Assembly (NCBI RefSeq): GCF_022354465.1
Contig: NZ_CP092361.1
Location: 248,001-312,000 of the forward strand
Source: Wielerella bovis
GTDB lineage: Bacteria > Pseudomonadota > Gammaproteobacteria > Burkholderiales > Neisseriaceae
Reading direction: 5' to 3'
DNA length: 64,000 bases
This document shows, piece after piece, positions 1 through 64,000 of this stretch (position 1 is the first letter of the stretch; each line of letters opens with the position of its first letter). The notes below the pieces were generated by a model. That model saw only the letters and a list, made by a program, of their open reading frames with translations. It had not been told where the DNA came from and ran no database searches. The position numbers and the translations under genes are program-made.

Positions 1-1
1 A

Positions 2-1501
2 CAATATGCAACTTTCCGTATTGCGCTCAAACCTGCGGCGATTTTAGCCAGTTGGGGCGTATTGGCAAGTGTTGGTTTACTCGGTATTTTCACCACGCTG
101 TTTTTGGGAATTGATTGGAAACTGGGTTTATTGATGGCAGCGATTGTGGGTTCAACCGATGCGGCTGCCGTGTTTTCTTTATTGCGTAACAGCGGCGTGC
201 GACTCAATCCGCGTATTCAAGCCACGTTGGAATTGGAAAGTGGTGTCAATGACCCGATGGCGATTTTGTTGGTTAGTATACTTATCAGCTTGATAACGCA
301 GCCTGAAAATACAACTTTTGCAAGCGCGTTTATCATGTTACTAAAACAACTCGGTTTGGGTTTGGTTGTAGGTATATTAGGTGGCAAAATCTTGGCGTGG
401 TTATTGGCGCGTATTCGTCTTGCCGAAGGGATGTATGCCTTAATGATTGCATCGGGTGGCGTAGCCTTGTTTGCCCTAACCAATATGACAGGAGGGAGCG
501 GTTTTTTGGCGGTCTATTTGGCAGGCGTATTGATTGGCAATGCACGCAATGCTTCTACCGAGCACGTTTTAACCGTGATGGACGGTTTGGCATGGTTGGC
601 ACAAGCTACCATGTTTTTGGTATTGGGTTTATTGGTTACGCCATCGCATTTGCTGGATAAAGCATGGGTAGCGTTGGCGATTGCCAGCTTCCTGATTTTG
701 GTTGCACGCCCAGTAGCCGTGTACACTTCTATCAAATGGTTCAAATATCGCCGTGCTGAAATTGCCTACATCAGTTGGGTAGGATTACGCGGTGCCGTTC
801 CCGTTACTTTGGCGATTATGCCGATGATGATGGGCGTAGAAAACGCACGATTTTTGTTTGATATTGCCTTTGCGGTGGTAATTTTATCGCTGCTGATTCA
901 AGGCACGACCATTCCCTATTTTGCCAAAAAATCGGGCATGACTTTGCCACCGCAGCCTGAACCTTTGGAAACCCGCGAACTTTGGTTAGCTGATAAATTA
1001 TCCGTTACCATGCAAGCCTTTCGCGTAGAAGAAAATTCGGAAGCCGTAAATAGCCACCCTTACGCCATGACACGCGATGCCCGTTTTTCAGGCTGCCGTT
1101 TATTTGTATTGGTACGCAATAATCAAACGATTAAAGTAGATTTCACGACACAAATGCAAGTCAATGATATAGCGTGGTACACCCTACCCGAAATACACGG
1201 TTCAGCCTTTGCACGACAATTTGCCGATGATTCAGGCAGCCTGAATGAACAACAATTCTATGGCGAATTTGAAGTTAATCCCAATGTAAAATTGAGTGAT
1301 TTAGCATTTATGTATGGCGTGCAAGCAGCGGAAGAAGACCGAGAAAAATCACTGGCTGATTTGTTTAGCGAACGATTTGGCGGTATTCCTGTGGCTGGCG
1401 ACCGAATTTATTTGGACAACTTTTGTTTAACTGTTAAAGTTTTAAATGAACAAGGCAAAATTCAATCGGTTGGTTTGAAAATGCCGAAAATAGCAGAATA
1501 G
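2..1501 (+). CDS. nhaP2: K+/H+ antiporter NhaP2 (CvrA family), 5' truncated by window edge
   Basis: Inner-membrane cation/proton antiporter of the CPA1 family. The reading frame is open from base 2, so the gene begins outside the window and a TTG at 62 is not the real start. Visible are about ten hydrophobic segments with the family core GSTDAAAVFSLL followed by LELESGVNDPMA, and later WVGLRGAVPVTLAI. After about residue 310 (counting from the TTG at 62) comes a soluble C-terminal regulatory region of about 170 residues with RFGGIPVAGDRIYL, typical of NhaP2/CvrA. About 500 residues are seen where the full protein usually has about 575. Family assignment is secure; K+ rather than Na+ specificity is inferred from the C-terminal domain. 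Confidence 0.88.
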   Translation, partial: QYATFRIALKPAAILASWGVLASVGLLGIFTTLFLGIDWKLGLLMAAIVGSTDAAAVFSLLRNSGVRLNPRIQATLELESGVNDPMAILLVSILISLITQPENTTFASAFIMLLKQLGLGLVVGILGGKILAWLLARIRLAEGMYALMIASGGVALFALTNMTGGSGFLAVYLAGVLIGNARNASTEHVLTVMDGLAWLAQATMFLVLGLLVTPSHLLDKAWVALAIASFLILVARPVAVYTSIKWFKYRRAEIAYISWVGLRGAVPVTLAIMPMMMGVENARFLFDIAFAVVILSLLIQGTTIPYFAKKSGMTLPPQPEPLETRELWLADKLSVTMQAFRVEENSEAVNSHPYAMTRDARFSGCRLFVLVRNNQTIKVDFTTQMQVNDIAWYTLPEIHGSAFARQFADDSGSLNEQQFYGEFEVNPNVKLSDLAFMYGVQAAEEDREKSLADLFSERFGGIPVAGDRIYLDNFCLTVKVLNEQGKIQSVGLKMPKIAE

Positions 1502-1561
1502 TAGGCTAAGGTTTTCAGGCTGTCTATCTACAATAGGCAGCCTGAAAACATAAAATCCCTG

Positions 1562-1567
1562 TATAAT
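1562..1567 (+). promoter_or_regulatory. -10 box of the rnpB promoter
   Basis: TATAAT followed by CCGCCG lies 7 bases before the predicted 5' end of the RNase P RNA. The same TATAATCCGCCG string occurs in the rpmB promoter near 31438. No good -35 box is visible; a DUS occupies the space. Confidence 0.65.
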
Positions 1568-1574
1568 CCGCCGT

Positions 1575-1930
1575 ACAGGTTGAACAGACAGTCGCCGCGT
1601 ATCACAAACATACGGGGAGGAAAGTCCGGGCTACACAGAGCAAAATGCCAGCTAACGGCTGGGCATGGTAACATGACGGAAAGTGGAACAGAAAGCAATA
1701 CCGCCGATGACGTGGCAACACGAACAGGTAAGGGTGAAAAGGTGCGGTAAGAGCGCACCGTGCAACTGGCAACAGTTCGCAGCAGGCTAAACCCCATTTG
1801 TAGCAAGACCAAACAGAACATATTGACGCTGCTCGCCGAGTGTTCGGGTAGGTTGCTTGAACGTACTGGTAACGGTACGTCTAGATGAATGACTGTCCAA
1901 CGACAGAACCCGGCTTATCGTTTAACCTGT
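1575..1930 (+). ncRNA. rnpB: RNase P RNA (class A)
   Basis: Catalytic RNA of RNase P, which removes tRNA 5' leaders. The universally conserved 5' core GGAGGAAAGTCCGGGCT (about 1615-1631) and the 3' core ACAGAACCCGGCTTATCG (1903-1920) are both present. The ends pair as stem P1: ACAGGTTGAAC at 1575-1585 with GTTTAACCTGT at 1920-1930, with one G-U pair. The length of about 356 nt fits a bacterial A-type molecule. A DUS hairpin terminator follows directly. No protein gene in this stretch is credible. Confidence 0.96.
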
Positions 1931-1944
1931 TTTTGTAGATTATT

Positions 1945-1976
1945 AGGCAGCCTGAAAACTTTTCAGGCTGCCTTTT
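1945..1976 (+). terminator. DUS inverted-pair terminator after rnpB
   Basis: Two DUS in inverted orientation form a 14-bp stem around a short loop and are followed by TTTT. This is a typical neisserial arrangement in which paired uptake sequences double as intrinsic terminators. Confidence 0.8.
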
Positions 1977-2103
1977 GTATATGAAAATAATCTGAAAAAC
2001 CATGTAAATCCAAAAGAAAAAGCAGCCTGAAAGCCATTATCAAATATACAAAATCCAGCAAAACTGTTATTCTAACAGCCTTTTTATTCAAGTTATTTTC
2101 TGA

Positions 2104-3459
2104 ATGTTTTATTTACAAACCCTTATCGCCTTTGTTTTCGCCATCGTGCTGTTGGTTGGCTTGCACGAATTAGGGCATCTGATTGTCGCTCGATTGTGCG
2201 GTATTAAAGTAATACGCTTTTCTATTGGTATCGGCAAACCGTTCTACACCAAAATCTGGCGCAATATTGAATGGAGTATCGCACCGATTCCACTTGGTGG
2301 CTACGTCAAAATGGTAGATACGCGCGAAGGTAAAGTTGCTGATGAAGATTTACCCTACGCTTTTGATAAACAACATCCGCTCAAACGTATTGCTGTGGTT
2401 GCCGCAGGGCCTCTGACTAATTTGGCTTTGGCGATTATTTTGTATGCTTTTAGTTTTGGTATAGGAGGTGTCAAAGAAACACGTCCTTATATTGGCACAC
2501 TAGACAGCCCGTCTATCGCCGCCAAAGCAGGTTTTCGTGAAGGTGATAAAATCATTAGTGTTAATGGCAAAGCTGTTAATACATTTAATGATGCCTACAT
2601 CAATATGGTAATGAATTTAGAGGCAGGGAAAGTCTTGGTACAAGTGGAGAATCCACAAGGGCAGCCTGAAACACGCACCATTGATGCAGTCGGTACACCT
2701 GAAGCACAAGCAGTTGCGACACGACAAGCTAGCATCGGTATTTCTCCTGTGAAATTGAGTGAATATATTGGCGAAGTTGTACCCAATAAAGCTGCCGCCA
2801 AAGCGGGCTTACAAAAAGGCGACCGCATCATTCGCATAGATGGTATGGATACGCCTAAATGGGAACAATGGGCAAAAATTGTGCGTGAAAATGCAGGAAG
2901 AAACTTGAAAGTCGTTTATGTGCGAAATGGTACAGAACACGAAACCATATTGATGCCTGATGCACACGAATTACCTGACCGCAGTCAAATTATTGGTCGT
3001 GCAGGAATTGCTCCTGCCATAGATGAAGCATGGCAGAAAAAAGTTCATCATGTATACTATCCCAATCTAGCGCAATCTATGCAACTGGGTTGGCAAAAAA
3101 TGGTGGATTATACCAATATCACACTCTCTTTCTTTGGCAAATTGATAACGGGTAACGCATCATTTGCCCATATTTCAGGGCCGATTACCATTGCCGAAGT
3201 AGCAGGGCATACTATACAAATTGGCTGGCAAAGTTATGTAGAATTTCTTGCACTTGTTAGCATCAGTTTGGGTGTGATGAATTTACTGCCAATACCTGTA
3301 TTAGACGGTGGACATTTGGTTTACTATACTGCTGAATTGATACGCGGCAAACCATTAAGCAAAACCATACAAGATATTGGTTTGCGAATTGGCGTAGCAG
3401 CATTGCTTACTATGATGATACTGGCATTTTTTAACGATATTACTCGCTTACTTGGATAA
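2104..3459 (+). CDS. rseP: RIP zinc metalloprotease RseP (site-2 protease)
   Basis: Intramembrane zinc protease of the S2P family, which cleaves anti-sigma factors and cleared signal peptides in the inner membrane. The zinc motif HELGH is at residues 21-25 in the first membrane helix, and the third ligand lies in LDGGH near residue 401. Two PDZ domains are recognisable, roughly residues 115-200 and 205-290, each with a KAGxxxGDxI core. The length of 451 aa is normal. The stop overlaps no coding region of bamA, which starts 4 bases later, so the two are probably co-transcribed. In N. meningitidis rseP follows dxr; here it follows rnpB. Confidence 0.95.
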   Translation: MFYLQTLIAFVFAIVLLVGLHELGHLIVARLCGIKVIRFSIGIGKPFYTKIWRNIEWSIAPIPLGGYVKMVDTREGKVADEDLPYAFDKQHPLKRIAVVAAGPLTNLALAIILYAFSFGIGGVKETRPYIGTLDSPSIAAKAGFREGDKIISVNGKAVNTFNDAYINMVMNLEAGKVLVQVENPQGQPETRTIDAVGTPEAQAVATRQASIGISPVKLSEYIGEVVPNKAAAKAGLQKGDRIIRIDGMDTPKWEQWAKIVRENAGRNLKVVYVRNGTEHETILMPDAHELPDRSQIIGRAGIAPAIDEAWQKKVHHVYYPNLAQSMQLGWQKMVDYTNITLSFFGKLITGNASFAHISGPITIAEVAGHTIQIGWQSYVEFLALVSISLGVMNLLPIPVLDGGHLVYYTAELIRGKPLSKTIQDIGLRIGVAALLTMMILAFFNDITRLLG

Positions 3460-3463
3460 TACA

Positions 3464-5995
3464 ATGAAACTAAACAAAACTACTGTTGCAACCTTATTTG
3501 CATTAGGTATTACAACCCCAGCTTTTGCGGAAGATTTCACCATTAGCGATGTTCGCGTGGAAGGCGAACAACATACTTCTGAAGCCACCGTGCGTTCATT
3601 GCTGCCTGTAAAAGAGGGTAGCCAATTTACCGATGAAGTAGGCGAAAATATTATCCGTAGTCTGCATGCAAGCGGTTTTTATGAAAATGTGTTGCTGGAA
3701 CAAAATGGTAACCAACTGATTGTTACCGTCAAAGAGCGACCCATCATCAGTGATTTGATTATTAAAGGTACAAAAATTTTGCCCAATGCAGCCATTAAGA
3801 AACAAATGGCAGGGGTAAAAGCCAGCAAAGCAAGCAGTGATGAAGAACTGGTTAGCGGTAGAACCGAAGAGGGGCAAGATGAGCGACTGGCAAACTTTGA
3901 AAATGAAGCGACTTACAATACTTCGCAAGCATTGGCAGCTGCAGGTTTAGCAAAAGGTGATTTTTTCAGCCAAGAAGCATTGGTTCGTGCTTTGCGTGCT
4001 TTGGATGGCGCGTACAAAGAACAAGGCAAGAACAATGTCAAAATTACGCCAGAAGTACAGGAATTGGCTCGCAATCGTGTAGCAGTACTGATTAATGTGG
4101 ACGAAGGTGAAACCACACGTGTCAGACAAATTGATTTTGAAGGCAATGAGAATTTTTCAGACTATCGTTTAAATCGTGTAATCGGTTTAACTGATGGGAC
4201 ATTGTTCTCATGGGCAACGAGAAGTGATGTTTTCTCATGGGAAAAATTTAGCCGTGATAAAGAACGCTTGGAAAGTTTTTACTATGACAAAGGTTTCTTT
4301 GATTTCAAGGTGGATTTTGAAGATGTAAAACGCCAGTTGAATGAAGATAAGACCCGTGAAAGTGTAACGATTCAAGTACACGAAGGCGAAAAATTCTATT
4401 GGGGCAATGTCAAAATTGTTGGCGATAACAAAGATGTGCCATTAGAAAATTTGGAAAAGCATCTGAGTAAACTCAAAGAAGGTCGTTTGAGTAACATGGA
4501 TCGCTTGAAAGAGGCAATGGCGCGTATTCGTTTAGAATTGCAATCAGCAGGTTATGCCAATGCGCAAGTAAGCAGTGAGGCAGCTCGCCGTGTAGAAAAT
4601 GGCAAAAATATTGCTGATATTACCGTGTTTATTACCCCTGGTAACCGAGTTGCTGTGCGTCAAATCACCATTAAAGGCAATAACAGAACGCGTGATGAGG
4701 TCATTCGCCGTGAATTGCGTCAAATGGAAGCAGCAACATTTGACCAATTTAAACTTGCACGTTCTTCGCAGCGTTTAAGTCAGTTAGGCTATTTTGAAGA
4801 TGTGCAAATTGCCAGCAGAACACTGCCTGAAAATGAACAACAAGTAGATGTGGATGTTACAGTAAAAGAGCGACGTACTGGTAGTATCAATGCTTCGGCT
4901 GGTTGGTCGCAAGATGATGGCTTGGTGTTAGCGGGTAGTATGGCGCAAGATAATTTGTTTGGTACAGGTAAATCTGCTGCATTAAGTCTATCACGCAGTA
5001 AAGTATCACAATTAGTAAATCTGTCATTTACTGAACCCTATTTTACCAATGATGGGGTTAGTATGACTTATAACGTATTTGGTTCAAAGTATGACCCATC
5101 TAAATCCAATACCAATACACGCAACTATCGCATGGTGCGTTATGGTGGACAAGCAATGATGGGTGTACCCATTACCGAATATGACCGTGTTAATGTTGGT
5201 TTAGGTGTGGAACATATGGGCATTACCTTGTTCAATAACCCTCCCTATCGTTACCAACGTTATGTAGACCAAAATGGTCGAAATAACTGGATTTATAAAG
5301 GCTTGTTAAGTTGGTATCGCAATACCACTGACGATGGATTCTGGCCAACACGCGGTTACAATACCAATGTAACAGGTGAAATCGGTTTGCCAGGAAGTGG
5401 TTTGCAATACTATATGTTGGGTCATCAACAAACATGGTATTTCCCAATCAGTAAACACTTTACATTGATGCTAAATGGTCAAGTGGGCTATAGTGGTAGT
5501 TATGGCAAAACCAAAGAAGTGCCATTTATGTATATGCAATCAGGTGGTGGTTTAGGTTCGGTTCGTGGTTACCAAAGCGGTTCTTTGGGACCAAAAGTAT
5601 ATGACTATGACCCATCATCTAATACCTTTACTGATATTGAACGATACGGTGGTACATATTCTGCCAATGCTAATGCAGAATTGCTGTTCCCTTTCCCTGG
5701 CGTCAAAAACAGCCGTGCTGTGCGTTTGAGTTTGTTTGCTGATGCAGGCAGTGTGTGGGACGGTAAAACGTATACGCCAGCCATGTATTCAAGCAGCAAC
5801 CCTTATGGCAGTAACCAATTCTACAAAACCGACCACAAATCTTCGTTTAAAAATGAATTGCGTTATTCCGCGGGTGCGGCATTCACATGGATTTCACCCG
5901 TAGGTCCAATTAAATTGAGCTATGCGTATCCATTGAAGAAAAAAGACGAAGACCAAATCCAACGTTTCCAATTCCAGTTGGGTACGGTATTCTAA
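3464..5995 (+). CDS. bamA: Outer membrane assembly factor BamA (Omp85)
   Basis: Central component of the BAM complex, which folds beta-barrel proteins into the outer membrane. ATG at 3464 is chosen over an upstream TTG because it starts a clean signal peptide ending AFA before EDF, at about residue 22. Five POTRA domains cover about residues 23-470, followed by a 16-strand barrel with the VRGYxSGSLGPK loop motif and the terminal FQFQLGTVF with C-terminal Phe. At 843 aa it is about 45 residues longer than the N. meningitidis protein; an acidic insertion of about 38 residues sits near residues 115-155, around POTRA2. It follows rseP and precedes skp and lpxD, the usual neisserial order. Confidence 0.96.
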   Translation: MKLNKTTVATLFALGITTPAFAEDFTISDVRVEGEQHTSEATVRSLLPVKEGSQFTDEVGENIIRSLHASGFYENVLLEQNGNQLIVTVKERPIISDLIIKGTKILPNAAIKKQMAGVKASKASSDEELVSGRTEEGQDERLANFENEATYNTSQALAAAGLAKGDFFSQEALVRALRALDGAYKEQGKNNVKITPEVQELARNRVAVLINVDEGETTRVRQIDFEGNENFSDYRLNRVIGLTDGTLFSWATRSDVFSWEKFSRDKERLESFYYDKGFFDFKVDFEDVKRQLNEDKTRESVTIQVHEGEKFYWGNVKIVGDNKDVPLENLEKHLSKLKEGRLSNMDRLKEAMARIRLELQSAGYANAQVSSEAARRVENGKNIADITVFITPGNRVAVRQITIKGNNRTRDEVIRRELRQMEAATFDQFKLARSSQRLSQLGYFEDVQIASRTLPENEQQVDVDVTVKERRTGSINASAGWSQDDGLVLAGSMAQDNLFGTGKSAALSLSRSKVSQLVNLSFTEPYFTNDGVSMTYNVFGSKYDPSKSNTNTRNYRMVRYGGQAMMGVPITEYDRVNVGLGVEHMGITLFNNPPYRYQRYVDQNGRNNWIYKGLLSWYRNTTDDGFWPTRGYNTNVTGEIGLPGSGLQYYMLGHQQTWYFPISKHFTLMLNGQVGYSGSYGKTKEVPFMYMQSGGGLGSVRGYQSGSLGPKVYDYDPSSNTFTDIERYGGTYSANANAELLFPFPGVKNSRAVRLSLFADAGSVWDGKTYTPAMYSSSNPYGSNQFYKTDHKSSFKNELRYSAGAAFTWISPVGPIKLSYAYPLKKKDEDQIQRFQFQLGTVF

Positions 5996-6070
5996 CAAGG
6001 CAGCCTGAAAAAAGGGGATGGTTTATATTAACCCATTCCCTACCCTAAAATGACTCTTAATATGAGAAGT

Positions 6071-6568
6071 ATGATGAAAAACCAAACCATTAAAATGTTA
6101 AGCGCAGCTATATTATTGACAAGCAGCCTGAATGCCGCAGCTGAAATGAAATTGGGTTACGTCAATCCAGAGCGTGTTTACACTGAAACCCAAGCAGCAC
6201 GTCGTATTGAAGCTCGTTTGCAACAAGAGTTTAGCGTACAACAACAAGCTTTAACCCAATTGCAACAAGAAGGTGTAGAGCTACGAACTCGGATTGCCAA
6301 AAGCAAAAATGCTAATGAACGCAAACGTTTAGAAGCACAACTGGAAGAAAAAGCACAACAATATCGTGTTGCATCAGCACGTTTATCCGAAGAGTTTAGC
6401 TTGGTACGCAACGAAGAGTTTGCTGCTTTGCAAAATAATGCCAATGCCATCATCAAAAACATTGCCGAAAAAGAAAAATACGATTTAATCGTGCAAGAAG
6501 CTGTATTTGTTACGCGCAAATACGATATTACCGACCGCGTGATTAAATTGCTGGACGAAATCAAATAA
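6071..6568 (+). CDS. skp: Periplasmic chaperone Skp (OmpH family)
   Basis: Periplasmic holdase that escorts unfolded outer-membrane proteins to BamA. The N-terminal signal sequence ends near NAAA before EMKLGYVNPERVY, and the rest is the long alpha-helical, Gln/Glu/Arg-rich tentacle region typical of Skp/OmpH, ending with a KYDLIVQEAVFV segment. The position right after bamA supports the call. The start is uncertain: in-frame ATGs occur at 6050, 6062, 6071 and 6074, and none has a clear Shine-Dalgarno; 6071/6074 give the best signal peptide. Confidence 0.9.
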   Translation: MMKNQTIKMLSAAILLTSSLNAAAEMKLGYVNPERVYTETQAARRIEARLQQEFSVQQQALTQLQQEGVELRTRIAKSKNANERKRLEAQLEEKAQQYRVASARLSEEFSLVRNEEFAALQNNANAIIKNIAEKEKYDLIVQEAVFVTRKYDITDRVIKLLDEIK

Positions 6569-6601
6569 TTTCAGGCTGCATCACAGCCCTATTTTCTATA
6601 C

Positions 6602-6638
6602 AGGCAGCCTGAAAAATTCAATTATTTTCAGGCTGCCT
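6602..6638. terminator. DUS inverted pair between skp and lpxD
   Basis: An AGGCAGCCTGAA copy at 6602 and its inverse at 6627-6638 form a 12-bp stem. No strong U-run follows, so termination may be weak. Confidence 0.45.
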
Positions 6639-6701
6639 TAATCTTAATTCATATATTCATATTTTGGCATAAAAAGTAGCCTGAAAACACAAGGAAAAAT
6701 A

Positions 6702-7730
6702 ATGTTTACCCTATCCCAAATCACAGAAAAACTCGGTGGCGAATGGCGTGGCGAAAATATTACCGTAACCGCCATCGCCCCCGCATCACGCGCCCAAACC
6801 AATGAAATCACTTTTTTAGCCAACCCCAAATACAAACAAGAAGTAACCGACAGCGCAGCAGGCGCAATCATCGTATCGGCAAAAACAGCAGATTTATTCC
6901 CCGAACGTAATGTGATTATCGCGCCAGACCCCTATTTGTATTTTGCCAAAGTCGCACGCTTATTCCACCCGATTGTGGCGGCGCGTGGCGGTGTGCATCC
7001 AACCGCTGTGATTGAACCATCTGCCGTTGTACCCACAAGTTGCGAAATTGGTGCGAACGTGTACATCGGCGCAAATACGGTGCTGGGCGAACGTTGCCGA
7101 ATTCTGGCAAATTCGGTGGTGGAACACGATTGCGTGTTGGGCAACGATTGCTTTTTACACCCCAATGTAACCGTATATTTCGGTTGCACATTGGGGTATC
7201 GCGTGGAATTGCATTCAGGCTGCGTGATTGGTGCGGACGGATTTGGTTTGGCATTTTCAGGCAGCGATTGGTTTAAAATTCCGCAAACTGGTGGCGTTAC
7301 CTTGGGCGATGATGTGGAAATCGGCTCCAATACCAATATTGACCGCGGCGCGATGTCGGATACAATAGTGGGACGTGGCACAAAAATTGATAACCAAGTC
7401 CAAATCGCACACAATTGCAAAGTTGGCGAACATACGGTTATCGCGGCGCAAACAGGGATTTCAGGCAGCACGGAAATCGGTAGTTATTGCGTGATTGGCG
7501 GTGGCGTGGGAACGGTGGGACACATCACGATTGCCGATAAAACCAATATTGGCGGCGGAACAAATATCACGCACAGCATTAAGGAAAGTGGTCAGCATTA
7601 TGCTTCCATTTTCCCGATGCAAACTTATAAAGAATGGGTACGCAACGGCGTGCATATCAATCATTTGCATGAAATGCACAAACGTATCAAAGCTTTGGAA
7701 GCGAAATTGGCAGAGCAGGGCGCAGAATAA
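6702..7730 (+). CDS. lpxD: UDP-3-O-acylglucosamine N-acyltransferase LpxD
   Basis: Third step of lipid A synthesis: transfers a 3-hydroxyacyl chain from ACP to UDP-3-O-acylglucosamine. The N-terminal uridine-binding domain (about 1-100) contains FLANPKY, and a left-handed beta-helix of hexapeptide repeats follows (about 105-300). The probable catalytic His is H237 in AHNCKVGEH. The start has AAGGA upstream. 342 aa is normal. In Neisseria, fabZ and lpxA follow; here they do not, and a small membrane protein and repeats come next. Confidence 0.96.
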   Translation: MFTLSQITEKLGGEWRGENITVTAIAPASRAQTNEITFLANPKYKQEVTDSAAGAIIVSAKTADLFPERNVIIAPDPYLYFAKVARLFHPIVAARGGVHPTAVIEPSAVVPTSCEIGANVYIGANTVLGERCRILANSVVEHDCVLGNDCFLHPNVTVYFGCTLGYRVELHSGCVIGADGFGLAFSGSDWFKIPQTGGVTLGDDVEIGSNTNIDRGAMSDTIVGRGTKIDNQVQIAHNCKVGEHTVIAAQTGISGSTEIGSYCVIGGGVGTVGHITIADKTNIGGGTNITHSIKESGQHYASIFPMQTYKEWVRNGVHINHLHEMHKRIKALEAKLAEQGAE

Positions 7731-7794
7731 TTTTTCAAGGTTGAAACTTTTGCAAAATCTATTTAGGCAGCCTGAAAAATATAAAGGATTGATT

Positions 7795-8019
7795 ATGTGG
7801 CATATTGTCGCCATTGGTTATATTTTTGTAACTTTTATGTTTTCCATCGCACAAGGCAGCATCGCGCGAATTTTGATTTATTTGGTCTTTTGGACGATTT
7901 TACCCACCTTGTTTGCTTTTTGGGTCGCCATAACACGGCGGCGCAATAAATTGATGAAACAACAGGAATTGTTGGAACATCAACAAAAATACGCCTCAAC
8001 GCAGCCTGAAAATAAATAA
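7795..8019 (+). CDS. Small two-helix membrane protein, unknown function
   Basis: A 74-residue protein beginning MWHIVAIGYIF, with two predicted membrane helices (about 3-20 and 24-45) and a charged C-terminal tail RRRNKLMKQQELLEHQQKY. ATG 7795 has AAAGGA about 8 bases upstream. A DUS contributes the C-terminal TQPEN codons. I do not recognise the family. It occupies the place where fabZ would stand in Neisseria. Confidence 0.6.
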   Translation: MWHIVAIGYIFVTFMFSIAQGSIARILIYLVFWTILPTLFAFWVAITRRRNKLMKQQELLEHQQKYASTQPENK

Positions 8020-8095
8020 ACCAATCAAATAGGCAGCCTGAAAACTTTTCAGGCTGAAACCTTTGCAAAACTGCGGAAACTTTTAAATCGCCGTC

Positions 8096-8181
8096 ATTCC
8101 CGCGCAGGCGGGAATCCACTTTTAACTTTAAGAAACAAAAGTTTGTTTAACTCAACGTTGGATTCCCGCCTGCGCGGGAAT
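8096..8181. repeat. dRS3-like inverted pair (NIME-type element)
   Basis: Two 20-bp palindromes of the dRS3 form ATTCCC-N8-GGGAAT lie at 8096-8115 and 8162-8181 in inverted orientation around a 46-bp spacer. Flanking GGATTCC/GGAATCC bases are also mirrored. From memory, dRS3 are the 20-bp units of neisserial intergenic mosaic elements. Confidence 0.85.
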
Positions 8182-8278
8182 GGCGATATTGGTAGTTTTG
8201 CAAAAGTTTCAGGCTGCCTATTTTCAAACCATACAATCATGTTTCCTATTGGTTAAAACTAGATTATATTTCCACCCA

Positions 8279-8307
8279 TTGTTTTAACTATTGGTTATCA
8301 TTATAAT
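8279..8307 (+). promoter_or_regulatory. Promoter of doxX
   Basis: TTGTTT at 8279-8284 and TATAAT at 8302-8307 are separated by 17 bases. This places the transcript start near 8314, upstream of ATG 8339 and downstream of an alternative upstream ATG at 8291. Confidence 0.7.
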
Positions 8308-8338
8308 CCGTTCTTTCTTTAACAACACACACAACATC

Positions 8339-8779
8339 ATGATGAAACAACCATTAAACAAATTTGAACCCTACGCTTTTTTATTGGCGCGTATTTTGAT
8401 TGGCTATATGTTTTTGCTGCACGGCACGGCAAAATTCTTTGAATTTCCGCTGTCCATGACCGATGGCAACGGCAGCGTACCTTTGTTTTCGCAATACGGT
8501 TTGGCAGGGATGTTAGAAATTGTTGGCGGCATATTGTTTATACTCGGCTGTTTCACGCGTTCAGTCGCGTTTGTGCTATCGGGCATGATGGCTTTCGCGT
8601 ATTTTGTGGTACACGGCGGCAATCCCTTGTTACCTATGCTGAACGAAGGCGAAGGTGCTGCTTTGTATTCATTGGTATTTTTGTTATTTGTCTTCACAGG
8701 CGCAGGCAAAATTTCGGTGGATAATCTCATCAGCCAAAAAATCCATCCATCGGATTTCAGGCAGCCTTACAGTACATGA
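8339..8779 (+). CDS. DoxX family membrane protein
   Basis: Small four-helix membrane protein of the DoxX/SURF4-like family, sometimes linked to thiol or redox stress functions. The LARILIGYMFLLHGTAKFF opening, then GMLEIVGGILFILGCFTR and GGNPLLPMLNEGEGAALYSL, are typical. The start at 8339 or 8342 (adjacent ATGs) is chosen because a good promoter lies at 8279-8307. The C-terminus FRQPYST is encoded by a DUS and by the left arm of a large hairpin that also supplies the stop codon. Confidence 0.85.
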   Translation: MMKQPLNKFEPYAFLLARILIGYMFLLHGTAKFFEFPLSMTDGNGSVPLFSQYGLAGMLEIVGGILFILGCFTRSVAFVLSGMMAFAYFVVHGGNPLLPMLNEGEGAALYSLVFLLFVFTGAGKISVDNLISQKIHPSDFRQPYST

Positions 8780-8889
8780 CAAAAACTTTGGGTTGCCTGA
8801 AACCTGTTCCCTCCCCCGTTGGAGACGGGGGAGGGAACAGGTTAGTGGTAACTTCAAAAAAATTGTCGTGTACTGTAAGGCAGCCTGAA
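8756..8889. repeat. Large nested inverted repeat between doxX and the M48 gene
   Basis: Outer arms 8756-8782 and 8863-8889 match at 25 of 27 positions, with a DUS at each outer end. Inside lies a second palindrome (8801-8843), a perfect 19-bp stem with a 5-nt loop, containing the G-rich CCCTCCCCC/GGGGGAGGG unit also seen near 48-55 kb. The whole could fold as a hairpin of about 130 nt and may terminate the convergent genes. Confidence 0.85.
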
Positions 8890-9007
8890 AACGCCGTATC
8901 AACTATTTAATGATATAAATTAAATACTTATATCTATCTTTTACTATGCTGTATTTTCAGGCTGCATAAATGAAAGGCAGCCTGAAAATTTTATCTCCAT
9001 ACAGCGG

Positions 9008-9826
9008 TTATTTTTTCTGCCAACGATTCGGCAAAGCCGCAGGTGTTTGAGTCGCGTGGATTTGCGTAGCGATGGTTTGGGCGTGTTCAATGCGTTGCGC
9101 TGTGGCAGGGTGCGTACTCAACCATGTCGGATACGCAGCCACCTTGTATTCCTGTTCTACTGTTTGCAAAGTACGAAACAAATCCGTTACACCCGCCGCG
9201 CTACGATATTGTCCCACAACAGCATGAACAGCTTCGGCATCGGCACGGTATTCCAACTCGCGGCTGTAGCGTAAACTTTCCAAATGCACCAAATTGTGCA
9301 GTTGTGCTTCACTACCAAAAGCGGCGGCAAATACGCTATACAATAAATTGCGAGTCATACCGCGCATCGGGTCGCGATGTTTGATGTGTCCCATTTCGTG
9401 TGCCAATACTGCGGCAACGCTTTCTTCATTCGGTAAACGATTGAGTAAACCACGATACAACACGACATTGCCACCAAATGTCGCAAATGCGTTGGGCGTA
9501 TCATCATCGCTAATGTACACATCAACCGAATTGGCGGGTAAATTCATGTGTACCGCCAGTTGGTCAGCCAATTCTTGCATATTAGGGTCGTGCTTGATGC
9601 TTTCATCTGCTAAAAGATGTTTGCCAACAAACGAAAACCATGCACGCTCACGTTGCAAACTCACAGTATATGGTAATGACCAAACAATCGCTTCCACCAA
9701 CAACCAGACAAGCAAAATTGTCAGTAATAAATACCCCAACATGGCTCGCAATTCACCCAAATGTGATGTATCGTGAGAAATGTTGGGGTTTTGGCTTTCG
9801 TCAAATTTAGGTGCTTCCAATTTCAT
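9008..9826 (-). CDS. M48 family zinc metallopeptidase, membrane-anchored
   Basis: Zn-dependent protease related to LoiP/YcaL/HtpX. One membrane helix (about residues 32-52) is followed by a periplasmic-type protease domain with HEMGH at 143-147 (zinc ligands H143, H147, catalytic E144) and a downstream ELEYRADAEAV segment giving the third ligand. A WLSTHPATAQRIEHA motif near the end is usual for the family. The start codon overlaps the stop of the upstream YbjQ-type gene (4 bases), so the two are translationally coupled. Confidence 0.88.
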   Translation of the reverse strand: MKLEAPKFDESQNPNISHDTSHLGELRAMLGYLLLTILLVWLLVEAIVWSLPYTVSLQRERAWFSFVGKHLLADESIKHDPNMQELADQLAVHMNLPANSVDVYISDDDTPNAFATFGGNVVLYRGLLNRLPNEESVAAVLAHEMGHIKHRDPMRGMTRNLLYSVFAAAFGSEAQLHNLVHLESLRYSRELEYRADAEAVHAVVGQYRSAAGVTDLFRTLQTVEQEYKVAAYPTWLSTHPATAQRIEHAQTIATQIHATQTPAALPNRWQKK

Positions 9827-10314
9827 GCTGCACTTTGTTCTTTCTTACGCAGTTTGCCCGCTGTGCCATATGCCAGCACTTCCACCGTGCCATTGGCGGC
9901 TTGTTGGCGAGGGTCGTGGATATTGCCCAGCGTTGTGGTTTCAAATTTCATATTGATAATCATGCTTGACCCCATTTTTGCGGCTTCTTCTTTCATGCGC
10001 AACACAGCTTCACGTCGTGCACGGTCAAGCAAGGTTTCATACGCGCTGATATTACCACCGAAAAAATTGCGGAAACCTGCCAACAAGCGCGTGAAATAAT
10101 TGCTGGATATTACTACACTACCACGTACCAAATGTTGATTACAGAAATTTTTTGGCGGTTTGCGTACCAATACCACCATAATATGACGTAATTCTTCTTC
10201 GCGGCGTAAAATGCTTTCATAGTGCTTTTTCTCATTGCGATTGCCAGTAAAAAACGCAATCAGCAACAAGACCAGCGTAATAATCCAGCCTGAGAATTCT
10301 ATCAACCAATCCAT
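9823..10314 (-). CDS. YbjQ-type heavy-metal-binding-like domain protein with N-terminal membrane helix
   Basis: A membrane helix (about residues 5-22) is followed by a basic linker and a YbjQ/UPF0145-like domain: SNYFTRLLAGFRNFFGG, then ARREAVLRMKEEAAKMGSSMIINMKFETT and a closing VEVLAYGTA. It is a membrane-tethered version of the next gene, with which it shares the fold. It ends inside the start of the M48 protease gene, so the cluster is probably one operon. Function is unknown; quality control at the membrane with the protease is an inference from coupling only. Confidence 0.75.
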   Translation of the reverse strand: MDWLIEFSGWIITLVLLLIAFFTGNRNEKKHYESILRREEELRHIMVVLVRKPPKNFCNQHLVRGSVVISSNYFTRLLAGFRNFFGGNISAYETLLDRARREAVLRMKEEAAKMGSSMIINMKFETTTLGNIHDPRQQAANGTVEVLAYGTAGKLRKKEQSAA

Positions 10315-10323
10315 GATAGACCC

Positions 10324-10647
10324 CTAGTCTAAAACAACTGCTGTACCATAAGCAAAAATCTCTGCTGCGCCAGCGGCTACCGATGAAGTAGAAAAACGTA
10401 CATTTAATATGGCATTTGCACCTGCTTGGTGTGCTTGTCTCATCATACGATTTAAGGCTTCATCGCGTGATTCGTTGAGTAATTCGGTATAGCCTTTTAA
10501 TTCTCCACCAAAAATATTTTTCAATCCCGCCATAAAATCACGTCCAGCGTGTTTGGAGCGTACGGTCGAGCCTTGTACCAAACCCAAATGTTTCACAATG
10601 CGACGGTCTGGAACGTATTCTAAATTGGTAATTAACATGGTATACAT
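10324..10647 (-). CDS. YbjQ/UPF0145 family protein
   Basis: A soluble pentamer-forming family of unknown function, annotated as heavy-metal-binding. MYTMLITNLEYVPDRRIVKHLGLVQGSTV starts the typical domain, and FMAGLKNIFGGELKGYTELL, ALNRMMRQAHQAGANAILNVRF and EIFAYGTAVVL follow. The start at 10647 is preferred over an ATG 48 bases upstream because AAAGGA lies 8 bases before it. It is first in a probable operon with the membrane-tethered paralogue and the M48 protease. Confidence 0.85.
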   Translation of the reverse strand: MYTMLITNLEYVPDRRIVKHLGLVQGSTVRSKHAGRDFMAGLKNIFGGELKGYTELLNESRDEALNRMMRQAHQAGANAILNVRFSTSSVAAGAAEIFAYGTAVVLD

Positions 10648-10797
10648 GATGTTTTCCTTTGTATCAATTTGAAAAAAACAGGTTTCAGGCTGCATTGTGT
10701 GGAATAGGCAGCCTGAAATAAACTGTATTGAGATTATATCGGTTTTTAAACTTGAATGGGGAAAATGATTAATATTTCGGTTAAGTGGAATAATGGT

Positions 10798-10890
10798 GGG
10801 GTTGGATACTTCTATCTGAATATTTTTATTTATAAAAAATTATATTAATTCAATAGTTTGATTTATTGAAGAATTTAATCTACGAATTTT
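10798..10890. repeat. Diverged copy of the TTGGATACT repeat
   Basis: This stretch begins GGTTGGATACTTCTATCTG and ends GAAGAATTTAATCTACGAATTTTC, resembling the better copies at 11447 and 37696. It lies in the 352-bp gap between the YbjQ gene and the lipoprotein gene, which otherwise holds DUS and AT-rich sequence only. Confidence 0.45.
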
Positions 10891-10999
10891 CAGGCAGCCT
10901 GAAAAGGTTTTGCAAACGTTTCAGCCTCAAAGCATGTAAACCACCCCTACTGATAAAAAACATGGCACAATATCTGTTTTATAACCGCTAGGACAAGTC

Positions 11000-11425
11000 A
11001 TGAAATCCACCTTAACCCTTATTGCCACCGCATTATTATTATCCGCTTGTGGCTCAACTCATTCCCCTGTTGCTGCCAAAGGTTCATGGACAAGCGTTGG
11101 CAAAATCCAAAATGGCGAAATTGAAGTGGCATACGACACAGACAGCATTGTGCGCCAAAGCCAAATTGTACGCCTGACCGACCGAAAAGTGGTACTTGAC
11201 CCACAAAAAACCCGTTTCACACAAACGCCACCCTACAAAGCCGCAATTACAGATTGGGAATTTGATTGCAGTAAACGCACCAACCGCCCACTCAATACAC
11301 GGTTCTACGATAAAAATGGAACGTTACTTGCCCAACATGGTTACACGCGTAGTCAAGTGGCTCCCCAAGCTATCGCACCCAATACTCCTTCTTTTGCATT
11401 ATTCAATATTGCCTGTAAAAAATAA
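11000..11425 (+). CDS. Lipoprotein, resembles surface-adhesin protein E family
   Basis: A 141-residue protein with a lipoprotein signal peptide and lipobox LLSAC (Cys 17). The mature part has GSWTSVGKIQNGEIEVAYDTDSIVRQ, TDWEFDCSKRTN and a terminal FNIACKK. The W-x-xV...YDTDSI pattern with a paired-Cys end resembles the small adhesin E-like lipoproteins of gram-negatives, but I hold that only loosely. Probably outer-membrane or periplasmic. No partner genes nearby. Confidence 0.7.
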   Translation: MKSTLTLIATALLLSACGSTHSPVAAKGSWTSVGKIQNGEIEVAYDTDSIVRQSQIVRLTDRKVVLDPQKTRFTQTPPYKAAITDWEFDCSKRTNRPLNTRFYDKNGTLLAQHGYTRSQVAPQAIAPNTPSFALFNIACKK

Positions 11426-11446
11426 AAAAAGGCAGCCTGAAAACTT

Positions 11447-11710
11447 GTAGGTTGGATACTGATATCTAATAATTTTTAATATAGTGGATTCACTAAATCA
11501 GGACAAGGCGACCACGCCCGCCGTGTACAAATAGTACATAAGGGCGTGGGTAACGAAGCAGATTTCTTATTTTAATTTACTATACATTTACTATACATAA
11601 GGGAGCTGGCAACGCTGTACTGGTTTAGTGAATTCACTATAAAAAATAGTTGTTAAATATAAGAAATATTGGATTCAAGAATTTGACCTACAAATTTGGG
11701 TTTTGCAAAA
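11447..11710. repeat. TTGGATACT repeat carrying a nested Correia-like element
   Basis: Left part 11447-11479 (GTAGGTTGGATACTGATATC) and right part 11642-11710 (ATATTGGATTCAAGAATTTG, then GGGTTTTGCAAAAG) align with the uninterrupted copy at 37696-37810. The ends GTAGGT and ACCTAC are inverted. The 162-bp Correia-like element sits between the two parts. The rest of the 509-bp gap before rho shows only DUS and AT-rich sequence. Confidence 0.65.
11480..11641. mobile_element. Correia-like MITE, 162 bp
   Basis: Terminal inverted repeats TATAGTGGATTCACTAAA at the left and the matching TTTAGTGAATTCACTATA at the right, followed inward by CAGGACAAGGCG and CAACGCTGTACTGG, which are the conserved inner blocks of neisserial Correia elements. 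TA ends are present. An internal ATTTACTATACAT stretch is partly duplicated. It is longer than the 107-bp copies elsewhere in this window. Confidence 0.8.
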
Positions 11711-11934
11711 GTTATGGTTGGTCAAAATGGCATAAAAATAAGGCGATTGCTACCATCTCGTCTTATTCCATTCAGTCGTTTTCTTGACAAGTCAGCCTAT
11801 CGCCCCTAAAATTTCCATCTCCAAAAATTCTTTGCCATTTCAGGCTGCATTTTCCAAAAATATTTTATTATTTTTCAAACCCATTTCATGTTGCACAACA
11901 AGGCAGCCTGAAAACTTTTATACGAAATTTCATT

Positions 11935-13278
11935 ATGCACGTTTCAGAACTTCAAACAAAACATATTACCGAACTCATCGCCCAAGCCGAACAAATGGGT
12001 ATTGAAAACGCCAACCGCTTTCGCAAACAAGACCTTGTTTTTACTATTGTGCGCGAATTGATGAAAAACGGACAAGAATTTGTCTGTTCAGGCACGCTAG
12101 AAACGCTGCCCGATGGCTACGGTTTTTTACGCAGCGGTGCCACATCTTATCTCGCTTGCCCCGATGATATTTACGTTTCGCCCCATCAAATCCGCCGCTT
12201 CAATCTGCACACGGGAGACACCATTGAAGGTACGGTACGCGTCCCCAAAAATGATGAAAAATATTTTGCCCTCGTACGTTTAGATAGCATCAACGGCGAT
12301 AATCCTGAAAGCTGTCGCCACAAAATTCTGTTTGAAAACCTAACCCCCTTATTCCCCACCAAACAACTCAAATTAGAACGCGATATTTCAACCGAAGAAA
12401 ATATCACAGGACGGATTATTGACCTGATTTCGCCGATTGGTTTAGGACAACGCGCTTTATTGGTTGCGCCACCTAAATCAGGCAAAACCGTGATGTTGCA
12501 AAACATCGCTCACGCCATTACAGCGAACAATCCCGATGTAGAATTGATTGTATTACTGATTGATGAACGTCCCGAAGAAGTAACCGAAATGACCCGTAGC
12601 GTGCGTGGCGAAGTCGTATCGTCCACATTTGACGAACCCGCACAACGCCATGTTCAAGTTGCCGAAATGGTAATTGAAAAAGCCAAACGCATGGTGGAAC
12701 ACAAAAAAGATGTGGTGATTTTATTGGACAGTATCACACGATTGGCGCGCGCGTATAACACCGTTGTGCCAACTTCGGGCAAAGTGCTGACAGGTGGCGT
12801 GGATGCCAATGCCTTGCATCGCCCCAAACGCTTTTTTGGTGCAGCGCGAAATGTAGAAGAAGGTGGTTCACTGACGATTATCGCTACTGCGTTGGTGGAA
12901 ACGGGTAGCCGCATGGATGATGTGATTTTTGAAGAATTCAAAGGCACGGGCAATATGGAGCTGAATTTGGAACGCCGTTTGGCGGAAAAACGTGTCTTCC
13001 CTGCGATTAATATCAACAAATCGGGTACACGCCGTGAAGAATTGCTGGTACCGAATGACCAGTTGCAAAGAATGTGGGTATTACGCCGCGTGCTGCATCC
13101 AATGGACGACATTGAAGCGGCAGAGTTTTTGTTAGATAAAATCAAGAAAACCAAAAATAATGATGAGTTTTTTGATGAAATGCGTGGTGGCAAAAGCAGT
13201 GTCGCTAAAAAAGCCACAAGCGTTGAAACCGTTGTAAAATCGACACGTGGACGCAAACCAAAAACGACAACAGAATAA
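11935..13278 (+). CDS. rho: Transcription termination factor Rho
   Basis: Hexameric RNA-dependent ATPase/helicase that ends transcription at C-rich unstructured RNA. An N-terminal helical bundle is followed by the RNA-binding cold-shock domain (about 50-130; [25 protein letters not shown]), then the RecA-type motor with Walker [12 protein letters not shown] near residue 180, Walker [17 protein letters not shown], and the Q/R-loop region. 447 aa is slightly long because of a basic C-terminal tail ([11 protein letters not shown]). Monocistronic, closed by a DUS hairpin. Confidence 0.97.
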
Positions 13279-13291
13279 ATTTAAATTATAT

Positions 13292-13331
13292 AGGCAGCCT
13301 GAAAATTAGTTTTCAGGCTGCATTTTATTTT
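13292..13331 (+). terminator. DUS hairpin terminator after rho
   Basis: Inverted DUS pair (13292-13303 and about 13311-13321) followed by TTTTATTTTT. Confidence 0.7.
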
Positions 13332-13436
13332 TAGCAATTAAATTTCCTAAAATAAAAAAAATAGTCTTAAATAGATACAAAATTAGTTAAATCTAAACCA
13401 TAATAAAATTAAATTTCAAAATGCAGCCTGAAAGCC

Positions 13437-13465
13437 TTGTCAAGCAGCGTATAAACCTTTATTCT
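13437..13465 (+). promoter_or_regulatory. Promoter of aroG
   Basis: TTGTCA at 13437-13442 and TATTCT at 13460-13465, spacer 17. The transcript would start near 13472, 26 bases before the ATG. Confidence 0.6.
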
Positions 13466-13497
13466 GCACGCTTTATTGAATAAACGAGAATACAATC

Positions 13498-14541
13498 ATG
13501 AACCGCTTACAAAAAACCGATGATGTGCGCATTCAAGCCGTAGCTGAGTTGTTGCCACCGATTGCACATTTGTATGAACTGCCCATTAGCGATGCAGCCG
13601 CTGAATTAGTAGTGAAAACGCGCCAAGAAATTTCTGATTTGGTGCATGGCAAAGACAATCGTTTGTTGGTGATTATTGGACCATGTTCCATTCACGATAC
13701 GAAAGCGGCGATGGAGTATGCCCAACGTTTGTTGCCTTTGCGCCAAAAATATGAAAAAGAATTGTTGATTGTGATGCGTGTATATTTTGAAAAACCGCGT
13801 ACAACAGTGGGCTGGAAAGGTTTGATTAACGACCCACATTTGGATGGCAGTTTTGACATTAACTTTGGTTTGCGTCAGGCGCGTAAATTATTGTTGGATT
13901 TGAATAATTTGGGTATGCCTGCTTCTACTGAGTTTTTGGATATGATTACGCCACAATATTATGCAGATTTGATTTCATGGGGTGCGATTGGCGCGCGCAC
14001 GACGGAAAGTCAAGTGCATCGTGAATTGGCGAGTGGTTTGTCTTGCCCTGTTGGTTTCAAAAATGGGACGGACGGTAATTTGAAGATTGCGATTGATGCG
14101 ATTGGTGCAGCATCGCATCCACATCATTTCTTATCGGTAACCAAAGCAGGACATTCGGCGATTGTGCATACTTCGGGTAATTCTGATTGTCATGTGATTT
14201 TGCGCGGTGGTAAAGAGCCAAATTACAGCGCGGAACACGTTCAGGCTGCATCGGAACAATTAAGCAAAGCGGGTGTTACGCCGAAATTGATGGTGGATTT
14301 TAGCCATGCCAATAGTCGCAAAGATTTCCGCCGTCAAATGGAAGTGGCGCAGGATGTGGCGCAGCAAATCCAAAATGGTGAACAAAATATTATGGGCGTA
14401 ATGGTGGAAAGCCATTTGGTGGAAGGTCGCCAAGATAAACCTGAATGTTACGGTCAAAGTATTACCGATGCGTGCATTGGTTGGGATACCACCGAAGAAT
14501 TGTTGGCATTGTTAGCAGAAGCTAATCGCGTGCGTGTATAA
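13498..14541 (+). CDS. aroG: 3-deoxy-7-phosphoheptulonate synthase (class I DAHP synthase)
   Basis: First step of the shikimate pathway: condenses phosphoenolpyruvate with erythrose 4-phosphate. The protein is the AroAI-beta/AroFGH type: LLVIIGPCSIHD, RVYFEKPRTTVGWKGLINDP, GARTTESQVHRELASGLSCPVGFKNGTDG, and DFSHANS near the C-terminus supplying metal ligands. 347 aa is normal. The N-terminal extension that binds the feedback amino acid is present; which amino acid regulates it cannot be read from the sequence. Single-gene unit. Confidence 0.95.
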   Translation: MNRLQKTDDVRIQAVAELLPPIAHLYELPISDAAAELVVKTRQEISDLVHGKDNRLLVIIGPCSIHDTKAAMEYAQRLLPLRQKYEKELLIVMRVYFEKPRTTVGWKGLINDPHLDGSFDINFGLRQARKLLLDLNNLGMPASTEFLDMITPQYYADLISWGAIGARTTESQVHRELASGLSCPVGFKNGTDGNLKIAIDAIGAASHPHHFLSVTKAGHSAIVHTSGNSDCHVILRGGKEPNYSAEHVQAASEQLSKAGVTPKLMVDFSHANSRKDFRRQMEVAQDVAQQIQNGEQNIMGVMVESHLVEGRQDKPECYGQSITDACIGWDTTEELLALLAEANRVRV

Positions 14542-14550
14542 AAAGAAAGA

Positions 14551-14597
14551 GCAGTCTGAAAATTTGATTATCCAAATTATCAAGTTTTCAGGCTGCT
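14551..14597 (+). terminator. Imperfect DUS hairpin after aroG
   Basis: GCAGTCTGAAAA at 14551 pairs with TTTTCAGGCTGC at 14585-14596. One mismatch and no clear U-run, so weak. Confidence 0.4.
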
Positions 14598-14624
14598 ATG
14601 TATTAATAAAAAATAAATTTACAT

Positions 14625-14655
14625 GAAAAAAGCCTGTTCATACGAACAGGCTTTT
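14625..14655 (-). terminator. Terminator of the tRNA-Arg/tRNA-Glu unit
   Basis: On the minus strand AAAAGCCTGTTC pairs with GAACAGGCTTTT around a GTAT loop, followed by a U-run. It is not DUS-derived and lies just downstream of tRNA-Glu. Confidence 0.85.
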
Positions 14656-14662
14656 GGAATGC

Positions 14663-14737
14663 TGGCACGCCCACGGGGAATCGAACCCCGGTTACCGCCG
14701 TGAAAGGGCGATGTCCTAACCGCTAGACGATGGGCGC
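14663..14737 (-). tRNA. tRNA-Glu (anticodon TTC)
   Basis: The minus-strand cloverleaf starts GCGCCCATCGTCTAGCGG, has anticodon loop CTTTCAC (TTC), T-arm GGTTCGAATCC and an encoded CCA. The first acceptor pair is G-U. Confidence 0.95.
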
Positions 14738-14752
14738 GGATAAAATCTTTTC

Positions 14753-14829
14753 TGGCGCACCCGGAGCGATTCGAACGCCCGACCCTTTGGTTCGTAGCCA
14801 AATACTCTATCCAACTGAGCTACGGGTGC
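14753..14829 (-). tRNA. tRNA-Arg (anticodon ACG)
   Basis: The minus-strand cloverleaf starts GCACCCGTAGCTCAGTTGG, has anticodon loop CTACGAA (ACG, read as ICG), T-arm GCGTTCGAATCGC and an encoded CCA. It is first in a two-tRNA transcript. Confidence 0.96.
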
Positions 14830-14845
14830 AGTTAAGAAAGGTCGA

Positions 14846-14874
14846 ATGATACTGGCTTTGTTTTTATTTGTAAA
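14846..14874 (-). promoter_or_regulatory. Promoter of the two-tRNA unit
   Basis: On the minus strand TTTACA (14869-14874) and TATCAT (14846-14851) are separated by 17 bases, giving a start near 14839, ten bases before tRNA-Arg. Confidence 0.6.
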
Positions 14875-15002
14875 GTATTGTATGGTATTAAATTTGTATC
14901 ATTTTGTTTTATTTTTAAATTTTATTTAATCTTTGGGTTATAATAAACATTTTTTGCTTTCAGGCAGCCTGAAAACTATTTTGAAGAAAGTCATCATAAA
15001 AA

Positions 15003-15590
15003 ATGATTAGCCGTTTAACAGGAATTTTGATAGAAAAATTGCCACCACATATTGTGATTGATGTACAAGGGGTGGCGTATGAAGTGGATGTATCCATGCA
15101 AACATTTTATGCACTACCTGCTGTGGGTGAGTCGGTGCAAGTGTTTACGCAGTTGGTGATACGAGAAGATGCGCATTTGCTATTTGGTTTTGCGGATAAA
15201 TCGGAACGTGCTACCTTTCGTCAGTTGATTAAAGTCAGTGGCATCGGTGCGAAAACGGCATTGGGGATTTTATCGGCAATGACTGCGGATGAGTTGGCGC
15301 AGGCTGTGGCACAAGAAGATGTGAAACGATTGTCCTCTGCTCCTGGTATTGGTAAAAAAACGGCGGAGCGTATGGTGTTGGAATTGCGCGGTAAATTGGC
15401 GCATTCAGATGATGCGCACTTGGCTTTATTTGCAGCAGCAACACCTGTAAACGAGCGTGAAGATATCATAAGTACTTTATTGGCATTGGGTTATTCGGAA
15501 CGTGAGGCACGAGCAGCAGTCAAAGGTTTACCTGCTGATGTGGATGTAAGTGAGGGTGTGCGTTTGGCGTTAAAAGGATTGTTGAAATAA
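15003..15590 (+). CDS. ruvA: Holliday junction DNA helicase subunit RuvA
   Basis: Tetrameric protein that binds four-way junctions and loads the RuvB motor. [28 protein letters not shown] starts the N-terminal OB domain, two helix-hairpin-helix motifs follow ([14 protein letters not shown] and [14 protein letters not shown], about residues 75-130), and a C-terminal RuvB-binding domain closes with [15 protein letters not shown]. 195 aa is typical. ruvB and ruvC are not adjacent. A TATAAT lies at 14939. Confidence 0.96.
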
Positions 15591-15655
15591 TTTTTAGGCT
15601 AAAATCTTTGCAAAATCCATTCAGGCAGCCTGAAAAATAAATTTTGGATAGAACG

Positions 15656-16213
15656 ATGAAAGAAAATCACTGGGTTAATGGTCGCTGGCAAAATGCAACA
15701 CAACTGTTTTCGCCAAATTATTGCGCTCGTCCAGAACATGAACGCATCAGTTTGATTGTGTTACACAATATTTCTTTGCCACCATTTGAATACGGTTCGG
15801 GTGCTGTGCAAAAATTATTTACCAATCAAATTGTGGCTGATGAACATCCCTTTTTTTCACAATTAACCACATTGCGCGTGTCCAGCCATTTTTTTGTGAC
15901 ACGATTGGGTGAAGTGGTGCAATTTGTATCATGCGATGATATGGCATACCACGCAGGTATTTCGTCTTTCAATGGACGAGAAAAATGCAACACGTTTTCT
16001 ATCGGTATTGAGTTGGAGGGCTGTGATTTTGAACCATTTACCGAAGCGCAATATCACGCGTTGCTGCCTTTGTTAGATGCGATTTGTACACACTATCCCA
16101 TTGATGCTATTACAGGTCATGAGCATATTGCGCCTAGTCGTAAAAGTGACCCAGGTCATTTTTTTGATTGGGAGCGTATTGCAAAAACCACAGGGGAAAA
16201 TGTGTCAAAATAA
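15656..16213 (+). CDS. ampD: 1,6-anhydro-N-acetylmuramyl-L-alanine amidase AmpD
   Basis: Cytoplasmic zinc amidase that strips stem peptides from recycled anhydromuropeptides. The first zinc ligand is in LIVLHNISLPP; VSSHFFVTRLGEVVQFV, AYHAGISSFNGREKCN and the C-terminal GHEHIAPSRKSDPGHFFDW carry the remaining ligands and acid. Start 15656 is preferred over a TTG 12 bases upstream; GGATAGA serves as ribosome site. 185 aa matches the family. Downstream of ruvA, upstream of zipA. Confidence 0.93.
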   Translation: MKENHWVNGRWQNATQLFSPNYCARPEHERISLIVLHNISLPPFEYGSGAVQKLFTNQIVADEHPFFSQLTTLRVSSHFFVTRLGEVVQFVSCDDMAYHAGISSFNGREKCNTFSIGIELEGCDFEPFTEAQYHALLPLLDAICTHYPIDAITGHEHIAPSRKSDPGHFFDWERIAKTTGENVSK

Positions 16214-16300
16214 CTTTCAGGCTGCCTGAAAGGCTGAAATCCGTTATAATCTACACTACATTCGCCTATTCAAACGACTTCCATTTTGGAATACGCTATT

Positions 16301-17833
16301 ATGAATTCTATCTATCTGATTATTATAATTTTATTGTTAACCGTGCTGCTAGCAGTGGTTGCATACAACATGTATCAGGAAAACCAATATCGCCAACGTA
16401 TCCGCAATCAATTTGGTCATGCTGATGATGATGCGTTATTGGATAGTAATACACTATCGGTACGCGATGGTCAAAGCTTGCAATCATCAGGTTTACGCCG
16501 TGCAGCAGTGAAGACTAATCCAACGCAGTCTGAACAATCTGATACTGATGCCATCGCTGAATTAGACACACGTTTTGCTGATACTCGCGCAACAGAAGCC
16601 GATAAGCAGGATAATTCTGTGGTTGAAGTGGAAGAAATTGTTCAGGATGCTCATGATGTTGAAGAAACCATTACGATTACAACACAAAATGATGACATGG
16701 TAGAGCGGACTTTACTGAACAAATTATCCACACATGCCGAAAATCAGCCTGTCTTTTCTGTAATTGATGAGTTGCCACAACAAACTGAACCACAATCAAA
16801 TAGCACGGGTTCTACCCATGTGATTTCGGAAACCACCTCCAAAATCAAATCATTGTTTACTTCTAAATTAGTGGCGAAAACTGAACCTAAACAAGAAGAA
16901 TTAGATTTTGCTGCCGTACCAGAAAAGTTTGAAGCTGTACCTGAACCGATTTTTGCTGAACCTGTTATTGAGCCTGAATTACCACAAACGGGTCATCCAA
17001 CCTTGGTTGATGTGCAGGATTTGGAACAAAGCGAGTTGCTTTGGTTTGATAAGCGTTTTGATTTTATGGGTTATATTGCCTTGCGTGAACCCAAAGAATT
17101 GCACGCTATTCCACGTTTATCAGGTCGTCATCGTTTCCAAATTATTGGCTGCACTATGGACGGACGTTTTCAGGCTGCCGAGCCTATTCCTGGGGTAGCG
17201 TATCAAGCATTTGTGGTGGGTTTACAAGCCATTAGTCGCAATGGCTTGGCTGAAAAAGCAGAATTGGAATATTTTGCAAATCAAGTTCGCCAATTTGCCA
17301 ATAAAATGGATGGTGTTTCCAGCACAGCAAACGTAGATACATTCTTGGAAATTGCTAGACCTTTGGATGAATTGTGCGCTCGTGTAGACCAAACGATTGC
17401 ATTACATTTGGTATCACGCGCCACCGTTTTGGGAACAGAAATCCGTTCTGCAGTAGAAAAATCGGGTTTTGAATTGATGCCAGATGGCACGTTCTCATTG
17501 CAAAATATCAATGGTGAACCCAAATACACCATTGCTGCATTAGATGGAAGTGCATTTACCGAAGCCCTGTTAAGTAGCCAGCCTTACAAAGGTTTCAGTA
17601 TGTTGTTCGACATTACACGTATTCCCGATGCAGAAGCCGATTTCAATGGTTTTATGACACTTGCCGTTCGTTTATCGGGTGAGTTGGGATTGGATTTGGT
17701 GGATGACCAAGTTCGCCAACTTTCTACCGATTGGCTCAAAGAAGTTCGCACTTATGTGGGTGCGCGACAACATGAAATGAACAAAGTTGGCATTGAACCA
17801 GGTAGCAACTTGGCAAAACGTTTATTTTCTTAA
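16301..17833 (+). CDS. zipA: Cell division protein ZipA homologue
   Basis: Inner-membrane anchor of the FtsZ ring. One N-terminal membrane helix (about residues 2-20, MNSIYLIIIILLLTVLL), a long charged and Pro/Gln-rich linker (about 25-245), and a C-terminal ZipA-type FtsZ-binding domain (about 370-510) with YTIAALDGSAF, GFSMLFDITRIPDAEADFNGFMTLAVRLSGELG and a final GSNLAKRLFS. ATG 16301 is chosen over an upstream TTG because it begins the helix. 510 aa is long, as in neisserial ZipA. Partner ligA, often next to zipA, is not here. Confidence 0.85.
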   Translation: MNSIYLIIIILLLTVLLAVVAYNMYQENQYRQRIRNQFGHADDDALLDSNTLSVRDGQSLQSSGLRRAAVKTNPTQSEQSDTDAIAELDTRFADTRATEADKQDNSVVEVEEIVQDAHDVEETITITTQNDDMVERTLLNKLSTHAENQPVFSVIDELPQQTEPQSNSTGSTHVISETTSKIKSLFTSKLVAKTEPKQEELDFAAVPEKFEAVPEPIFAEPVIEPELPQTGHPTLVDVQDLEQSELLWFDKRFDFMGYIALREPKELHAIPRLSGRHRFQIIGCTMDGRFQAAEPIPGVAYQAFVVGLQAISRNGLAEKAELEYFANQVRQFANKMDGVSSTANVDTFLEIARPLDELCARVDQTIALHLVSRATVLGTEIRSAVEKSGFELMPDGTFSLQNINGEPKYTIAALDGSAFTEALLSSQPYKGFSMLFDITRIPDAEADFNGFMTLAVRLSGELGLDLVDDQVRQLSTDWLKEVRTYVGARQHEMNKVGIEPGSNLAKRLFS

Positions 17834-17845
17834 ATTTTAAAATGA

Positions 17846-17880
17846 AGGCAGTCTGAAAATATTTTTCAGGCTGCCTTTTT
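17846..17880 (+). terminator. DUS-variant terminator after zipA
   Basis: AGGCAGTCTGAAAA pairs with TTTTCAGGCTGCCT (17863-17876) and is followed by TTTT. It stands between convergent zipA and pgi. Confidence 0.75.
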
Positions 17881-17894
17881 ATTATATAAATTAA

Positions 17895-19565
17895 TTAGTT
17901 GAATAAATCACAAGTACCATCTTCCGCACAATTTGTTTTGCGATACAAACGAATCAAACGTGAGGTAGAAGCATCATGTTTTTGTGGGTCAATCGCACCT
18001 GTCAGTTCTGCCAAAATGGTTTTTGCCAACTGTTTACCCAATTCCACGCCCCATTGGTCAAAACTGTTGATACCCCAAATCACACCTTGCGTAAACACTT
18101 TGTGTTCATACATCGCAATCAGGCTGCCCATATTGCGAGGATTCACCTCGTCCATCAAAATCATATTAGTTGGGCGATTACCGCTGAATGTTTTGTGTGG
18201 TACAAGTGTTTCAATTTGCTCATCTGACAAACCTTGAGCTTGTAATTCTGCGCGTGCTTCTTCGGGTGTTTTACCGCGCATAAAGGCTTCTGCTTGGGCA
18301 AATACGTTGCTCAATAAAATTTCGTGATGACCTGGTAAATTGCTGCGTTTGGTCAATGATGCAATCAAATCAATCGGCGTAACGTGTGTGCCTTGGTGCA
18401 ATAATTGGAAGAAAGCATGTTGCCCATTGATGCCTGTTTCGCCCCAAATAATTGGACCTGTTTCAGTTGCCACAGGTTCGCCACCCATTTTGACTTGTTT
18501 GCCATTGGATTCCATATCCAGTTGCTGAATAAATTTAGGCAAACGGTGCAAATGTTGGTCATAGGGTGCGATGACATGGCTGCCTCCACCGTAAAAATTA
18601 ATGTACCAAATGCCAATTAAGCCAAGTAATACGGGCAGATTTTTTTCCAATGGTGCGTTGATAAAATGATTGTCCATCAAATGTGCACCGTTGAGCATTT
18701 CAATGAAATTTTCTTCGCCCAAATACAGCATAATCGGTAAACCAATCGCTGACCACAAGCTGTATCGTCCGCCTACCCAATCCCAAAATTCAAACATATG
18801 GTCGGTATCAATGCCAAATTTTGCTACTTCTGCTTTATTGGTAGATACCGCAACGAAATGTTTAGCAATGTCTTTTTCGCTACCTTCTTTCAAGAACCAT
18901 TGGCGTGCTGTGTTGGCATTGGTAATGGTTTCTTGCGTGGTAAAGGTTTTAGAGGCAATGATAAATAATGTGGTTTCTGGATGCACTCTTTCCAACACAT
19001 CGCGCAGTTGTGCGCCGTCCACATTGGATACAAAGTGCATATTCAAACGCGGATGTCCAAAACCTTTGAGCGCGGTACACATCATCAAAGGACCTAAATC
19101 CGAGCCACCAATACCAATATTGACCACATCGGTAATCACTTGATTGGTGTAGCCTAACCATTCGCCGCTACGAACGGCATGTGAAAATTCGCCCATACGA
19201 CGCAAAACATCGTTTACTTGCGGCATCACATCTTCGCCATCTACCAAAATAGGATTATTGGTACGATTGCGCAAGGCAACGTGCAACACGGCACGATTTT
19301 CCGTTTGATTGATTTTTTCGCCACGGAACATTTGTTGCATGCGTTCTGGTAAACCTGCTTGCTTGGCTAATTCAACTAAATTGCCCAAAATTTCATCATT
19401 GATGCGGTTTTTAGAAAAATCCACATGAATGCCGCCCACTTCTAAACAATAGCGTTCTGCGCATTGTGGGTCTTGTTCAAATTGGTCGCGCATTTGGATA
19501 TGTTTGCTTTGTTCAAAGTTTTGTTGCAAGGCTTGCCATGCTGGAAAATCAATAGGTTGTGCCAT
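17895..19565 (-). CDS. pgi: Glucose-6-phosphate isomerase
   Basis: Interconverts glucose 6-phosphate and fructose 6-phosphate. Family signatures are complete: [47 protein letters not shown], and [21 protein letters not shown] near the C-terminus. 556 aa is the usual size. It is the last gene of the minus-strand Entner-Doudoroff block but is separated from hexR by a strong terminator at 19631-19680, so it probably has its own promoter. In sugar catabolism without phosphofructokinase it lets fructose 6-phosphate re-enter the cycle. Confidence 0.97.
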
Positions 19566-19630
19566 GTTATTGTCCTTAATTGTTACTTGTTTGAAATAAT
19601 ACTACAAATAGAATTATAAAGCGAAGTTTC

Positions 19631-19680
19631 AAAAAAAGGCAGCCTGAAAACTATTTTTTTTTGCGTTTTCAGGCTGCCTT
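19631..19680 (-). terminator. DUS terminator after hexR
   Basis: On the minus strand an inverted DUS pair with 15-bp arms is followed by seven T. This separates hexR from pgi. Confidence 0.8.
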
Positions 19681-19686
19681 TATGGA

Positions 19687-20541
19687 TTATGATGAATGAT
19701 GATGCTCATCCATACGATGACGAATCACGCTACGCTTGCCTTTTTCCAGTTGCAAGCTGGCAGTTTCGCCCAATCTCAACGCCAAACCAATCGCCAAAAT
19801 ATCTATAATCGCCAGTTGCAACAAACGCGATACCATTGGCGTGTAGCGCGTGCTGTCTTCTTGTGCGGTTACGGCTAATACGCAATCGGCAAGTTGTGCC
19901 AATGGGCTGTCGGTACGGGTAATGGCAATGACTTGTGCGCCGTTTTCTTTGGCGATGCTGACCGCATCCAGCACTTCAATAGACGAACCTGAATTGGAAA
20001 TAACCACCAGTACATCTTGCGGACTGAGTACCGCCGCAGCCATTAACTGAATATGTGTGTCAGAATAAGCAACGGTGGAAATGCCGAAACGGAAAAATTT
20101 ATGTTGTGCATCTTGTGCCACAATGCCTGAATTGCCAACGCCATAAAATTCAATGCGCCGTGCGTGAGTCAGCATGGCAATGGCGTTTTCCAATTCGCTT
20201 TCTTTCAGGCTGCGTCTTGCGCCCAATAAGGCGGCGGCAGTGTTACCCAATACTTTTTCCATTACTTCACTCATGCTGTCATCGGTGTTCAATTCTTCGT
20301 GAACATAGGGCAGACCTGAATGGCTGATGCTGGCAGAAAGTGCAAGTTTAAATTCGGGTAAACCCTTGTAATTCAAGCTGCGACAAAAGCGAATAACGGT
20401 GGGTTGTGATACTTGGGCGCGGTCGGCAATTTCGGCAACGGCGGCATGCACAAACCATTTAGGTTCAGCCAGCGCACATTCGCCAACTTTGCGTTCTGCG
20501 GCAGATAGGCTTTCCAATTTTTCACTGATATTGCTTAACAT
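19687..20541 (-). CDS. hexR: HexR-type transcriptional regulator (RpiR/MurR family)
   Basis: DNA-binding repressor that senses 2-keto-3-deoxy-6-phosphogluconate in related bacteria and controls Entner-Doudoroff genes. The N-terminal RpiR helix-turn-helix (about 1-77) contains SAAERKVGECALAEPKW and VSQPTVIRFCRSLNYKGLPEFK. The SIS sugar-phosphate domain (about 125-255) has IEFYGVGNSGIVAQDAQHKFFR and VVISNSGSSIEVL. It lies among its likely targets glk, pgl, zwf and edd. Candidate operators are seen at 25897 and 26051. Confidence 0.93.
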   Translation of the reverse strand: MLSNISEKLESLSAAERKVGECALAEPKWFVHAAVAEIADRAQVSQPTVIRFCRSLNYKGLPEFKLALSASISHSGLPYVHEELNTDDSMSEVMEKVLGNTAAALLGARRSLKESELENAIAMLTHARRIEFYGVGNSGIVAQDAQHKFFRFGISTVAYSDTHIQLMAAAVLSPQDVLVVISNSGSSIEVLDAVSIAKENGAQVIAITRTDSPLAQLADCVLAVTAQEDSTRYTPMVSRLLQLAIIDILAIGLALRLGETASLQLEKGKRSVIRHRMDEHHHSS

Positions 20542-20635
20542 AATTGTTCTTCCAGTTTAGTTTGCGTTGATTTTTTGGGTTTCAGGCTGCATTAAATAGG
20601 CAGCCTGAAATATTTATTCTCAGTTGTATAGTAGA

Positions 20636-21196
20636 TTAGGCAGCCTGAAAATACCGCTGCAACAACATCAATGCCGACAACACTCGCGCATCGCCAAATT
20701 CAGCATCATCAATCAAATCATTCAATTGTGCCAATGGAATAGACACAGGTATCAGCGGTTCAGGTTCATCGCCTTGTCGTTTGGACGGATACAAATCCTG
20801 TGCAATAAAAACGTGCATCGGGCTATACATATGACTAGGCGATGAATACAACACGCGCAAAGGTGTGATAGTGTGCGCGCCCATACCGATTTCTTCTTGT
20901 AATTCACGATTGGCAGCTTGTTCTGGTGTTTCGTTCGCATCAATTAAACCTTTAATACAGGTCAATTCATGGCGTTCCGTGCCAACTGCGTATTCCCGAA
21001 TCAGTGTCAAACAATCGTCCATAATCGGCAACACCATCACCGATGGACGGCGCGCTGGGGTCAGTCGCTCATAAGTGCGTTCCACGCCATTGCTAAAACG
21101 CAAATCCACCGATTGCACTTCAAACACGGCGGTTTTGGCAGCGGTGCGGACAGCTAAAATTTCGGGACGAATTTGCGTACTGTGCAAAATAGACAT
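20636..21196 (-). CDS. nudE: Nudix hydrolase, NudE-like (ADP compounds hydrolase)
   Basis: Hydrolyses ADP-ribose-type and other NDP-X compounds. The Nudix box is complete, G-x5-E-x7-RE-L-x-EE-x-GM (residues about 84-106, GLIDANETPEQ then RELQEEIGM). The upstream RRPSVMVLPIMDDCLTLIREYAVG and the downstream SSPSHMYSPMHVFIAQDLYP fit the NudE branch. 186 aa. The last codons and stop (FQAA-stop) are supplied by an embedded DUS. It lies between glk and hexR. Confidence 0.87.
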   Translation of the reverse strand: MSILHSTQIRPEILAVRTAAKTAVFEVQSVDLRFSNGVERTYERLTPARRPSVMVLPIMDDCLTLIREYAVGTERHELTCIKGLIDANETPEQAANRELQEEIGMGAHTITPLRVLYSSPSHMYSPMHVFIAQDLYPSKRQGDEPEPLIPVSIPLAQLNDLIDDAEFGDARVLSALMLLQRYFQAA

Positions 21197-21296
21197 GGTA
21201 AAACTTTCTTGAATTATTTTTCAGGCTGCCTTTATTTAATCATCATATATTATTAAGGCAGCCTGAAAGCATTATAAAAAACAAAATTACATTTGA

Positions 21297-22274
21297 CTAC
21301 ATATTATTTAAATGATTTTCCAATGCCACCGCTGCGCCTGTGATGCCAGGGTATTTGCTCAACACCACATAAACAGGAATGGTCGCCAAATATGCATCAA
21401 AACGTCCTTTGTTGTCAAAGCGATTGCGGAATGGCGAATATTTGAAATAATCAATAAAACGCGGAATGATGCCGCCGCACAAATACACGCCACCACGCGC
21501 ACCCAAAGTCAAGGCTAAATTAGATGCCACCGTGCCGAGCATGGCGCAGAAAATATCCAAAGTTAAACGACACAAAGGCGATGTGCCGCTCAACGCACGT
21601 TCGCTGATTTCAGCAGGAGTCAAAGTTTGACGTTTTACGCCTTCGCGTTCTGCCAAAGCTTCGTAAATCAACACTAAACCTGCGCCGCTCAAAAAACGTT
21701 CGGCAGAAACGTGCCCAAATTTTTTCTTGGCGTATTGCCACACCATCACTTCGGCATCGTCAAATGGGGGAAAGCTGACGTGTCCGCCTTCGCCTGCCAA
21801 AGGAATGTAGCCACTTGGCGATGGAATCAAACCGCTCACGCCCAAACCTGTTCCAGGCCCTAAAACTGCTTTGGGTGCGTCTTCTTCGGCTTGCATACCA
21901 CCAATTTGTACTAAATCGGCAGGGTCGGTTTTGGTAATGGCGAGTGCTTGCGCGGTAAAATCGTTGATAAACAACAAGGTTTCCAAATGCAAGGCTTGGC
22001 GTGTGGTTTCAATGGAAAACGACCAATGGTGGTTGGTCATTTGCAACCAGTCGCCAAACACGGGATTGGCAATGGCAACCGCTGCATGTTTAATCACTGG
22101 GCTGCCTGCACGTTTCAAATATTCTTTAACCGCATCTACAATCGTGTTGTAATCATTGCACGGTAATACTTCAATTTTTTCAAAAACTTGATTTGCTGTT
22201 TCCAATGCAAAACGGGCATTAGTGCCACCAATGTCGGCAACCAAACGGGGAAAATTAGTCGTTGTAGATGACAT
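21297..22274 (-). CDS. glk: Glucokinase
   Basis: ATP-dependent glucose kinase feeding glucose 6-phosphate into zwf and pgi. The bacterial GlcK signature is clear: [15 protein letters not shown] near the start, [42 protein letters not shown] and [15 protein letters not shown]. 325 aa is normal. The start overlaps the end of pgl by 20 bases, with AAGG upstream inside pgl, so the two are translationally coupled. Part of the HexR cluster. Confidence 0.96.
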
Positions 22275-22953
22275 GAGTTTCTACCTTGTGTGAATTTAAA
22301 ACATAACTAACAGGGAAAGTTTGTGTGGCAGCCTGAACTGCTTGCTCGTATACGGCACGTTTTTCTGCACCTGCGATGGCTAAATACACAAACGGCGTGG
22401 CTTCAATCGCGGCAAGTGTCATGCTGATGCGTTCGTGTGGCGCGGTAATGGGCGTGGTATGCAACAAGGGTTGCGGATAATCTGCGCGAATGGCATCGGC
22501 AAATTGTGGTGCTTGGGGGAAAATGCTGGCGGTGTGTCCATCGCCACCCATACCCAAAATCAATACATCAGGTTGCGTGTAATGTTGCAACGCAAATTCA
22601 ACGGCTTGCGCGGTATTTTTCAGGCTGCCTTCGGTGGCATCATCGGCAATAACAGGCAACCATTTTGCTTTTTGTGCTTGATTTTGCAACAAATATTGTC
22701 GCACCAAACCTGTGTTGCTATCAGCGTGATGTGTCGGCACAACGCGCTCGTCCACCAAAGTAATATTGACGCGCTCCCAAGCCAAATCCATTTGATTGAG
22801 TGCTTGAAAAAAAGCAATTGGCGATTTGCCACCCGATATGGCAAGTGTGGCACGTTCTTGTTTTGCCAACACATCACGCAGATTTTGGGCAACTTGTTGC
22901 GCCAAATATTCTGCCGATTGGGTGGCATTTTCTGTTTGTGTGAATTGAACCAT
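22255..22953 (-). CDS. pgl: 6-phosphogluconolactonase
   Basis: Hydrolyses 6-phosphogluconolactone to 6-phosphogluconate, the second step after Zwf. It is the DevB/SOL type: [55 protein letters not shown] and [13 protein letters not shown]. 232 aa fits. AAGGA precedes the ATG. It overlaps glk; the upstream neighbours are a LysE-type exporter and an EF-hand gene that separate it from zwf. Confidence 0.96.
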
Positions 22954-23018
22954 AATTGTTCCTTGTGATGATTGGTAATGATTTTTTCAGGCTGCCTGAA
23001 AGCCTATGTTTAGATATT

Positions 23019-23690
23019 TTAAATGACCGCAAACCCTAATTTCACGGCAAAAGTACAAAATAATAAGCCAACCAAAGCTAAACCTGCCGCGCCAACTTTG
23101 GGTTTACCGCCAAACCATGTTGCCAATTTGCTGCCTGCGATTGCTAGCATAAACAAATAACACATGCTGACCACTTGCAAAGTGATTGCCAACAATAAAA
23201 AACTCAACGCAGGATGCGGATAATTGGGGTCAACAAACGGGATAAAAAACGATAGGAAAAACAAAATCGCTTTTGGATTCATCAAACTCAATGTTAAAGC
23301 GTGTTTGAACACATTTTCGTGTGGCTGTTCAGATGTTATTTGCATGGTTTGTTCAGGCTGCCTATTGGGTGGTGGATTGGATAAGGCAGCCTGAAAACCT
23401 TGCCACGCATCGCGCAACATTTGCACACCCAAGTACGCCAAATACAAACCTCCGATTATTTTTAACACATTGAATAACATGGGATTGGTTCGTAAAACCG
23501 AAGCTGCACCCCCAGCGGCTAATGCCATTAGAATGCTGTCGCCAATAAAAACCGCTGCCATGGTTTTAGTCGCTTCACGCACGCCTGAACGTGTTGCTAC
23601 TGCCAAACAATACATGGAGTTTGGGCCAGGCAAAAAAATAATCGTCAAGACCCCAATGAAATACAAAGGGTAATCTACAATGCCATACAT
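23019..23690 (-). CDS. LysE/RhtB family amino-acid exporter
   Basis: Inner-membrane exporter of the LysE superfamily, probably for a neutral or branched amino acid (leuE-like). FLPGPNSMYCLAVATRSGVREATKTMAAVFIGD is the diagnostic N-terminal block, followed by GGLYLAYLGVQMLRDAW and LSLMNPKAILFFLSFFIPFVDP. Six membrane helices in 223 aa. A DUS-bearing Gln/Pro-rich loop (PPPNRQPEQ) is inserted between helices 3 and 4. Substrate is not readable. It interrupts the zwf-pgl order. Confidence 0.87.
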   Translation of the reverse strand: MYGIVDYPLYFIGVLTIIFLPGPNSMYCLAVATRSGVREATKTMAAVFIGDSILMALAAGGAASVLRTNPMLFNVLKIIGGLYLAYLGVQMLRDAWQGFQAALSNPPPNRQPEQTMQITSEQPHENVFKHALTLSLMNPKAILFFLSFFIPFVDPNYPHPALSFLLLAITLQVVSMCYLFMLAIAGSKLATWFGGKPKVGAAGLALVGLLFCTFAVKLGFAVI

Positions 23691-23739
23691 AATTTTCTCG
23701 TTTACACCCTTTTCAGGCTGCCTTTTAGGGCTAATAGCA

Positions 23740-23766
23740 GTCGTAGGTCAAATTCCAACCTACGAC
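23740..23766. repeat. Short inverted repeat downstream of the EF-hand gene
   Basis: GTCGTAGGT at 23740-23748 and ACCTACGAC at 23758-23766. No U-run on the minus strand, so terminator function is doubtful. Confidence 0.4.
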
Positions 23767-23786
23767 ATAAAAAAGAATGCAAATTC

Positions 23787-24143
23787 TTATTTTGCTTCTA
23801 CTGGCACAACATTGGACTGACTAGATGCAGAAGGTGCATTGCTTGAACATTCCACCGCATTTTTGTAGGTAACACGACCTGATAATGCAGCCAATTCTTT
23901 CATACTCAATTTGCGGTCGCCATTGGTATCCAAAGTGTGAAATGTTTTGAGGCTGCCACGATTGAAATCACGCTCGAATGCTTTAACACCATTCATGTGT
24001 TTCCATTCATGTAAGCTGATTTGACCATCTTTGTTTTTATCCAAACGCTTACCAAATGCTTCCACCGCAGAAGTATTTTGACACGCCATAGCGCCAGAAG
24101 TTGCAGCTAATAATACAGTTGCTAAAATTGCTTTTACTTTCAT
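23787..24143 (-). CDS. Exported EF-hand domain protein
   Basis: A 118-residue exported protein with two EF-hand loops: DKNKDGQISLHEW and DTNGDRKLSMKEL, both with Asp at positions 1 and 5, Gly at 6 and Glu at 12, so calcium binding is plausible. The signal peptide (MKVKAILATVLLAATSGAMA) ends before CQNTS; the Cys at the cleavage site lacks a classic lipobox. ATG 24143 is chosen because AGAAGGA lies 7 bases upstream; a longer frame has no start signals. Two further Cys could pair. It lies inside the Entner-Doudoroff cluster; a role there is not evident. Confidence 0.8.
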   Translation of the reverse strand: MKVKAILATVLLAATSGAMACQNTSAVEAFGKRLDKNKDGQISLHEWKHMNGVKAFERDFNRGSLKTFHTLDTNGDRKLSMKELAALSGRVTYKNAVECSSNAPSASSQSNVVPVEAK

Positions 24144-24247
24144 CGTATTTCCTTCTAATATAATTGAATAAATAGGCAGCCTGAAAACTATTTTGCCTTT
24201 TTCAGGCTGCCTTATTTTATCGTGTACCCAAAAGGCTGCCTGAAAAA

Positions 24248-25690
24248 TTACGCTTGGTCTTCCAACCACGCATTGCCATCACGCGCCAATAAATCTTGCG
24301 CTTCTTTCGGGCCCCAGCTATTTGCCGCATAACCATAAGGTTTAATTGGCGAAACCGCCCAATTATCCAAAATCGGCATCACCCATTCCCACGCTTTTTC
24401 CAATTCATCGCGGCGATTAAATAAGCCCAAACGCCCATCAATCACTTCACGCAACAGCAATTCATAGGCTTCGGCACGGCGGGCATCGGACACTTTGCCC
24501 ATGTCCAACACCATTTCCGCAGGCTGCACGTCCAAACCGCTACCCACTTGTTTCACATACAATTTCAATGAAATCGTCTCATCGGGCTGCAAACTAATCA
24601 CCAAACGATTGGGATTGGCACCAAACAAACCGTTTTCTTGTTCCTTGAAATTCAACACAATTTCTGCGGAACGCGCCGCCAAGCGTTTGCCCGTGCGCAA
24701 ATAAAACGGCACACCCGCCCAACGTGGCGTATCAATTTCAGCGCGAATGGCAACATAAGTCTCGGTGCGGCTGTCGGCTGGCACATTGTTTTCCTGCAAA
24801 TACCCTTTCAGGCTGCCTGAATCGGTGTATTGGGCGCGAATCACGTTTTTGTCCACATCGGCAGAAGTCATCGGTTTTAAGGCTGCCACGACTTTTAATT
24901 TTTCATCGCGCACATCGTCTGCATCCAAAGATTTGGGTTTTTCCATTGCGACAAAGCATAGCATTTGCATAATGTGGTTTTGCACCATATCGCGCAATGC
25001 ACCTGTGATGTCGTAAAACTCGCCGCGTTCTTCCACGCCCAATTGTTCGGCGATGGTAATTTGTACGGATTTGACAAAATCTTTGTTCCAAACTTGTTCA
25101 AAAAACACATTGCCAAAACGCAAAGGCAAAACATTTTGCAAACTTTCTTTGCCCAAATAATGGTCAATGCGGTAAATCTGATTTTCTTGGAAATAGTGCG
25201 CCACATCGGTGTTGATTTCTTGCGATGATTGCAAATCTGTACCAAGTGGTTTTTCCAAAACAATACGAACATTGTCGGCATTCAAGCCCACGTTTGCCAA
25301 ATTTTTGCAAGCAGGCGCGAAAAATTTGGGCGCGGTGGACAGGTAAATAATCACATTGTCGGTTTCGGTACGCGCTTTAACGATTTTACTCAATTCAGTA
25401 AAGTGTTCAGGCGTGTTCACATCTACGGTTAAATATTGAAGGCGCGCAATGAACGATGCCCACAATTCCTCGCTAAAATTTTTCTTCACATGAATTTTGC
25501 TATCAGTTTCCACTTTTGCCAAAAATTGAGCCGTATCAAATTGGCTGCGCGATACGCCCAAAATGCGACCTTGCGGATGCAATAAACCTGCTGCGTGTGC
25601 TTGATACAAACAGGGCAATAATTTGCGCATTGCCAAATCGCCCGTTGCGCCAAAAATAACCATGTCAAAATTATTTAATTGTTGGGACAT
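24248..25690 (-). CDS. zwf: Glucose-6-phosphate 1-dehydrogenase
   Basis: Oxidises glucose 6-phosphate with NADP+ (or NAD+). Rossmann motif GATGDLAMRKLLP near residue 13, active-site RIDHYLGKES near residue 180, and RWAGVPFYLRTGKRL in the substrate domain. ATG 25690 (AAAGGA upstream) is chosen; an in-frame extension of 40 residues is encoded by a DUS-rich leader and lacks signals. 480 aa is normal. Divergent from edd across a 425-bp region with candidate HexR operators. Confidence 0.97.
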   Translation of the reverse strand: MSQQLNNFDMVIFGATGDLAMRKLLPCLYQAHAAGLLHPQGRILGVSRSQFDTAQFLAKVETDSKIHVKKNFSEELWASFIARLQYLTVDVNTPEHFTELSKIVKARTETDNVIIYLSTAPKFFAPACKNLANVGLNADNVRIVLEKPLGTDLQSSQEINTDVAHYFQENQIYRIDHYLGKESLQNVLPLRFGNVFFEQVWNKDFVKSVQITIAEQLGVEERGEFYDITGALRDMVQNHIMQMLCFVAMEKPKSLDADDVRDEKLKVVAALKPMTSADVDKNVIRAQYTDSGSLKGYLQENNVPADSRTETYVAIRAEIDTPRWAGVPFYLRTGKRLAARSAEIVLNFKEQENGLFGANPNRLVISLQPDETISLKLYVKQVGSGLDVQPAEMVLDMGKVSDARRAEAYELLLREVIDGRLGLFNRRDELEKAWEWVMPILDNWAVSPIKPYGYAANSWGPKEAQDLLARDGNAWLEDQA

Positions 25691-25793
25691 TTTTGATTCC
25701 TTTCGGATAAAAGTGAGTAGAAATAAACAAAATTCTTTAATAACGCAGCCTGAAAACAGCTTATTTTTCTTTTCAGGCTGCTTTTTTACTGAA

Positions 25794-25799
25794 ATTATA
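25794..25799 (-). promoter_or_regulatory. Possible -10 box of zwf
   Basis: TATAAT on the minus strand, about 104 bases before the zwf start. No convincing -35 at 17 bases. Confidence 0.35.
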
Positions 25800-25896
25800 T
25801 TGCCAATCAATAGACCAAAATAAGGGTTTTACACGGATTTCAGGCTGCCTTTTGGCATAGATTATTTAAATGCAGCCTGAAAGTATCTTTCCTCCT

Positions 25897-25911
25897 AGTA
25901 GCAATACTACA
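25897..25911. promoter_or_regulatory. Candidate HexR operator on the zwf side
   Basis: AGTAGCAATACTACA matches 13 of 15 positions of the HexR consensus TGTARTWWWAYTACA as I remember it from gamma-proteobacteria. It lies in the zwf-edd divergent region. Confidence 0.5.
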
Positions 25912-25995
25912 CATTATTACACTTATTGTATATGATTAAATTTGGCAAGAATTTGATATAGCACAGCAAATAGTCTGATTTTATCCGCAAAATGT

Positions 25996-26007
25996 TGTAA
26001 AATTACA
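25996..26007. promoter_or_regulatory. Perfect 12-bp palindrome TGTAAAATTACA in the zwf-edd region
   Basis: It has HexR-like half sites (TGTAA/TTACA) but a shorter spacer than the consensus. It could be an auxiliary site. Confidence 0.3.
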
Positions 26008-26050
26008 GCAATGGTTGCGCTATTTTCAGGCTGCCTTTTTCCAATTTATT

Positions 26051-26065
26051 TGTAACAATGCTACA
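26051..26065 (+). promoter_or_regulatory. Candidate HexR operator over the edd promoter
   Basis: TGTAACAATGCTACA matches 13 of 15 positions of the recalled HexR consensus. It overlaps the probable -35 region (TTGTAA at 26050) and ends 9 bases before the -10 TATAAT at 26075-26080, a position expected for repression. Confidence 0.55.
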
Positions 26066-26074
26066 AAAAACCGT

Positions 26075-26080
26075 TATAAT
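26075..26080 (+). promoter_or_regulatory. -10 box of edd
   Basis: TATAAT, 35 bases before the edd ATG. The nearest -35-like hexamer is TTGTAA with a long 19-base spacer, which suggests a weak or regulated promoter. Confidence 0.6.
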
Positions 26081-26115
26081 CATACCATTAAATTAGCTTA
26101 TAAGGATAAAACCAC

Positions 26116-27948
26116 ATGACAAATCTGCACCCTAAATTAGCGGAAATTACCAACCGTATTATTGAACGCTCACGCCCCACTCGTGAAGCCTATTTGGAAC
26201 GGATTCGCGCACAAAAACAACAAGGTCGTGTGGAGCGCGACCAACTGGGTTGTTCCAATTTGGCGCATGGTTACGCGGCAATGCCCAAAACCATCAAAAT
26301 TGAAATGCAAAAAGAAAATGTGCCTAATTTGGGTATGATTACGGCATACAACGACATGGTGTCGGCGCATCAGCCATTTAAAGATTTTCCTGATTGGGTT
26401 AAAGATGAAGTGGCAAAACATGGTGCAACCGCGCAAGTGGCTGGGGGTACGCCTGCGATGTGTGATGGCATCACGCAAGGTTATGAAGGCATGGAATTGT
26501 CGCTGTTTTCGCGTGATGTGATTGCGATGAGTACAGCGGTGGGTTTGTCGCATCAAATGTTTGATGGTGCGTTATTTTTTGGCGTGTGCGACAAAATTGT
26601 GCCGGGGTTGGTGATTGGTGCATTATCGTGCGGTCATATTCCTGCGATTTTCACGCCAGCAGGTCCAATGGTCAGCGGCATCGGCAACAAAGAAAAAGCG
26701 CGTACACGTCAATTATTTGCAGAAGGTAAAGTAGGACGCGATGCATTGCTGGAAAGCGAAATGGGTTCGTATCATAGCCCTGGTACTTGCACATTCTATG
26801 GTACGGCAAATTCCAATCAAATGATGATGGAATTTATGGGTTTGCATTTGCCAGCAGCAGCATTCTTTAATCCTTATACGCCTATGCGTGAAGCTTTAAC
26901 ACGTCATGCAGCAGCACATTTGGCGCAAAGTGTGAAAAATGGTACAGCCAAACCGATTGGCGAAATGTTGAGCGAAAAATCGTTTATCAACGCATTGATT
27001 GGTTTGATGGCAACAGGCGGTTCAACCAATCACACCATGCACTTGGTGGCAATGGCACGCGCGGCGGGTGTGATTTTGAATTGGGATGATTTTGATGAAA
27101 TTTCGGCGATTGTGCCCTTGTTGATTCGCGTGTATCCAAACGGTCAAGCGGACGTGAATCATTTTGCGGCGGCAGGCGGTTTGCCATTTGTGATTCGTGA
27201 GTTGCGTAATGCAGGTTTGCTGCATGATGATGTGGACACGGTGGTGGGTCATGGTATGCAAGCCTATACACAAGAACCATTTTTGTTGGACGGCAAATTG
27301 GTGTGGCAAGATGCAGTAGCAGAAAGTCGCGATGAAAATATTTTGCGCACGATTGACAATCCATTCTCGCCTGATGGTGGTTTGCGTTTGATGAAAGGTA
27401 ATATTGGTCGCAGCGTGATTAAAGTATCAGCAATGCGTCCAAACAGTTTTGAAATTGAAGCACCTGCGATTGTATTTGATGACCAACGTGATGTGTTGGC
27501 AGCATTTGAACGTGGCGAATTGGATGGCAAAGATTTTGTGTGCGTGGTGCGTTATCAAGGTGCGCGTGCCAATGGTATGCCTGAATTACATAAATTGACA
27601 CCGCCATTGGCTATTTTGCAAGACCGTGGACAAAAAGTGGCGTTGGTTACTGATGGTCGTATGTCTGGCGCATCGGGCAAAGTTCCTGCGGCAATTCATG
27701 TTTCTCCAGAAGCCTTGATGGGTGGCAATATTGGCAGAATTCGTACGGGCGATATGATTCGTTTTAATGCGCATACGGGTGAATTGAATGTGTTGGTGAA
27801 TGAACGTGAATTTAAAGCGCGTAGCGTGCCAGCACCTGATTTGTCTCGCAATGCCCACGGCATTGGACGAGAGTTGTTCGCAGGTTTCCGCAGCCATGCC
27901 AGCAGCGCGGAAACGGGTGCAATGAGTTTTGGCGGTGATTTTGCTTAA
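26116..27948 (+). CDS. edd: Phosphogluconate dehydratase
   Basis: Entner-Doudoroff dehydratase making 2-keto-3-deoxy-6-phosphogluconate from 6-phosphogluconate. IlvD/Edd family with iron-sulfur cysteines in [20 protein letters not shown] and [16 protein letters not shown], plus [18 protein letters not shown] and the C-terminal [23 protein letters not shown]. 610 aa is the Edd size. Divergent from zwf. In N. meningitidis eda follows directly; here eda lies about 5 kb away on the opposite strand. Confidence 0.96.
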
Positions 27949-27975
27949 TTATTTTCAGGCAGCCTGAAAACAAAT

Positions 27976-28012
27976 ATGGAACGTTAAATCTCAAGTTTAA
28001 CGTTCCATTTTT
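27976..28012 (+). terminator. Intrinsic terminator after edd
   Basis: ATGGAACGTTAAA pairs with TTTAACGTTCCAT and is followed by TTTT. It is not DUS-derived. Confidence 0.85.
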
Positions 28013-28030
28013 ATGGATGGAAACCTTTAT

Positions 28031-28065
28031 AAAAGGCAGCCTGAAACCTTTCAGGCTGCCTTTTT
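28031..28065. terminator. DUS hairpin terminator, bidirectional, after gpmA
   Basis: AAAAGGCAGCCTGAAA pairs with TTTCAGGCTGCCTTTT (14-16 bp stem) with T-runs on both sides. It serves minus-strand gpmA. Confidence 0.8.
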
Positions 28066-28077
28066 ATTATAAAAACA

Positions 28078-28761
28078 TTACAAGTAGAATTTCTCAATCA
28101 CATTCAATTTGTCGTCCAGTTTATACACCAAAGGCTGACCCGTTGGGATTTCCAAATCCATAATGTCTTCATCAGAAATGCCTTCAATGTGTTTAGCCAA
28201 TGCACGCAAAGAATTGCCGTGTGCAGCAATCAAAACGCGTTTGCCTGACAAAATAGCTGGGGCGATTTGGTCATGCCAAAATGGTAAAACACGCTCCAAA
28301 GTAACTTTCAAATTTTCGCCATCGGGTACAACATCGGCTGGCAAGTTGGCATAGCGACGGTCGTTATGCGCTGAAAACTCATCATTTTTATCCAACAAAG
28401 GTGGCAATGTATCGTAGCTGCGACGCCAAATGTGAACTTGTTCATCGCCATATTTTTCGGCAGTTTGTTTTTTGTCCATGCCTTGCAATGCACCGTAATG
28501 ACGTTCGTTCAAACGCCAAGATTTGATTTGTGGTACAAACAGTTGGTCGCTTTCTTCCAACACGATGTTGCAAGTTTTGATGGCGCGCGTTAAAACGGAT
28601 GTGAAGGCAATATCAAATTCGTAGCCGTGTTCTTTCAATTTTTTGCCAGCAGCGGCAGCCTCTGCCAAGCCTTGTTCTGACAATTTGACATCGCGCCAAC
28701 CTGTGAACAAGTTTTTCGCATTCCATTCGCTTTGACCGTGGCGGATAAATACCAATTCCAT
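28078..28761 (-). CDS. gpmA: 2,3-bisphosphoglycerate-dependent phosphoglycerate mutase
   Basis: Interconverts 3- and 2-phosphoglycerate in lower glycolysis. [21 protein letters not shown] gives the catalytic phosphohistidine H8, followed by [37 protein letters not shown] and the second catalytic His in [11 protein letters not shown]. 227 aa is typical. AAAGGA upstream of the ATG. Single-gene unit; it complements the Entner-Doudoroff genes because that route feeds into this step. Confidence 0.97.
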
Positions 28762-28831
28762 AAGTGCTTCCTTTGTTGTTTGTAGGTAGAAAAGTAGCTT
28801 TATAACAAAATTTGCTTGTTTTTGCTATATA

Positions 28832-28872
28832 GGCAGCCTGAAAACCGATTTTTCTTGTTTTCAGGCTGCCTA
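28832..28872. repeat. Inverted DUS pair upstream of gpmA
   Basis: AGGCAGCCTGAAAA and TTTTCAGGCTGCCT form an inverted pair in the 394-bp gap between gpmA and the glycosyltransferase gene. The gap otherwise holds the palindrome doublet at 29051 and no gene. Confidence 0.7.
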
Positions 28873-29050
28873 TAGATTGGGTTACGAATAAAAACGTGGG
28901 ACACAAAATAAATTGTGTCCCATTTGAAGTTACAATACAAGTATCAAAAGAGTTGCTGTCTCGGTTGAGAATATACGCGATTGATGCCGTAAAAACAAAG
29001 AAGACTTTTTTATTTAAGATAGTGCCAAAGGCTATATAAAGTTTCGCAGT

Positions 29051-29120
29051 TGTAGGTCGGGCATTCATGCCCGACACAATGCTGTGATTCATCATGTCGG
29101 GCATGAATGCCCGACCTACA
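29051..29120. repeat. GTCGGGCAT palindrome doublet (REPIN-like)
   Basis: TGTAGGTCGGGCATTCATGC at 29051 onward and its inverse ending at 29120 form an inverted pair of 26-bp units, each itself a palindrome around GTCGGGCAT/ATGCCCGAC, with an 18-bp spacer. The same family recurs at 44089, 44517, 54615 and 54804. Confidence 0.85.
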
Positions 29121-29155
29121 ATTGTCATGCAGCCTGAAAATGATAAGGAAAGAAA

Positions 29156-30115
29156 ATGCAGCCTGAAATCACATTTGTTGTACCTGCTTACAATGTGGCG
29201 GAATATTTGCCTGATTGTTTGGAAAGTTTGCTTGCCGTGCCTGTGGCGAAAGAAATTATCTTGATTGACGATGGTTCTACGGATAATACGGGCGAAGTGG
29301 CGCAAGATTTTTTCAGGCTGCATGATTGCATTACCTTGATTCGACAGCATAATCAAGGCGTATCAGCAGCGCGAAATCGTGGTATTGCTCTGGCGCGTGG
29401 TCGGTTTGTGCAATTTGTGGATGCGGACGATATACTACGCAATCAAGCGCACTATCCCGCTTGGATTGAGTTTGCGACCCAGCAAAAAATAGATATTGTG
29501 AAGACGTTGATTCAATGGATAAAACACAATGGCGAATATTTGACCACGCAATCGCCCTATCATCAATTTAATGGAGAAGCCTATGTGTCGCATGGACATG
29601 ATTATTGGCATCAAATGTTGTTGGTCAATTGGTTTCCATTGGCGACAAATGGTTTTTATCGTACGCAATTATTGCAGCAACATGGGCTGCGTTTTCCCGA
29701 AGGTATTTCGCATAGTGAAGATGCACTGTTTTTTGCTGATGTAATGTGCAGTCAGCCCGATATTCGCGTGCTGGAAATCAAGCAAGTGGGTTATGTTTAT
29801 CGGCATCGTGTAAATAGTGCATCGCACTCGCTTGATAGTAATATGCGCGGATGTGTAAGTACCTGTGAAATTGTGAAATTATTATGGCAGCGCATGGAAT
29901 GGGCAAAACAACGTGCGATGCAGTCTGAAAATCAAGCGCATTGGCAGAGAATGCATAAGCATTTAATCAGCACAATAGCGGTTCAAGTCATGGTGTTGTA
30001 TGACAGATATTATGTATATTTGAATGAAACGCAAAAAGCCAGTGTGCGTCATTATTTCACGCCTGAATTATTGGCGTTGGTTCAGCCGTTTAGCAAGATA
30101 GATATTGTTTTGTAA
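29156..30115 (+). CDS. Family 2 glycosyltransferase
   Basis: GT-A fold sugar transferase, probably for lipooligosaccharide or another surface glycan. FVVPAYNVAEYLPDCLESLL, EIILIDDGSTDNTGEVAQ, HNQGVSAARNRGIALARGRFVQFVDADDIL (DxD motif) and later HSEDALFFADVM are all typical. 319 aa. The ATG lies inside a DUS-like ATGCAGCCTGAA, giving N-terminus MQPE; AAGGAAAG just upstream supports it. No homopolymer tract that would suggest phase variation. No other glycan genes are adjacent, so the acceptor is unknown. Confidence 0.88.
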   Translation: MQPEITFVVPAYNVAEYLPDCLESLLAVPVAKEIILIDDGSTDNTGEVAQDFFRLHDCITLIRQHNQGVSAARNRGIALARGRFVQFVDADDILRNQAHYPAWIEFATQQKIDIVKTLIQWIKHNGEYLTTQSPYHQFNGEAYVSHGHDYWHQMLLVNWFPLATNGFYRTQLLQQHGLRFPEGISHSEDALFFADVMCSQPDIRVLEIKQVGYVYRHRVNSASHSLDSNMRGCVSTCEIVKLLWQRMEWAKQRAMQSENQAHWQRMHKHLISTIAVQVMVLYDRYYVYLNETQKASVRHYFTPELLALVQPFSKIDIVL

Positions 30116-30145
30116 AACATGATGTTATTGGGAATTTTGTGAAAT

Positions 30146-30187
30146 AGGCAGCCTGAAAATAAAAATATAGTTTTCAGGCTGCCTTTT
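30146..30187 (+). terminator. DUS terminator after the glycosyltransferase gene
   Basis: Inverted DUS pair with 14-bp arms followed by TTTT. Confidence 0.7.
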
Positions 30188-30296
30188 GGAAATAAGATTA
30201 AATATCTTTTCGCTGTTTTACATTTTCGCCAATAATTTCACATTTATTTATGCGATACTGCGCGCAGTCTTTGTCAAACAACTCGGGAGAGTAATT

Positions 30297-30518
30297 ATGA
30301 AATCTATCGTAAGCAAAACGGCTGCTATTATTTTGATGACCGCTACTTTGGGCGCATGTACCGCAAATGGTGGCGTGGGTCTGTCGCCATCCCAAGCCAA
30401 TACCGCTTTGGGTGCAGTAGTTGGTGCAGCAGCGGGTAACTTAATCGGTCATGATACCGAAGCGACTTTAACTGGTGCAGCTTTGGGTGGTTTGATAGGT
30501 AGTCAAATCAACCGTTAA
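30297..30518 (+). CDS. Small glycine-zipper lipoprotein (OsmB/17-kDa-antigen-like)
   Basis: A 73-residue lipoprotein: signal peptide with lipobox TLGAC (Cys 21), then a glycine zipper ANTALGAVVGAAAGNLIG and ALGGLIGSQI typical of outer-membrane associated OsmB and 17-kDa antigen-type proteins. ATG 30297 has GGGAGA upstream; a longer frame upstream lacks signals. Function is unknown; such proteins are often stress-induced. Confidence 0.82.
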   Translation: MKSIVSKTAAIILMTATLGACTANGGVGLSPSQANTALGAVVGAAAGNLIGHDTEATLTGAALGGLIGSQINR

Positions 30519-30536
30519 TTGGATTATTTAATGGCA

Positions 30537-30573
30537 AAAGGCAGCCTGAAAAATTATTTTCAGGCTGCCTTTT
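30537..30573 (+). terminator. DUS terminator after the glycine-zipper gene
   Basis: AAAAGGCAGCCTGAAAAA pairs with TTTTCAGGCTGCCTTTT. Confidence 0.8.
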
Positions 30574-30605
30574 CGTACATATAAATACTGTGAATTGCAT
30601 AGTCA

Positions 30606-30684
30606 TGTGAATTCACTATAAAGAGTGGGGAAATGTTGGGTTCAAGAATCTGACTTACCGTTTCAGGTTTTGCAAAGGTTTCAG
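30606..30684. repeat. Correia end remnant joined to right half of the TTGGATACT repeat
   Basis: GTGAATTCACTATA (30607-30620) is a Correia-like terminal sequence without its partner. GTTGGGTTCAAGAATCTGAC and GGTTTTGCAAAGG then follow as in the copy at 11642-11710. The remaining bases up to 30914 show no gene. Confidence 0.5.
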
Positions 30685-30914
30685 TTTCCTAATATTGAAT
30701 CGCAAGGACAACAAATTGTATTCGTATTACCAAGTCAATATCTAGGGAAATATTTCTCCCTAGTTCGCGTTATAATCGGTTTTTTCCTGCGAAATAGATG
30801 TTCAGATTCTTGAATCTGACAAATTTTATGGTGGTAGGAAATATCGGCTAATCCGAACTACCCTCATTTCGTTTTGCAAAAAATGACTATAATCATAAAA
30901 AAGGCAGCCTGAAA

Positions 30915-31385
30915 ATGCATACCAAACTAGAAATTGAACGCCGTTTTCTCTTAAAAAACGACACTTGGCGCGAACACGCCAGCGCACCCAAAACGCTGCA
31001 ACAAGGCTATTTGAGCGTAGAAAAAGAGCGCACCATTCGCGTGCGTATTGTGGGCGAACAAGCATGGCTCACACTCAAAGGCTACATCAGCGATGCCACT
31101 CGCAGCGAATTTGAATACGCAATCCCACTCGCCGATGCACAAATGATGATGGATACCATGTGTCCATTCAAAATCCAAAAAAATCGTTATCTGGTGGAAT
31201 ATTCAGGCTATACTTTTGAAATTGATGAGTTTTTTGGCGACAATGCGCCATTGATTTTGGCAGAATTAGAATTGCCCAGCGAAGATACCGATTATCCACG
31301 TCCCGATTGGTTGGGCGAAGAAATTACCGCCGATGGACGTTTTACCAATGCCTATATTAGCCAACACCCATATAGCACATGGTAA
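30915..31385 (+). CDS. CYTH domain protein (probable inorganic triphosphatase)
   Basis: CYTH-fold enzyme that hydrolyses triphosphates inside a beta-tunnel. The N-terminal EIERRFLL is the ExExK-type metal motif in its ERRF variant; RTIRVRI, AWLTLKGYISDATRSEFEYAIP, KNRYLVEY, FEIDEFFG and LILAELELP provide the alternating basic and acidic tunnel residues. 156 aa matches the single-domain class. A DUS abuts the start codon (AGGCAGCCTGAAAATG), and no other ribosome site is visible. Confidence 0.87.
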   Translation: MHTKLEIERRFLLKNDTWREHASAPKTLQQGYLSVEKERTIRVRIVGEQAWLTLKGYISDATRSEFEYAIPLADAQMMMDTMCPFKIQKNRYLVEYSGYTFEIDEFFGDNAPLILAELELPSEDTDYPRPDWLGEEITADGRFTNAYISQHPYSTW

Positions 31386-31414
31386 CTTTCAGGCAGCCTG
31401 AAACAAAAAAACCT

Positions 31415-31443
31415 TTGTCATACAACAATAAACCTTGTATAAT
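31415..31443 (+). promoter_or_regulatory. Promoter of rpmB-rpmG
   Basis: TTGTCA at 31415-31420 and TATAAT at 31438-31443 with a 17-base spacer. A leader of about 160 bases precedes rpmB; a stem-loop at 31534-31567 (ACGGTTTATGATATAAACCG) may be part of it. Confidence 0.8.
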
Positions 31444-31609
31444 CCGCCGTTTTCGTAGGCAAATTTCTGCGATTTACCCTATTTGGCAAGGCACAAGCCC
31501 CAAAAATAACAACTAAATCCTTGTAAATATTGCCCAAAAACACGGTTTATGATATAAACCGCGTTTCATTTTTGATAAATTTTTTCATTTTTAAGTTTGG
31601 AGACCAATC

Positions 31610-31846
31610 ATGGCAAAAGTTTGCAAAGTAACTGGCAAACGTCCAATGTCTGGCAACAACGTATCACATGCCAACAACAAAACCAAACGTCGCTTTTTGC
31701 CTAACTTGCAATCACGTCGTTTTTGGGTTGAGAGCGAAAACCGTTGGGTTCGCCTTCGTTTAACTAACGCAGCATTGCGCACTATTGACAAAAACGGTAT
31801 TGATGCTGTTTTGGCTGACTTGCGTGCACGCGGTGAAGCGATTTAA
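31610..31846 (+). CDS. rpmB: 50S ribosomal protein L28
   Basis: Large-subunit ribosomal protein. [34 protein letters not shown] is diagnostic. 78 aa is the usual length. TTTGGAGA lies upstream of the ATG. Followed after 23 bases by rpmG, the standard pairing. Confidence 0.98.
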
Positions 31847-31869
31847 TTGCTGGAAAAAGGATTAATATC

Positions 31870-32025
31870 ATGCGCGATAAAATCAAACTGGAATCTTCTG
31901 CTGGTACAGGTCATTTCTATACCACGACTAAAAACAAACGTACAATGCCAGGCAAAATGGAAATCAAAAAATTTGACCCAGTTGCTCGCAAACACGTTAT
32001 TTACAAAGAAACCAAATTGAAATAA
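31870..32025 (+). CDS. rpmG: 50S ribosomal protein L33
   Basis: A 51-residue protein [20 protein letters not shown] ending VIYKETKLK, the cysteine-free L33 type. AAAAGGA lies upstream of the ATG. Second gene of the rpmB operon, closed by a terminator at 32043. Confidence 0.97.
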
Positions 32026-32042
32026 TTTTTATGGTTTTAAAT

Positions 32043-32083
32043 AAAAAAATCTCCGTATCATTTTTTATGACGGAGATTTTTTG
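32043..32083 (+). terminator. Intrinsic terminator after rpmG
   Basis: AAAAATCTCCGT pairs with ACGGAGATTTTT and is followed by further T. Not DUS-derived. Confidence 0.85.
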
Positions 32084-32113
32084 TTGTGAAGAAATGATAA
32101 AGGCAGCCTGAAA

Positions 32114-32992
32114 ATGCACGCTAAATTGGATAAATGGCTTTGTGAACATCCGCGCCGACCGAGACTTCATGGTTTCCCGCGTTTTTTAACGGAATTTTGG
32201 TTTTTTGGTTTGAAAGAGGCGCGTGCGTGTGTGTTTGCAGGTTTGTTTTTTGTGGCGATGTTTTTGGTGCCTAAATCGGGCATCTTGGGTTTGCCACGCT
32301 ATGATGTGCTGTTAATTTTTGCGATAGTGGTGCAGTTGGGTATGTTATGGGCAAAATGGGAAACTTGGGACGAAATCAAGTCCATCACTTTGTTTCATAT
32401 CGTTGGTTTTATATTGGAATTATTTAAAACATCGCCCGATATTCAGGCTGCCTTATTGCCTGCGGATGCGCATATTCGGGCATCTTGGGCTTATCCTGAT
32501 TTTGCGTACAGCAAAGTGTTTGGTGTGCCGTTGTTTACGGGGTTTATGTATGCGGCGGTGGCGAGTTATATCATTCAGGCATGGCGATTGTTTGATTTGC
32601 ATGTGTACCGAATGCCACCATATAGTTTGGCAACATTGACGGCTATTGCGATTTACTTGAATTTTTTTACGCATCATGCGATAGCAGATTTGCGTTGGTA
32701 TATTGCTGCGTTTGTGATGGGCTTGTATGCGCGAAGTTATGTGGTGTTCACGCCGTATGATACGCCACGCAAAATGCCGATTTTGTTAGCCTTTGTTCTG
32801 ATTGGTTTTTTTATTTGGTTGGCGGAAAATATCGGTACGTTTTTGGGTATTTGGCAGTATCCTAATCAAATGGGGGCGTGGTCATTGGTGCATATCAGCA
32901 AATTCAGTTCATGGTCGTTGTTGGTGATTATGACTTTTACGATTGTTACGCATTTGAAACATATTAAAGCAACGGTATTTGTTGCGAAATGA
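32114..32992 (+). CDS. DUF817 family integral membrane protein
   Basis: A 292-residue protein with about eight membrane helices. FWFFGLKEARACVFAGLFF, LFHIVGFILELFKTSPDI, SWAYPDFAYSKVFGVPLFTGFMYAAVASYI and WLAENIGTFLGIWQYPNQ are the conserved DUF817 (YoaT-like) blocks. Function is unknown. A DUS directly abuts the ATG, as in the CYTH gene. Convergent with eda; a DUS hairpin separates them. Confidence 0.85.
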   Translation: MHAKLDKWLCEHPRRPRLHGFPRFLTEFWFFGLKEARACVFAGLFFVAMFLVPKSGILGLPRYDVLLIFAIVVQLGMLWAKWETWDEIKSITLFHIVGFILELFKTSPDIQAALLPADAHIRASWAYPDFAYSKVFGVPLFTGFMYAAVASYIIQAWRLFDLHVYRMPPYSLATLTAIAIYLNFFTHHAIADLRWYIAAFVMGLYARSYVVFTPYDTPRKMPILLAFVLIGFFIWLAENIGTFLGIWQYPNQMGAWSLVHISKFSSWSLLVIMTFTIVTHLKHIKATVFVAK

Positions 32993-32995
32993 AAT

Positions 32996-33026
32996 AGGCA
33001 GCCTGAAAATATTTTCAGGCTGCCTG
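32996..33026. terminator. DUS hairpin between convergent DUF817 and eda genes
   Basis: Inverted DUS pair AGGCAGCCTGAAAAT...ATTTTCAGGCTGCCT. It probably serves both strands, though U-runs are short. Confidence 0.6.
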
Positions 33027-33042
33027 AATAATTATTGCATGA

Positions 33043-33669
33043 TTATTTTGCACGCAATGCCGCTGCTTCTTTTGCTAAACGTGTAATCGTATCCCAATCT
33101 TTATTTTGTACTGCTTCTTTTGGCGTCAGCCATGTGCCGCCTACGCATAATACGTTAGGCAAGGCTAAATATTCGGGTGCGGATTGCAAAGTAATCCCGC
33201 CAGTTGGACAAAAACGAATGTTTGGATAAGGACCATACAAGGCTTTAAGCATGGCTTTGCCACCCACCACTTCGGCAGGGAATAATTTTAAGGTATCAAT
33301 GCCATGTTCCAATGCCAGTTGTACTTCACCAGGGGTAGCGATACCAGGAATTAAGGGAATATCAACATCGTGGCTGGCTTTTGCCAATGATTCATGCAAA
33401 CCAGGGCTGATAGCAAAAACTGCACCTGCATCGGCAACCGCTTTTAATTGTTCGGGATTGGTTACCGTACCTGCGCCAACAATCGCATTAGGTACTTCTT
33501 GTTTAATCAATTTAATGGCATCTAAACCCACAGGTGTGCGCAAAGTGATTTCCAAAGTGGGAATGCCACCTGCTACTAATGCGTGTGCTAAATCAACGGC
33601 GGTGTTTAAATCATCAATCGCCATAACGGGAACAACCGCGCCTGCGGATAAAATGTCGCGTGGAGTCAT
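33043..33669 (-). CDS. eda: 2-keto-3-deoxy-6-phosphogluconate aldolase
   Basis: Last Entner-Doudoroff enzyme: splits KDPG into pyruvate and glyceraldehyde 3-phosphate. Class I aldolase: LEITLRTPVG carries the general base Glu, and TLKLFPAEVVGGKAMLKALYGP the Schiff-base Lys; PTGGITLQSAPEYLALPNVLCVGG binds phosphate. 208 aa is standard. It stands alone, 5 kb from edd, with no HexR-like site that I could see upstream. AAGGA-type ribosome site before the ATG. Confidence 0.96.
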   Translation of the reverse strand: MTPRDILSAGAVVPVMAIDDLNTAVDLAHALVAGGIPTLEITLRTPVGLDAIKLIKQEVPNAIVGAGTVTNPEQLKAVADAGAVFAISPGLHESLAKASHDVDIPLIPGIATPGEVQLALEHGIDTLKLFPAEVVGGKAMLKALYGPYPNIRFCPTGGITLQSAPEYLALPNVLCVGGTWLTPKEAVQNKDWDTITRLAKEAAALRAK

Positions 33670-33948
33670 ATTTTTTCCTTGTATTTAATGTGTTAGATGG
33701 ATTTCAGGCAGCCTGAAACTATGTAAATCCTAATGTTTGGCGGAGTTCTGCGTCATGCGTGACTCAAAAGTTTTCTATCATTGATGATAGGTATGCACTT
33801 TTTATGTTGTTATGACTTTGAACTATGCGCAAATCTAGGTTTTTGCAAAGACTTTAGCCCTGAAAAAGATAAGTGGTGTTATTTTACACCTTAATTTGTT
33901 ATTTTGTTACATTGGTATTTTTTTCAGGCTGCCTATAAAAATAACACC

Positions 33949-34563
33949 TTATTTCAATTCAAAAATTTCCCGTACAATGATTTTATAAAACGCGAACGCA
34001 TCTAATGCACCTTTTAATGCAGCGGTACGTTCTTCTTCAGTTAGAGATAAGGTATTCAGTTGAGCGACAAAATCACGCCAATGTTTACCGCGTCCATCAG
34101 CATGTGGTGCCAAATGGCGTGCACCATATTCAGCCCCCAAACCTAATTTATTTTGTGCATCTTTAAACAAAAATGCTGCGCCTACATTGGAGCCTTCTGC
34201 ACAATACAGCCAACCTAAAATTTCAGCACCTGATAACTGTGGCAATGGGGTTTTAATGGCTTTTTCACTTGTATTCAAATCTTGTAAATCTTGTATTACA
34301 GAATCGTAACGCGCCAATTCAGACAAACCTTCAATTTTTTGATTTAAATCAGGATTTTTATAAATATCATCTACAATTTTATGAAAAATGGCTTGCAGTT
34401 GTAAAAATCTGATGTAGTTTTCAGGTGTATCAAAGGGTTTGACTGACATAACTAAATTATCTACGCTATCGTGCGTCGTTTGGCAATTGTATTTCAAAAA
34501 TTTGGCAAGAGTTAAATTGTCCAAATTTTCATTTTTTTCATCGCAATTGGTATGATTGAACAT
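33949..34563 (-). CDS. hemO: Heme oxygenase (HemO type)
   Basis: Cleaves heme to biliverdin, CO and iron, allowing use of host heme iron. The proximal heme ligand is H31 in NCQTTHDSVDNLV; GAEILGWLYCAEGSNVGAAFLF is the distal helix region, and LGLGAEYGARHLAPHADGRGKHWRDFV follows. 204 aa is close to neisserial HemO (209). GAGGAGAT lies before the ATG. It is divergent from hmbR, whereas in N. meningitidis hemO precedes hmbR in the same direction. Confidence 0.92.
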   Translation of the reverse strand: MFNHTNCDEKNENLDNLTLAKFLKYNCQTTHDSVDNLVMSVKPFDTPENYIRFLQLQAIFHKIVDDIYKNPDLNQKIEGLSELARYDSVIQDLQDLNTSEKAIKTPLPQLSGAEILGWLYCAEGSNVGAAFLFKDAQNKLGLGAEYGARHLAPHADGRGKHWRDFVAQLNTLSLTEEERTAALKGALDAFAFYKIIVREIFELK

Positions 34564-34606
34564 TGTTTATCTCCTCTGAAAAAATCTATATTATGGTAAT
34601 GAGTCT

Positions 34607-34769
34607 AAGAACCTGTATTCATAAGATTGATGGCTTGATTTTATTGACACACTTGCGAATACAAGGCGACTTTTCATGTCAATATTGAACATATTGGCAT
34701 GAAAAGCCAACGCAGTAGGCGCATGAAGTGGCGATAAAAGCAAGCTCAATATTGTGAATACAGGTTCTA
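34607..34769. mobile_element. Candidate MITE, about 163 bp, between hemO and hmbR
   Basis: Ends AGAACCTGTATTCATAA (34608-34624) and TTGTGAATACAGGTTCT (34752-34768) are inverted repeats with one mismatch. An inner CTTTTCATG/CATGAAAAG pair (34671, 34698) adds a second inverted repeat. No coding sequence inside. I do not recognise the family. Confidence 0.6.
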
Positions 34770-34956
34770 AATATTTAGGCAGCCTGAAATATTTGAAAAA
34801 TAAATATCTTTGGTGCATTCCTGTCATGTACTACTCAAAAGTTTGCCTATATTTTGTGATTGGTCTGAACTTTAATATTTTCTAGATGACTAAAATTTAT
34901 TGAAAATATTTTAGGTTGAAATCAAATCAATCACATATTCAAAAGATTATGCAATC

Positions 34957-34985
34957 TTTACGTTTTTTTATGTGGGAAGTATAAT
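34957..34985 (+). promoter_or_regulatory. Promoter of hmbR
   Basis: TTTACG at 34957-34962 and TATAAT at 34980-34985, spacer 17. The predicted start is near 34992, immediately before the palindrome at 35000. Confidence 0.6.
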
Positions 34986-34999
34986 CATAAAAGAAAATA

Positions 35000-35017
35000 G
35001 AAATTAATATTAATTTC
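35000..35017. promoter_or_regulatory. 18-bp perfect palindrome downstream of the hmbR -10 box, possible Fur-type operator
   Basis: GAAATTAATATTAATTTC is a perfect palindrome at about +8 to +25 of the predicted hmbR transcript. Heme and iron genes are usually Fur-repressed, and the AT-rich symmetric site fits loosely with a Fur box, but it does not match the GATAATGATAATCATTATC consensus closely. Confidence 0.4.
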
Positions 35018-35063
35018 ATTATTAATTATGGAGCATTTTTATGAGAATAACAAGGGTACTGGC

Positions 35064-37559
35064 ATGCAAAGTAGCGAAATGAAAAAATTATCCTTATTGC
35101 TACTGATGGTTTGTTTAGGAAATCAATCGATTGCTGATAGCGTAATTCATGCGCAAGAATTGGAAAATATTCATGTAATAGGTAAACGCCAGCGTGGTTC
35201 GGTTATTTCGGAAACGAAAAATCGCGCCACGATTACGCGTGAGATGATTCGTGATAATCGGGATTTAGTGCGGTATAGTGCTGATGTAGGCGTAGCGGAA
35301 AATGGGAGACACCAAAAAGGGTTTGCTATGCGTGGTGTAGATGATAATCGCGTTGGTATTGCCATTGATGGTATTACTTTGCCTGATTCTGAAGAAAATT
35401 CGCTTTACAAACGTTATGGTAATTTCAATCATTCACGCCTGCGCATTGACCCAGAGTTGGTACGCAATATTGAAGTGATAAAGGGTTCGGATTCTCTTAA
35501 TTTTGGTAGTGGCTCGTTAGGTGGGAATGTGAATTATCGTACTTTGAGTGTAGGCGATATTGTGCGAGATGACCGTCATTTTGGTGGTATGTTGCGCAGT
35601 GGTTACAGCACTAAAAACCGTGAGTGGGTGAATACCATGGGTTTAGGCTTTAGGAATGATGCTTTTGATGCTGTCATTTTGTATACCCATCGCCATGGTC
35701 ATGAAACTCAAAATCATGACAATACTGCTGAGCCAAGAGTAGGGGAAAGTGATGAAGTACGTGCTAAATTTGCTAGGCATGGTATTAATCAAATTAATCC
35801 AGATCCATCACAACACAATAATAATGGTTGGTTGGCAAAATTGGGCTGGCAAGTTAGTCCTTCACAGCGCATTGCTTTAACATACAATGGACAACGCAAT
35901 AGCAATTTTGTGAACGAATTTTCTTACGAGCATCCTACATGGCTTACTGGGCGCGGTTGGCGCGATATTGATGACCGCCAACGTATCAGTAATACTGCTC
36001 TTACTTATGAACTTACACCTGAAGCATCGCCTATTTCTGTGTTTAAGGTAGAACTTGATCATGCGCGTACGCACAATGGTATTAATATTGCAAAAGGACA
36101 ATATAACTACATTTCATTCAATAATTATGGTTATGATAAACAGCACACAGAAGAATATTTTCAACGCTACAATAAAACTAAATTAAATCGGTTGTCTTTG
36201 TTTACAGAAACAAACCCATTTCAATTTTTGGGGCAACATACTTTGTCATTTAAAATATTGGGAGGACTGCGTGAATTTGAAAACATCAATAACGACCAGT
36301 TTTTCAAGGCGGATGGGACATTAGAAGACAGAGGATACATCAACTGGACAACAGGTGAAAAAATGCCTAATCCAGATATTTATACGATTCAACATCCTGT
36401 GAAAACGACATTTTATGGCATAGCGGTACAAGACAAAATTAAATGGAACCAAACTTTTTCATCTCAAATTGGTATTCGATATGACCAAGAAAAATACAGC
36501 CCTCAACACAGTAGCATAGCTTGTGGTAATGCTACACGTATGGGGCGATTATGTGGAGCTGCCAAAGATAAAACTTTCCGAAATTGGAGTGGACTTGTGG
36601 GATTAAATGCTCAATTGAATGATAATTGGCATTTGGGCTACCAAATCAGCAGTGGTTTTCGTAATCCTACTGCTTCGGAAATGTATTTTACATTTGAAAG
36701 TTTTGCAGGAAATTGGTTTGCCAATCCCACCTTAAAAGCAGAAAAAAGCATAAATCATAATATTACACTTTCAGGTAGTGGGCATTATGGTAAATTGAAT
36801 TTAGGAGCTTATCACAGTCGTTATCGTGATTTTTTGTATGAGCGCGAAGGGTGGGTTAATATTGAAAATCCATATTGCAATTCTTCTTGGTGCGATCGTT
36901 ATGTTTCCACGCCATACCAACAATTTTTTAATGCTGATAAAGCCAAAATCAGCGGCATAGAACTGAAAGGTAGTCTGAATTTGAATGTCATTGGTTTTTT
37001 ACCGCAAGGTTGGCAAATGTCAGGAGCATTGGGTTGGAGTAAAGGACAAATGTATAGCGAAGGGCGTAAAGTCAATTTGCTGGCCATTCAACCTTTGAAA
37101 GCCATTATTGGTTTGGATTATGAACATCCTAGCGAAAAATGGGGTATTTTCTCGCGACTAACCTACAATAAAGGTAAGAGCCCTAAAAATGCTCAGTATT
37201 TACAAGGAGAACGCCGTTGCATTCGTGAAGAATTTGACTATTGGTATGGTTCATCCATTTGTCGCGCTTACGATACTGCACAACCATCAGTACAACAATT
37301 TCCTTGGTGGAATCAATCTGCATGGATATGGGATATTTATGGCTATTATCGTCCTATGAAGAACTTTACTATGCGTGCTGGCATATACAATGTTACCAAT
37401 CGCAAATACCACAGTTGGGATACATTGCGCGGTTTGAATTTAACAGGCACATCTGACCGTGTTGCTCGAGCTAACGATAGAGGAAATCATAATCAAGGCT
37501 TGGAACGTTTTACAGCACCTGGTCGTAATTATGCTGTTTCTTTAGAATATAAATTTTAA
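35064..37559 (+). CDS. hmbR: TonB-dependent hemoglobin receptor HmbR
   Basis: Outer-membrane receptor that binds hemoglobin and imports its heme with TonB energy. Closely follows the N. meningitidis HmbR sequence as I remember it: EMIRDNRDLVRYSADVGVAE, GRHQKGFAMRGVDDNRVGIAIDG, LPDSEENSLYKRYGNFNHSRL in the plug domain, and the ending APGRNYAVSLEYKF. The signal peptide is MKKLSLLLLMVCLGNQSIADS. Start 35064 has AAGGG upstream; 35079 (MKKLS) is possible and 35028 less likely. About 831 aa. No poly-G tract, so the slipped-strand phase variation known from meningococcal hmbR is not apparent. Confidence 0.95.
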   Translation: MQSSEMKKLSLLLLMVCLGNQSIADSVIHAQELENIHVIGKRQRGSVISETKNRATITREMIRDNRDLVRYSADVGVAENGRHQKGFAMRGVDDNRVGIAIDGITLPDSEENSLYKRYGNFNHSRLRIDPELVRNIEVIKGSDSLNFGSGSLGGNVNYRTLSVGDIVRDDRHFGGMLRSGYSTKNREWVNTMGLGFRNDAFDAVILYTHRHGHETQNHDNTAEPRVGESDEVRAKFARHGINQINPDPSQHNNNGWLAKLGWQVSPSQRIALTYNGQRNSNFVNEFSYEHPTWLTGRGWRDIDDRQRISNTALTYELTPEASPISVFKVELDHARTHNGINIAKGQYNYISFNNYGYDKQHTEEYFQRYNKTKLNRLSLFTETNPFQFLGQHTLSFKILGGLREFENINNDQFFKADGTLEDRGYINWTTGEKMPNPDIYTIQHPVKTTFYGIAVQDKIKWNQTFSSQIGIRYDQEKYSPQHSSIACGNATRMGRLCGAAKDKTFRNWSGLVGLNAQLNDNWHLGYQISSGFRNPTASEMYFTFESFAGNWFANPTLKAEKSINHNITLSGSGHYGKLNLGAYHSRYRDFLYEREGWVNIENPYCNSSWCDRYVSTPYQQFFNADKAKISGIELKGSLNLNVIGFLPQGWQMSGALGWSKGQMYSEGRKVNLLAIQPLKAIIGLDYEHPSEKWGIFSRLTYNKGKSPKNAQYLQGERRCIREEFDYWYGSSICRAYDTAQPSVQQFPWWNQSAWIWDIYGYYRPMKNFTMRAGIYNVTNRKYHSWDTLRGLNLTGTSDRVARANDRGNHNQGLERFTAPGRNYAVSLEYKF

Positions 37560-37695
37560 AGCAGCCTGAAAATTAATGAAGTGTATAGATTTGGATATTG
37601 TGAGTTTTATTGATTTTTCAGGCAGCCTCTCCATCACAAGAGACTGGTAGCATAGAAACCTTTGCAAAAAAACTATTCAGGCAGCCTGAAAACTC

Positions 37696-37810
37696 GTAGG
37701 CTGGATACTTGCATCTGATAATTTTAAAATAAAAACAAATGCCTGTTCAATATAAAAAATATTGGATTAAAGAATCCAGCCTGCCATTTGGGGTTCTGTA
37801 AAGATTTTAG
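37696..37810. repeat. TTGGATACT repeat, uninterrupted copy
   Basis: Begins GTAGGCTGGATACTTGCATC and ends ATTGGATTAAAGAATCCAGC, then GGGGTTCTGTAAAG. The ends GGCTGGAT and ATCCAGCC are inverted. It aligns with 11447-11710 once the Correia-like insert there is removed. It lies in the 407-bp gap between hmbR and tuf, which otherwise has DUS and the tuf promoter. Confidence 0.65.
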
Positions 37811-37827
37811 CTTGAAAAATAAACCAC

Positions 37828-37856
37828 TTGATTTTTTTATAAAAACAGGCGATAAT
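37828..37856 (+). promoter_or_regulatory. Promoter of tuf-rpsJ
   Basis: TTGATT at 37828-37833 and GATAAT at 37851-37856, spacer 17, about 110 bases upstream of the tuf start. Confidence 0.7.
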
Positions 37857-37966
37857 TTCGCCTTTCAGATTTGGCGGAGCGATAAACATCGTTCTGCTTT
37901 TTTGTGTACAAGCAAATAGCTTGGCACTGTTCTTTTAACTTGTTCTTTATAGAAGGAATTTAGCTC

Positions 37967-39151
37967 ATGGCTAAGGAAAAATTTGAACGCAGCAAACCCC
38001 ACGTAAACGTAGGTACAATCGGTCACGTTGACCATGGTAAAACCACTTTGACTGCTGCATTGACCACCATTTTGGCTGAAAAATTCGGCGGTACAGCAAA
38101 AGCTTACGACCAAATTGACGCGGCTCCCGAAGAAAAAGCACGCGGTATTACCATTAACACCGCTCACGTTGAATACGAAACCGAAACTCGCCACTACGCA
38201 CACGTAGACTGCCCAGGTCACGCAGACTATGTGAAAAACATGATTACTGGCGCGGCTCAAATGGACGGCGCAATCTTGGTATGTTCTGCTGCTGACGGTC
38301 CTATGCCACAAACTCGCGAACACATCTTGTTGGCTCGCCAAGTAGGCGTTCCTTACATCATCGTGTTCATGAACAAATGCGACATGGTTGATGACGCTGA
38401 GTTGTTGGAATTGGTTGAAATGGAAATCCGCGACTTGTTGTCTAGCTACGATTTCCCAGGAGATGACTGCCCAATCGTTCAAGGTTCTGCTTTGCGCGCT
38501 TTGGAAGGCGACGCAGCTTACAAAGAAAAAATCTTTGAATTGGCTGCTGCATTGGACAGCTACATTCCTACTCCAGAACGTGCGATTGACAAACCATTCT
38601 TGTTGCCAATCGAAGACGTATTCTCTATCTCTGGTCGCGGTACAGTAGTTACTGGTCGTGTAGAACGCGGTGTAATTAAAGTAGGCGAAGAGATTGAAAT
38701 CGTTGGTTTGAAAGACACGCAAAAAACCACTTGTACTGGTGTGGAAATGTTCCGCAAATTGTTGGACGAAGGTCAAGCAGGCGATAACGTAGGTGTATTG
38801 TTGCGTGGTACCAAACGTGAAGAAGTTGAGCGCGGTCAAGTATTGGCTAAACCAGGTTCTATCACACCACACACCAAATTTGAAGCAGAAGTGTACGTAT
38901 TAAGCAAAGATGAAGGTGGTCGTCATACCCCATTCTTCGCAAACTACCGCCCACAATTCTACTTCCGTACAACTGACGTAACTGGCGCAGTTACTTTGGC
39001 TGAAGGCGTAGAAATGGTTATGCCGGGTGAAAACGTGAAAATCACCGTTGAATTGATTGCGCCTATCGCAATGGAAAACGGCTTGCGTTTCGCGATTCGT
39101 GAAGGTGGTCGTACCGTAGGTGCGGGCGTTGTGGCTAACGTAATTGCTTAA
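37967..39151 (+). CDS. tuf: Elongation factor Tu
   Basis: GTPase that delivers aminoacyl-tRNA to the ribosome. [43 protein letters not shown] and [25 protein letters not shown] are the G motifs, with domains II and III complete to [11 protein letters not shown]. 394 aa is standard. The codon usage is strongly biased as expected for a very highly expressed gene. Upstream genes rpsL, rpsG and fusA, usual in Neisseria, are not here; hmbR is upstream instead. Confidence 0.98.
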
Positions 39152-39170
39152 TTCAAAAGGATAAAGACAA

Positions 39171-39482
39171 ATGGCTAACCAAAAAATCCGTATCCGTTTG
39201 AAAGCCTACGATTACAGCTTGATTGACAAATCAGCCCAAGAAATCGTTGAAACCGCAAAACGCACTGGCGCAGTGGTAAAAGGCCCGATTCCTTTGCCAA
39301 CCAAAATTGAACGCTTCAACATCTTGCGTTCGCCACACGTGAACAAAACTTCGCGTGAACAGTTGGAAATCCGCACGCATTTGCGTTTGATGGACATCGT
39401 GGATTGGACGGACAAAACCACTGATGCTTTGATGAAATTGGACTTGCCTGCTGGCGTGGACGTTGAAATCAAAGTAAAATAA
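39171..39482 (+). CDS. rpsJ: 30S ribosomal protein S10
   Basis: Small-subunit ribosomal protein and NusG/NusE antitermination partner. [34 protein letters not shown] and [23 protein letters not shown] are diagnostic. 103 aa. Starts 19 bases after tuf with AAAGG-type ribosome site. It is followed by a terminator rather than by rplC and the remainder of the S10 operon. Confidence 0.98.
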
Positions 39483-39500
39483 TCTGATTGTAAAATCGAC

Positions 39501-39535
39501 AAAATCCCCTAAACTAAAATGATTTAGGGGATTTT
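39501..39535 (+). terminator. Intrinsic terminator after rpsJ
   Basis: AAAATCCCCTAAA pairs with TTTAGGGGATTTT; a T-rich stretch follows. It closes the tuf-rpsJ unit. Confidence 0.88.
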
Positions 39536-39605
39536 GGTTTTATGGAAATTTATTTTCAGGCTGCCTGAAAACGAAATATGGTTAATCATAATTTAAGATT
39601 TAGTA

Positions 39606-39712
39606 TATAGTGAATTCAATTTAAACCAGTACAGCGTTGCCAGCTCCCTTATGTACTATGTGTACACGATAGCCATTGTCGCCTTGTCCTGATTTAAATT
39701 GAATCCACTATA
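39606..39712. mobile_element. Correia-like MITE, 107 bp
   Basis: Ends TATAGTGAATTCAATTTAAA and TTTAAATTGAATCCACTATA are inverted, with the inner CCAGTACAGCGTTGCCAGC and GCCTTGTCCTGA blocks. Nearly identical to copies at 48638 and 61791. Confidence 0.85.
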
Positions 39713-39736
39713 ACGTTAGTTCGTTTTATGCGAATC

Positions 39737-39844
39737 TATATGCAGTTAAAATAAAAAATAATACAGTGTTGCCAATTCCTTTGTGTACTTATTTGTACAC
39801 GACGGTCGCTGCCGCCTTGTCTGAGTTTATTTTAACCGACTATA
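39737..39844. mobile_element. Variant Correia-like MITE, 108 bp, with different terminal repeats
   Basis: Ends TATATGCAGTTAAAATAAA and TTTATTTTAACCGACTATA are imperfect inverted repeats. The core (TACAGTGTTGCCAATTCC, then GTCGCTGCCGCCTTGTCTGA) resembles the core of the neighbouring element. It begins 25 bases after it. Confidence 0.7.
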
Positions 39845-39983
39845 AATCCAATCTTTTGTAAATAAGAAATATTATCATTTAAGCAATAAAAATACAAAAT
39901 CTAATATCAAAACTTTTAAAGATTGCTGAAATTGGTTAAAATATAAAGTTACGCTAATTAACTTGCCTAATAAGGTCAATTTT

Positions 39984-40352
39984 ATGTTGTCAAATTACTT
40001 CCCTGTCCTAATTTTCATTATTGTTGGGTTGGTGGCGGGTATTCTCTTTTTGGTGCTGGGCAATTTGCTCGGACCCAAACGCCATTATCACGAAAAAGAC
40101 ACCCCCTTTGAATGCGGCTTTGAAGCCTTTGAAAACGCGCGCATGAAATTTGACGTGCGCTATTATTTGGTGGCGATTTTGTTTATTTTGTTTGATTTGG
40201 AAGTCGCGTTCATGATTCCATGGGCTGTGGTTTTCAAAGATTTGATGGCTGAAACGGGTGCGTATGCGTTTTGGTCTATGTTTGTGTTCATCGTGATTTT
40301 GACGGTGGGCTTTGTTTACGAATGGAAAAAAGGTGCGCTGGAATGGGAATAG
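39984..40352 (+). CDS. nuoA: NADH-quinone oxidoreductase subunit A
   Basis: Membrane subunit of respiratory complex I. Three helices, with the conserved loop [39 protein letters not shown] carrying the quinone-site Cys. ATG 39984 with AAGG upstream is chosen over a TTG 21 bases earlier. 122 aa is normal. First gene of the 14-gene nuo set; overlaps nuoB by 10 bases. Confidence 0.96.
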
Positions 40353-40822
40353 AAGGCGTTTTAAATAAAGGTTTTATTACAGCCAGCGCGGATACAGTTT
40401 TGAACTATGTACGCACAGGCTCGCTGTGGCCTGTTACCTTTGGTTTGGCTTGCTGCGCGGTGGAAATGATGCATGCAGGCATGGCGCGTTATGACCTTGA
40501 CCGTTTTGGGATTATTTTCCGTCCATCGCCACGCCAATCTGACTTGATGATTGTGGCAGGCACATTAACCAATAAAATGGCACCGGCCCTGCGCCGCGTG
40601 TACGACCAAATGGCAGAACCGCGTTGGGTGTTGTCTATGGGTTCGTGCGCCAATGGCGGTGGTTATTATCACTATTCCTATTCGGTGGTGCGCGGTGCTG
40701 ACCGTGTGGTACCTGTGGATGTGTATGTCCCAGGTTGTCCGCCGACTGCCGAAGCCTTGTTGTATGGTTTGATTCAGTTGCAGGGCAAAATCAAACGCAC
40801 TTATACGATTGCGCGGCATTGA
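40343..40822 (+). CDS. nuoB: NADH-quinone oxidoreductase subunit B
   Basis: Peripheral-arm subunit holding the terminal 4Fe-4S cluster N2 next to the quinone site. Cluster residues are in [34 protein letters not shown] and [19 protein letters not shown] 40343 lies inside the end of nuoA, giving 159 aa, the normal size. Confidence 0.97.
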
Positions 40823-40851
40823 GATTTTTCAGGCTGCCTGAAAGAGATACA

Positions 40852-41112
40852 ATGAAAAAATTATGGTTTTTACTGTTGTTTGTGCCTTTCATTGCCATTG
40901 AAAAAGCACACGATGAATTTGGTATCAGCTATCGCCCATTTATTAAAAAACCTTGGCATTTTCGTATGGTTTATGTCGATTCATGGAGTGAGCAGGATTG
41001 GTCGGAATTTTCAAGAAACCATGAAGCTGTAATGGAATTGGGAGATTATTGCGAAGTTGCATTATGGCTTGACGAGGGAGATAGAGGAAAGTGTGCTTAC
41101 GTAACAAAATAA
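40852..41112 (+). CDS. Small predicted secreted protein in the nuoB-nuoC gap, unknown
   Basis: An 86-residue protein with a signal-like N-terminus MKKLWFLLLFVPFIAIEKAHD, then an aromatic-rich acidic body (HFRMVYVDSWSEQDWSEFS) and two Cys (DYCEVAL and GKCAYV) that could form a disulfide in the periplasm. No family recognised. Bracketed by DUS on both sides and lying on the coding strand, so it is probably read with nuo. Cargo of the operon rather than a complex I subunit. Confidence 0.6.
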   Translation: MKKLWFLLLFVPFIAIEKAHDEFGISYRPFIKKPWHFRMVYVDSWSEQDWSEFSRNHEAVMELGDYCEVALWLDEGDRGKCAYVTK

Positions 41113-41257
41113 TCTTTCAGGCTGCCTGAAAAGTAGGGTGCATCTTGATGCACCATTTAACACATTGATTTAAATTGATTTGGTGCAACAAGTTGCACCC
41201 TACACAAAAACTTTCAGGCAGCCTGAAAGCACAGAAATGATATTTTAGGAACGCAAA

Positions 41258-41845
41258 ATGCACGTTATTGATTTACAGGCAGCCTGCACCGAAATTTTGG
41301 GCGAAAAAGCCAGCAAAATCAGCTTGGCATTTGATGAAGTAACCATCGAATGCCTGCCTGAAAACTATTTGGACATCATGACCACCCTGCGCGACCACGA
41401 AGACTTGCATTTTGAAAGTCTGGTGGATTTGTGTGGCGTGGATTACAGCACTTACAAAAACCAAGTGTGGGACGGCAAACGCTTTGCGGTGGTCAGCAAT
41501 TTGGTTTCCGTGAAAAACAATCAGCGCATTCGCGTGCGCGTGTGGGCGCAAGACGACCATTTGCCCATTGTGGAAACTGTTACCCCCATTTACAACAGCG
41601 CGGATTGGTACGAGCGCGAAGCATTTGATATGTATGGCATTGTTTTCAATCATCACCCCGATTTGCGCCGCATTTTGACCGATTACGGTTTTGTTGGACA
41701 CCCATTCCGCAAAGATTTCCCGATTTCGGGTCATGTGGAAATGCGCTACGATGAAACCGAAAAGCGCGTGGTTTATCAACCTGTTACCATTGAGCCGCGT
41801 GAAATCACACCGCGCATTGTACGCGAGGAGAACTACGGTGGCTAA
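41258..41845 (+). CDS. nuoC: NADH-quinone oxidoreductase subunit C
   Basis: 30-kDa peripheral subunit of complex [65 protein letters not shown] is the family signature region (about residues 95-160). 195 aa. AGGAAC before the ATG. The first codons contain a DUS. Its end overlaps nuoD by 8 bases. Confidence 0.97.
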
Positions 41846-43094
41846 ATTACGCAATTACACGATTAACTTCGGGCCTCAACACCCCGCCGCGCATGGCGTA
41901 TTGCGCCTGATTTTGGAATTGGAAGGCGAAACCATTGTTCGCGCCGACCCACATATTGGCTTATTGCATCGTGGCACGGAAAAGTTAGCTGAAACAAAAA
42001 CTTATCTGCAAGCCCTGCCGTATATGGACAGGCTGGATTACGTTTCCATGATGGTCAACGAGCAAGCGTATTGCATGGCGATTGAAAAATTGATGGGCAT
42101 TGAAGTCCCCATTCGCGCCAAGTACATACGCACCATGTTTGCCGAAGTAACGCGCATTCTCAATCACTTAATGGGCGTGGGTTCGCACGCGCTGGACATT
42201 GGCGCAATGACCGCGATTTTGTACGCCTTCCGCGACCGCGAAGAATTGATGGATTTGTACGAAGCCGTATCGGGTGCGCGCATGCACGCGGCTTATTTCC
42301 GTCCGGGTGGTGTATACCGCGATTTGCCTGATTTCATGCCGAAATACGAATCCAGCAAATACCGCAACGCCAAAGTGTTGAAGGAGCTGAACGCGTCACG
42401 CGAAGGCAGCATGTTGGACTTTATTGACGCATTCTGCGAGCGTTTCCCGAAAAACATTGACACGCTGGAAACCCTGCTGACTGACAACCGCATTTGGAAA
42501 CAGCGTACTGTGGGCATTGGCGTGGTGTCGCCTGAACGCGCCTTGCAAAAAGGCTTTACAGGCGTGATGTTGCGCGGTTCGGGCGTGGAGTGGGACATTC
42601 GCAAGAAAACCCCTTACGAAGTGTACGACCAAATTGATTTTGACATTCCTGTGGGCGTGAATGGCGATTGCTACGACCGTTATTTGTGTCGCGTCAATGA
42701 GATGCGTCAATCTGTGCGGATTATCAAGCAATGTGCCGACTGGTTACGCGCCAATCCGAATTTGCCCGTGATTGTGGAAGACCAAAAAGTCGCGCCACCC
42801 AAACGCACCGACATGAAAACAGGCATGGAAGATTTGATTCACCATTTCAAATTGTTCACCGAAGGCATGCACGTTCCCGAAGGCGAAACCTACACGGCGG
42901 TGGAACACCCGAAAGGCGAGTTTGGCATTTACATGATTTCCGATGGCGCAAACAAGCCGTATCGCCTGAAAATCCGCGCCCCTGGGTTCGCGCATTTGCA
43001 GGGCATTGACGAGATGTCGCGTGGGCATATGTTGGCGGACGTGGTGGCGATTATCGGTACGCAAGATATTGTGTTTGGCGAAGTGGATAGATAA
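41838..43094 (+). CDS. nuoD: NADH-quinone oxidoreductase subunit D
   Basis: 49-kDa subunit forming the quinone-binding pocket with Nuo[49 protein letters not shown] and the C-terminal [23 protein letters not shown] are all conserved. The start is GTG at 41838 with GAGGAG nine bases upstream, overlapping the nuoC stop; 418 aa then matches the family, while a longer frame upstream is the shadow of nuoC. Confidence 0.97.
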
Positions 43095-43129
43095 TTTTTC
43101 AGGCAGCCTGAAAATAGGAAATGGAAATT

Positions 43130-43603
43130 ATGGAAGAATTATTTAGAAAATGGTTTGAAGTTGTTTATCGTGATGACCCTGAACAAGTAGATGAAATTGT
43201 CTCTATTTGGCAAGATGTGGTTGATGACGATGATGAAGAAGCGACTTGGAACGGCGATGAAATTTTTACAGATTTCTTATTGCACAATGAATTAGGCGAT
43301 GGTACACATTTTTTTGCGATTGATTGGAAAGATGCTGATTCGTTCATCGCTTATTTGGACGATGATGTGGCTGAACGATTTGAATTGCGTTTTGATTGGT
43401 CGGAACAAAATCGTGAAGAAGATGATGTGGAAACATTGTTACAGTTGGCAGCGCAGAAATTGGCGCAACACGATGTTGCATTGTATTCATTGGATACACA
43501 AAGTGATTTGTATTATTTTGTTTTCATTCCCAATGTGGATAAGTCAGATTTTGAACGTGTTTCGCAAGAGTGGGGCATTGGTTACCAGTTAATTCAGGCA
43601 TAA
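43130..43603 (+). CDS. Acidic hypothetical protein in the nuoD-nuoE gap
   Basis: A soluble 157-residue, strongly acidic protein with a DDDDEE run near residue 30 and the end SLDTQSDLYYFVFIPNVDKSDFERVSQEWGIGYQLIQ. Family not recognised with confidence. ATG 43130 is chosen because AGGA lies about 10 bases upstream; ATG 43121 has it only one base away. AT-richer than nuoD and nuoE. First of four cargo ORFs at this junction. Confidence 0.65.
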   Translation: MEELFRKWFEVVYRDDPEQVDEIVSIWQDVVDDDDEEATWNGDEIFTDFLLHNELGDGTHFFAIDWKDADSFIAYLDDDVAERFELRFDWSEQNREEDDVETLLQLAAQKLAQHDVALYSLDTQSDLYYFVFIPNVDKSDFERVSQEWGIGYQLIQA

Positions 43604-43644
43604 AACGATTTTTCAGGCAGGCTGAAAACGAGAATATATATAAA

Positions 43645-44031
43645 ATGAGTACATTTAATGGCATTGGAACGCAATTTGTTGGCGAATGCTGTCAAGAAGA
43701 AGATGGTTCGTATATTGCAACTTATTGGTTTACGATTTTACACATTCCCATTATTCCCTTTTATAGCGCACGAATTCATGGGCAATATTCAGAAGAAGTG
43801 GCAATGGGACATTCAACTTTGACAGAGTACGAAGAATTACCGTTGTATTTTCCGCAAGTGATAAGAACGTATGCTTATTTAGCCATGATTGTCGGTTTGT
43901 ATCATTTTATTCAAACTAAATTCAAAGCTGGCGATAGTAACCCACTGATTTGGATAGGTTTAGCATTACCGCTTTTAGCTTTGCCTTGGATTATGCGTTA
44001 TTTTGCACGGAAAAAAGCAGGTTGGCGTTAA
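43645..44031 (+). CDS. Membrane protein with N-terminal soluble part, unknown
   Basis: A 128-residue protein starting MSTFNGIGTQFVGECCQEED, with FTILHIPIIPFYSARI, then two membrane helices (about 72-90 and 98-118) and a basic end. The opening resembles a widespread uncharacterised family in which a short GTxFxG...PIIPxxxxRI motif precedes two C-terminal helices. ATG 43645 lies after a DUS variant. Second cargo ORF between nuoD and nuoE. Confidence 0.62.
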   Translation: MSTFNGIGTQFVGECCQEEDGSYIATYWFTILHIPIIPFYSARIHGQYSEEVAMGHSTLTEYEELPLYFPQVIRTYAYLAMIVGLYHFIQTKFKAGDSNPLIWIGLALPLLALPWIMRYFARKKAGWR

Positions 44032-44088
44032 AAATAGGCAAAACGATTTTTCAGGCAGCCTGAAAGTTATAGCTTTCTGTGAAGCCTT

Positions 44089-44114
44089 TGTAGGTCGGGC
44101 ATTCATGCCCGACG
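44089..44114. repeat. Single GTCGGGCAT palindrome
   Basis: TGTAGGTCGGGCATTCATGC followed by CCGACG; one unit of the family that occurs as doublets at 29051, 44517, 54615 and 54804. Confidence 0.8.
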
Positions 44115-44167
44115 CAACGCTGAAAATATAACGCAGTAGTTTTCAGGCTGTCTTAAAAGGAAAAATC

Positions 44168-44467
44168 ATGTTTTTTGTTTTTAATCCAATCGCTTTAGTT
44201 TTGTGCATAAGCGTCAGCATAATTTTTGGCGTGTTTTTGCGCCGTGATTTATTGGAATTTGACCGCGATACCGAAGGCGTTGCTGCTTTTGTTATGAGAA
44301 TGTTGGTATTGGGATTGACTGGTTTTTTGGCTTGGCTGCAAATGAGTGTATTGATGGACATTGCGTTTGATAAAACAAGCGAAAATATCGCTTCAATGAA
44401 AATCATGTTGGCGTTCCCTATTATGTCGTTGATATTAACATGGGCAATTTCTCGACATTTAAATTGA
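44168..44467 (+). CDS. Small three-helix membrane protein, unknown
   Basis: A 99-residue protein with helices at about 3-22, 43-65 and 77-95 and a charged first loop RRDLLEFDRDTEG. AAAAGGA precedes ATG 44168. No family recognised. Third cargo ORF between nuoD and nuoE, flanked by DUS and by GTCGGGCAT palindromes on both sides. Confidence 0.6.
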   Translation: MFFVFNPIALVLCISVSIIFGVFLRRDLLEFDRDTEGVAAFVMRMLVLGLTGFLAWLQMSVLMDIAFDKTSENIASMKIMLAFPIMSLILTWAISRHLN

Positions 44468-44516
44468 ATCACTTTCAGGCTGCCTGAAAGTGAAATAAAC
44501 CATAATTTTATTTAGT

Positions 44517-44588
44517 TGTAGGTCGGGCATTTATGCCCGACATAATGCGCGGTAATGAATCATGTCGGGCATAAATGCCCGAACTACA
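44517..44588. repeat. GTCGGGCAT palindrome doublet
   Basis: TGTAGGTCGGGCATTTATGC and its inverse (ending GAACTACA) surround a spacer of about 20 bases. Same arrangement as at 29051. Confidence 0.85.
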
Positions 44589-44632
44589 AATTGTTATGTA
44601 CGGGCAGGCAGCCTGAAAACAGGAAAATCAAA

Positions 44633-45031
44633 ATGTTTAAGAAAATTTTATTGTTAATCGCAGCTTTATCAACCGCCGCTTGTATGACGACACAAACACC
44701 GATTGCAGCACCCAAACAACCCATTATTCGTATTTTTGAATTGGTAATTAAACCTGAAAATTTAACTGAATTTAATGAATTAGGGAAACACAACATCACG
44801 CAATCGGTGAATACCGAAAAAGGTGTTTTAGCGATGTATGTGCTTGCTGATAAAGAACAAAGCAATAAATTGTACGTTGTGGAAGCCTATGCCGATGAAG
44901 CTGCTTATCAAGAACATCGCCAATCGCCACATTTTCAAAAATGGTTAAATGGCGCGAAAGACATGATTGTGTCGCGCAAAGTGGTGGAAACCAACCCTGT
45001 GATTTTTGGCTCAAAAGCAGTTGCACCATAA
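44633..45031 (+). CDS. Lipoprotein with antibiotic biosynthesis monooxygenase (ABM)-like domain
   Basis: A 132-residue lipoprotein: signal and lipobox STAAC (Cys 17), then a dimeric alpha+beta barrel of ABM type (about 30-120) with RIFELVIKPENLTEF, TEKGVLAMYVLADKE, LYVVEAYADEAAYQEHRQSPHFQKW. Secreted ABM-like lipoproteins are common but of unknown function. ATG 44633 with AGGAAA upstream. Fourth cargo ORF before nuoE; an N. meningitidis-type DUS follows its stop. Confidence 0.75.
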   Translation: MFKKILLLIAALSTAACMTTQTPIAAPKQPIIRIFELVIKPENLTEFNELGKHNITQSVNTEKGVLAMYVLADKEQSNKLYVVEAYADEAAYQEHRQSPHFQKWLNGAKDMIVSRKVVETNPVIFGSKAVAP

Positions 45032-45035
45032 TTTC

Positions 45036-45047
45036 ATGCCGTCTGAA
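45036..45047 (+). repeat. Neisseria AT-DUS 12-mer (ATGCCGTCTGAA)
   Basis: Exact meningococcal/gonococcal dialect, different from the AGGCAGCCTGAA dialect used elsewhere here. Confidence 0.9.
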
Positions 45048-45079
45048 ACCTGAATTTATTATTTTATTAGGATTACAAA

Positions 45080-45553
45080 ATGTTATCCGCACAATCATTA
45101 AAAGAAATTGACATTGAATTGGCAAAATACCCCGCCGAGCAACGCCGCAGCGCAGTGATGGGCGCATTGCGTATCGCGCAAACTGAATTGGGCTGGCTGA
45201 AACCCGAAACCATTGAATTTGTGGCAAATTACATCGGCATACCCGCGATTGCCGCCTATGAAGTGGCGACTTTCTACAATATGTACGATTTAAAACCCGT
45301 GGGCAAATACAAATTGACGGTTTGCACCAATTTGCCGTGCGCCTTGCGTGGCGGCGTGGACGCGGGCGAATACCTGAAAGAAAAACTCGGCATTGGCTAT
45401 GGCGAAACCACCCCAGACGGCAAATTCACGCTGGTTGAAGGCGAGTGCATGGGCGCGTGTGGCGATGCCCCCGTTATGTTGTTGAACAATCACAAAATGT
45501 GCAGCTTTATGGACGCAGCAGCGATTGATAAGAAATTGGCGGAATTGCAGTAA
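45080..45553 (+). CDS. nuoE: NADH-quinone oxidoreductase subunit E
   Basis: 24-kDa subunit carrying 2Fe-2S cluster N1a. Thioredoxin-like fold with ligands in VCTNLPCALRGG and EGECMGACGDAPVMLLN. 157 aa is normal. TTAGGA before the ATG. Separated from nuoD by about 2 kb of cargo. Confidence 0.97.
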   Translation: MLSAQSLKEIDIELAKYPAEQRRSAVMGALRIAQTELGWLKPETIEFVANYIGIPAIAAYEVATFYNMYDLKPVGKYKLTVCTNLPCALRGGVDAGEYLKEKLGIGYGETTPDGKFTLVEGECMGACGDAPVMLLNNHKMCSFMDAAAIDKKLAELQ

Positions 45554-45611
45554 AGGTTTTTCAGGCTGCCTGAAATGAAGTTCGGCGTAGCTAAAACCAC
45601 ACTACGCCGTC

Positions 45612-45631
45612 ATTCCCGCGTAGGCGGGAAT
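45612..45631. repeat. dRS3-like palindrome upstream of the GIY-YIG gene
   Basis: ATTCCCGCGTAGGCGGGAAT, the 20-bp dRS3 form, followed by CCAAAGTTGGG. Confidence 0.85.
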
Positions 45632-45711
45632 CCAAAGTTGGGCTGCACCAACTTACAATTTAATAAACATAAATTAATAAAAAATTTTCAGGCAGCCTGA
45701 AAGGTTACAGA

Positions 45712-46023
45712 ATGAATCAGCACCCACTCGCACGGCAACCTGTTGTTTACATTTTGGCAAGTGGGCGTAATGGGACTTTGTATATTGGCGTTACCATGAA
45801 TTTGCCTGAACGCATTTGGCAACATAAACAAGGCGTTTCGCCTGATGGTTTTACAGCACAATATGGCGTAGATAAATTGGTTTGGTATGAATGCTTTGCT
45901 ACGATGACCGAAGCGATTACCAAAGAAAAAGCCATGAAAAAATGGCGCAGAGAATGGAAAATTCGTTTAATTGAAGAACAAAATCCTGATTGGTTGGATT
46001 TATTTGGTGGATTGGTGGCGTGA
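45712..46023 (+). CDS. GIY-YIG nuclease domain protein
   Basis: A single-domain GIY-YIG endonuclease of 103 aa. VYILASGRNGTLYIGVTMNLPERIWQHK gives the GIY-YIG strands (here VYI and LYIGV) with catalytic Arg, and ITKEKAMKKWRREWKIRLIEEQNPDW carries the catalytic Glu and a basic helix. It belongs to the small family related to the site-specific single-strand nuclease called Ssn in Neisseria, as I recall. It sits between nuoE and nuoF, bracketed by dRS3 palindromes at 45612, 46068 and 46269. Confidence 0.88.
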   Translation: MNQHPLARQPVVYILASGRNGTLYIGVTMNLPERIWQHKQGVSPDGFTAQYGVDKLVWYECFATMTEAITKEKAMKKWRREWKIRLIEEQNPDWLDLFGGLVA

Positions 46024-46067
46024 GATTTCAGGCAGCCTGAAACCTTTACAAAATCACCAGTATCGTC

Positions 46068-46288
46068 ATTCCCGCGTAGGCGGGAATCCAAGGTTGGGTT
46101 GTGAAATATTTGTTTTTTAGGCAAATATCGATGACGGTAGTTTTGATATTTCAGGCAGCCTGAAAAATTTTCGTATCAGCAAGAATCCAAAATTGGGTCG
46201 CATTGACCAAAAATTGAATAAGCAAATAGTTGAATTAAAAAATAGAAGTTACCTAATCTCAAAGTTGGATTCCCGCCTGCGCGGGAAT
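46068..46288. repeat. dRS3 inverted pair (NIME-type) downstream of the GIY-YIG gene
   Basis: dRS3 units at 46068-46087 and, inverted, 46269-46288, with GGATTCC/GGAATCC and AAGGTTGGG/CAAAGTTGG flanks also mirrored. The spacer has a DUS and no ORF. With 45612 they bracket the GIY-YIG gene. Confidence 0.85.
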
Positions 46289-46368
46289 GATGGCAGTGTG
46301 AGAGATTGTTGGCAATAAACAAATTGATTTTTCAGGCTGCCTGAAAATGAAATAAATAGGTAGAAAAC

Positions 46369-47670
46369 ATGGCAATTTATCAATCAGGCGTGATTTTTGA
46401 AAACGTCCCCACACAAAACCCCGATTGTTGGACGCTCGCGGCTTACCAAGCGCGTGGCGGTTACAGCGCGTTACGCAAAATTTTGACCGAAAAAATCGCG
46501 CAAAACGACATCATTGACGAAGTGAAAACGTCCGCTTTGCGCGGTCGTGGCGGTGCAGGTTTCCCGACTGGCTTGAAATGGAGCTTTATGCCACGCTCGT
46601 TCCCAGGGGCGAAATATGTGGTCTGCAACACGGACGAAGGCGAACCAGGCACATTCAAAGACCGCGACATCATCATGTACAACCCCCACGCGCTGATTGA
46701 AGGCATGATTATTGCTGGCTACGCGATGGGTGCGGAAGCAGGCTACAACTACATTCATGGCGAAATTTTTGAAGGCTATCAACGCTTTGAAGCCGCCCTT
46801 GCCGAAGCCCGTCAAGCTGGCTTTTTGGGCAAAAACATCATGGGTTTGGGCTTTGATTTTGAGCTGTTCGCGCATCATGGCTATGGCGCGTACATTTGTG
46901 GCGAAGAAACCGCCTTGCTGGAAAGTTTGGAAGGCAAAAAGGGGCAGCCGCGTTTCAAACCACCATTCCCAGCGTCTTTCGGTTTGTACGGCAAACCCAC
47001 GACCATTAACAACACGGAAACTTTTGCGTCCGTGCCGTTCATCATCAAAGATGGCGGACAAAAATTCTTGGAGCAGGGCGTGGAAGGTGCAGGCGGCACC
47101 AAACTGTTTTCCATTTCGGGACACGTTGAACGCCCTGGGAATTACGAAGTGCCGCTTGGTACGCCATTTTCCGAATTGTTGGCGATGGCTGGCGGTATGC
47201 GTGGCGGCAAGAAATTGAAAGCGGTGATTCCTGGGGGGGCGTCTGCGCCTGTGCTGCCTGCGGATATTATGATGGCGTGCAATATGGACTACGATTCCAT
47301 TGCCAAAGCAGGTTCTATGCTCGGTTCGGGCGCGGTGATTGTGATGGACGAAGATGTCTGTATGGTCAAAGCGTTGGAGCGTTTGGCGTATTTCTACCAC
47401 GAAGAATCGTGCGGTCAATGTACGCCTTGCCGTGAAGGCACGGGCTGGCTGTATCGCGTGATACACCGCATTGCGACTGGCAAAGGTCGCCCCGATGATT
47501 TGGATTTGCTGGACAGCGTGGGCAACAATATGGCTGGACGCACCATTTGTGCGCTGGCGGACGCGGCTGTGTTCCCTGTTCGCAGTTTTACCAAGCATTT
47601 CCGCGCTGAATTTGAGCATTATATTGAGCATGGCAAGCCGATGAAAGAACATAAGTGGGGTGGGTGGTAA
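46369..47670 (+). CDS. nuoF: NADH-quinone oxidoreductase subunit F
   Basis: 51-kDa subunit binding NADH and FMN and holding cluster N3. [19 protein letters not shown] (NADH/FMN site), [34 protein letters not shown] and [17 protein letters not shown] (4Fe-4S ligands) are all intact. 433 aa is normal. Long open frames on the opposite strand here are shadows of its GC-rich codons. Confidence 0.97.
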
Positions 47671-47714
47671 ACCCATTTTCAGGCAGCCTGAAATGAAATT
47701 TGCGGAAAAATATC

Positions 47715-48158
47715 ATGGCAAAATACATTGTGAATTTGGGCGATGAAATTTCTGTTCATGAAAAAATATTTTTGGCAGCGATTGTTCAGGCAATTTCTGA
47801 TGATGAAATTCGTCAATATATTCAAAATTTAATTTGCCATTCTTATGTGGTTTGTCGGACGGCAACACAGGGTTATGGTATGTATATTGATTTTAAAACT
47901 GTTATACCAGAAACTTTCAGGCAGCCTGTACCCCAAAAATTGCTTAATGCAACACGTTTAATTGAAACAGCATTTGAAAATTGTCAGATTGATGAAATAC
48001 CGAATAATCAAGTTTATTTGATGTTGTATCTGACTGATGATAAAACCGAATTGGATTTTTTAGAAATCACATCATTAGAATTTGATTTTCATGAAACCAA
48101 ATTGGCACATTTGATTATGGATACCATGTTTTTCAGGCAGCCTGAAACAGTAAAATAA
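47715..48158 (+). CDS. Hypothetical protein in the nuoF-nuoG gap
   Basis: A soluble 147-residue protein MAKYIVNLGDEISVHEKIFL with no family that I recognise. Two in-frame DUS supply FRQPVP (about residue 70) and the C-terminal FFRQPETVK. AT-rich relative to nuoF. ATG 47715 is chosen; an upstream TTG lacks signals. It reads with nuo. Confidence 0.55.
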   Translation: MAKYIVNLGDEISVHEKIFLAAIVQAISDDEIRQYIQNLICHSYVVCRTATQGYGMYIDFKTVIPETFRQPVPQKLLNATRLIETAFENCQIDEIPNNQVYLMLYLTDDKTELDFLEITSLEFDFHETKLAHLIMDTMFFRQPETVK

Positions 48159-48163
48159 CCAGC

Positions 48164-48209
48164 AACCTGTCCCCTCCCCCGACTGGCGGGGGAGGGTTAG
48201 GGTGGGGGT
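48164..48209. repeat. G-rich palindrome R2, head outward, left of DUF559 copy 1
   Basis: ACCTGTCCCCTCCCCC, loop GACTGG, then CGGGGGAGGGTTAGGGTGGG. The asymmetric tail (GGTTAGGGTGGGGG) faces the DUF559 gene, the head (AACCTGT) faces away. Confidence 0.85.
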
Positions 48210-48288
48210 GGTTCTATCGGGTTAAGTTATTTTTGAATATCAATGCTCTAACCCACAACAGTCCTCCCCATAGAGGATGGGAGTAGGT

Positions 48289-48300
48289 TTCAGACGGCAT
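48289..48300 (-). repeat. Neisseria AT-DUS 12-mer
   Basis: TTCAGACGGCAT on the plus strand, exact inverse of ATGCCGTCTGAA, just upstream of DUF559 copy 1. Confidence 0.9.
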
Positions 48301-48637
48301 AAACTGTTACCGCAAGATTGAAAAGGCAGCCTGAAAATGCGCCATAGCACCAGAAATCCAGCATTACAAGAAAATGCGAAAAATTTAAAACAAAACATGA
48401 CCCTTACCGAACAACGCTTGTGGTATCACTTACGCGGTAAAAGATTGAACGGCATCAAATTCCGTCGACAACAGACAATAGGCAGTTACATCGCTGATTT
48501 TGTCAGCATGGAACACAAATTGATTATTGAGTTAGACGGTGGGCAACACACCGAACAAATCGCTTACGACAATGCGCGAACCGAGTTTTTAAACAATCAA
48601 GGCTATCGTGTTGTGCGATTTTGGAATAATGAAGTTT

Positions 48638-48744
48638 TATAGTGAATTCAATTTAAACCAGTACAGCGTTGCCAGCTTCCTTATGTACTAGATGTACACG
48701 GCGGTCGCTGTCGCCTTGTCCTGATTTAAATTGAATCCACTATA
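48638..48744. mobile_element. Correia-like MITE, 107 bp, inside DUF559 copy 1
   Basis: Same ends and core as the 39606 and 61791 copies. Removing 105 bp restores GTTTTACAAAAT, matching GTTTTGCAGGAT of the intact paralogue, so the target was TA and was duplicated. Confidence 0.9.
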
Positions 48745-48796
48745 CAAAATACCGAAGCAGTTTTAGAACAGATTTTGAAATATTGTGGCAGCGATT

Positions 48797-48845
48797 GCCC
48801 CCACCCTAACCCTCCCCCGTTGGAGACGGGGGAGGGGATAGGTTA
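48797..48845. repeat. G-rich palindrome R3, right of DUF559 copy 1
   Basis: CCCCCACCCTAACCCTCCCC, loop around TTGGAG, GGGGGAGGGGATAGGTT. The tail faces the gene, the head faces away, mirror image of R2. Confidence 0.85.
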
Positions 48846-48977
48846 GTGGAAGATTGACTATTTCAGGCTGCCTGAAAAATCTGTCCCAAAAAAATATTAA
48901 TATTAAACGCTGCCCCTTTTTTCAGGCAGCCTGAAACAAATTTCTTTTAAATATAAAAAAGTAACTAGGAAACAACC

Positions 48978-51224
48978 ATGTTACAAATCCAAATAGACGG
49001 TAAACAAACCCAAGTGAAACAAGGCACGACCGTGATTGAAGCGGCGCACCAGCTTGGCACTTACATTCCGCATTTTTGTTATCACAAAAAGCTGTCCATT
49101 GCCGCCAACTGCCGCATGTGCTTGGTGGACGTGGAAAAAGCCCCCAAACCCCTGCCCGCCTGTGCCACGCCTGTTACAGACGGCATGGTGGTGCATACCC
49201 ATTCCGCCAAAGCCAAACAGGCGCAACAAGGCGTAATGGAATTTTTGCTGATAAATCACCCACTTGATTGCCCCATCTGCGACCAAGGTGGCGAATGCCA
49301 GTTGCAAGATTTGGCGGTGGGCTACGGCAAATCAGGCAGCCGCTATCAAGAAGAAAAACGCGCCGTAGTCGGCAAAGACATGGGGCCTTTGGTTTCGGCT
49401 GCCGAAATGAGCCGTTGCATTCATTGCACCCGTTGTGTGCGTTTCACGGAAGAAATCGCGGGCATGCAAGAAATCGGCATGGCTAATCGCAGCGAATTTT
49501 CCGAAATCATGCCCTTTATCGGCAAGGCGGTGGAAACCGAATTGTCGGGCAATGTGATTGATTTGTGTCCCGTTGGCGCATTGACCAGCAAGCCGTATCG
49601 TTATGATTCGCGCTCGTGGGAATTGTCGCGCCGCAAATCCATTTCCGCGCACGATGCTTTGGGTTCAAACCTGATTGTGCAAACGAAAGACCACACGGTG
49701 CGCCGCGTGTTACCGCTTGAAAATGAAGCGATTAACGAATGCTGGATTGCCGACCGCGACCGTTTCGCCTACGAAGGTTTGTACCACGAAAGCCGTTTGA
49801 AAACGCCCAAAATCAAACACGGTGGCGAATGGCAAGATGTGGATTGGACAACCGCTTTGGAATATGTGCGCCATACCCTTGATTGCATTGCTAAAGAAGA
49901 CGGCAAAGAGCAAATTGCCGTGTGGGCAAACCCGATGAATACGGTGGAAGAACTGTATTTGGCGAAAAAATGGGCGGACGGTTTCGGCGTGAAAGCGATG
50001 ACTTCGCGTTTGCGTGAAAACGACAGCCGTCTTTCAGGCAGCCTGCAAGGGGCGCAATGGCTGGGTCAAACGATTGAACAGCTTGCGGCTTGCGAAGCGG
50101 TGTTGATTGTGGGCGCGAATTTGCGTAAAGAACAGCCGCTTTTGACTGCCCGTCTGCGCCGTTCTGCCAAAGAAGGCATGGCGTTGAGCGTGGTCGCTGC
50201 CAACCGCGAAGAATTGCATATGCCCTTGTTGGCGCAAGACATTGTGCATCCGCATAAATGGGCGGATTACTTGGCGCATTTGCCCGAACACGTTTCAGGC
50301 AGCCTGAAAAATGCCGAACGTGCCGCGATTATTTTGGGCGCGGACGTGCAAAATCATCACGATTACGCAGGCATTTACGCAGCCGCGCAAACTTTGGCGG
50401 ACGAATTGGGCGCGACTTTGGGCGTTTTGCCGCAAGCCGCCAACAGCGTGGGCGCGGACATCATCGGTTTCAACCAAACCAATATTGCCGATTTGCTTGC
50501 CGAGCCGAAAAAAGCCGTGTTGCTGTTCAACATTGAGCCAGATGTGGACGTGTTGGGTGGCGAACAAGCAACAGCCAGTCTGAAACAAGCCGCCACCGTT
50601 ATGGCATTTACCGCTTACGAAAGCGAAACTTTACGCGAAGTTTGCGACATTTTGCTGCCAATCGTGCCATTTACCGAAACATCGGGCAGCTTTATCAATA
50701 TGGAAGGGCGTTTGCAATCGTTCCATGGCGTTGTGAAAACTTTGGGCGAAGCGCGTCCATTGTGGAAAATTTTGCGCGTGTTGGGCAATGTGTTTGACTT
50801 GCAAGGCTTTGATTTCAATAGCAGCGAAGAAGTGTTGCGCGAAGCCATTTGTGCCGACATGCTGCCTGAAAAACTGAACAACCGCAGCACTTGGCACGGC
50901 AATGCCGTTTCAGGCAGCCTGCACAAAATCGTGCGCGTGGGTGGCGTGGGCATTTATCATGGCGACCCGATTGTGCGCCGAGCCGCGTCTTTGCAACAAA
51001 CCAGCCACGCGGCAGTGCCAGTGGCGCGTGTTCATGCGAACACTTTGGCGACATTCGGTTTGGCTGATGGCGATGACGCGCTTGCCATGCAAAACGGTGC
51101 GCGTGTGCGCGTATCGGTGGTGGCGGACAATTCGCTGCCTGAAAACGTGGTTTACTTGCCCTTGCACGCGGCAAACGCGGCTTTGGGCGGATTGATGAAC
51201 AGCATTGAATTGGCGAGGGCGTAA
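48978..51224 (+). CDS. nuoG: NADH-quinone oxidoreductase subunit G
   Basis: Largest peripheral complex I subunit. The N-terminal 2Fe-2S domain ([29 protein letters not shown]), the N5 cluster His-Cys region ([18 protein letters not shown]) and the N4 cluster ([19 protein letters not shown]) are all present, followed by the molybdopterin-oxidoreductase-like domain to about residue 600. 748 aa; shorter than E. coli NuoG but normal for beta-proteobacteria. Several DUS are read in frame (for example SLKNAER, GSLHK). Confidence 0.96.
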
Positions 51225-51226
51225 TC

Positions 51227-52276
51227 ATGCAAGAGTGGTTTCAAAGCCTGTTGGGGCAAGATTTGGGCTTGATTGTGTCCATTATCGTGAAAATCGTGTT
51301 GATTTTAGCCCCATTGATTTTGACTGTGGCGTATCTCACTTATTTTGAACGCAAAGTGATTGGTTTCATGCAGTTGCGTACAGGCCCCAATGTTGTGGGA
51401 CCTTGGGGCTTGATTCAGCCTTTTGCGGACGTGTTGAAACTTTTGTTCAAAGAAGTAACGCGCCCGACTTTGTCCAATAAAGCCTTGTTTTACATTGGAC
51501 CAATGTTGTCGCTCGCGCCAGCATTTGCGGCTTGGGCGGTGATTCCGTTTAATGAAGAATGGGTTTTGACCAATGTGGACGCAGGTTTGCTGTATATTTT
51601 GATGATTACATCGTTGTCGGTTTACGGCGTGATTATTGCGGGCTGGGCGAGTAATTCCAAATACGCCTTTTTGGGCGCGATGCGTTCGTCTGCACAAACC
51701 ATTTCGTATGAAATTGCCATGTCAGCCGCTTTGGTGTGTGTGATTATGGTTTCAGGCAGCCTGAATTTTAAAGAGATTGTGGCAGCACAAGCGAGCGGCA
51801 TTGCGGGAGGTTCTATTTTCTCGTGGAACTGGTTTACTTTGTTCCCCGCGTTTTTGGTTTACCTGATTTCGGCGGTGGCGGAAACCAACCGCGCCCCATT
51901 TGACGTGGCGGAAGGCGAGAGTGAGATTGTCGCAGGTTTCCACGTTGAGTATTCGGGTTTTGCCTTTGCCTTATTTTTCTTGGCGGAATACATTTTCATG
52001 ATTTTGATTGGCGCATTGACGGCAATCATGTTTTTGGGTGGCTGGTTGTCGCCTTTCCCACAAAGCTGGGGCTGGATTGGTGCACCGAGCGCGTTTTGGA
52101 TGTTCGCAAAAATGGCGTTTGTGTTGTTCGGCTATTTGTGGATACGCGCCACATTCCCACGCTACCGCTACGACCAAATCATGCGTTTGGGCTGGAAAGT
52201 GTTGATTCCAGTTGGTTTTATCTGCATTACAGTATTGGCTGGCTGGATGGCTTCGCCATTGAGTTTGTGGAAATAA
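51227..52276 (+). CDS. nuoH: NADH-quinone oxidoreductase subunit H
   Basis: Membrane subunit linking the quinone site to the proton path. [76 protein letters not shown] and [18 protein letters not shown] are conserved. 349 aa, eight helices. Starts two bases after the nuoG stop. Confidence 0.97.
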
Positions 52277-52279
52277 TTT

Positions 52280-52320
52280 CCCCCACCCTAACCCTCCCCC
52301 GTTTGGGACGGGGGATAGAT
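52280..52320. repeat. G-rich palindrome R4 after nuoH
   Basis: Tail CCCCCACCCTAA to the left, then CCCTCCCCCGT, loop, ACGGGGGATAGATTGCAG. Forward orientation; the right arm is slightly degenerate. Confidence 0.75.
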
Positions 52321-52403
52321 TGCAGTAAACCAAATGGGATTGCAATCAATTAAAATGTTAGGAAAAATATTTTCAGGTAGCCTGAAACCGTAAAATGACC
52401 AGA

Positions 52404-52451
52404 AACCTGTTCCCTCCCCCGTCTCAAACGGGGGAGGGCTAGGGAGGGGGC
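52404..52451. repeat. G-rich palindrome R5, left of DUF559 copy 2
   Basis: AACCTGTTCCCTCCCCCGT, loop CTCAA, ACGGGGGAGGGCTAGGGAGG. Head outward, tail toward the gene, as for R2. Confidence 0.85.
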
Positions 52452-52455
52452 AAAA

Positions 52456-52821
52456 ATGCCAGAAACAACCCGAAACCGAATTTTAAAACCCCATGCCCAA
52501 AATCTCCGCAAAAACATGACATTGGCGGAACAGCGTTTGTGGTATTTTTTGCGGAATAGGCAGTTGAACGGCATCAAATTTCGCAGACAACAAATCATTG
52601 GGCATTACATTGCCGATTTTGTCAGCATGGAACACAAATTGATTATTGAATTGGACGGCGGACAACATGCCGAACAAATTATTTATGATAATCAAAGAAC
52701 TGAATTTTTGAATGAACAAGGTTACCGCGTTATCCGTTTTTGGAATAATGAAGTTTTGCAGGATACGGAAGCTGTGCTAAACGAAATACTGAAAGCGTGT
52801 GGCGGTTTACCCCCACCCTAA
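52456..52821 (+). CDS. DUF559 endonuclease-like protein, copy 2 (intact)
   Basis: A 121-residue DUF559 protein, related to Vsr and other PD-(D/E)XK-type nucleases. NLRKNMTLAEQRLWYFLRNRQLNGIKFRRQQIIGHYIADFVSMEHKLIIELDGGQHAEQ, then GYRVIRFWNNEVLQDTEAVLNEILKACGG. Acidic D/E in IIELDGGQH and the FRRQ basic patch are likely active-site parts. Its stop (CCC CCA CCC TAA, giving the final PPP) is contributed by the tail of palindrome R6, and it starts 5 bases after R5, so gene and palindromes form one compact cassette. Between nuoH and nuoI. Confidence 0.88.
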   Translation: MPETTRNRILKPHAQNLRKNMTLAEQRLWYFLRNRQLNGIKFRRQQIIGHYIADFVSMEHKLIIELDGGQHAEQIIYDNQRTEFLNEQGYRVIRFWNNEVLQDTEAVLNEILKACGGLPPP

Positions 52822-52856
52822 CCCTCCCCCGCAAGCAGGGGAGGGGACAGGTTGCC
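52810..52856. repeat. G-rich palindrome R6, right of DUF559 copy 2
   Basis: Tail CCCCCACCCTAA overlapping the gene end, then CCCTCCCCC, loop GCAAGC, GGGGAGGGGACAGGTT. Mirror image of R5. Confidence 0.85.
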
Positions 52857-52969
52857 GCAGCGTAAATATTGTTGGCATATCCGCCAAAAGATTTTTCAGG
52901 CAGCCTGAAACTCATTTTATGATTGATTTTTAAATAAAAAACCACTACCAAAAGGGTAGGAACAACATT

Positions 52970-53449
52970 ATGGCAAATTTAGTCAAAACCTTTTTATTGG
53001 GCGAACTGGTCAAAGGCATGGGCGTAACGCTCAAAAACTTTTTCGCTCGCAAAGACACGATTTACTTCCCCGAAGAAAAAACGCCCCAATCCGTGCGTTT
53101 TCGTGGACTGCACGCGCAACGCCGTTACCCCAATGGCGAAGAGCGTTGCATTGCCTGCAAATTGTGCGAAGCGGTTTGCCCCGCCATGGCAATCAACATT
53201 GAATCCGAGCAGCGCGAAGACGGCACACGCCGCACCACGCGCTACGACATTGATTTAACCAAATGTATTTTCTGCGGATTTTGCGAAGAAGCCTGCCCTG
53301 TGGACGCGATTGTGGAAACCCATATTTTTGAGTATCACGGTGAAAAACGCGGCGATTTGCACATGACCAAACCCATTTTGCTGGCAATTGGCGACAAATA
53401 CGAAGCCGAAATCGCCAAACGCAAAGCGGCTGACGCGCCATATCGTTGA
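52970..53449 (+). CDS. nuoI: NADH-quinone oxidoreductase subunit I
   Basis: Ferredoxin-like subunit with two 4Fe-4S clusters (N6a, N6b): [17 protein letters not shown] and [19 protein letters not shown]. 159 aa is normal. AGGGTAGGAA lies upstream of the ATG. Preceded by the DUF559 cassette and followed by an empty palindrome doublet. Confidence 0.97.
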
Positions 53450-53456
53450 GCCATTT

Positions 53457-53554
53457 CTCCCTCCCCTGCTTGCGGGGGAGGGTTGGGGTGGGGGCAAAAC
53501 CAACAATCTAACCCCCACCCTAGCCCTCCCCCTTCATAGGGGGAGGGGACAGAT
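53457..53554. repeat. G-rich palindrome doublet R7-R8 without a gene
   Basis: R7 (53457-53494) is reversed and R8 (53510-53554) forward, tail to tail, separated by 15 bases. Same head-out arrangement as around the DUF559 genes but with nothing between. Confidence 0.85.
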
Positions 53555-53633
53555 TGCGATAAGCCCATAAAGATTTTGCAGTGATTTTCAGGCTGCCTGA
53601 AACCCTATTTTTGATTAAAAAGAAAGCATAAAC

Positions 53634-54284
53634 ATGACTTTCCAACTTGCTTTATTTTACTTTATCGCTGCCGTGATTTTGTTCGGCGCGGTCAAAACCG
53701 TTACGGCAAAAAACCCCGTTCATGCGTCCCTGTATTTGGTGCTGACGTTTTGCATGTCCGCGATGATGTGGATGCTCATGCAAGCGGAATTTTTGGGCAT
53801 CACGCTGGTGGTGGTGTATGTGGGCGCGGTGATGGTGCTGTTCCTGTTTGTCGTGATGATGTTGAACATTGACGCGGAAGAAATGCGTAAAGGTTTCTGG
53901 CGCAACGCCCCTGCCGCCATGACGGTGGGCGTGTTGATGGCTTTGGTGCTGATTGCCGTGTTAATCGCGCCCGACACCAATTTGTCGGTGTATGGCGAAA
54001 TGAAAGACATTCCTGCCGATTACAGCAATGTGCGCGATTTGGGTAAGCAAATTTACACGACTTATCTGTTGCCCTTTGAATTGGCGGCGGTTTTGCTCGT
54101 GTTGGGCATGGTGGCAGCGATTGCGTTGGTACACCGCAAGTCCACCAATGAAAAATACATCAACCCTGCCGACCAAGTGAAAGTGAACGCGGCAGAAGGA
54201 CGTTTACGCATGGTCAAAATGGCTGCCGAAGTGCAAACCCCAAAAAACACGCAGCCTGAAAACGCAGAGGAGGGCAAAGCATGA
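53634..54284 (+). CDS. nuoJ: NADH-quinone oxidoreductase subunit J
   Basis: Five-helix membrane subunit. [62 protein letters not shown] is the conserved block. 216 aa; the hydrophilic tail ends [15 protein letters not shown], the QPEN part coming from a DUS. The stop overlaps the nuoK start (ATGA). Confidence 0.96.
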
Positions 54285-54586
54285 TTACGATTACACATTA
54301 TTTGGTGTTGGCGGCATTGCTGTTTGGCATCAGCGCGATGGGCATTTTTATGAACCGCAAAAATGTGCTGGTTTTGCTGATGTCTATTGAGTTGATGTTG
54401 TTGGCGGTAAACTTTAATTTTATTGCCTTTTCGCAGTATTTAGGCGACACGGCTGGACAGATTTTCGTGTTTTTCGTGCTGACGGTGGCGGCGGCAGAAA
54501 GCGCGATTGGTTTGGCGATTATGGTGCTGGTGTTCCGCAACCGACAAACCATTAACGTTACTGAATTGAATACGCTGAAAGGCTAA
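54281..54586 (+). CDS. nuoK: NADH-quinone oxidoreductase subunit K
   Basis: Three-helix subunit with the proton-channel glutamates: [17 protein letters not shown] and [18 protein letters not shown]. 101 aa. GAGG upstream, ATGA overlap with nuoJ. Confidence 0.97.
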
Positions 54587-54614
54587 TTGGGATTTTCAGG
54601 CAGCCTGAAAATAG

Positions 54615-54707
54615 TGTAGGTCGGGCATTTATGCCCGACAATCAAAACACGACAAATTCAAGTCGGGCATAAATGCCCGACCTACGGAAAATATTTTCAG
54701 ACGGCAT
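54615..54707. repeat. GTCGGGCAT doublet with trailing AT-DUS, unit 1
   Basis: Doublet 54615-54685 followed by AAAATATTTTCAGACGGCAT; the last 12 bases (54696-54707) are an inverse meningococcal DUS. Near-identical to the unit at 54804. Confidence 0.85.
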
Positions 54708-54745
54708 TAATGCTTTCAGGCTGCCTGAAACTGTTTATTTATCTA

Positions 54746-54788
54746 CAATCTGTTCCCTCCCCCGCAAGCAGAGGAGGGGAAAATTGCA
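54746..54788. repeat. Degenerate G-rich palindrome R9
   Basis: ATCTGTTCCCTCCCCCGCAA, then GCAGAGGAGGGGAAAATTGC. The right arm has mismatches and no long tail. Confidence 0.6.
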
Positions 54789-54803
54789 GCAACATAATAA
54801 ATA

Positions 54804-54893
54804 GTAGGTCGGGCATTGATGCCCGACGCAAAAAAAACCGAAATAATGTCGGGCATAAATGCCCGACCTACGAGAAATATTTTCAGACGGCAT
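54804..54893. repeat. GTCGGGCAT doublet with trailing AT-DUS, unit 2
   Basis: Doublet 54804-54871, then AAATATTTTCAGACGGCAT ending at 54893 (AT-DUS 54882-54893). Together with unit 1 and R9 it fills the 388-bp gap between nuoK and nuoL; no gene is seen there. Confidence 0.85.
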
Positions 54894-54974
54894 CAATAAT
54901 TTTAGGCTGCCTGAAAACAACCCAAATAAAAATATAGCCAAAAAAGTTTTTAAAAATCAAAAAGGTTCACTTCC

Positions 54975-56990
54975 ATGAACGACATGACTTTATATTTAAT
55001 CATCGCGCTCACGCCATTGGTGGGCTGTTTGCTGGCAGGCTTGTTTGGCAACCAAATCGGACGGCGTGGCGCACACACCGCCACCATTTCAGGTGTGGCG
55101 ATTTCCGCGCTGTTGTCCGCCTATGTGCTGTACGGCTTTGCGACTGGCACACGCGCCAAGTTTGACGAAAACGTGTACACATGGCTCACCATGGGCGGTG
55201 TGGACTTTTCAGTCGGCTTTCTCGTGGACAGCCTGACCGCCATGATGATGGTGGTGGTAACGTCCGTGTCGCTGATGGTACACATCTATACCATTGGTTA
55301 TATGCACGATGAAGAAGTCGGCTATCAACGCTTTTTCAGCTACATCTCCTTGTTTACATTCAGCATGTTGATGTTGATTATGTCCAATAACTTTATTCAA
55401 CTGTTTTTCGGTTGGGAAGCGGTGGGCTTGGTGTCATATTTGCTGATTGGTTTCTATTTCAAACGCGACAGCGCGATTTTCGCCAACTTAAAAGCGTTTC
55501 TCGTGAACCGCGTGGGCGATTTCGGCTTTTTGTTGGGCATCGGTTTGGTGCTGGGCTATTTTGGTGGCAGCCTGCGTTATGCGGACGTGTTCGCCTATTT
55601 GCCCAATGTGGTGGGTAGCACTTTATTTGGCACGGATTTGATTACCGTCACTTGCTTGCTGCTGTTTGTGGGCGCAATGGGTAAATCCGCGCAATTTCCT
55701 TTGCACGTTTGGCTGCCTGATTCTATGGAAGGCCCAACGCCGATTTCCGCGCTGATTCACGCGGCGACCATGGTTACCGCAGGTCTGTTTATGGTGTCGC
55801 GCATGTCGCCCATGTACGAAATGAGTACAACCGTGTTGAGCGTGATTATGGTCATTGGCGCGATTACCGCCTTGTTTATGGGTTTCTTGGGCACGATTCA
55901 AAACGACATCAAGCGCGTGATTGCGTATTCCACTTTGTCGCAACTGGGCTATATGACGGTGGCGTTGGGCGTGTCTGCCTATTCCATTGCCATGTTCCAT
56001 GTGATGACACACGCATTCTTTAAAGCATTGCTGTTCTTGGCGGCAGGCAGCGTGATTATCGGCATGCACCACGACCAAGATATGCGAAATATGGGCAATT
56101 TGCGTAAATACATGCCGATTACTTGGATAACCATGTTGTTGGGCAATTTGTCGCTGATTGGCACACCGTTTTTCTCGGGTTTCTATTCCAAAGATTCCAT
56201 TATTGAAGCCGTGAAATTCAGCAATTTGACGGGTAGCGGTTTTGCCTATTTTGCCGTGTTGGCGAGCGTGTTTGTAACCGCGTTTTATGCGTTCCGTCAA
56301 TACTTTATCGTGTTTCACGGCAAAGAGCGTTGGCGAGAAAATCATCACGCCCACGATGAACATCACGATGACGCACATCATCACGGTTTGTCGCCCAATG
56401 ACAATCCGCACGAAAGCCCTTGGGTGGTAACTTTCCCCTTGTTGTTCTTGGCTGTGCCGTCTGTGATTATTGGCGCATTGACGATTAAACCTTTGTTGTA
56501 TGGCGATTTTTTCAAAGACGTGATTTATGTGAATCACGAAGCGCACCCAGTCATGACGATTATGGCGGAACACTATCACGGCATTTTCGGCATGGTAACG
56601 CACAGTTTGGTTAGCCCTGTGTTGTACTTGGCGATTGCGGGTGTGGTGGCAGCGTGGTTCTTGTATGTGAAAGCACCGCATTTGCCCACGAAAATTCAGG
56701 CAGCCTGCAAACCGATTTATAACTTGTTGGACAACAAATACTATTTGGACATCATCTACTTCAACGTGTTCGCCAAAGGCAGCCGCAAATTGGGCGAGCT
56801 GTTCTGGAAAGTGGGCGACACCATGATTATTGACAACGGCATTGTGAACAATTCCGCCAAACTGGTCGGCAACATCGCCGCGCAAGTCCGCAAAGCGCAG
56901 ACGGGTTTCATCTACACCTATGCGGCTGTGATGGTGGCTGGGGTGCTGGTGTTGATTGTGGCGTTTTTCTGGAATTTGTGGTTTAAATGA
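54975..56990 (+). CDS. nuoL: NADH-quinone oxidoreductase subunit L
   Basis: Largest antiporter-like membrane subunit with the long lateral helix. FFGWEAVGLVSYLLIGFYF, FPLHVWLPDSMEGPTPISALIHAATMVTAGLFMVSR and AYSTLSQLGYMTVALG are the core; a His-rich loop HHAHDEHHDDAHHHG lies near residues 455-470, a feature I recall in other beta-proteobacterial NuoL. 671 aa. Confidence 0.97.
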   Translation: MNDMTLYLIIALTPLVGCLLAGLFGNQIGRRGAHTATISGVAISALLSAYVLYGFATGTRAKFDENVYTWLTMGGVDFSVGFLVDSLTAMMMVVVTSVSLMVHIYTIGYMHDEEVGYQRFFSYISLFTFSMLMLIMSNNFIQLFFGWEAVGLVSYLLIGFYFKRDSAIFANLKAFLVNRVGDFGFLLGIGLVLGYFGGSLRYADVFAYLPNVVGSTLFGTDLITVTCLLLFVGAMGKSAQFPLHVWLPDSMEGPTPISALIHAATMVTAGLFMVSRMSPMYEMSTTVLSVIMVIGAITALFMGFLGTIQNDIKRVIAYSTLSQLGYMTVALGVSAYSIAMFHVMTHAFFKALLFLAAGSVIIGMHHDQDMRNMGNLRKYMPITWITMLLGNLSLIGTPFFSGFYSKDSIIEAVKFSNLTGSGFAYFAVLASVFVTAFYAFRQYFIVFHGKERWRENHHAHDEHHDDAHHHGLSPNDNPHESPWVVTFPLLFLAVPSVIIGALTIKPLLYGDFFKDVIYVNHEAHPVMTIMAEHYHGIFGMVTHSLVSPVLYLAIAGVVAAWFLYVKAPHLPTKIQAACKPIYNLLDNKYYLDIIYFNVFAKGSRKLGELFWKVGDTMIIDNGIVNNSAKLVGNIAAQVRKAQTGFIYTYAAVMVAGVLVLIVAFFWNLWFK

Positions 56991-57059
56991 TGTTTCAGGC
57001 TGCCTGAAAAGGGTGGGGCGGTTTCAGGCAGCCTGAAAAGCAAAATAGGTTGATTGGCT

Positions 57060-58199
57060 ATGAACGATTTATTAAATGGCGTGGTTCGCTTTGAAGGTGT
57101 AAAAGGCGTAGGCACAATAGAAGTGGATTTTGTCCCCAATCAACGTGTTTACACTTTTATTGGCGCAAATGGCGTGGGCAAAACGAAATTGTTGGAGTGT
57201 TTGTTTACGGTTTTATTTGCTACTCATCTTGAACTTTCTTTTGTAGATGATGAAGAATGGCTGAAAGGTACGTTAATTGAGAAAGAATATATGCCATTCA
57301 AAGATGCATATTTTCCGGAAAAAGCTAATGAAAAATTATTGTCCTTTAAGGTATTAAAGCCACATCAAAAACCAATTGTGTATGTAGCGGCTCAAAATCG
57401 TGGAAATATTAAAAATAAAACTGATAGTATAAAAAAAATAGGTAATTATCAACAACGTATTGAGCAATATATAGATAATTTACTTTCCGTTTTCAGGCAG
57501 CCTGAAAATTTCAAAAGCCTGAATATGGACACCAATTTAGAAGAATGGATAATCCAACGCGCCCAGTCTGCCAACCCCTATCAATCCAAAGCAGACAACC
57601 GCAAAATTGAATTGGATACTTTATTGTCCATTTTAAATCAAATAGATGAAAGAATAGATAGCGAATTTTTAGAAATATCGGGCGACAATCGCGTGTTCAT
57701 CAAAGTGGAAGGGCAAAAGCGCGAATTGGCTGAATTATCAAGCGGTTTCACGTCCATTTTGAAAATGGTGCAATCCATTATCGCGGGTTACAGCTACTTT
57801 ACCAATGAACAGCAAATCGCCCGAGTGCGTGGTGTGGTGCTGATTGACGAAATAGAAAGCCATTTGCACAATGAATGGCAAGTTAAAATTATTCCTTTGC
57901 TGAAAAAATTGTTTCCGAACACGACTTTTTTGGTCAGCACACATTCATCGTTGGTAATTAGTCAGTTGGAGCAGGGCGAAGCGTATCGCTTGAAACGCAA
58001 TTTAGATGATGGTGTGGTTTATGGCAAAGTGGTTGATTATCCTGCACAATCATCTATTGTTGATTTGCTGGATACGGCTTTTGATGTTGATTTAACCGCA
58101 GAACGCAGTAAATGGCGCGGTAATCGTGAAGAAGCCAAAGCTGCATTGTTGGCTTTATTAGAGCGCGATGATGATATTTGGGAGCAAGAAAATGAATAA
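57060..58199 (+). CDS. AAA family (ABC-type/OLD-like) ATPase, partner of a PIN protein
   Basis: A 379-residue SMC/RecF-like ATPase. Walker A GANGVGKT at 35-42, ABC-like signature LSSG at 226-229, Walker B VVLIDEIESHLH at 259-270 with catalytic E265, and the H-loop STHSS at 293-297. This is the AAA_15/OLD type common in defence and toxin systems. The middle (about 95-215) is poorly conserved and contains a DUS-encoded FRQPEN. Its stop overlaps the start of the PIN gene by 8 bases. Clearly AT-richer than nuoL and nuoM. A defence or regulatory role is inferred only from the architecture. Confidence 0.85.
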   Translation: MNDLLNGVVRFEGVKGVGTIEVDFVPNQRVYTFIGANGVGKTKLLECLFTVLFATHLELSFVDDEEWLKGTLIEKEYMPFKDAYFPEKANEKLLSFKVLKPHQKPIVYVAAQNRGNIKNKTDSIKKIGNYQQRIEQYIDNLLSVFRQPENFKSLNMDTNLEEWIIQRAQSANPYQSKADNRKIELDTLLSILNQIDERIDSEFLEISGDNRVFIKVEGQKRELAELSSGFTSILKMVQSIIAGYSYFTNEQQIARVRGVVLIDEIESHLHNEWQVKIIPLLKKLFPNTTFLVSTHSSLVISQLEQGEAYRLKRNLDDGVVYGKVVDYPAQSSIVDLLDTAFDVDLTAERSKWRGNREEAKAALLALLERDDDIWEQENE

Positions 58200-58683
58200 A
58201 TATTTTTTTGATGCCAATTATCTGATTAAATTGCTGGATAAAAAACACGTCAATCACGCTGAAATTCGTGAAAATTTTATGGAAAAATTGGCTGAACCAC
58301 ATGAATTTTACATGACTGAATTAGTTCGTTATGAAGTCATTCGTGGGATTAAATGGAATAATCCAGAAGAAGAAAATTTATATGAAACAGCATTAAAAAA
58401 CTACTTTCATTTTGTGGAAATTAAGAAACCCATTATTGATTTAGCCATAAAATTACACCAACTACACACTTTTCAACATCAAGATAAATTGCCGTCTGAA
58501 AAATGTGCATTGTGTCAGCAAATGATTAGCACCAATAAATTAAATATAGACAAACGGCGTTTTGATATGTTCCATTTTGCCACTGCCAAAATTTACGGTT
58601 ATGAAATGGTATCGGGCGACAAAGGTGTGAATGTTACATTAGAAAAATTGTATCAAGATTTAAATGTATCAAGATTTAAATGA
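58192..58683 (+). CDS. PIN domain nuclease, partner of the AAA ATPase
   Basis: A 163-residue PIN-fold RNase-like protein. Acidic residues fit the active site: D7 (YFFDANYLIKLL), E43 or E48 (MTELVRYEVIRG), D125 (RRFDMFHFATA) and D143 (SGDKG). A CALC pair at 105-108 is unusual for toxins of this class. Starts inside the end of the ATPase gene (ATGAATAA), so the products are probably made together. The 10-mer core GCCGTCTGAA of the Neisseria DUS lies at 58491-58500. Could be an RNase effector or a tRNA/rRNA cleaver. Confidence 0.85.
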   Translation: MNKYFFDANYLIKLLDKKHVNHAEIRENFMEKLAEPHEFYMTELVRYEVIRGIKWNNPEEENLYETALKNYFHFVEIKKPIIDLAIKLHQLHTFQHQDKLPSEKCALCQQMISTNKLNIDKRRFDMFHFATAKIYGYEMVSGDKGVNVTLEKLYQDLNVSRFK

Positions 58684-58758
58684 TTTTCAGGCTGCCTGAA
58701 ACCGCAGCCACCACAAAAACAGTTTTAATTTAAATAAAAGAGAAAACAGGCTACTACT

Positions 58759-60279
58759 ATGTTTTTCAATAACTTACTCAGCTTGGCAATCTGGGTGCCA
58801 ATCGTGGCGGGTGTGCTGGTCTTGGCGACAGGCTCGGACAGCCGTGCGCCATTGGCACGGATACTGGCTTTGATTGGCGCGGCGGCAGGGTTTTTGGTAA
58901 CGCTGCCCCTGTTCACCCACTTTGACCGCGCAAACGGCGGCTACCAGTTCAGCGAACTGCACGCTTGGATACCCGCGCTCAATCTCAACTACGCGCTGGG
59001 CGTGGACGGCATTTCCGTGCTGTTCATCATTTTGAACGCCTTTATCACGCTGATGGTGGTGCTGGCTGGCTGGGAAGTGATTCAGAACAAAACCGCGCAA
59101 TACATGGCGGCATTTCTCATCATGTCGGGCTTGATTAACGGCGCGTTTGCCGCGCAGGACGCGATTTTGTTCTACGTTTTCTTTGAAGGCATGCTGATTC
59201 CGCTTTACCTGATTATCGGTATGTGGGGCGGCCCTCGCCGCGTGTATGCTGCCGTGAAACTGTTTTTGTACACGCTGTTGGGTTCGCTGTTGATGTTGGT
59301 GGGGCTGATTTATCTGTCGTATCAAGCCAATGGCAGCTTCGCGATTGCCGATTTGCAAGCGATTAAGCAAATTCCTTTGGGCGTACAACAACTGTTGTTC
59401 ATCGGCTTTTTCTTGTCGTTTGCCGTGAAAGTGCCGATGTTCCCCGTACACACTTGGCTGCCTGACGCACACGTTGAAGCCCCAACTGGCGGTTCTATGG
59501 TGCTGGCAGCGATTACGTTGAAAATCGGTGCGTATGGTTTCTTGCGTTTTATTTTGCCGATTTTGCCCGATGCGTCGCGTTATTTCGCGCCTGTGATTGT
59601 GGTGTTGAGCTTGATTGCCGTGATTTACATCGGCTTGGTGGCTTTGGTGCAAACCGATATGAAAAAACTGGTGGCGTACTCATCAATCAGCCACATGGGT
59701 TTTGTAACGCTGGGTATTTTCCTGTTTAGCGGACTGTTTTCAAGCAGCCCTTTGGGCGAATTGAACGATTGGGGCTTGAAAGGCGCGATTGTGCAAATGA
59801 TTTCGCACGGCTTTGTGTCGGCGGCGATGTTTATGTGTATTGGCGTGATGTACGACCGCTTGCACACGCGCAACATTGCCGATTATGGCGGTGTGGTGAA
59901 TGTGATGCCGAAATTTGCCGCGTTCATGATGTTGTTTGGCATGGCGAATGTGGGTTTGCCTGCGACTTCGGGTTTTGTGGGCGAATTTATGGTGATTATG
60001 GGCGCGGTAAAAGTGAATTTCTGGATTGGCTTGCTGGCGGCGTTCACGTTGATTTATGGCGCGGCATACACTTTGTGGATGTACAAACGCACCATTTTTG
60101 GCGAGATTACCAATCCTGAAGTGAAAGAAATGAAAGACATCAACTGCCGCGAATTTGCCGTATTGGCGATTTTGGCAGTGGCGGTGTTGGGCATGGGTTT
60201 GTACCCCGAGCCGTTTGTGGCGGTGGTGCATGAAGCCGCCAACCAGTTGATTGCACAAGTGGCACAAAGCAAGATTTGA
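58759..60279 (+). CDS. nuoM: NADH-quinone oxidoreductase subunit M
   Basis: Antiporter-like proton-pumping subunit. LGVDGISVLFIILNAFITLMVVLAGW, FYVFFEGMLIPLYLIIGMWG, KVPMFPVHTWLPDAHVEAPTGGSMVLAAITLKIGAYG and LVAYSSISHMGFV are conserved. 506 aa, fourteen helices. Separated from nuoL by the AAA-PIN pair. Confidence 0.97.
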   Translation: MFFNNLLSLAIWVPIVAGVLVLATGSDSRAPLARILALIGAAAGFLVTLPLFTHFDRANGGYQFSELHAWIPALNLNYALGVDGISVLFIILNAFITLMVVLAGWEVIQNKTAQYMAAFLIMSGLINGAFAAQDAILFYVFFEGMLIPLYLIIGMWGGPRRVYAAVKLFLYTLLGSLLMLVGLIYLSYQANGSFAIADLQAIKQIPLGVQQLLFIGFFLSFAVKVPMFPVHTWLPDAHVEAPTGGSMVLAAITLKIGAYGFLRFILPILPDASRYFAPVIVVLSLIAVIYIGLVALVQTDMKKLVAYSSISHMGFVTLGIFLFSGLFSSSPLGELNDWGLKGAIVQMISHGFVSAAMFMCIGVMYDRLHTRNIADYGGVVNVMPKFAAFMMLFGMANVGLPATSGFVGEFMVIMGAVKVNFWIGLLAAFTLIYGAAYTLWMYKRTIFGEITNPEVKEMKDINCREFAVLAILAVAVLGMGLYPEPFVAVVHEAANQLIAQVAQSKI

Positions 60280-60287
60280 GGTGTTGT

Positions 60288-61742
60288 ATGAATTGGAATT
60301 GGACAGATTTGAATATTGCCGCCGCCACGCCTGAAATCGTGTTGCTGACGGGTTTGTTTGCCGTGTTGTTGGCGGATTTGTGGACGAGCGATGAAAACCG
60401 CTACATCACGCATTATTTGAGCATTGGTGTGATGTTGTCGGCTGTGTTGGGTCAACTGGCTGTATGGTCATCAGAACCATCATATGTGTTTTCACATATG
60501 TATGTGGTGGACGGTATTTCACAGTTAGGTAAATTGGTCGCTTATTTGGGTACGGCTGTGTTGTTTGTGTACGCCAAACCGTATAACCAAATGCGTGGCA
60601 TATTCAAGGGCGAATTTTATACGCTGGCAATGTTTGCGTTGGTTGGCGTGAGTGTGATGATAAGTTCGGCGCATTTTCTGACTGCTTATGTAGGCTTGGA
60701 ATTGTTGTCCTTATCGCTTTACGCGATGATTGCGTTGCGCCGCGACAGCGCACAAGCGGCAGAGGCAGCCTTAAAATATTTTGTATTGGGCGCATTAGCA
60801 TCAGGAATTTTGTTGTACGGTATTTCTATGGTTTACGGCGCAACAGGCAGCCTGAATTTTGCGGAAATTGCCAATGCTTCTGAATTGCAGAATGTCAATG
60901 GTTGGCTGCTGAAATTGGGCGTGCTGTTTATTGTAGCGGCGGTAGCGTTTAAATTTGGTGCAGTGCCGTTTCATATGTGGGTGCCCGATGTTTATCAAGG
61001 TGCGCCGACTTCAGTGGCAGCGTTCATTGGTTCTGTGCCGAAAATTGCGGCAACCGTGTTTACATTCCGCATTATGGTAGATGGCTTGGTGTACCAAAAA
61101 TTCGATTGGCAATTGATGTTTGCTGCATTGGCGGTGGCATCTTTGTTGGTGGGTAATTTGGCAGCCATGATGCAAACCAATATCAAACGCATGTTTGCCT
61201 TTTCTACGATTTCGCACATGGGCTTTATTTTATTGGGCTTTTTGGCAAGTGTATTAGGCATTCAGGCTGCCTTATTCTATGCAATTACTTATATATTGAT
61301 GAGTTTGGCTGGTTTTGGTGTGCTTATGTTGTTGAGCCGCGAAGGACATGAATGTGAAAACGTGGCGGATTTGGCAGGCTTGAATCAGCGCAATGCGTGG
61401 TATGCGTTGTTAATGTTGCTGGTGTTGTTCAGCATGGCAGGCATTCCGCCATTGATGGGATTTTATGCCAAATTTGCCATCTTAAAAGCCTTGATGACAG
61501 CGGAATATGCATGGGTAACTGCGCTGGCGGTGTATGCGGTGGTTATGTCTTTGATTGGCGCGTTCTACTATTTGCGCGTGGTCAAAGTGATGTATTTTGA
61601 CGAAGCAACTGACCATACACCGATTGCAGAACAACCTGTGGCATGGGTATTGTCGTTGAATGCACTTTTGTTGCTGGTGTGGGGCGTGTTGCCGACCAGC
61701 GTGGTGGAGTGGGTAAAAACGGCGATTGAACGGACTTTCTAA
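60288..61742 (+). CDS. nuoN: NADH-quinone oxidoreductase subunit N
   Basis: Third antiporter-like subunit, last gene of the set. LTAYVGLELLSLSLYAMIALRRDSAQAAEAALKYFVLGALASGILLYG, FKFGAVPFHMWVPDVYQGAPTSVAAFIGSVPKIAA and FSTISHMGFILLGFLA are typical. ATG 60288 with GAGG upstream is chosen over a start 12 bases earlier. 484 aa. Confidence 0.97.
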   Translation: MNWNWTDLNIAAATPEIVLLTGLFAVLLADLWTSDENRYITHYLSIGVMLSAVLGQLAVWSSEPSYVFSHMYVVDGISQLGKLVAYLGTAVLFVYAKPYNQMRGIFKGEFYTLAMFALVGVSVMISSAHFLTAYVGLELLSLSLYAMIALRRDSAQAAEAALKYFVLGALASGILLYGISMVYGATGSLNFAEIANASELQNVNGWLLKLGVLFIVAAVAFKFGAVPFHMWVPDVYQGAPTSVAAFIGSVPKIAATVFTFRIMVDGLVYQKFDWQLMFAALAVASLLVGNLAAMMQTNIKRMFAFSTISHMGFILLGFLASVLGIQAALFYAITYILMSLAGFGVLMLLSREGHECENVADLAGLNQRNAWYALLMLLVLFSMAGIPPLMGFYAKFAILKALMTAEYAWVTALAVYAVVMSLIGAFYYLRVVKVMYFDEATDHTPIAEQPVAWVLSLNALLLLVWGVLPTSVVEWVKTAIERTF

Positions 61743-61750
61743 TCCATATA

Positions 61751-61790
61751 TTTTCAGGCAGCCTGAAAGGTTTTCAGGCTGCCTGAAATG
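61751..61790. repeat. Two palindromic DUS after nuoN
   Basis: TTTCAGGCAGCCTGAAA and TTTCAGGCTGCCTGAAA in tandem; each carries a DUS on one strand and the AGGCTGCCTGAA variant on the other. They may act as the nuo terminator. Confidence 0.6.
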
Positions 61791-61897
61791 TATAGCGAAT
61801 TCAATTTAAACCAGTACAGCGTTGCCAGCTCTCTTATGTACTCAGTATACACGGCGGTCGCTGTCGCCTTGTCCTGATTTAAATTGAATCCACTATA
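61791..61897. mobile_element. Correia-like MITE, 107 bp, upstream of the alcohol dehydrogenase gene
   Basis: Ends TATAGCGAATTCAATTTAAA and TTTAAATTGAATCCACTATA, same core as the 39606 and 48638 copies. It ends 30 bases before the dehydrogenase ATG and so may supply or alter its promoter; the right end plus TATACTTTAATT is the only upstream sequence. Confidence 0.85.
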
Positions 61898-61927
61898 CTT
61901 TAATTAACCAAAATAAGGAACACAATC

Positions 61928-63076
61928 ATGTATGCATTTAGTTTTTGCAATCCCACTCGCATTGAATTTGGCGCACAAAAAGAACAACGCATCGGCGAAT
62001 ACATGAAAGAATATGGCGTGAAAAAGGCTTTATTGGTCTATGGTAGCGAACGCATCAAACAATCAGGTTTGTATGATACTGTTGTAGGCAGCCTGAAAGC
62101 CTGTGGCATTGAATGCGTCGCTTTGGGTGGCATCAAAAGCAATCCCGTGTTAAGCAAAGTCAATGAAGGTATTGATTTGGCAAAACAATCAGGCGTGGAC
62201 AGTATTTTGAGTGTCGGCGGTGGTTCATGTTTGGATAGTGCCAAAGCCATTGCCGCTGGGGCAAAATACGATGGCGATGTGTGGGATTTTTTCACAGGCA
62301 AAGCAACTATTGGTGCAGCATTGCCGATTTTTGACATCATGACATTGGCAGCAACGGGCAGTGAAATGAATCGTGGCAGCGTGATTACCAACGAAGCCAC
62401 CAAACAAAAATATTCCGTGCAAAGTCCATTCTGGTTTCCCAAAGTATCGGTAATTAGCCCAGAATTGCAAGCAACCGTCAGCGATGATTATTTAGTGTAT
62501 TCCGCCGCCGATATTATTGCCCACTCCATTGAAGCGTATTTCACCGCAAAAATTCACCCAGAAATCATCAGCATGCAAGTGGAAAGCAACATCAAAACCG
62601 TCATCAAAACCACCGAAATTTTGCTGGCAAATCCACAAGACCACGATGCGCGTGGCGATTTCGCATGGGCAGCCACAATGGCATTGAACGGTTTGACCCA
62701 TGTCGGCGTGCATGCGTTTAACTTCCCCAATCACACGATTGAACATGCCATGAGTGCAGTATGCAATGTGCCACATGGTGCAGGTTTGTCGGTTGTGATG
62801 CCCGCTTGGATGACGTGGTACAAAGACCAAAACTTGCCACAATTTGAACGTTTTGCGCGTGAAATTTTCGGATTGAGCGATGCAGAAGCAGGCATTGCCG
62901 CCTTGAAAGCATGGTTTGACAAAATTGGCACACCAACTACATTGGCGCAATTGAATATTGTTGGCGATGTGCTGGAAGAAGTGATTGATGTTGCCGCGCA
63001 AAATGCACAAGCGCGTGGCATGGAGAAAATGTATAATCAACAAACCATACGCGATATTTTTGCATTAGCGAAGTAA
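61928..63076 (+). CDS. Iron-containing (group III) alcohol dehydrogenase, BDH/YqhD-like
   Basis: NAD(P)H-dependent alcohol or aldehyde oxidoreductase. GVKKALLVYGSERIKQSG (nucleotide site), LSVGGGSCLDSAKAIAAGA, LAATGSEMNRGSVITNEATKQK, then metal ligands in ADIIAHSIEAYF, HVGVHAFNFPNHTIEHAMSA and VPHGAGLSVVMPAWM. 382 aa fits the butanol dehydrogenase/YqhD branch. AAGGAA before the ATG. Preceded by a Correia-like element; closed by a strong terminator. Natural substrate unknown, perhaps toxic aldehydes. Confidence 0.9.
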   Translation: MYAFSFCNPTRIEFGAQKEQRIGEYMKEYGVKKALLVYGSERIKQSGLYDTVVGSLKACGIECVALGGIKSNPVLSKVNEGIDLAKQSGVDSILSVGGGSCLDSAKAIAAGAKYDGDVWDFFTGKATIGAALPIFDIMTLAATGSEMNRGSVITNEATKQKYSVQSPFWFPKVSVISPELQATVSDDYLVYSAADIIAHSIEAYFTAKIHPEIISMQVESNIKTVIKTTEILLANPQDHDARGDFAWAATMALNGLTHVGVHAFNFPNHTIEHAMSAVCNVPHGAGLSVVMPAWMTWYKDQNLPQFERFAREIFGLSDAEAGIAALKAWFDKIGTPTTLAQLNIVGDVLEEVIDVAAQNAQARGMEKMYNQQTIRDIFALAK

Positions 63077-63092
63077 AGAAGTAGTGAAATGT

Positions 63093-63143
63093 AATGCTTT
63101 CGGGCTGCCTTATTTGATTTAAGGCAGCCTGAAAGCATTTTTT
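63093..63143 (+). terminator. Terminator after the alcohol dehydrogenase gene
   Basis: AATGCTTTCGGGCTGCCTTA pairs with TAAGGCAGCCTGAAAGCATT with one mismatch (about 20 bp) and is followed by six T. It is an extended DUS hairpin. Confidence 0.88.
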
Positions 63144-63179
63144 CACAGATAAACCTTTTCTTTATCAGGGCTAGTGCAT

Positions 63180-63185
63180 TATAAT
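63180..63185 (+). promoter_or_regulatory. -10 box of fba
   Basis: TATAAT 49 bases before the ATG of fba. The -35 region is unclear (TTTCTT at 17 bases). Confidence 0.5.
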
Positions 63186-63233
63186 CACGCTGCTTTAAAA
63201 ATTACATCAAACTACATTTTAAGGAGCAAGATT

Positions 63234-64000
63234 ATGGCACTCGTATCCATGCGTCAATTGTTAGACCATGCTGCCGAACATGGCTATGGTTTACCTGCAT
63301 TCAACGTCAATAATTTGGAACAAATGCGCGCTATTATGGAGGCAGCGAATCAAGTCAATGCCCCCGTTATTGTGCAAGCCTCCGCAGGCGCACGCAAATA
63401 TGCAGGTGCGCCATTTTTGCGCCATTTAATTTTAGCAGCGGTGGAAGAGTTCCCACATATTCCCGTTGTGATGCACCAAGACCACGGCGCATCGCCCGAT
63501 GTGTGCCAACGTTCCATTCAATTAGGATTCAGTTCCGTGATGATGGACGGTTCTTTATTGGAAGACGGCAAAACGCCATCAACTTACGAATACAATGCCG
63601 AAGTAACGCGCCGCGTTGTACAATTTTCACACGCTTGTGGCGTATCGGTGGAAGGCGAAATTGGCGTATTGGGTAATTTGGAAACAGGCGAAGCAGGCGA
63701 AGAAGACGGCGTGGGTGCAGCAGGCAAATTAAATCATGACCAAATGCTGACCAGCGTGGAAGATGCCGTGCGTTTTGTACGCGATACCAATGTAGATGCC
63801 TTAGCAATCGCAGTCGGCACCAGTCATGGCGCATACAAATTCACTCGCCCACCCACAGGCGAAATCTTACGCATTGACCGCATCAAAGAAATCCACGCCG
63901 CCTTGCCCAATACCCATATTGTGATGCACGGTTCCAGTTCCGTGCCACAAGAATGGTTGAAAGTTATCAACGAATATGGCGGCGATATTGGCGAAACCTA
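63234..64000 (+). CDS. fba: Class II fructose-bisphosphate aldolase, 3' truncated by window edge
   Basis: Zinc aldolase that splits or makes fructose 1,6-bisphosphate; with no phosphofructokinase in Entner-Doudoroff users its likely role is gluconeogenic. [51 protein letters not shown] (zinc His), [23 protein letters not shown] and [10 protein letters not shown] are typical of the Calvin-type subgroup. 255 codons are visible of about 354. AAGGAG lies upstream of the ATG. Confidence 0.96.

What the first reader, a model, noticed from the sequence alone, without database searches (positions are those of the whole stretch)
48164..52856. DUF559 nuclease genes packaged between inverted G-rich palindromes: a REP/RAYT-like system with a different enzyme
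Both DUF559 genes have the same architecture: palindrome with its head outward and tail inward, gene, then the mirror-image palindrome (R2-gene-R3 at 48164-48845; R5-gene-R6 at 52404-52856). In copy 2 only 4 bases separate R5 from the ATG, and the R6 tail supplies the stop codon, so gene and palindromes look like one unit. The same palindrome also occurs as a gene-free pair (53457-53554) and singly (8801, 52280, 54746). This is the layout of RAYT transposase genes and their REPIN non-autonomous pairs, but here the enzyme is a Vsr/PD-(D/E)XK-like DUF559 protein. I infer that DUF559 binds or nicks this hairpin and drives its spread.
Basis: partly seen in the sequence, partly recalled or inferred. 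Interest (0 to 1): 0.85.

Follow-up and report, generated by a model that had tools for sequence, protein, structure and literature searches.

The report
Nuclease gene driving triplex-hairpin repeats
A gene for a predicted DNA-cutting enzyme sits between two mirror-image hairpin repeats here and in bacteria of many phyla, and it is likely the missing engine that spreads these repeats, whose E. coli version folds into a triplex in the test tube.

Summary
Both DUF559 genes lie between inverted G-rich hairpins, and 58 tail motifs occur in the 2.29-Mb genome, mostly as REPIN-like pairs.
- Copy 1 is broken by a Correia-like element.
- Of 80 DUF559 loci picked by protein similarity alone, 50 have such hairpins on both sides; 0 of 564 pseudo-genes in the same loci do.
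- In 83 family genomes, at least 10 tails occur in 13 of 15 with DUF559 and 5 of 68 without. RAYT presence predicts this poorly, and the two RAYTs here have other palindromes.
- The hairpin is a known repeat: the intrastrand triplex motif (TM/PIT) of E. coli and over 260 genomes, whose authors found no mobility gene beside it. E. coli's DUF559 gene, ycjD, lies 167 bp from one.
- The tail mirrors the stem and covaries with it.

I infer that this Vsr/homing-endonuclease-like nuclease recognises the folded ends and spreads the pairs. No cut was shown and no clean empty site of a gene-bearing unit was found. Half of the gene-free pairs here sit inside another element. It works like REPIN-RAYT but is not one: no HUH enzyme, no GTAG tag.

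The parts
48165..48208 (+). 5' hairpin of unit 1, G-rich tail (GGGGGAGGGTTAGGGTGGGGG) pointing to the gene
48337..48642 (+). DUF559 gene copy 1, cut short (101 aa)
48638..48744 (.). Correia/NEMIS-like element (TATAGTG...CACTATA; label recalled) inside copy 1
   Evidence: sequence; inverted repeat I11
48798..48845 (-). 3' hairpin of unit 1, tail pointing to the gene
52280..52322 (-). single hairpin with tail, just after nuoH
52404..52450 (+). 5' hairpin of unit 2, tail ends 5 bases before the ATG
52456..52821 (+). DUF559 gene copy 2, intact, 121 aa; stop codon lies in the tail of the 3' hairpin
52810..52855 (-). 3' hairpin of unit 2; its tail encodes the protein's last residues (PPP-stop)
53457..53555 (.). 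gene-free inverted pair (REPIN-like) between nuoI and nuoJ
54746..54790 (.). single hairpin without tail
8801..8835 (.). single hairpin without tail, inside a CAGTACACGACA-ended element

Best explanation
DUF559 genes and a pair of inverted G-rich hairpins form one recurring unit across bacterial phyla, and the encoded Vsr-like nuclease likely recognises the hairpin ends, predicted to fold as intrastrand triplexes, and so spreads the gene-free hairpin pairs. Shown: the unit; matching left and right copies at a locus; the copy-number correlation; triplex capacity kept by covariation; opposite end types within pairs. Inferred: a PD-(D/E)XK enzyme, probably a dimer, nicks single-stranded or cruciform DNA at the hairpin feet when a replication fork exposes them. 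The freed folded segment (gene-bearing, or a gene-free deletion derivative) is then copied or pasted into another intergenic site with help from replication and repair, the nuclease itself having no known joining step. Single hairpins would be decay products formed by deletion between the two C-rich arms.
For: 80 loci chosen by protein similarity only: hairpins on both sides in 50, one side in 19, none in 11; control pseudo-genes 0 of 564 both, 10 of 564 either. Strictly convergent tails at the nearest hairpins in 21 of 80 against 0 of 564. In the 50 loci, left and right hairpin-plus-tail resemble each other (mean local score 22.2) far more than partners shuffled among loci (11.4, sd 0.6, maximum 13.5 in 2000). 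Copy number, 83 family genomes: 10 or more tails in 13 of 15 DUF559+ and 5 of 68 DUF559-, p 1.5e-9; within one genus medians 27 and 0, p 2.4e-6, while RAYT there gives p 0.51. 276 class genomes: 3 or more in 30 of 56 against 23 of 220, p 2.5e-11. A second stem type gives 3 or more copies in 7 of 15 DUF559+ and 0 of 68 DUF559- genomes. Tail mirrors the stem arm: mean score 6.26 for 111 hairpins; arm read directly 5.14; tails swapped 4.59, sd 0.12, maximum 5.0 in 1000. Pairs join one T-type and one C-type tail in 21 of 22 classifiable pairs here (24 in all) and in 28 of 28 pairs of the G066 listing, as in 5 of 5 E. coli pairs (PMC4666352). At the same nuoH-nuoI site G067 keeps both hairpins around an internally deleted DUF559 gene, a gene-bearing to gene-free intermediate. 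E. coli ycjD (DUF559) has a decayed hairpin at its 3' end and TM no. 9 lies 167 bp downstream. A TM pair is present or absent at hrpB-mrcB among E. coli strains. Fold: 3hrl, homing endonuclease I-Bth0305I; Vsr weaker.
Against: No cleavage, binding or movement was shown. No clean empty site for a DUF559-bearing unit: at nuoF-nuoG of Neisseria-like genomes presence/absence is bounded by DNA-uptake sequences (motif recalled), so transformation could explain it. The one empty TM site has no evident target duplication. 12 of 24 pairs here (4 more one-sided) lie in an element with CAGTACACGACA ends that elsewhere holds GTAG REPINs, so part of the spread may be its work. 16 of 68 DUF559- family genomes have 3 or more tails, G066 102. 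RAYT+ genomes also reach 3 or more somewhat more often (20 of 40 against 11 of 43, p 0.025). 11 of 80 loci have no hairpin (six of them Chloroflexi); by script 10 of 19 family loci have them on one side only and 2 on none. The locus's own 3' hairpin is the best or tied-best match of the 5' one in only 20 of 50 loci, since many loci share common types. Enterobacterial ycjD-type loci have none upstream. Two O157:H7 rows without ycjD at its locus keep 5 places of the TM-bearing query. Copies per genome are few (1-4) and relatives of the query are rare on plasmids or phages (45 of 72,556 and 3 of 50,697 records).
Confidence: 0.52

Rival explanations
1. Homing or gene-drive reading: DUF559 is a relative of the EDxHD homing endonuclease I-Bth0305I that cuts unoccupied sites, and the unit or pair is copied in by double-strand-break repair; hairpins mark or protect the occupied site.
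For: Second-best solved relative by sequence (3r3p, E 0.0011) and by fold (E 8e-5). Few copies per genome.
Against: Pairs sit at many different sites of the genome, which sequence-specific homing does not explain; no intron or intein context seen.
Confidence: 0.18
2. Caretaker reading: DUF559 is a structure-processing repair nuclease that removes triplex or cruciform blocks, retained in genomes with many such repeats, and does not move them.
For: Vsr-like fold (E 0.023); Caulobacter DUF559 protein VsrA is linked to a DNA damage response (PMC12907096, passages); correlation with repeat number.
Against: Does not explain why the gene itself lies between inverted copies in 50 of 80 loci in many phyla.
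Confidence: 0.15
3. Passenger reading: the hairpin pairs are spread by something else (the CAGTACACGACA-ended element, RAYTs in trans, or DNA-uptake-sequence recombination) and DUF559 rides along.
For: 12 of 24 pairs inside that element; the same slot also holds GTAG REPINs. RAYT+ genomes show a weak excess (p 0.025).
Against: The association with DUF559 spans phyla; own RAYTs carry other palindromes; within DUF559- genomes RAYT has no clear effect (p 0.13); no relative of the two own RAYTs within 30 palindrome loci of six DUF559- genomes, best E 0.44.
Confidence: 0.12
4. Ordinary reading: the hairpins are terminators or mRNA-end structures that happen to bracket a small gene.
For: Enterobacterial ycjD-type genes keep one hairpin at the 3' end.
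Against: Holder et al. report that PIT/TM motifs had no promoter or terminator activity in earlier work (PMC4666352); the hairpins also bracket the 5' side and occur gene-free in many copies; by eye no T-run follows those of the two units.
Confidence: 0.03

Closest known systems
REPIN / RAYT (REP-associated tyrosine transposase, TnpA-REP)
   Same: Inverted hairpin pairs with inward tails, tens of copies; few enzyme genes per genome lying next to matching repeats; singles look like decay (compare PMC3116915, passages).
   Different: Enzyme is PF04480 (PD-(D/E)XK), not a HUH/Y1 transposase; no GTAG tag; tail is a stem mirror suited to a triplex. RAYT REPs coexist here as a separate system.
Intrastrand triplex motif (TM, TMECO) / PIT elements of E. 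coli and others (PMC4666352)
   Same: Same hairpin, spacer and mirror tail; pairs of one A-type and one B-type motif.
   Different: No enzyme had been linked to it; the authors state they never found mobility genes around it. Here a DUF559 gene is linked across phyla and lies near TM no. 9 as ycjD.
DUF559 / YcjD family and NGO0050 (PDB 3hrl)
   Same: Family members by sequence and fold.
   Different: Known as unknown function or Vsr-like endonuclease; no repeat partner found in the papers listed.
Vsr endonuclease and homing endonuclease I-Bth0305I
   Same: Predicted fold (Vsr at E 0.023, I-Bth0305I at 8e-5).
   Different: Vsr acts in very-short-patch repair (recalled); I-Bth0305I is a mobile-intron protein. 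No flanking palindromic repeats that I recall.
CGTC/dRS3 palindromes of Neisseriae (PMC3733652, passages)
   Same: Palindromic repeats without a known transposase.
   Different: Other sequence.

Membership tests
REPIN/RAYT | HUH (Y1) tyrosine transposase PF01797 as the linked gene | tested here: not met
   Linked genes match PF04480 and weakly MTES_1575, no PF01797; the two PF01797 genes lie elsewhere with other palindromes
REPIN/RAYT | GTAG tetranucleotide at the hairpin foot | tested here: not met
   GTAG within 8 nt 5' of the hairpin in 1 of 119 hairpins beside DUF559 and 0 of 82 loose matches in the own-genome stretches
REPIN/RAYT | Inverted doublets as the repeated unit | tested here: met
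   24 close pairs in the own-genome stretches, 28 in the G066 listing
REPIN/RAYT | Enzyme gene next to its own repeat type | tested here: met
REPIN/RAYT | Enzyme cleaves its repeat | not testable with these tools
   No assay possible
TM/PIT intrastrand triplex motif | Stem, short loop, third strand that mirrors the purine arm | tested here: met
   Mirror test; the window version differs in stem letters from the E. coli consensus
TM/PIT intrastrand triplex motif | Folds as a triplex | not testable with these tools
   Shown in vitro for the E. coli motif by others (PMC4666352); in vivo footprinting there did not support stable triplexes
DUF559 (PF04480) | Score above curated cut-off | tested here: met
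   137.9 and 154.7 bits, cut-off 20.6
DUF559 (PF04480) | PD-(D/E)XK/Vsr-type fold | tested here: met
   Model pLDDT 85.8; 3hrl E 4.4e-9, 3r3p 8e-5, 1vsr 0.023 at rank 8
Vsr repair endonuclease | T:G mismatch nicking tied to a cytosine methylase | not tested
   No assay; methylase linkage not searched
EDxHD homing endonuclease | Resides in an intron or intein | tested here: not met
   Free-standing intergenic gene in the nuo operon
Insertion sequence | Target-site duplication at a clean empty site | tested here: inconclusive
   One gene-free TM pair has an empty allele without evident duplication; none for a gene-bearing unit

The most novel reading that the evidence does not exclude
A lone PD-(D/E)XK nuclease is a structure-specific mobiliser of DNA that folds into an intrastrand triplex: a second, independently evolved REPIN-type system, spread over many phyla and still present in E. 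coli as ycjD plus the TM/PIT repeats, which would be the first transposition-like system that I know of to read triplex ends.
Probability: 0.38. Interest if true: 0.95.

Novelty: new variant of a known kind. Interest (0 to 1): 0.82.

Why it matters
Triplex-forming TM/PIT repeats were reported in more than 260 prokaryotes (PMC4666352), and their authors found no means of spread beside them. Tying them to a DUF559 gene gives the repeats a candidate engine and gives a large family of unknown function a candidate job. The question becomes directly testable in E. coli K-12, which has both ycjD and 23 TM copies. If right, bacterial genomes hold two unrelated enzymes that maintain REPIN-like populations, side by side in this very genome, and conserved triplex capacity would be a recognition signal rather than an accident of G-richness.

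Tried and rejected
RAYT as the partner: rejected for this genome and as the better predictor, although RAYT+ genomes show a weak excess at 3 or more tails (p 0.025). A conserved tag outside the hairpin: one motif (G-run, A, then C or T) tested on 119 flanks hit 22 against a shuffled mean of 28.67, so not enriched. Nuo-operon empty sites: informative but confounded by DNA-uptake sequences and other repeats. E. coli TM number against ycjD status: ycjD found in 3,365 of 5,426 genomes; in the 60 rows that one search listed, the 37 with ycjD have 3-6 places of the query and those without mostly 2-3, but two O157:H7 rows have 5 and a gull strain 6, so phylogeny confounds this and I do not count it. 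Rfam at gathering thresholds: no match in 44000-56000. Palindrome loci of DUF559- genomes: 30 loci (five each of six genomes) hold no DUF559 relative and none of the two own RAYTs at a meaningful E; other gene families there were not examined. Weak toxin-chain matches at E near 0.1 are noise and were not followed.

Literature, held library only: DUF559 with palindromic, REP/transposase, or inverted repeats, DUF559 alone (14 papers), ycjD (8 papers), very-short-patch-repair endonuclease with palindromic (0), triplex repeats (18 papers, 15 listed), PIT/triplex/COG2852 terms (17). From titles, abstract starts and the passages read, none links DUF559 to these repeats; most were seen as listings only, so this is no proof of absence.
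Full report
WHAT IS THERE. The window (2,294,361-bp genome, one contig; window = 248001-312000) carries two DUF559 genes inside the nuo operon: one between nuoF and nuoG, one between nuoH and nuoI (nuo gene names are my recall from the translations). Each lies between two hairpins of the form CCCTCCCCCG-loop-CGGGGGAGGG with a G-rich tail such as TTAGGGTGGGGG on the inner side. Unit 2 is tight: 5 bases from tail to ATG, and the stop codon inside the 3' tail. Unit 1's gene is broken by a 107-bp Correia/NEMIS-like element (label recalled). The tail occurs 58 times in the genome at up to 3 mismatches against 1 for the reversed pattern. In the stretches fetched around these sites I find 60 tails at up to 4 mismatches, 48 of them in 24 close pairs with tails inward.

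THE LINK WITH DUF559 IS GENERAL. I fetched 80 DUF559 loci from named records by protein similarity alone (227 relatives found, best 80 kept), so flanks played no part in the choice. Polypyrimidine-loop-polypurine hairpins lie within 300 bp on both sides in 50 loci, on one side in 19 (2 upstream, 17 downstream), on neither in 11; a few loci are cut short by contig ends. The same test on 564 pseudo-genes elsewhere in these loci gives 0 on both sides and 10 on either. Loci with both sides include Proteobacteria, a Bacteroidia MAG (L035), a Dehalococcoidia MAG (L071), Melainabacteria (L041, L058), Spirochaetes (L074, L102), a Poribacteria MAG (L069) and a KSB1 MAG (L111). Six of the 11 without any are Chloroflexi (L055, L061, L090, L096, L104, L112). 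In the 50 loci left and right copies resemble each other far more than partners from other loci (mean score 22.2 against 11.4 shuffled, maximum 13.5 in 2000), although the locus's own partner is the best or tied-best in only 20 of 50 because many loci share common types. The 12 Enterobacteriaceae loci (ycjD type) differ: hairpin only downstream in 10, none in 2. In the own family 7 of 19 DUF559 loci have both sides, 10 one side, 2 none by the script; the locus of G042 is cut off and does show a 3' hairpin on reading, and that of G035 has unread bases beside the gene.

COPY NUMBER FOLLOWS DUF559, NOT RAYT. In 83 family genomes, 15 have a full DUF559 gene (E below 1e-20; weaker partial hits counted as absent). 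Three or more tails: 15 of 15 against 16 of 68; ten or more: 13 of 15 against 5 of 68 (p 1.5e-9); medians 29 and 0. A gene brings up to two hairpins of its own, so the ten-copy threshold is the fair one. Within the large genus: 13 genomes with DUF559, median 27; 33 without, median 0 (p 2.4e-6). RAYT genes (PF01797, 40 of 83 genomes): ten or more in 12 of 40 against 6 of 43 (p 0.11), three or more in 20 of 40 against 11 of 43 (p 0.025), no clear effect among DUF559- genomes (p 0.13). In 276 genomes of the class: three or more in 30 of 56 against 23 of 220 (p 2.5e-11). A different stem type reaches three or more copies in 7 of 15 DUF559+ and 0 of 68 DUF559- family genomes. The relatedness of genomes is not modelled in these p-values. 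The two RAYTs of the own genome are bracketed by GTAG-type or other palindromes and have no G-rich tail (up to 4 mismatches) in their 3.3-kb loci, so two or more separate enzyme-repeat pairings coexist.

THE REPEAT IS A KNOWN TRIPLEX MOTIF. A string search of the paper library found Holder et al. 2015 (PMC4666352; I read the abstract, passages, and sections 12, 15, 18 and the first part of 20). It describes the intrastrand triplex motif TM (earlier PIT): 23 copies in E. coli MG1655, more than 260 bacterial genomes, a stable triplex in vitro but no support for stable triplexes in vivo, always one type A with one type B in its five inverted pairs, more variable loci, and, around the sites, never any activity that provides genetic mobility. 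I tested triplex capacity across the DUF559 loci: the tail is the mirror image of the stem's purine arm (mean score 6.26 for 111 of 119 hairpins with a long enough arm; 5.14 for the arm read directly; 4.59, sd 0.12, maximum 5.0 when tails are swapped among loci). The spacer is mostly 2-4 bases, in some loci a second mini-hairpin, with the mirrored tail kept. Pairs join one C-type and one T-type tail in 21 of 22 classifiable pairs here (24 in all) and in all 28 close pairs of the G066 listing, which points to an element with distinct left and right ends. Around the two gene copies this holds for unit 2 but not for unit 1, whose tails are both T-type.

E. COLI. ycjD (b1289) is a DUF559 gene. Reading MG1655, its 3' end runs into a decayed hairpin of this type, and TM no. 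9 of Holder's table lies 167 bp downstream, beside a duplicated stretch resembling the end of ycjD. ycjD is found in 3,365 of 5,426 complete E. coli genomes; where absent the eef operon is reported in its place (PMC12817139, passages). At hrpB-mrcB the TM pair is present in MG1655 and an O157 strain, reduced to one hairpin in an O111 strain and absent in the three further strains that I fetched, a true presence/absence polymorphism without an evident target duplication. At alx-sstT two strains have a 75-bp deletion to one hairpin, and at ygfF-gcvP one strain has a fused single.

NEIGHBOURS IN THE FAMILY. Comparing nuo operons of 40 other genomes (some cut by contig ends): G067 keeps both hairpins at nuoH-nuoI around a DUF559 gene with a large internal deletion, the step from a gene-bearing to a gene-free pair; it has a full unit upstream of nuoF where the own genome has none. 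Where the own genome has a gene-free pair (nuoI-nuoJ), G066 and G067 have a different, GTAG-type pair. In G026, G027 and G030 a DUF559 gene sits between nuoF and nuoG while G013 and G017 have only 64 bp there, but uptake sequences (motif recalled) border the insert, so transformation is a fair alternative.

AGAINST THE SIMPLE READING. Twelve of 24 pairs here (four more on one side) lie in an element of about 200 bp with CAGTACACGACA ends. The same ends elsewhere enclose a single hairpin or a GTAG REPIN. Either both repeat kinds enter the same target palindrome, or that element amplified them. Genomes rich in palindromes without full DUF559 exist (G066, 102; G125, 49), though several G066 contigs start or end near palindromes.

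PROTEIN. Invariant E25, Q45, D54, E65, D67 and D78 in 34 sequences fit a PD-(D/E)XK site (assignment inferred). The model (pLDDT 85.8) matches NGO0050 (3hrl, E 4.4e-9), the homing endonuclease I-Bth0305I (8e-5) and, more weakly, Vsr (0.023, rank 8). Kosinski et al. report that a YcjD profile detects Vsr (PMC1189080, passages).

VERDICT. The pairing of DUF559 with triplex-capable REPIN-like repeats is well supported. That the nuclease spreads them is the best explanation but inferred (0.52). It works like REPIN-RAYT; it is not a member, since the enzyme and tag tests failed.

Noticed in passing
window 48638-48744: A Correia/NEMIS-like element (TATAGTG...CACTATA; label recalled) has inserted into DUF559 copy 1.
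   Followed up: partly
window 54616-54685 and 54804-54871; L133: GTAG-type REPINs matching those around one of the genome's RAYTs, so two REPIN systems coexist in one operon.
   Followed up: partly
L219-L234 (own genome, 88 ends): A slot with CAGTACACGACA inverted ends encloses a G-rich pair, a single G-rich hairpin, or a GTAG REPIN: two unrelated REPIN types in the same surroundings.
   Followed up: partly
L165 (G067), nuoH-nuoI gap: DUF559 gene with a large internal deletion between intact hairpins: a gene-free pair in the making.
   Followed up: yes
L080, L077, L070, L048, L062: In some genomes the 3-base spacer between stem and tail is replaced by a mini-hairpin.
   Followed up: partly
L204 (E. 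coli MG1655 1351205-1351407): A duplicated stretch resembling the ycjD 3' end lies next to TM no. 9, perhaps the remnant of a second DUF559 unit.
   Followed up: no
window 45712-46023 and 47700-48158: Other small ORFs occupy the nuo gaps here, and different ones in relatives; the nuoF-nuoG gap looks like a hot spot for small inserts bordered by uptake sequences.
   Followed up: no
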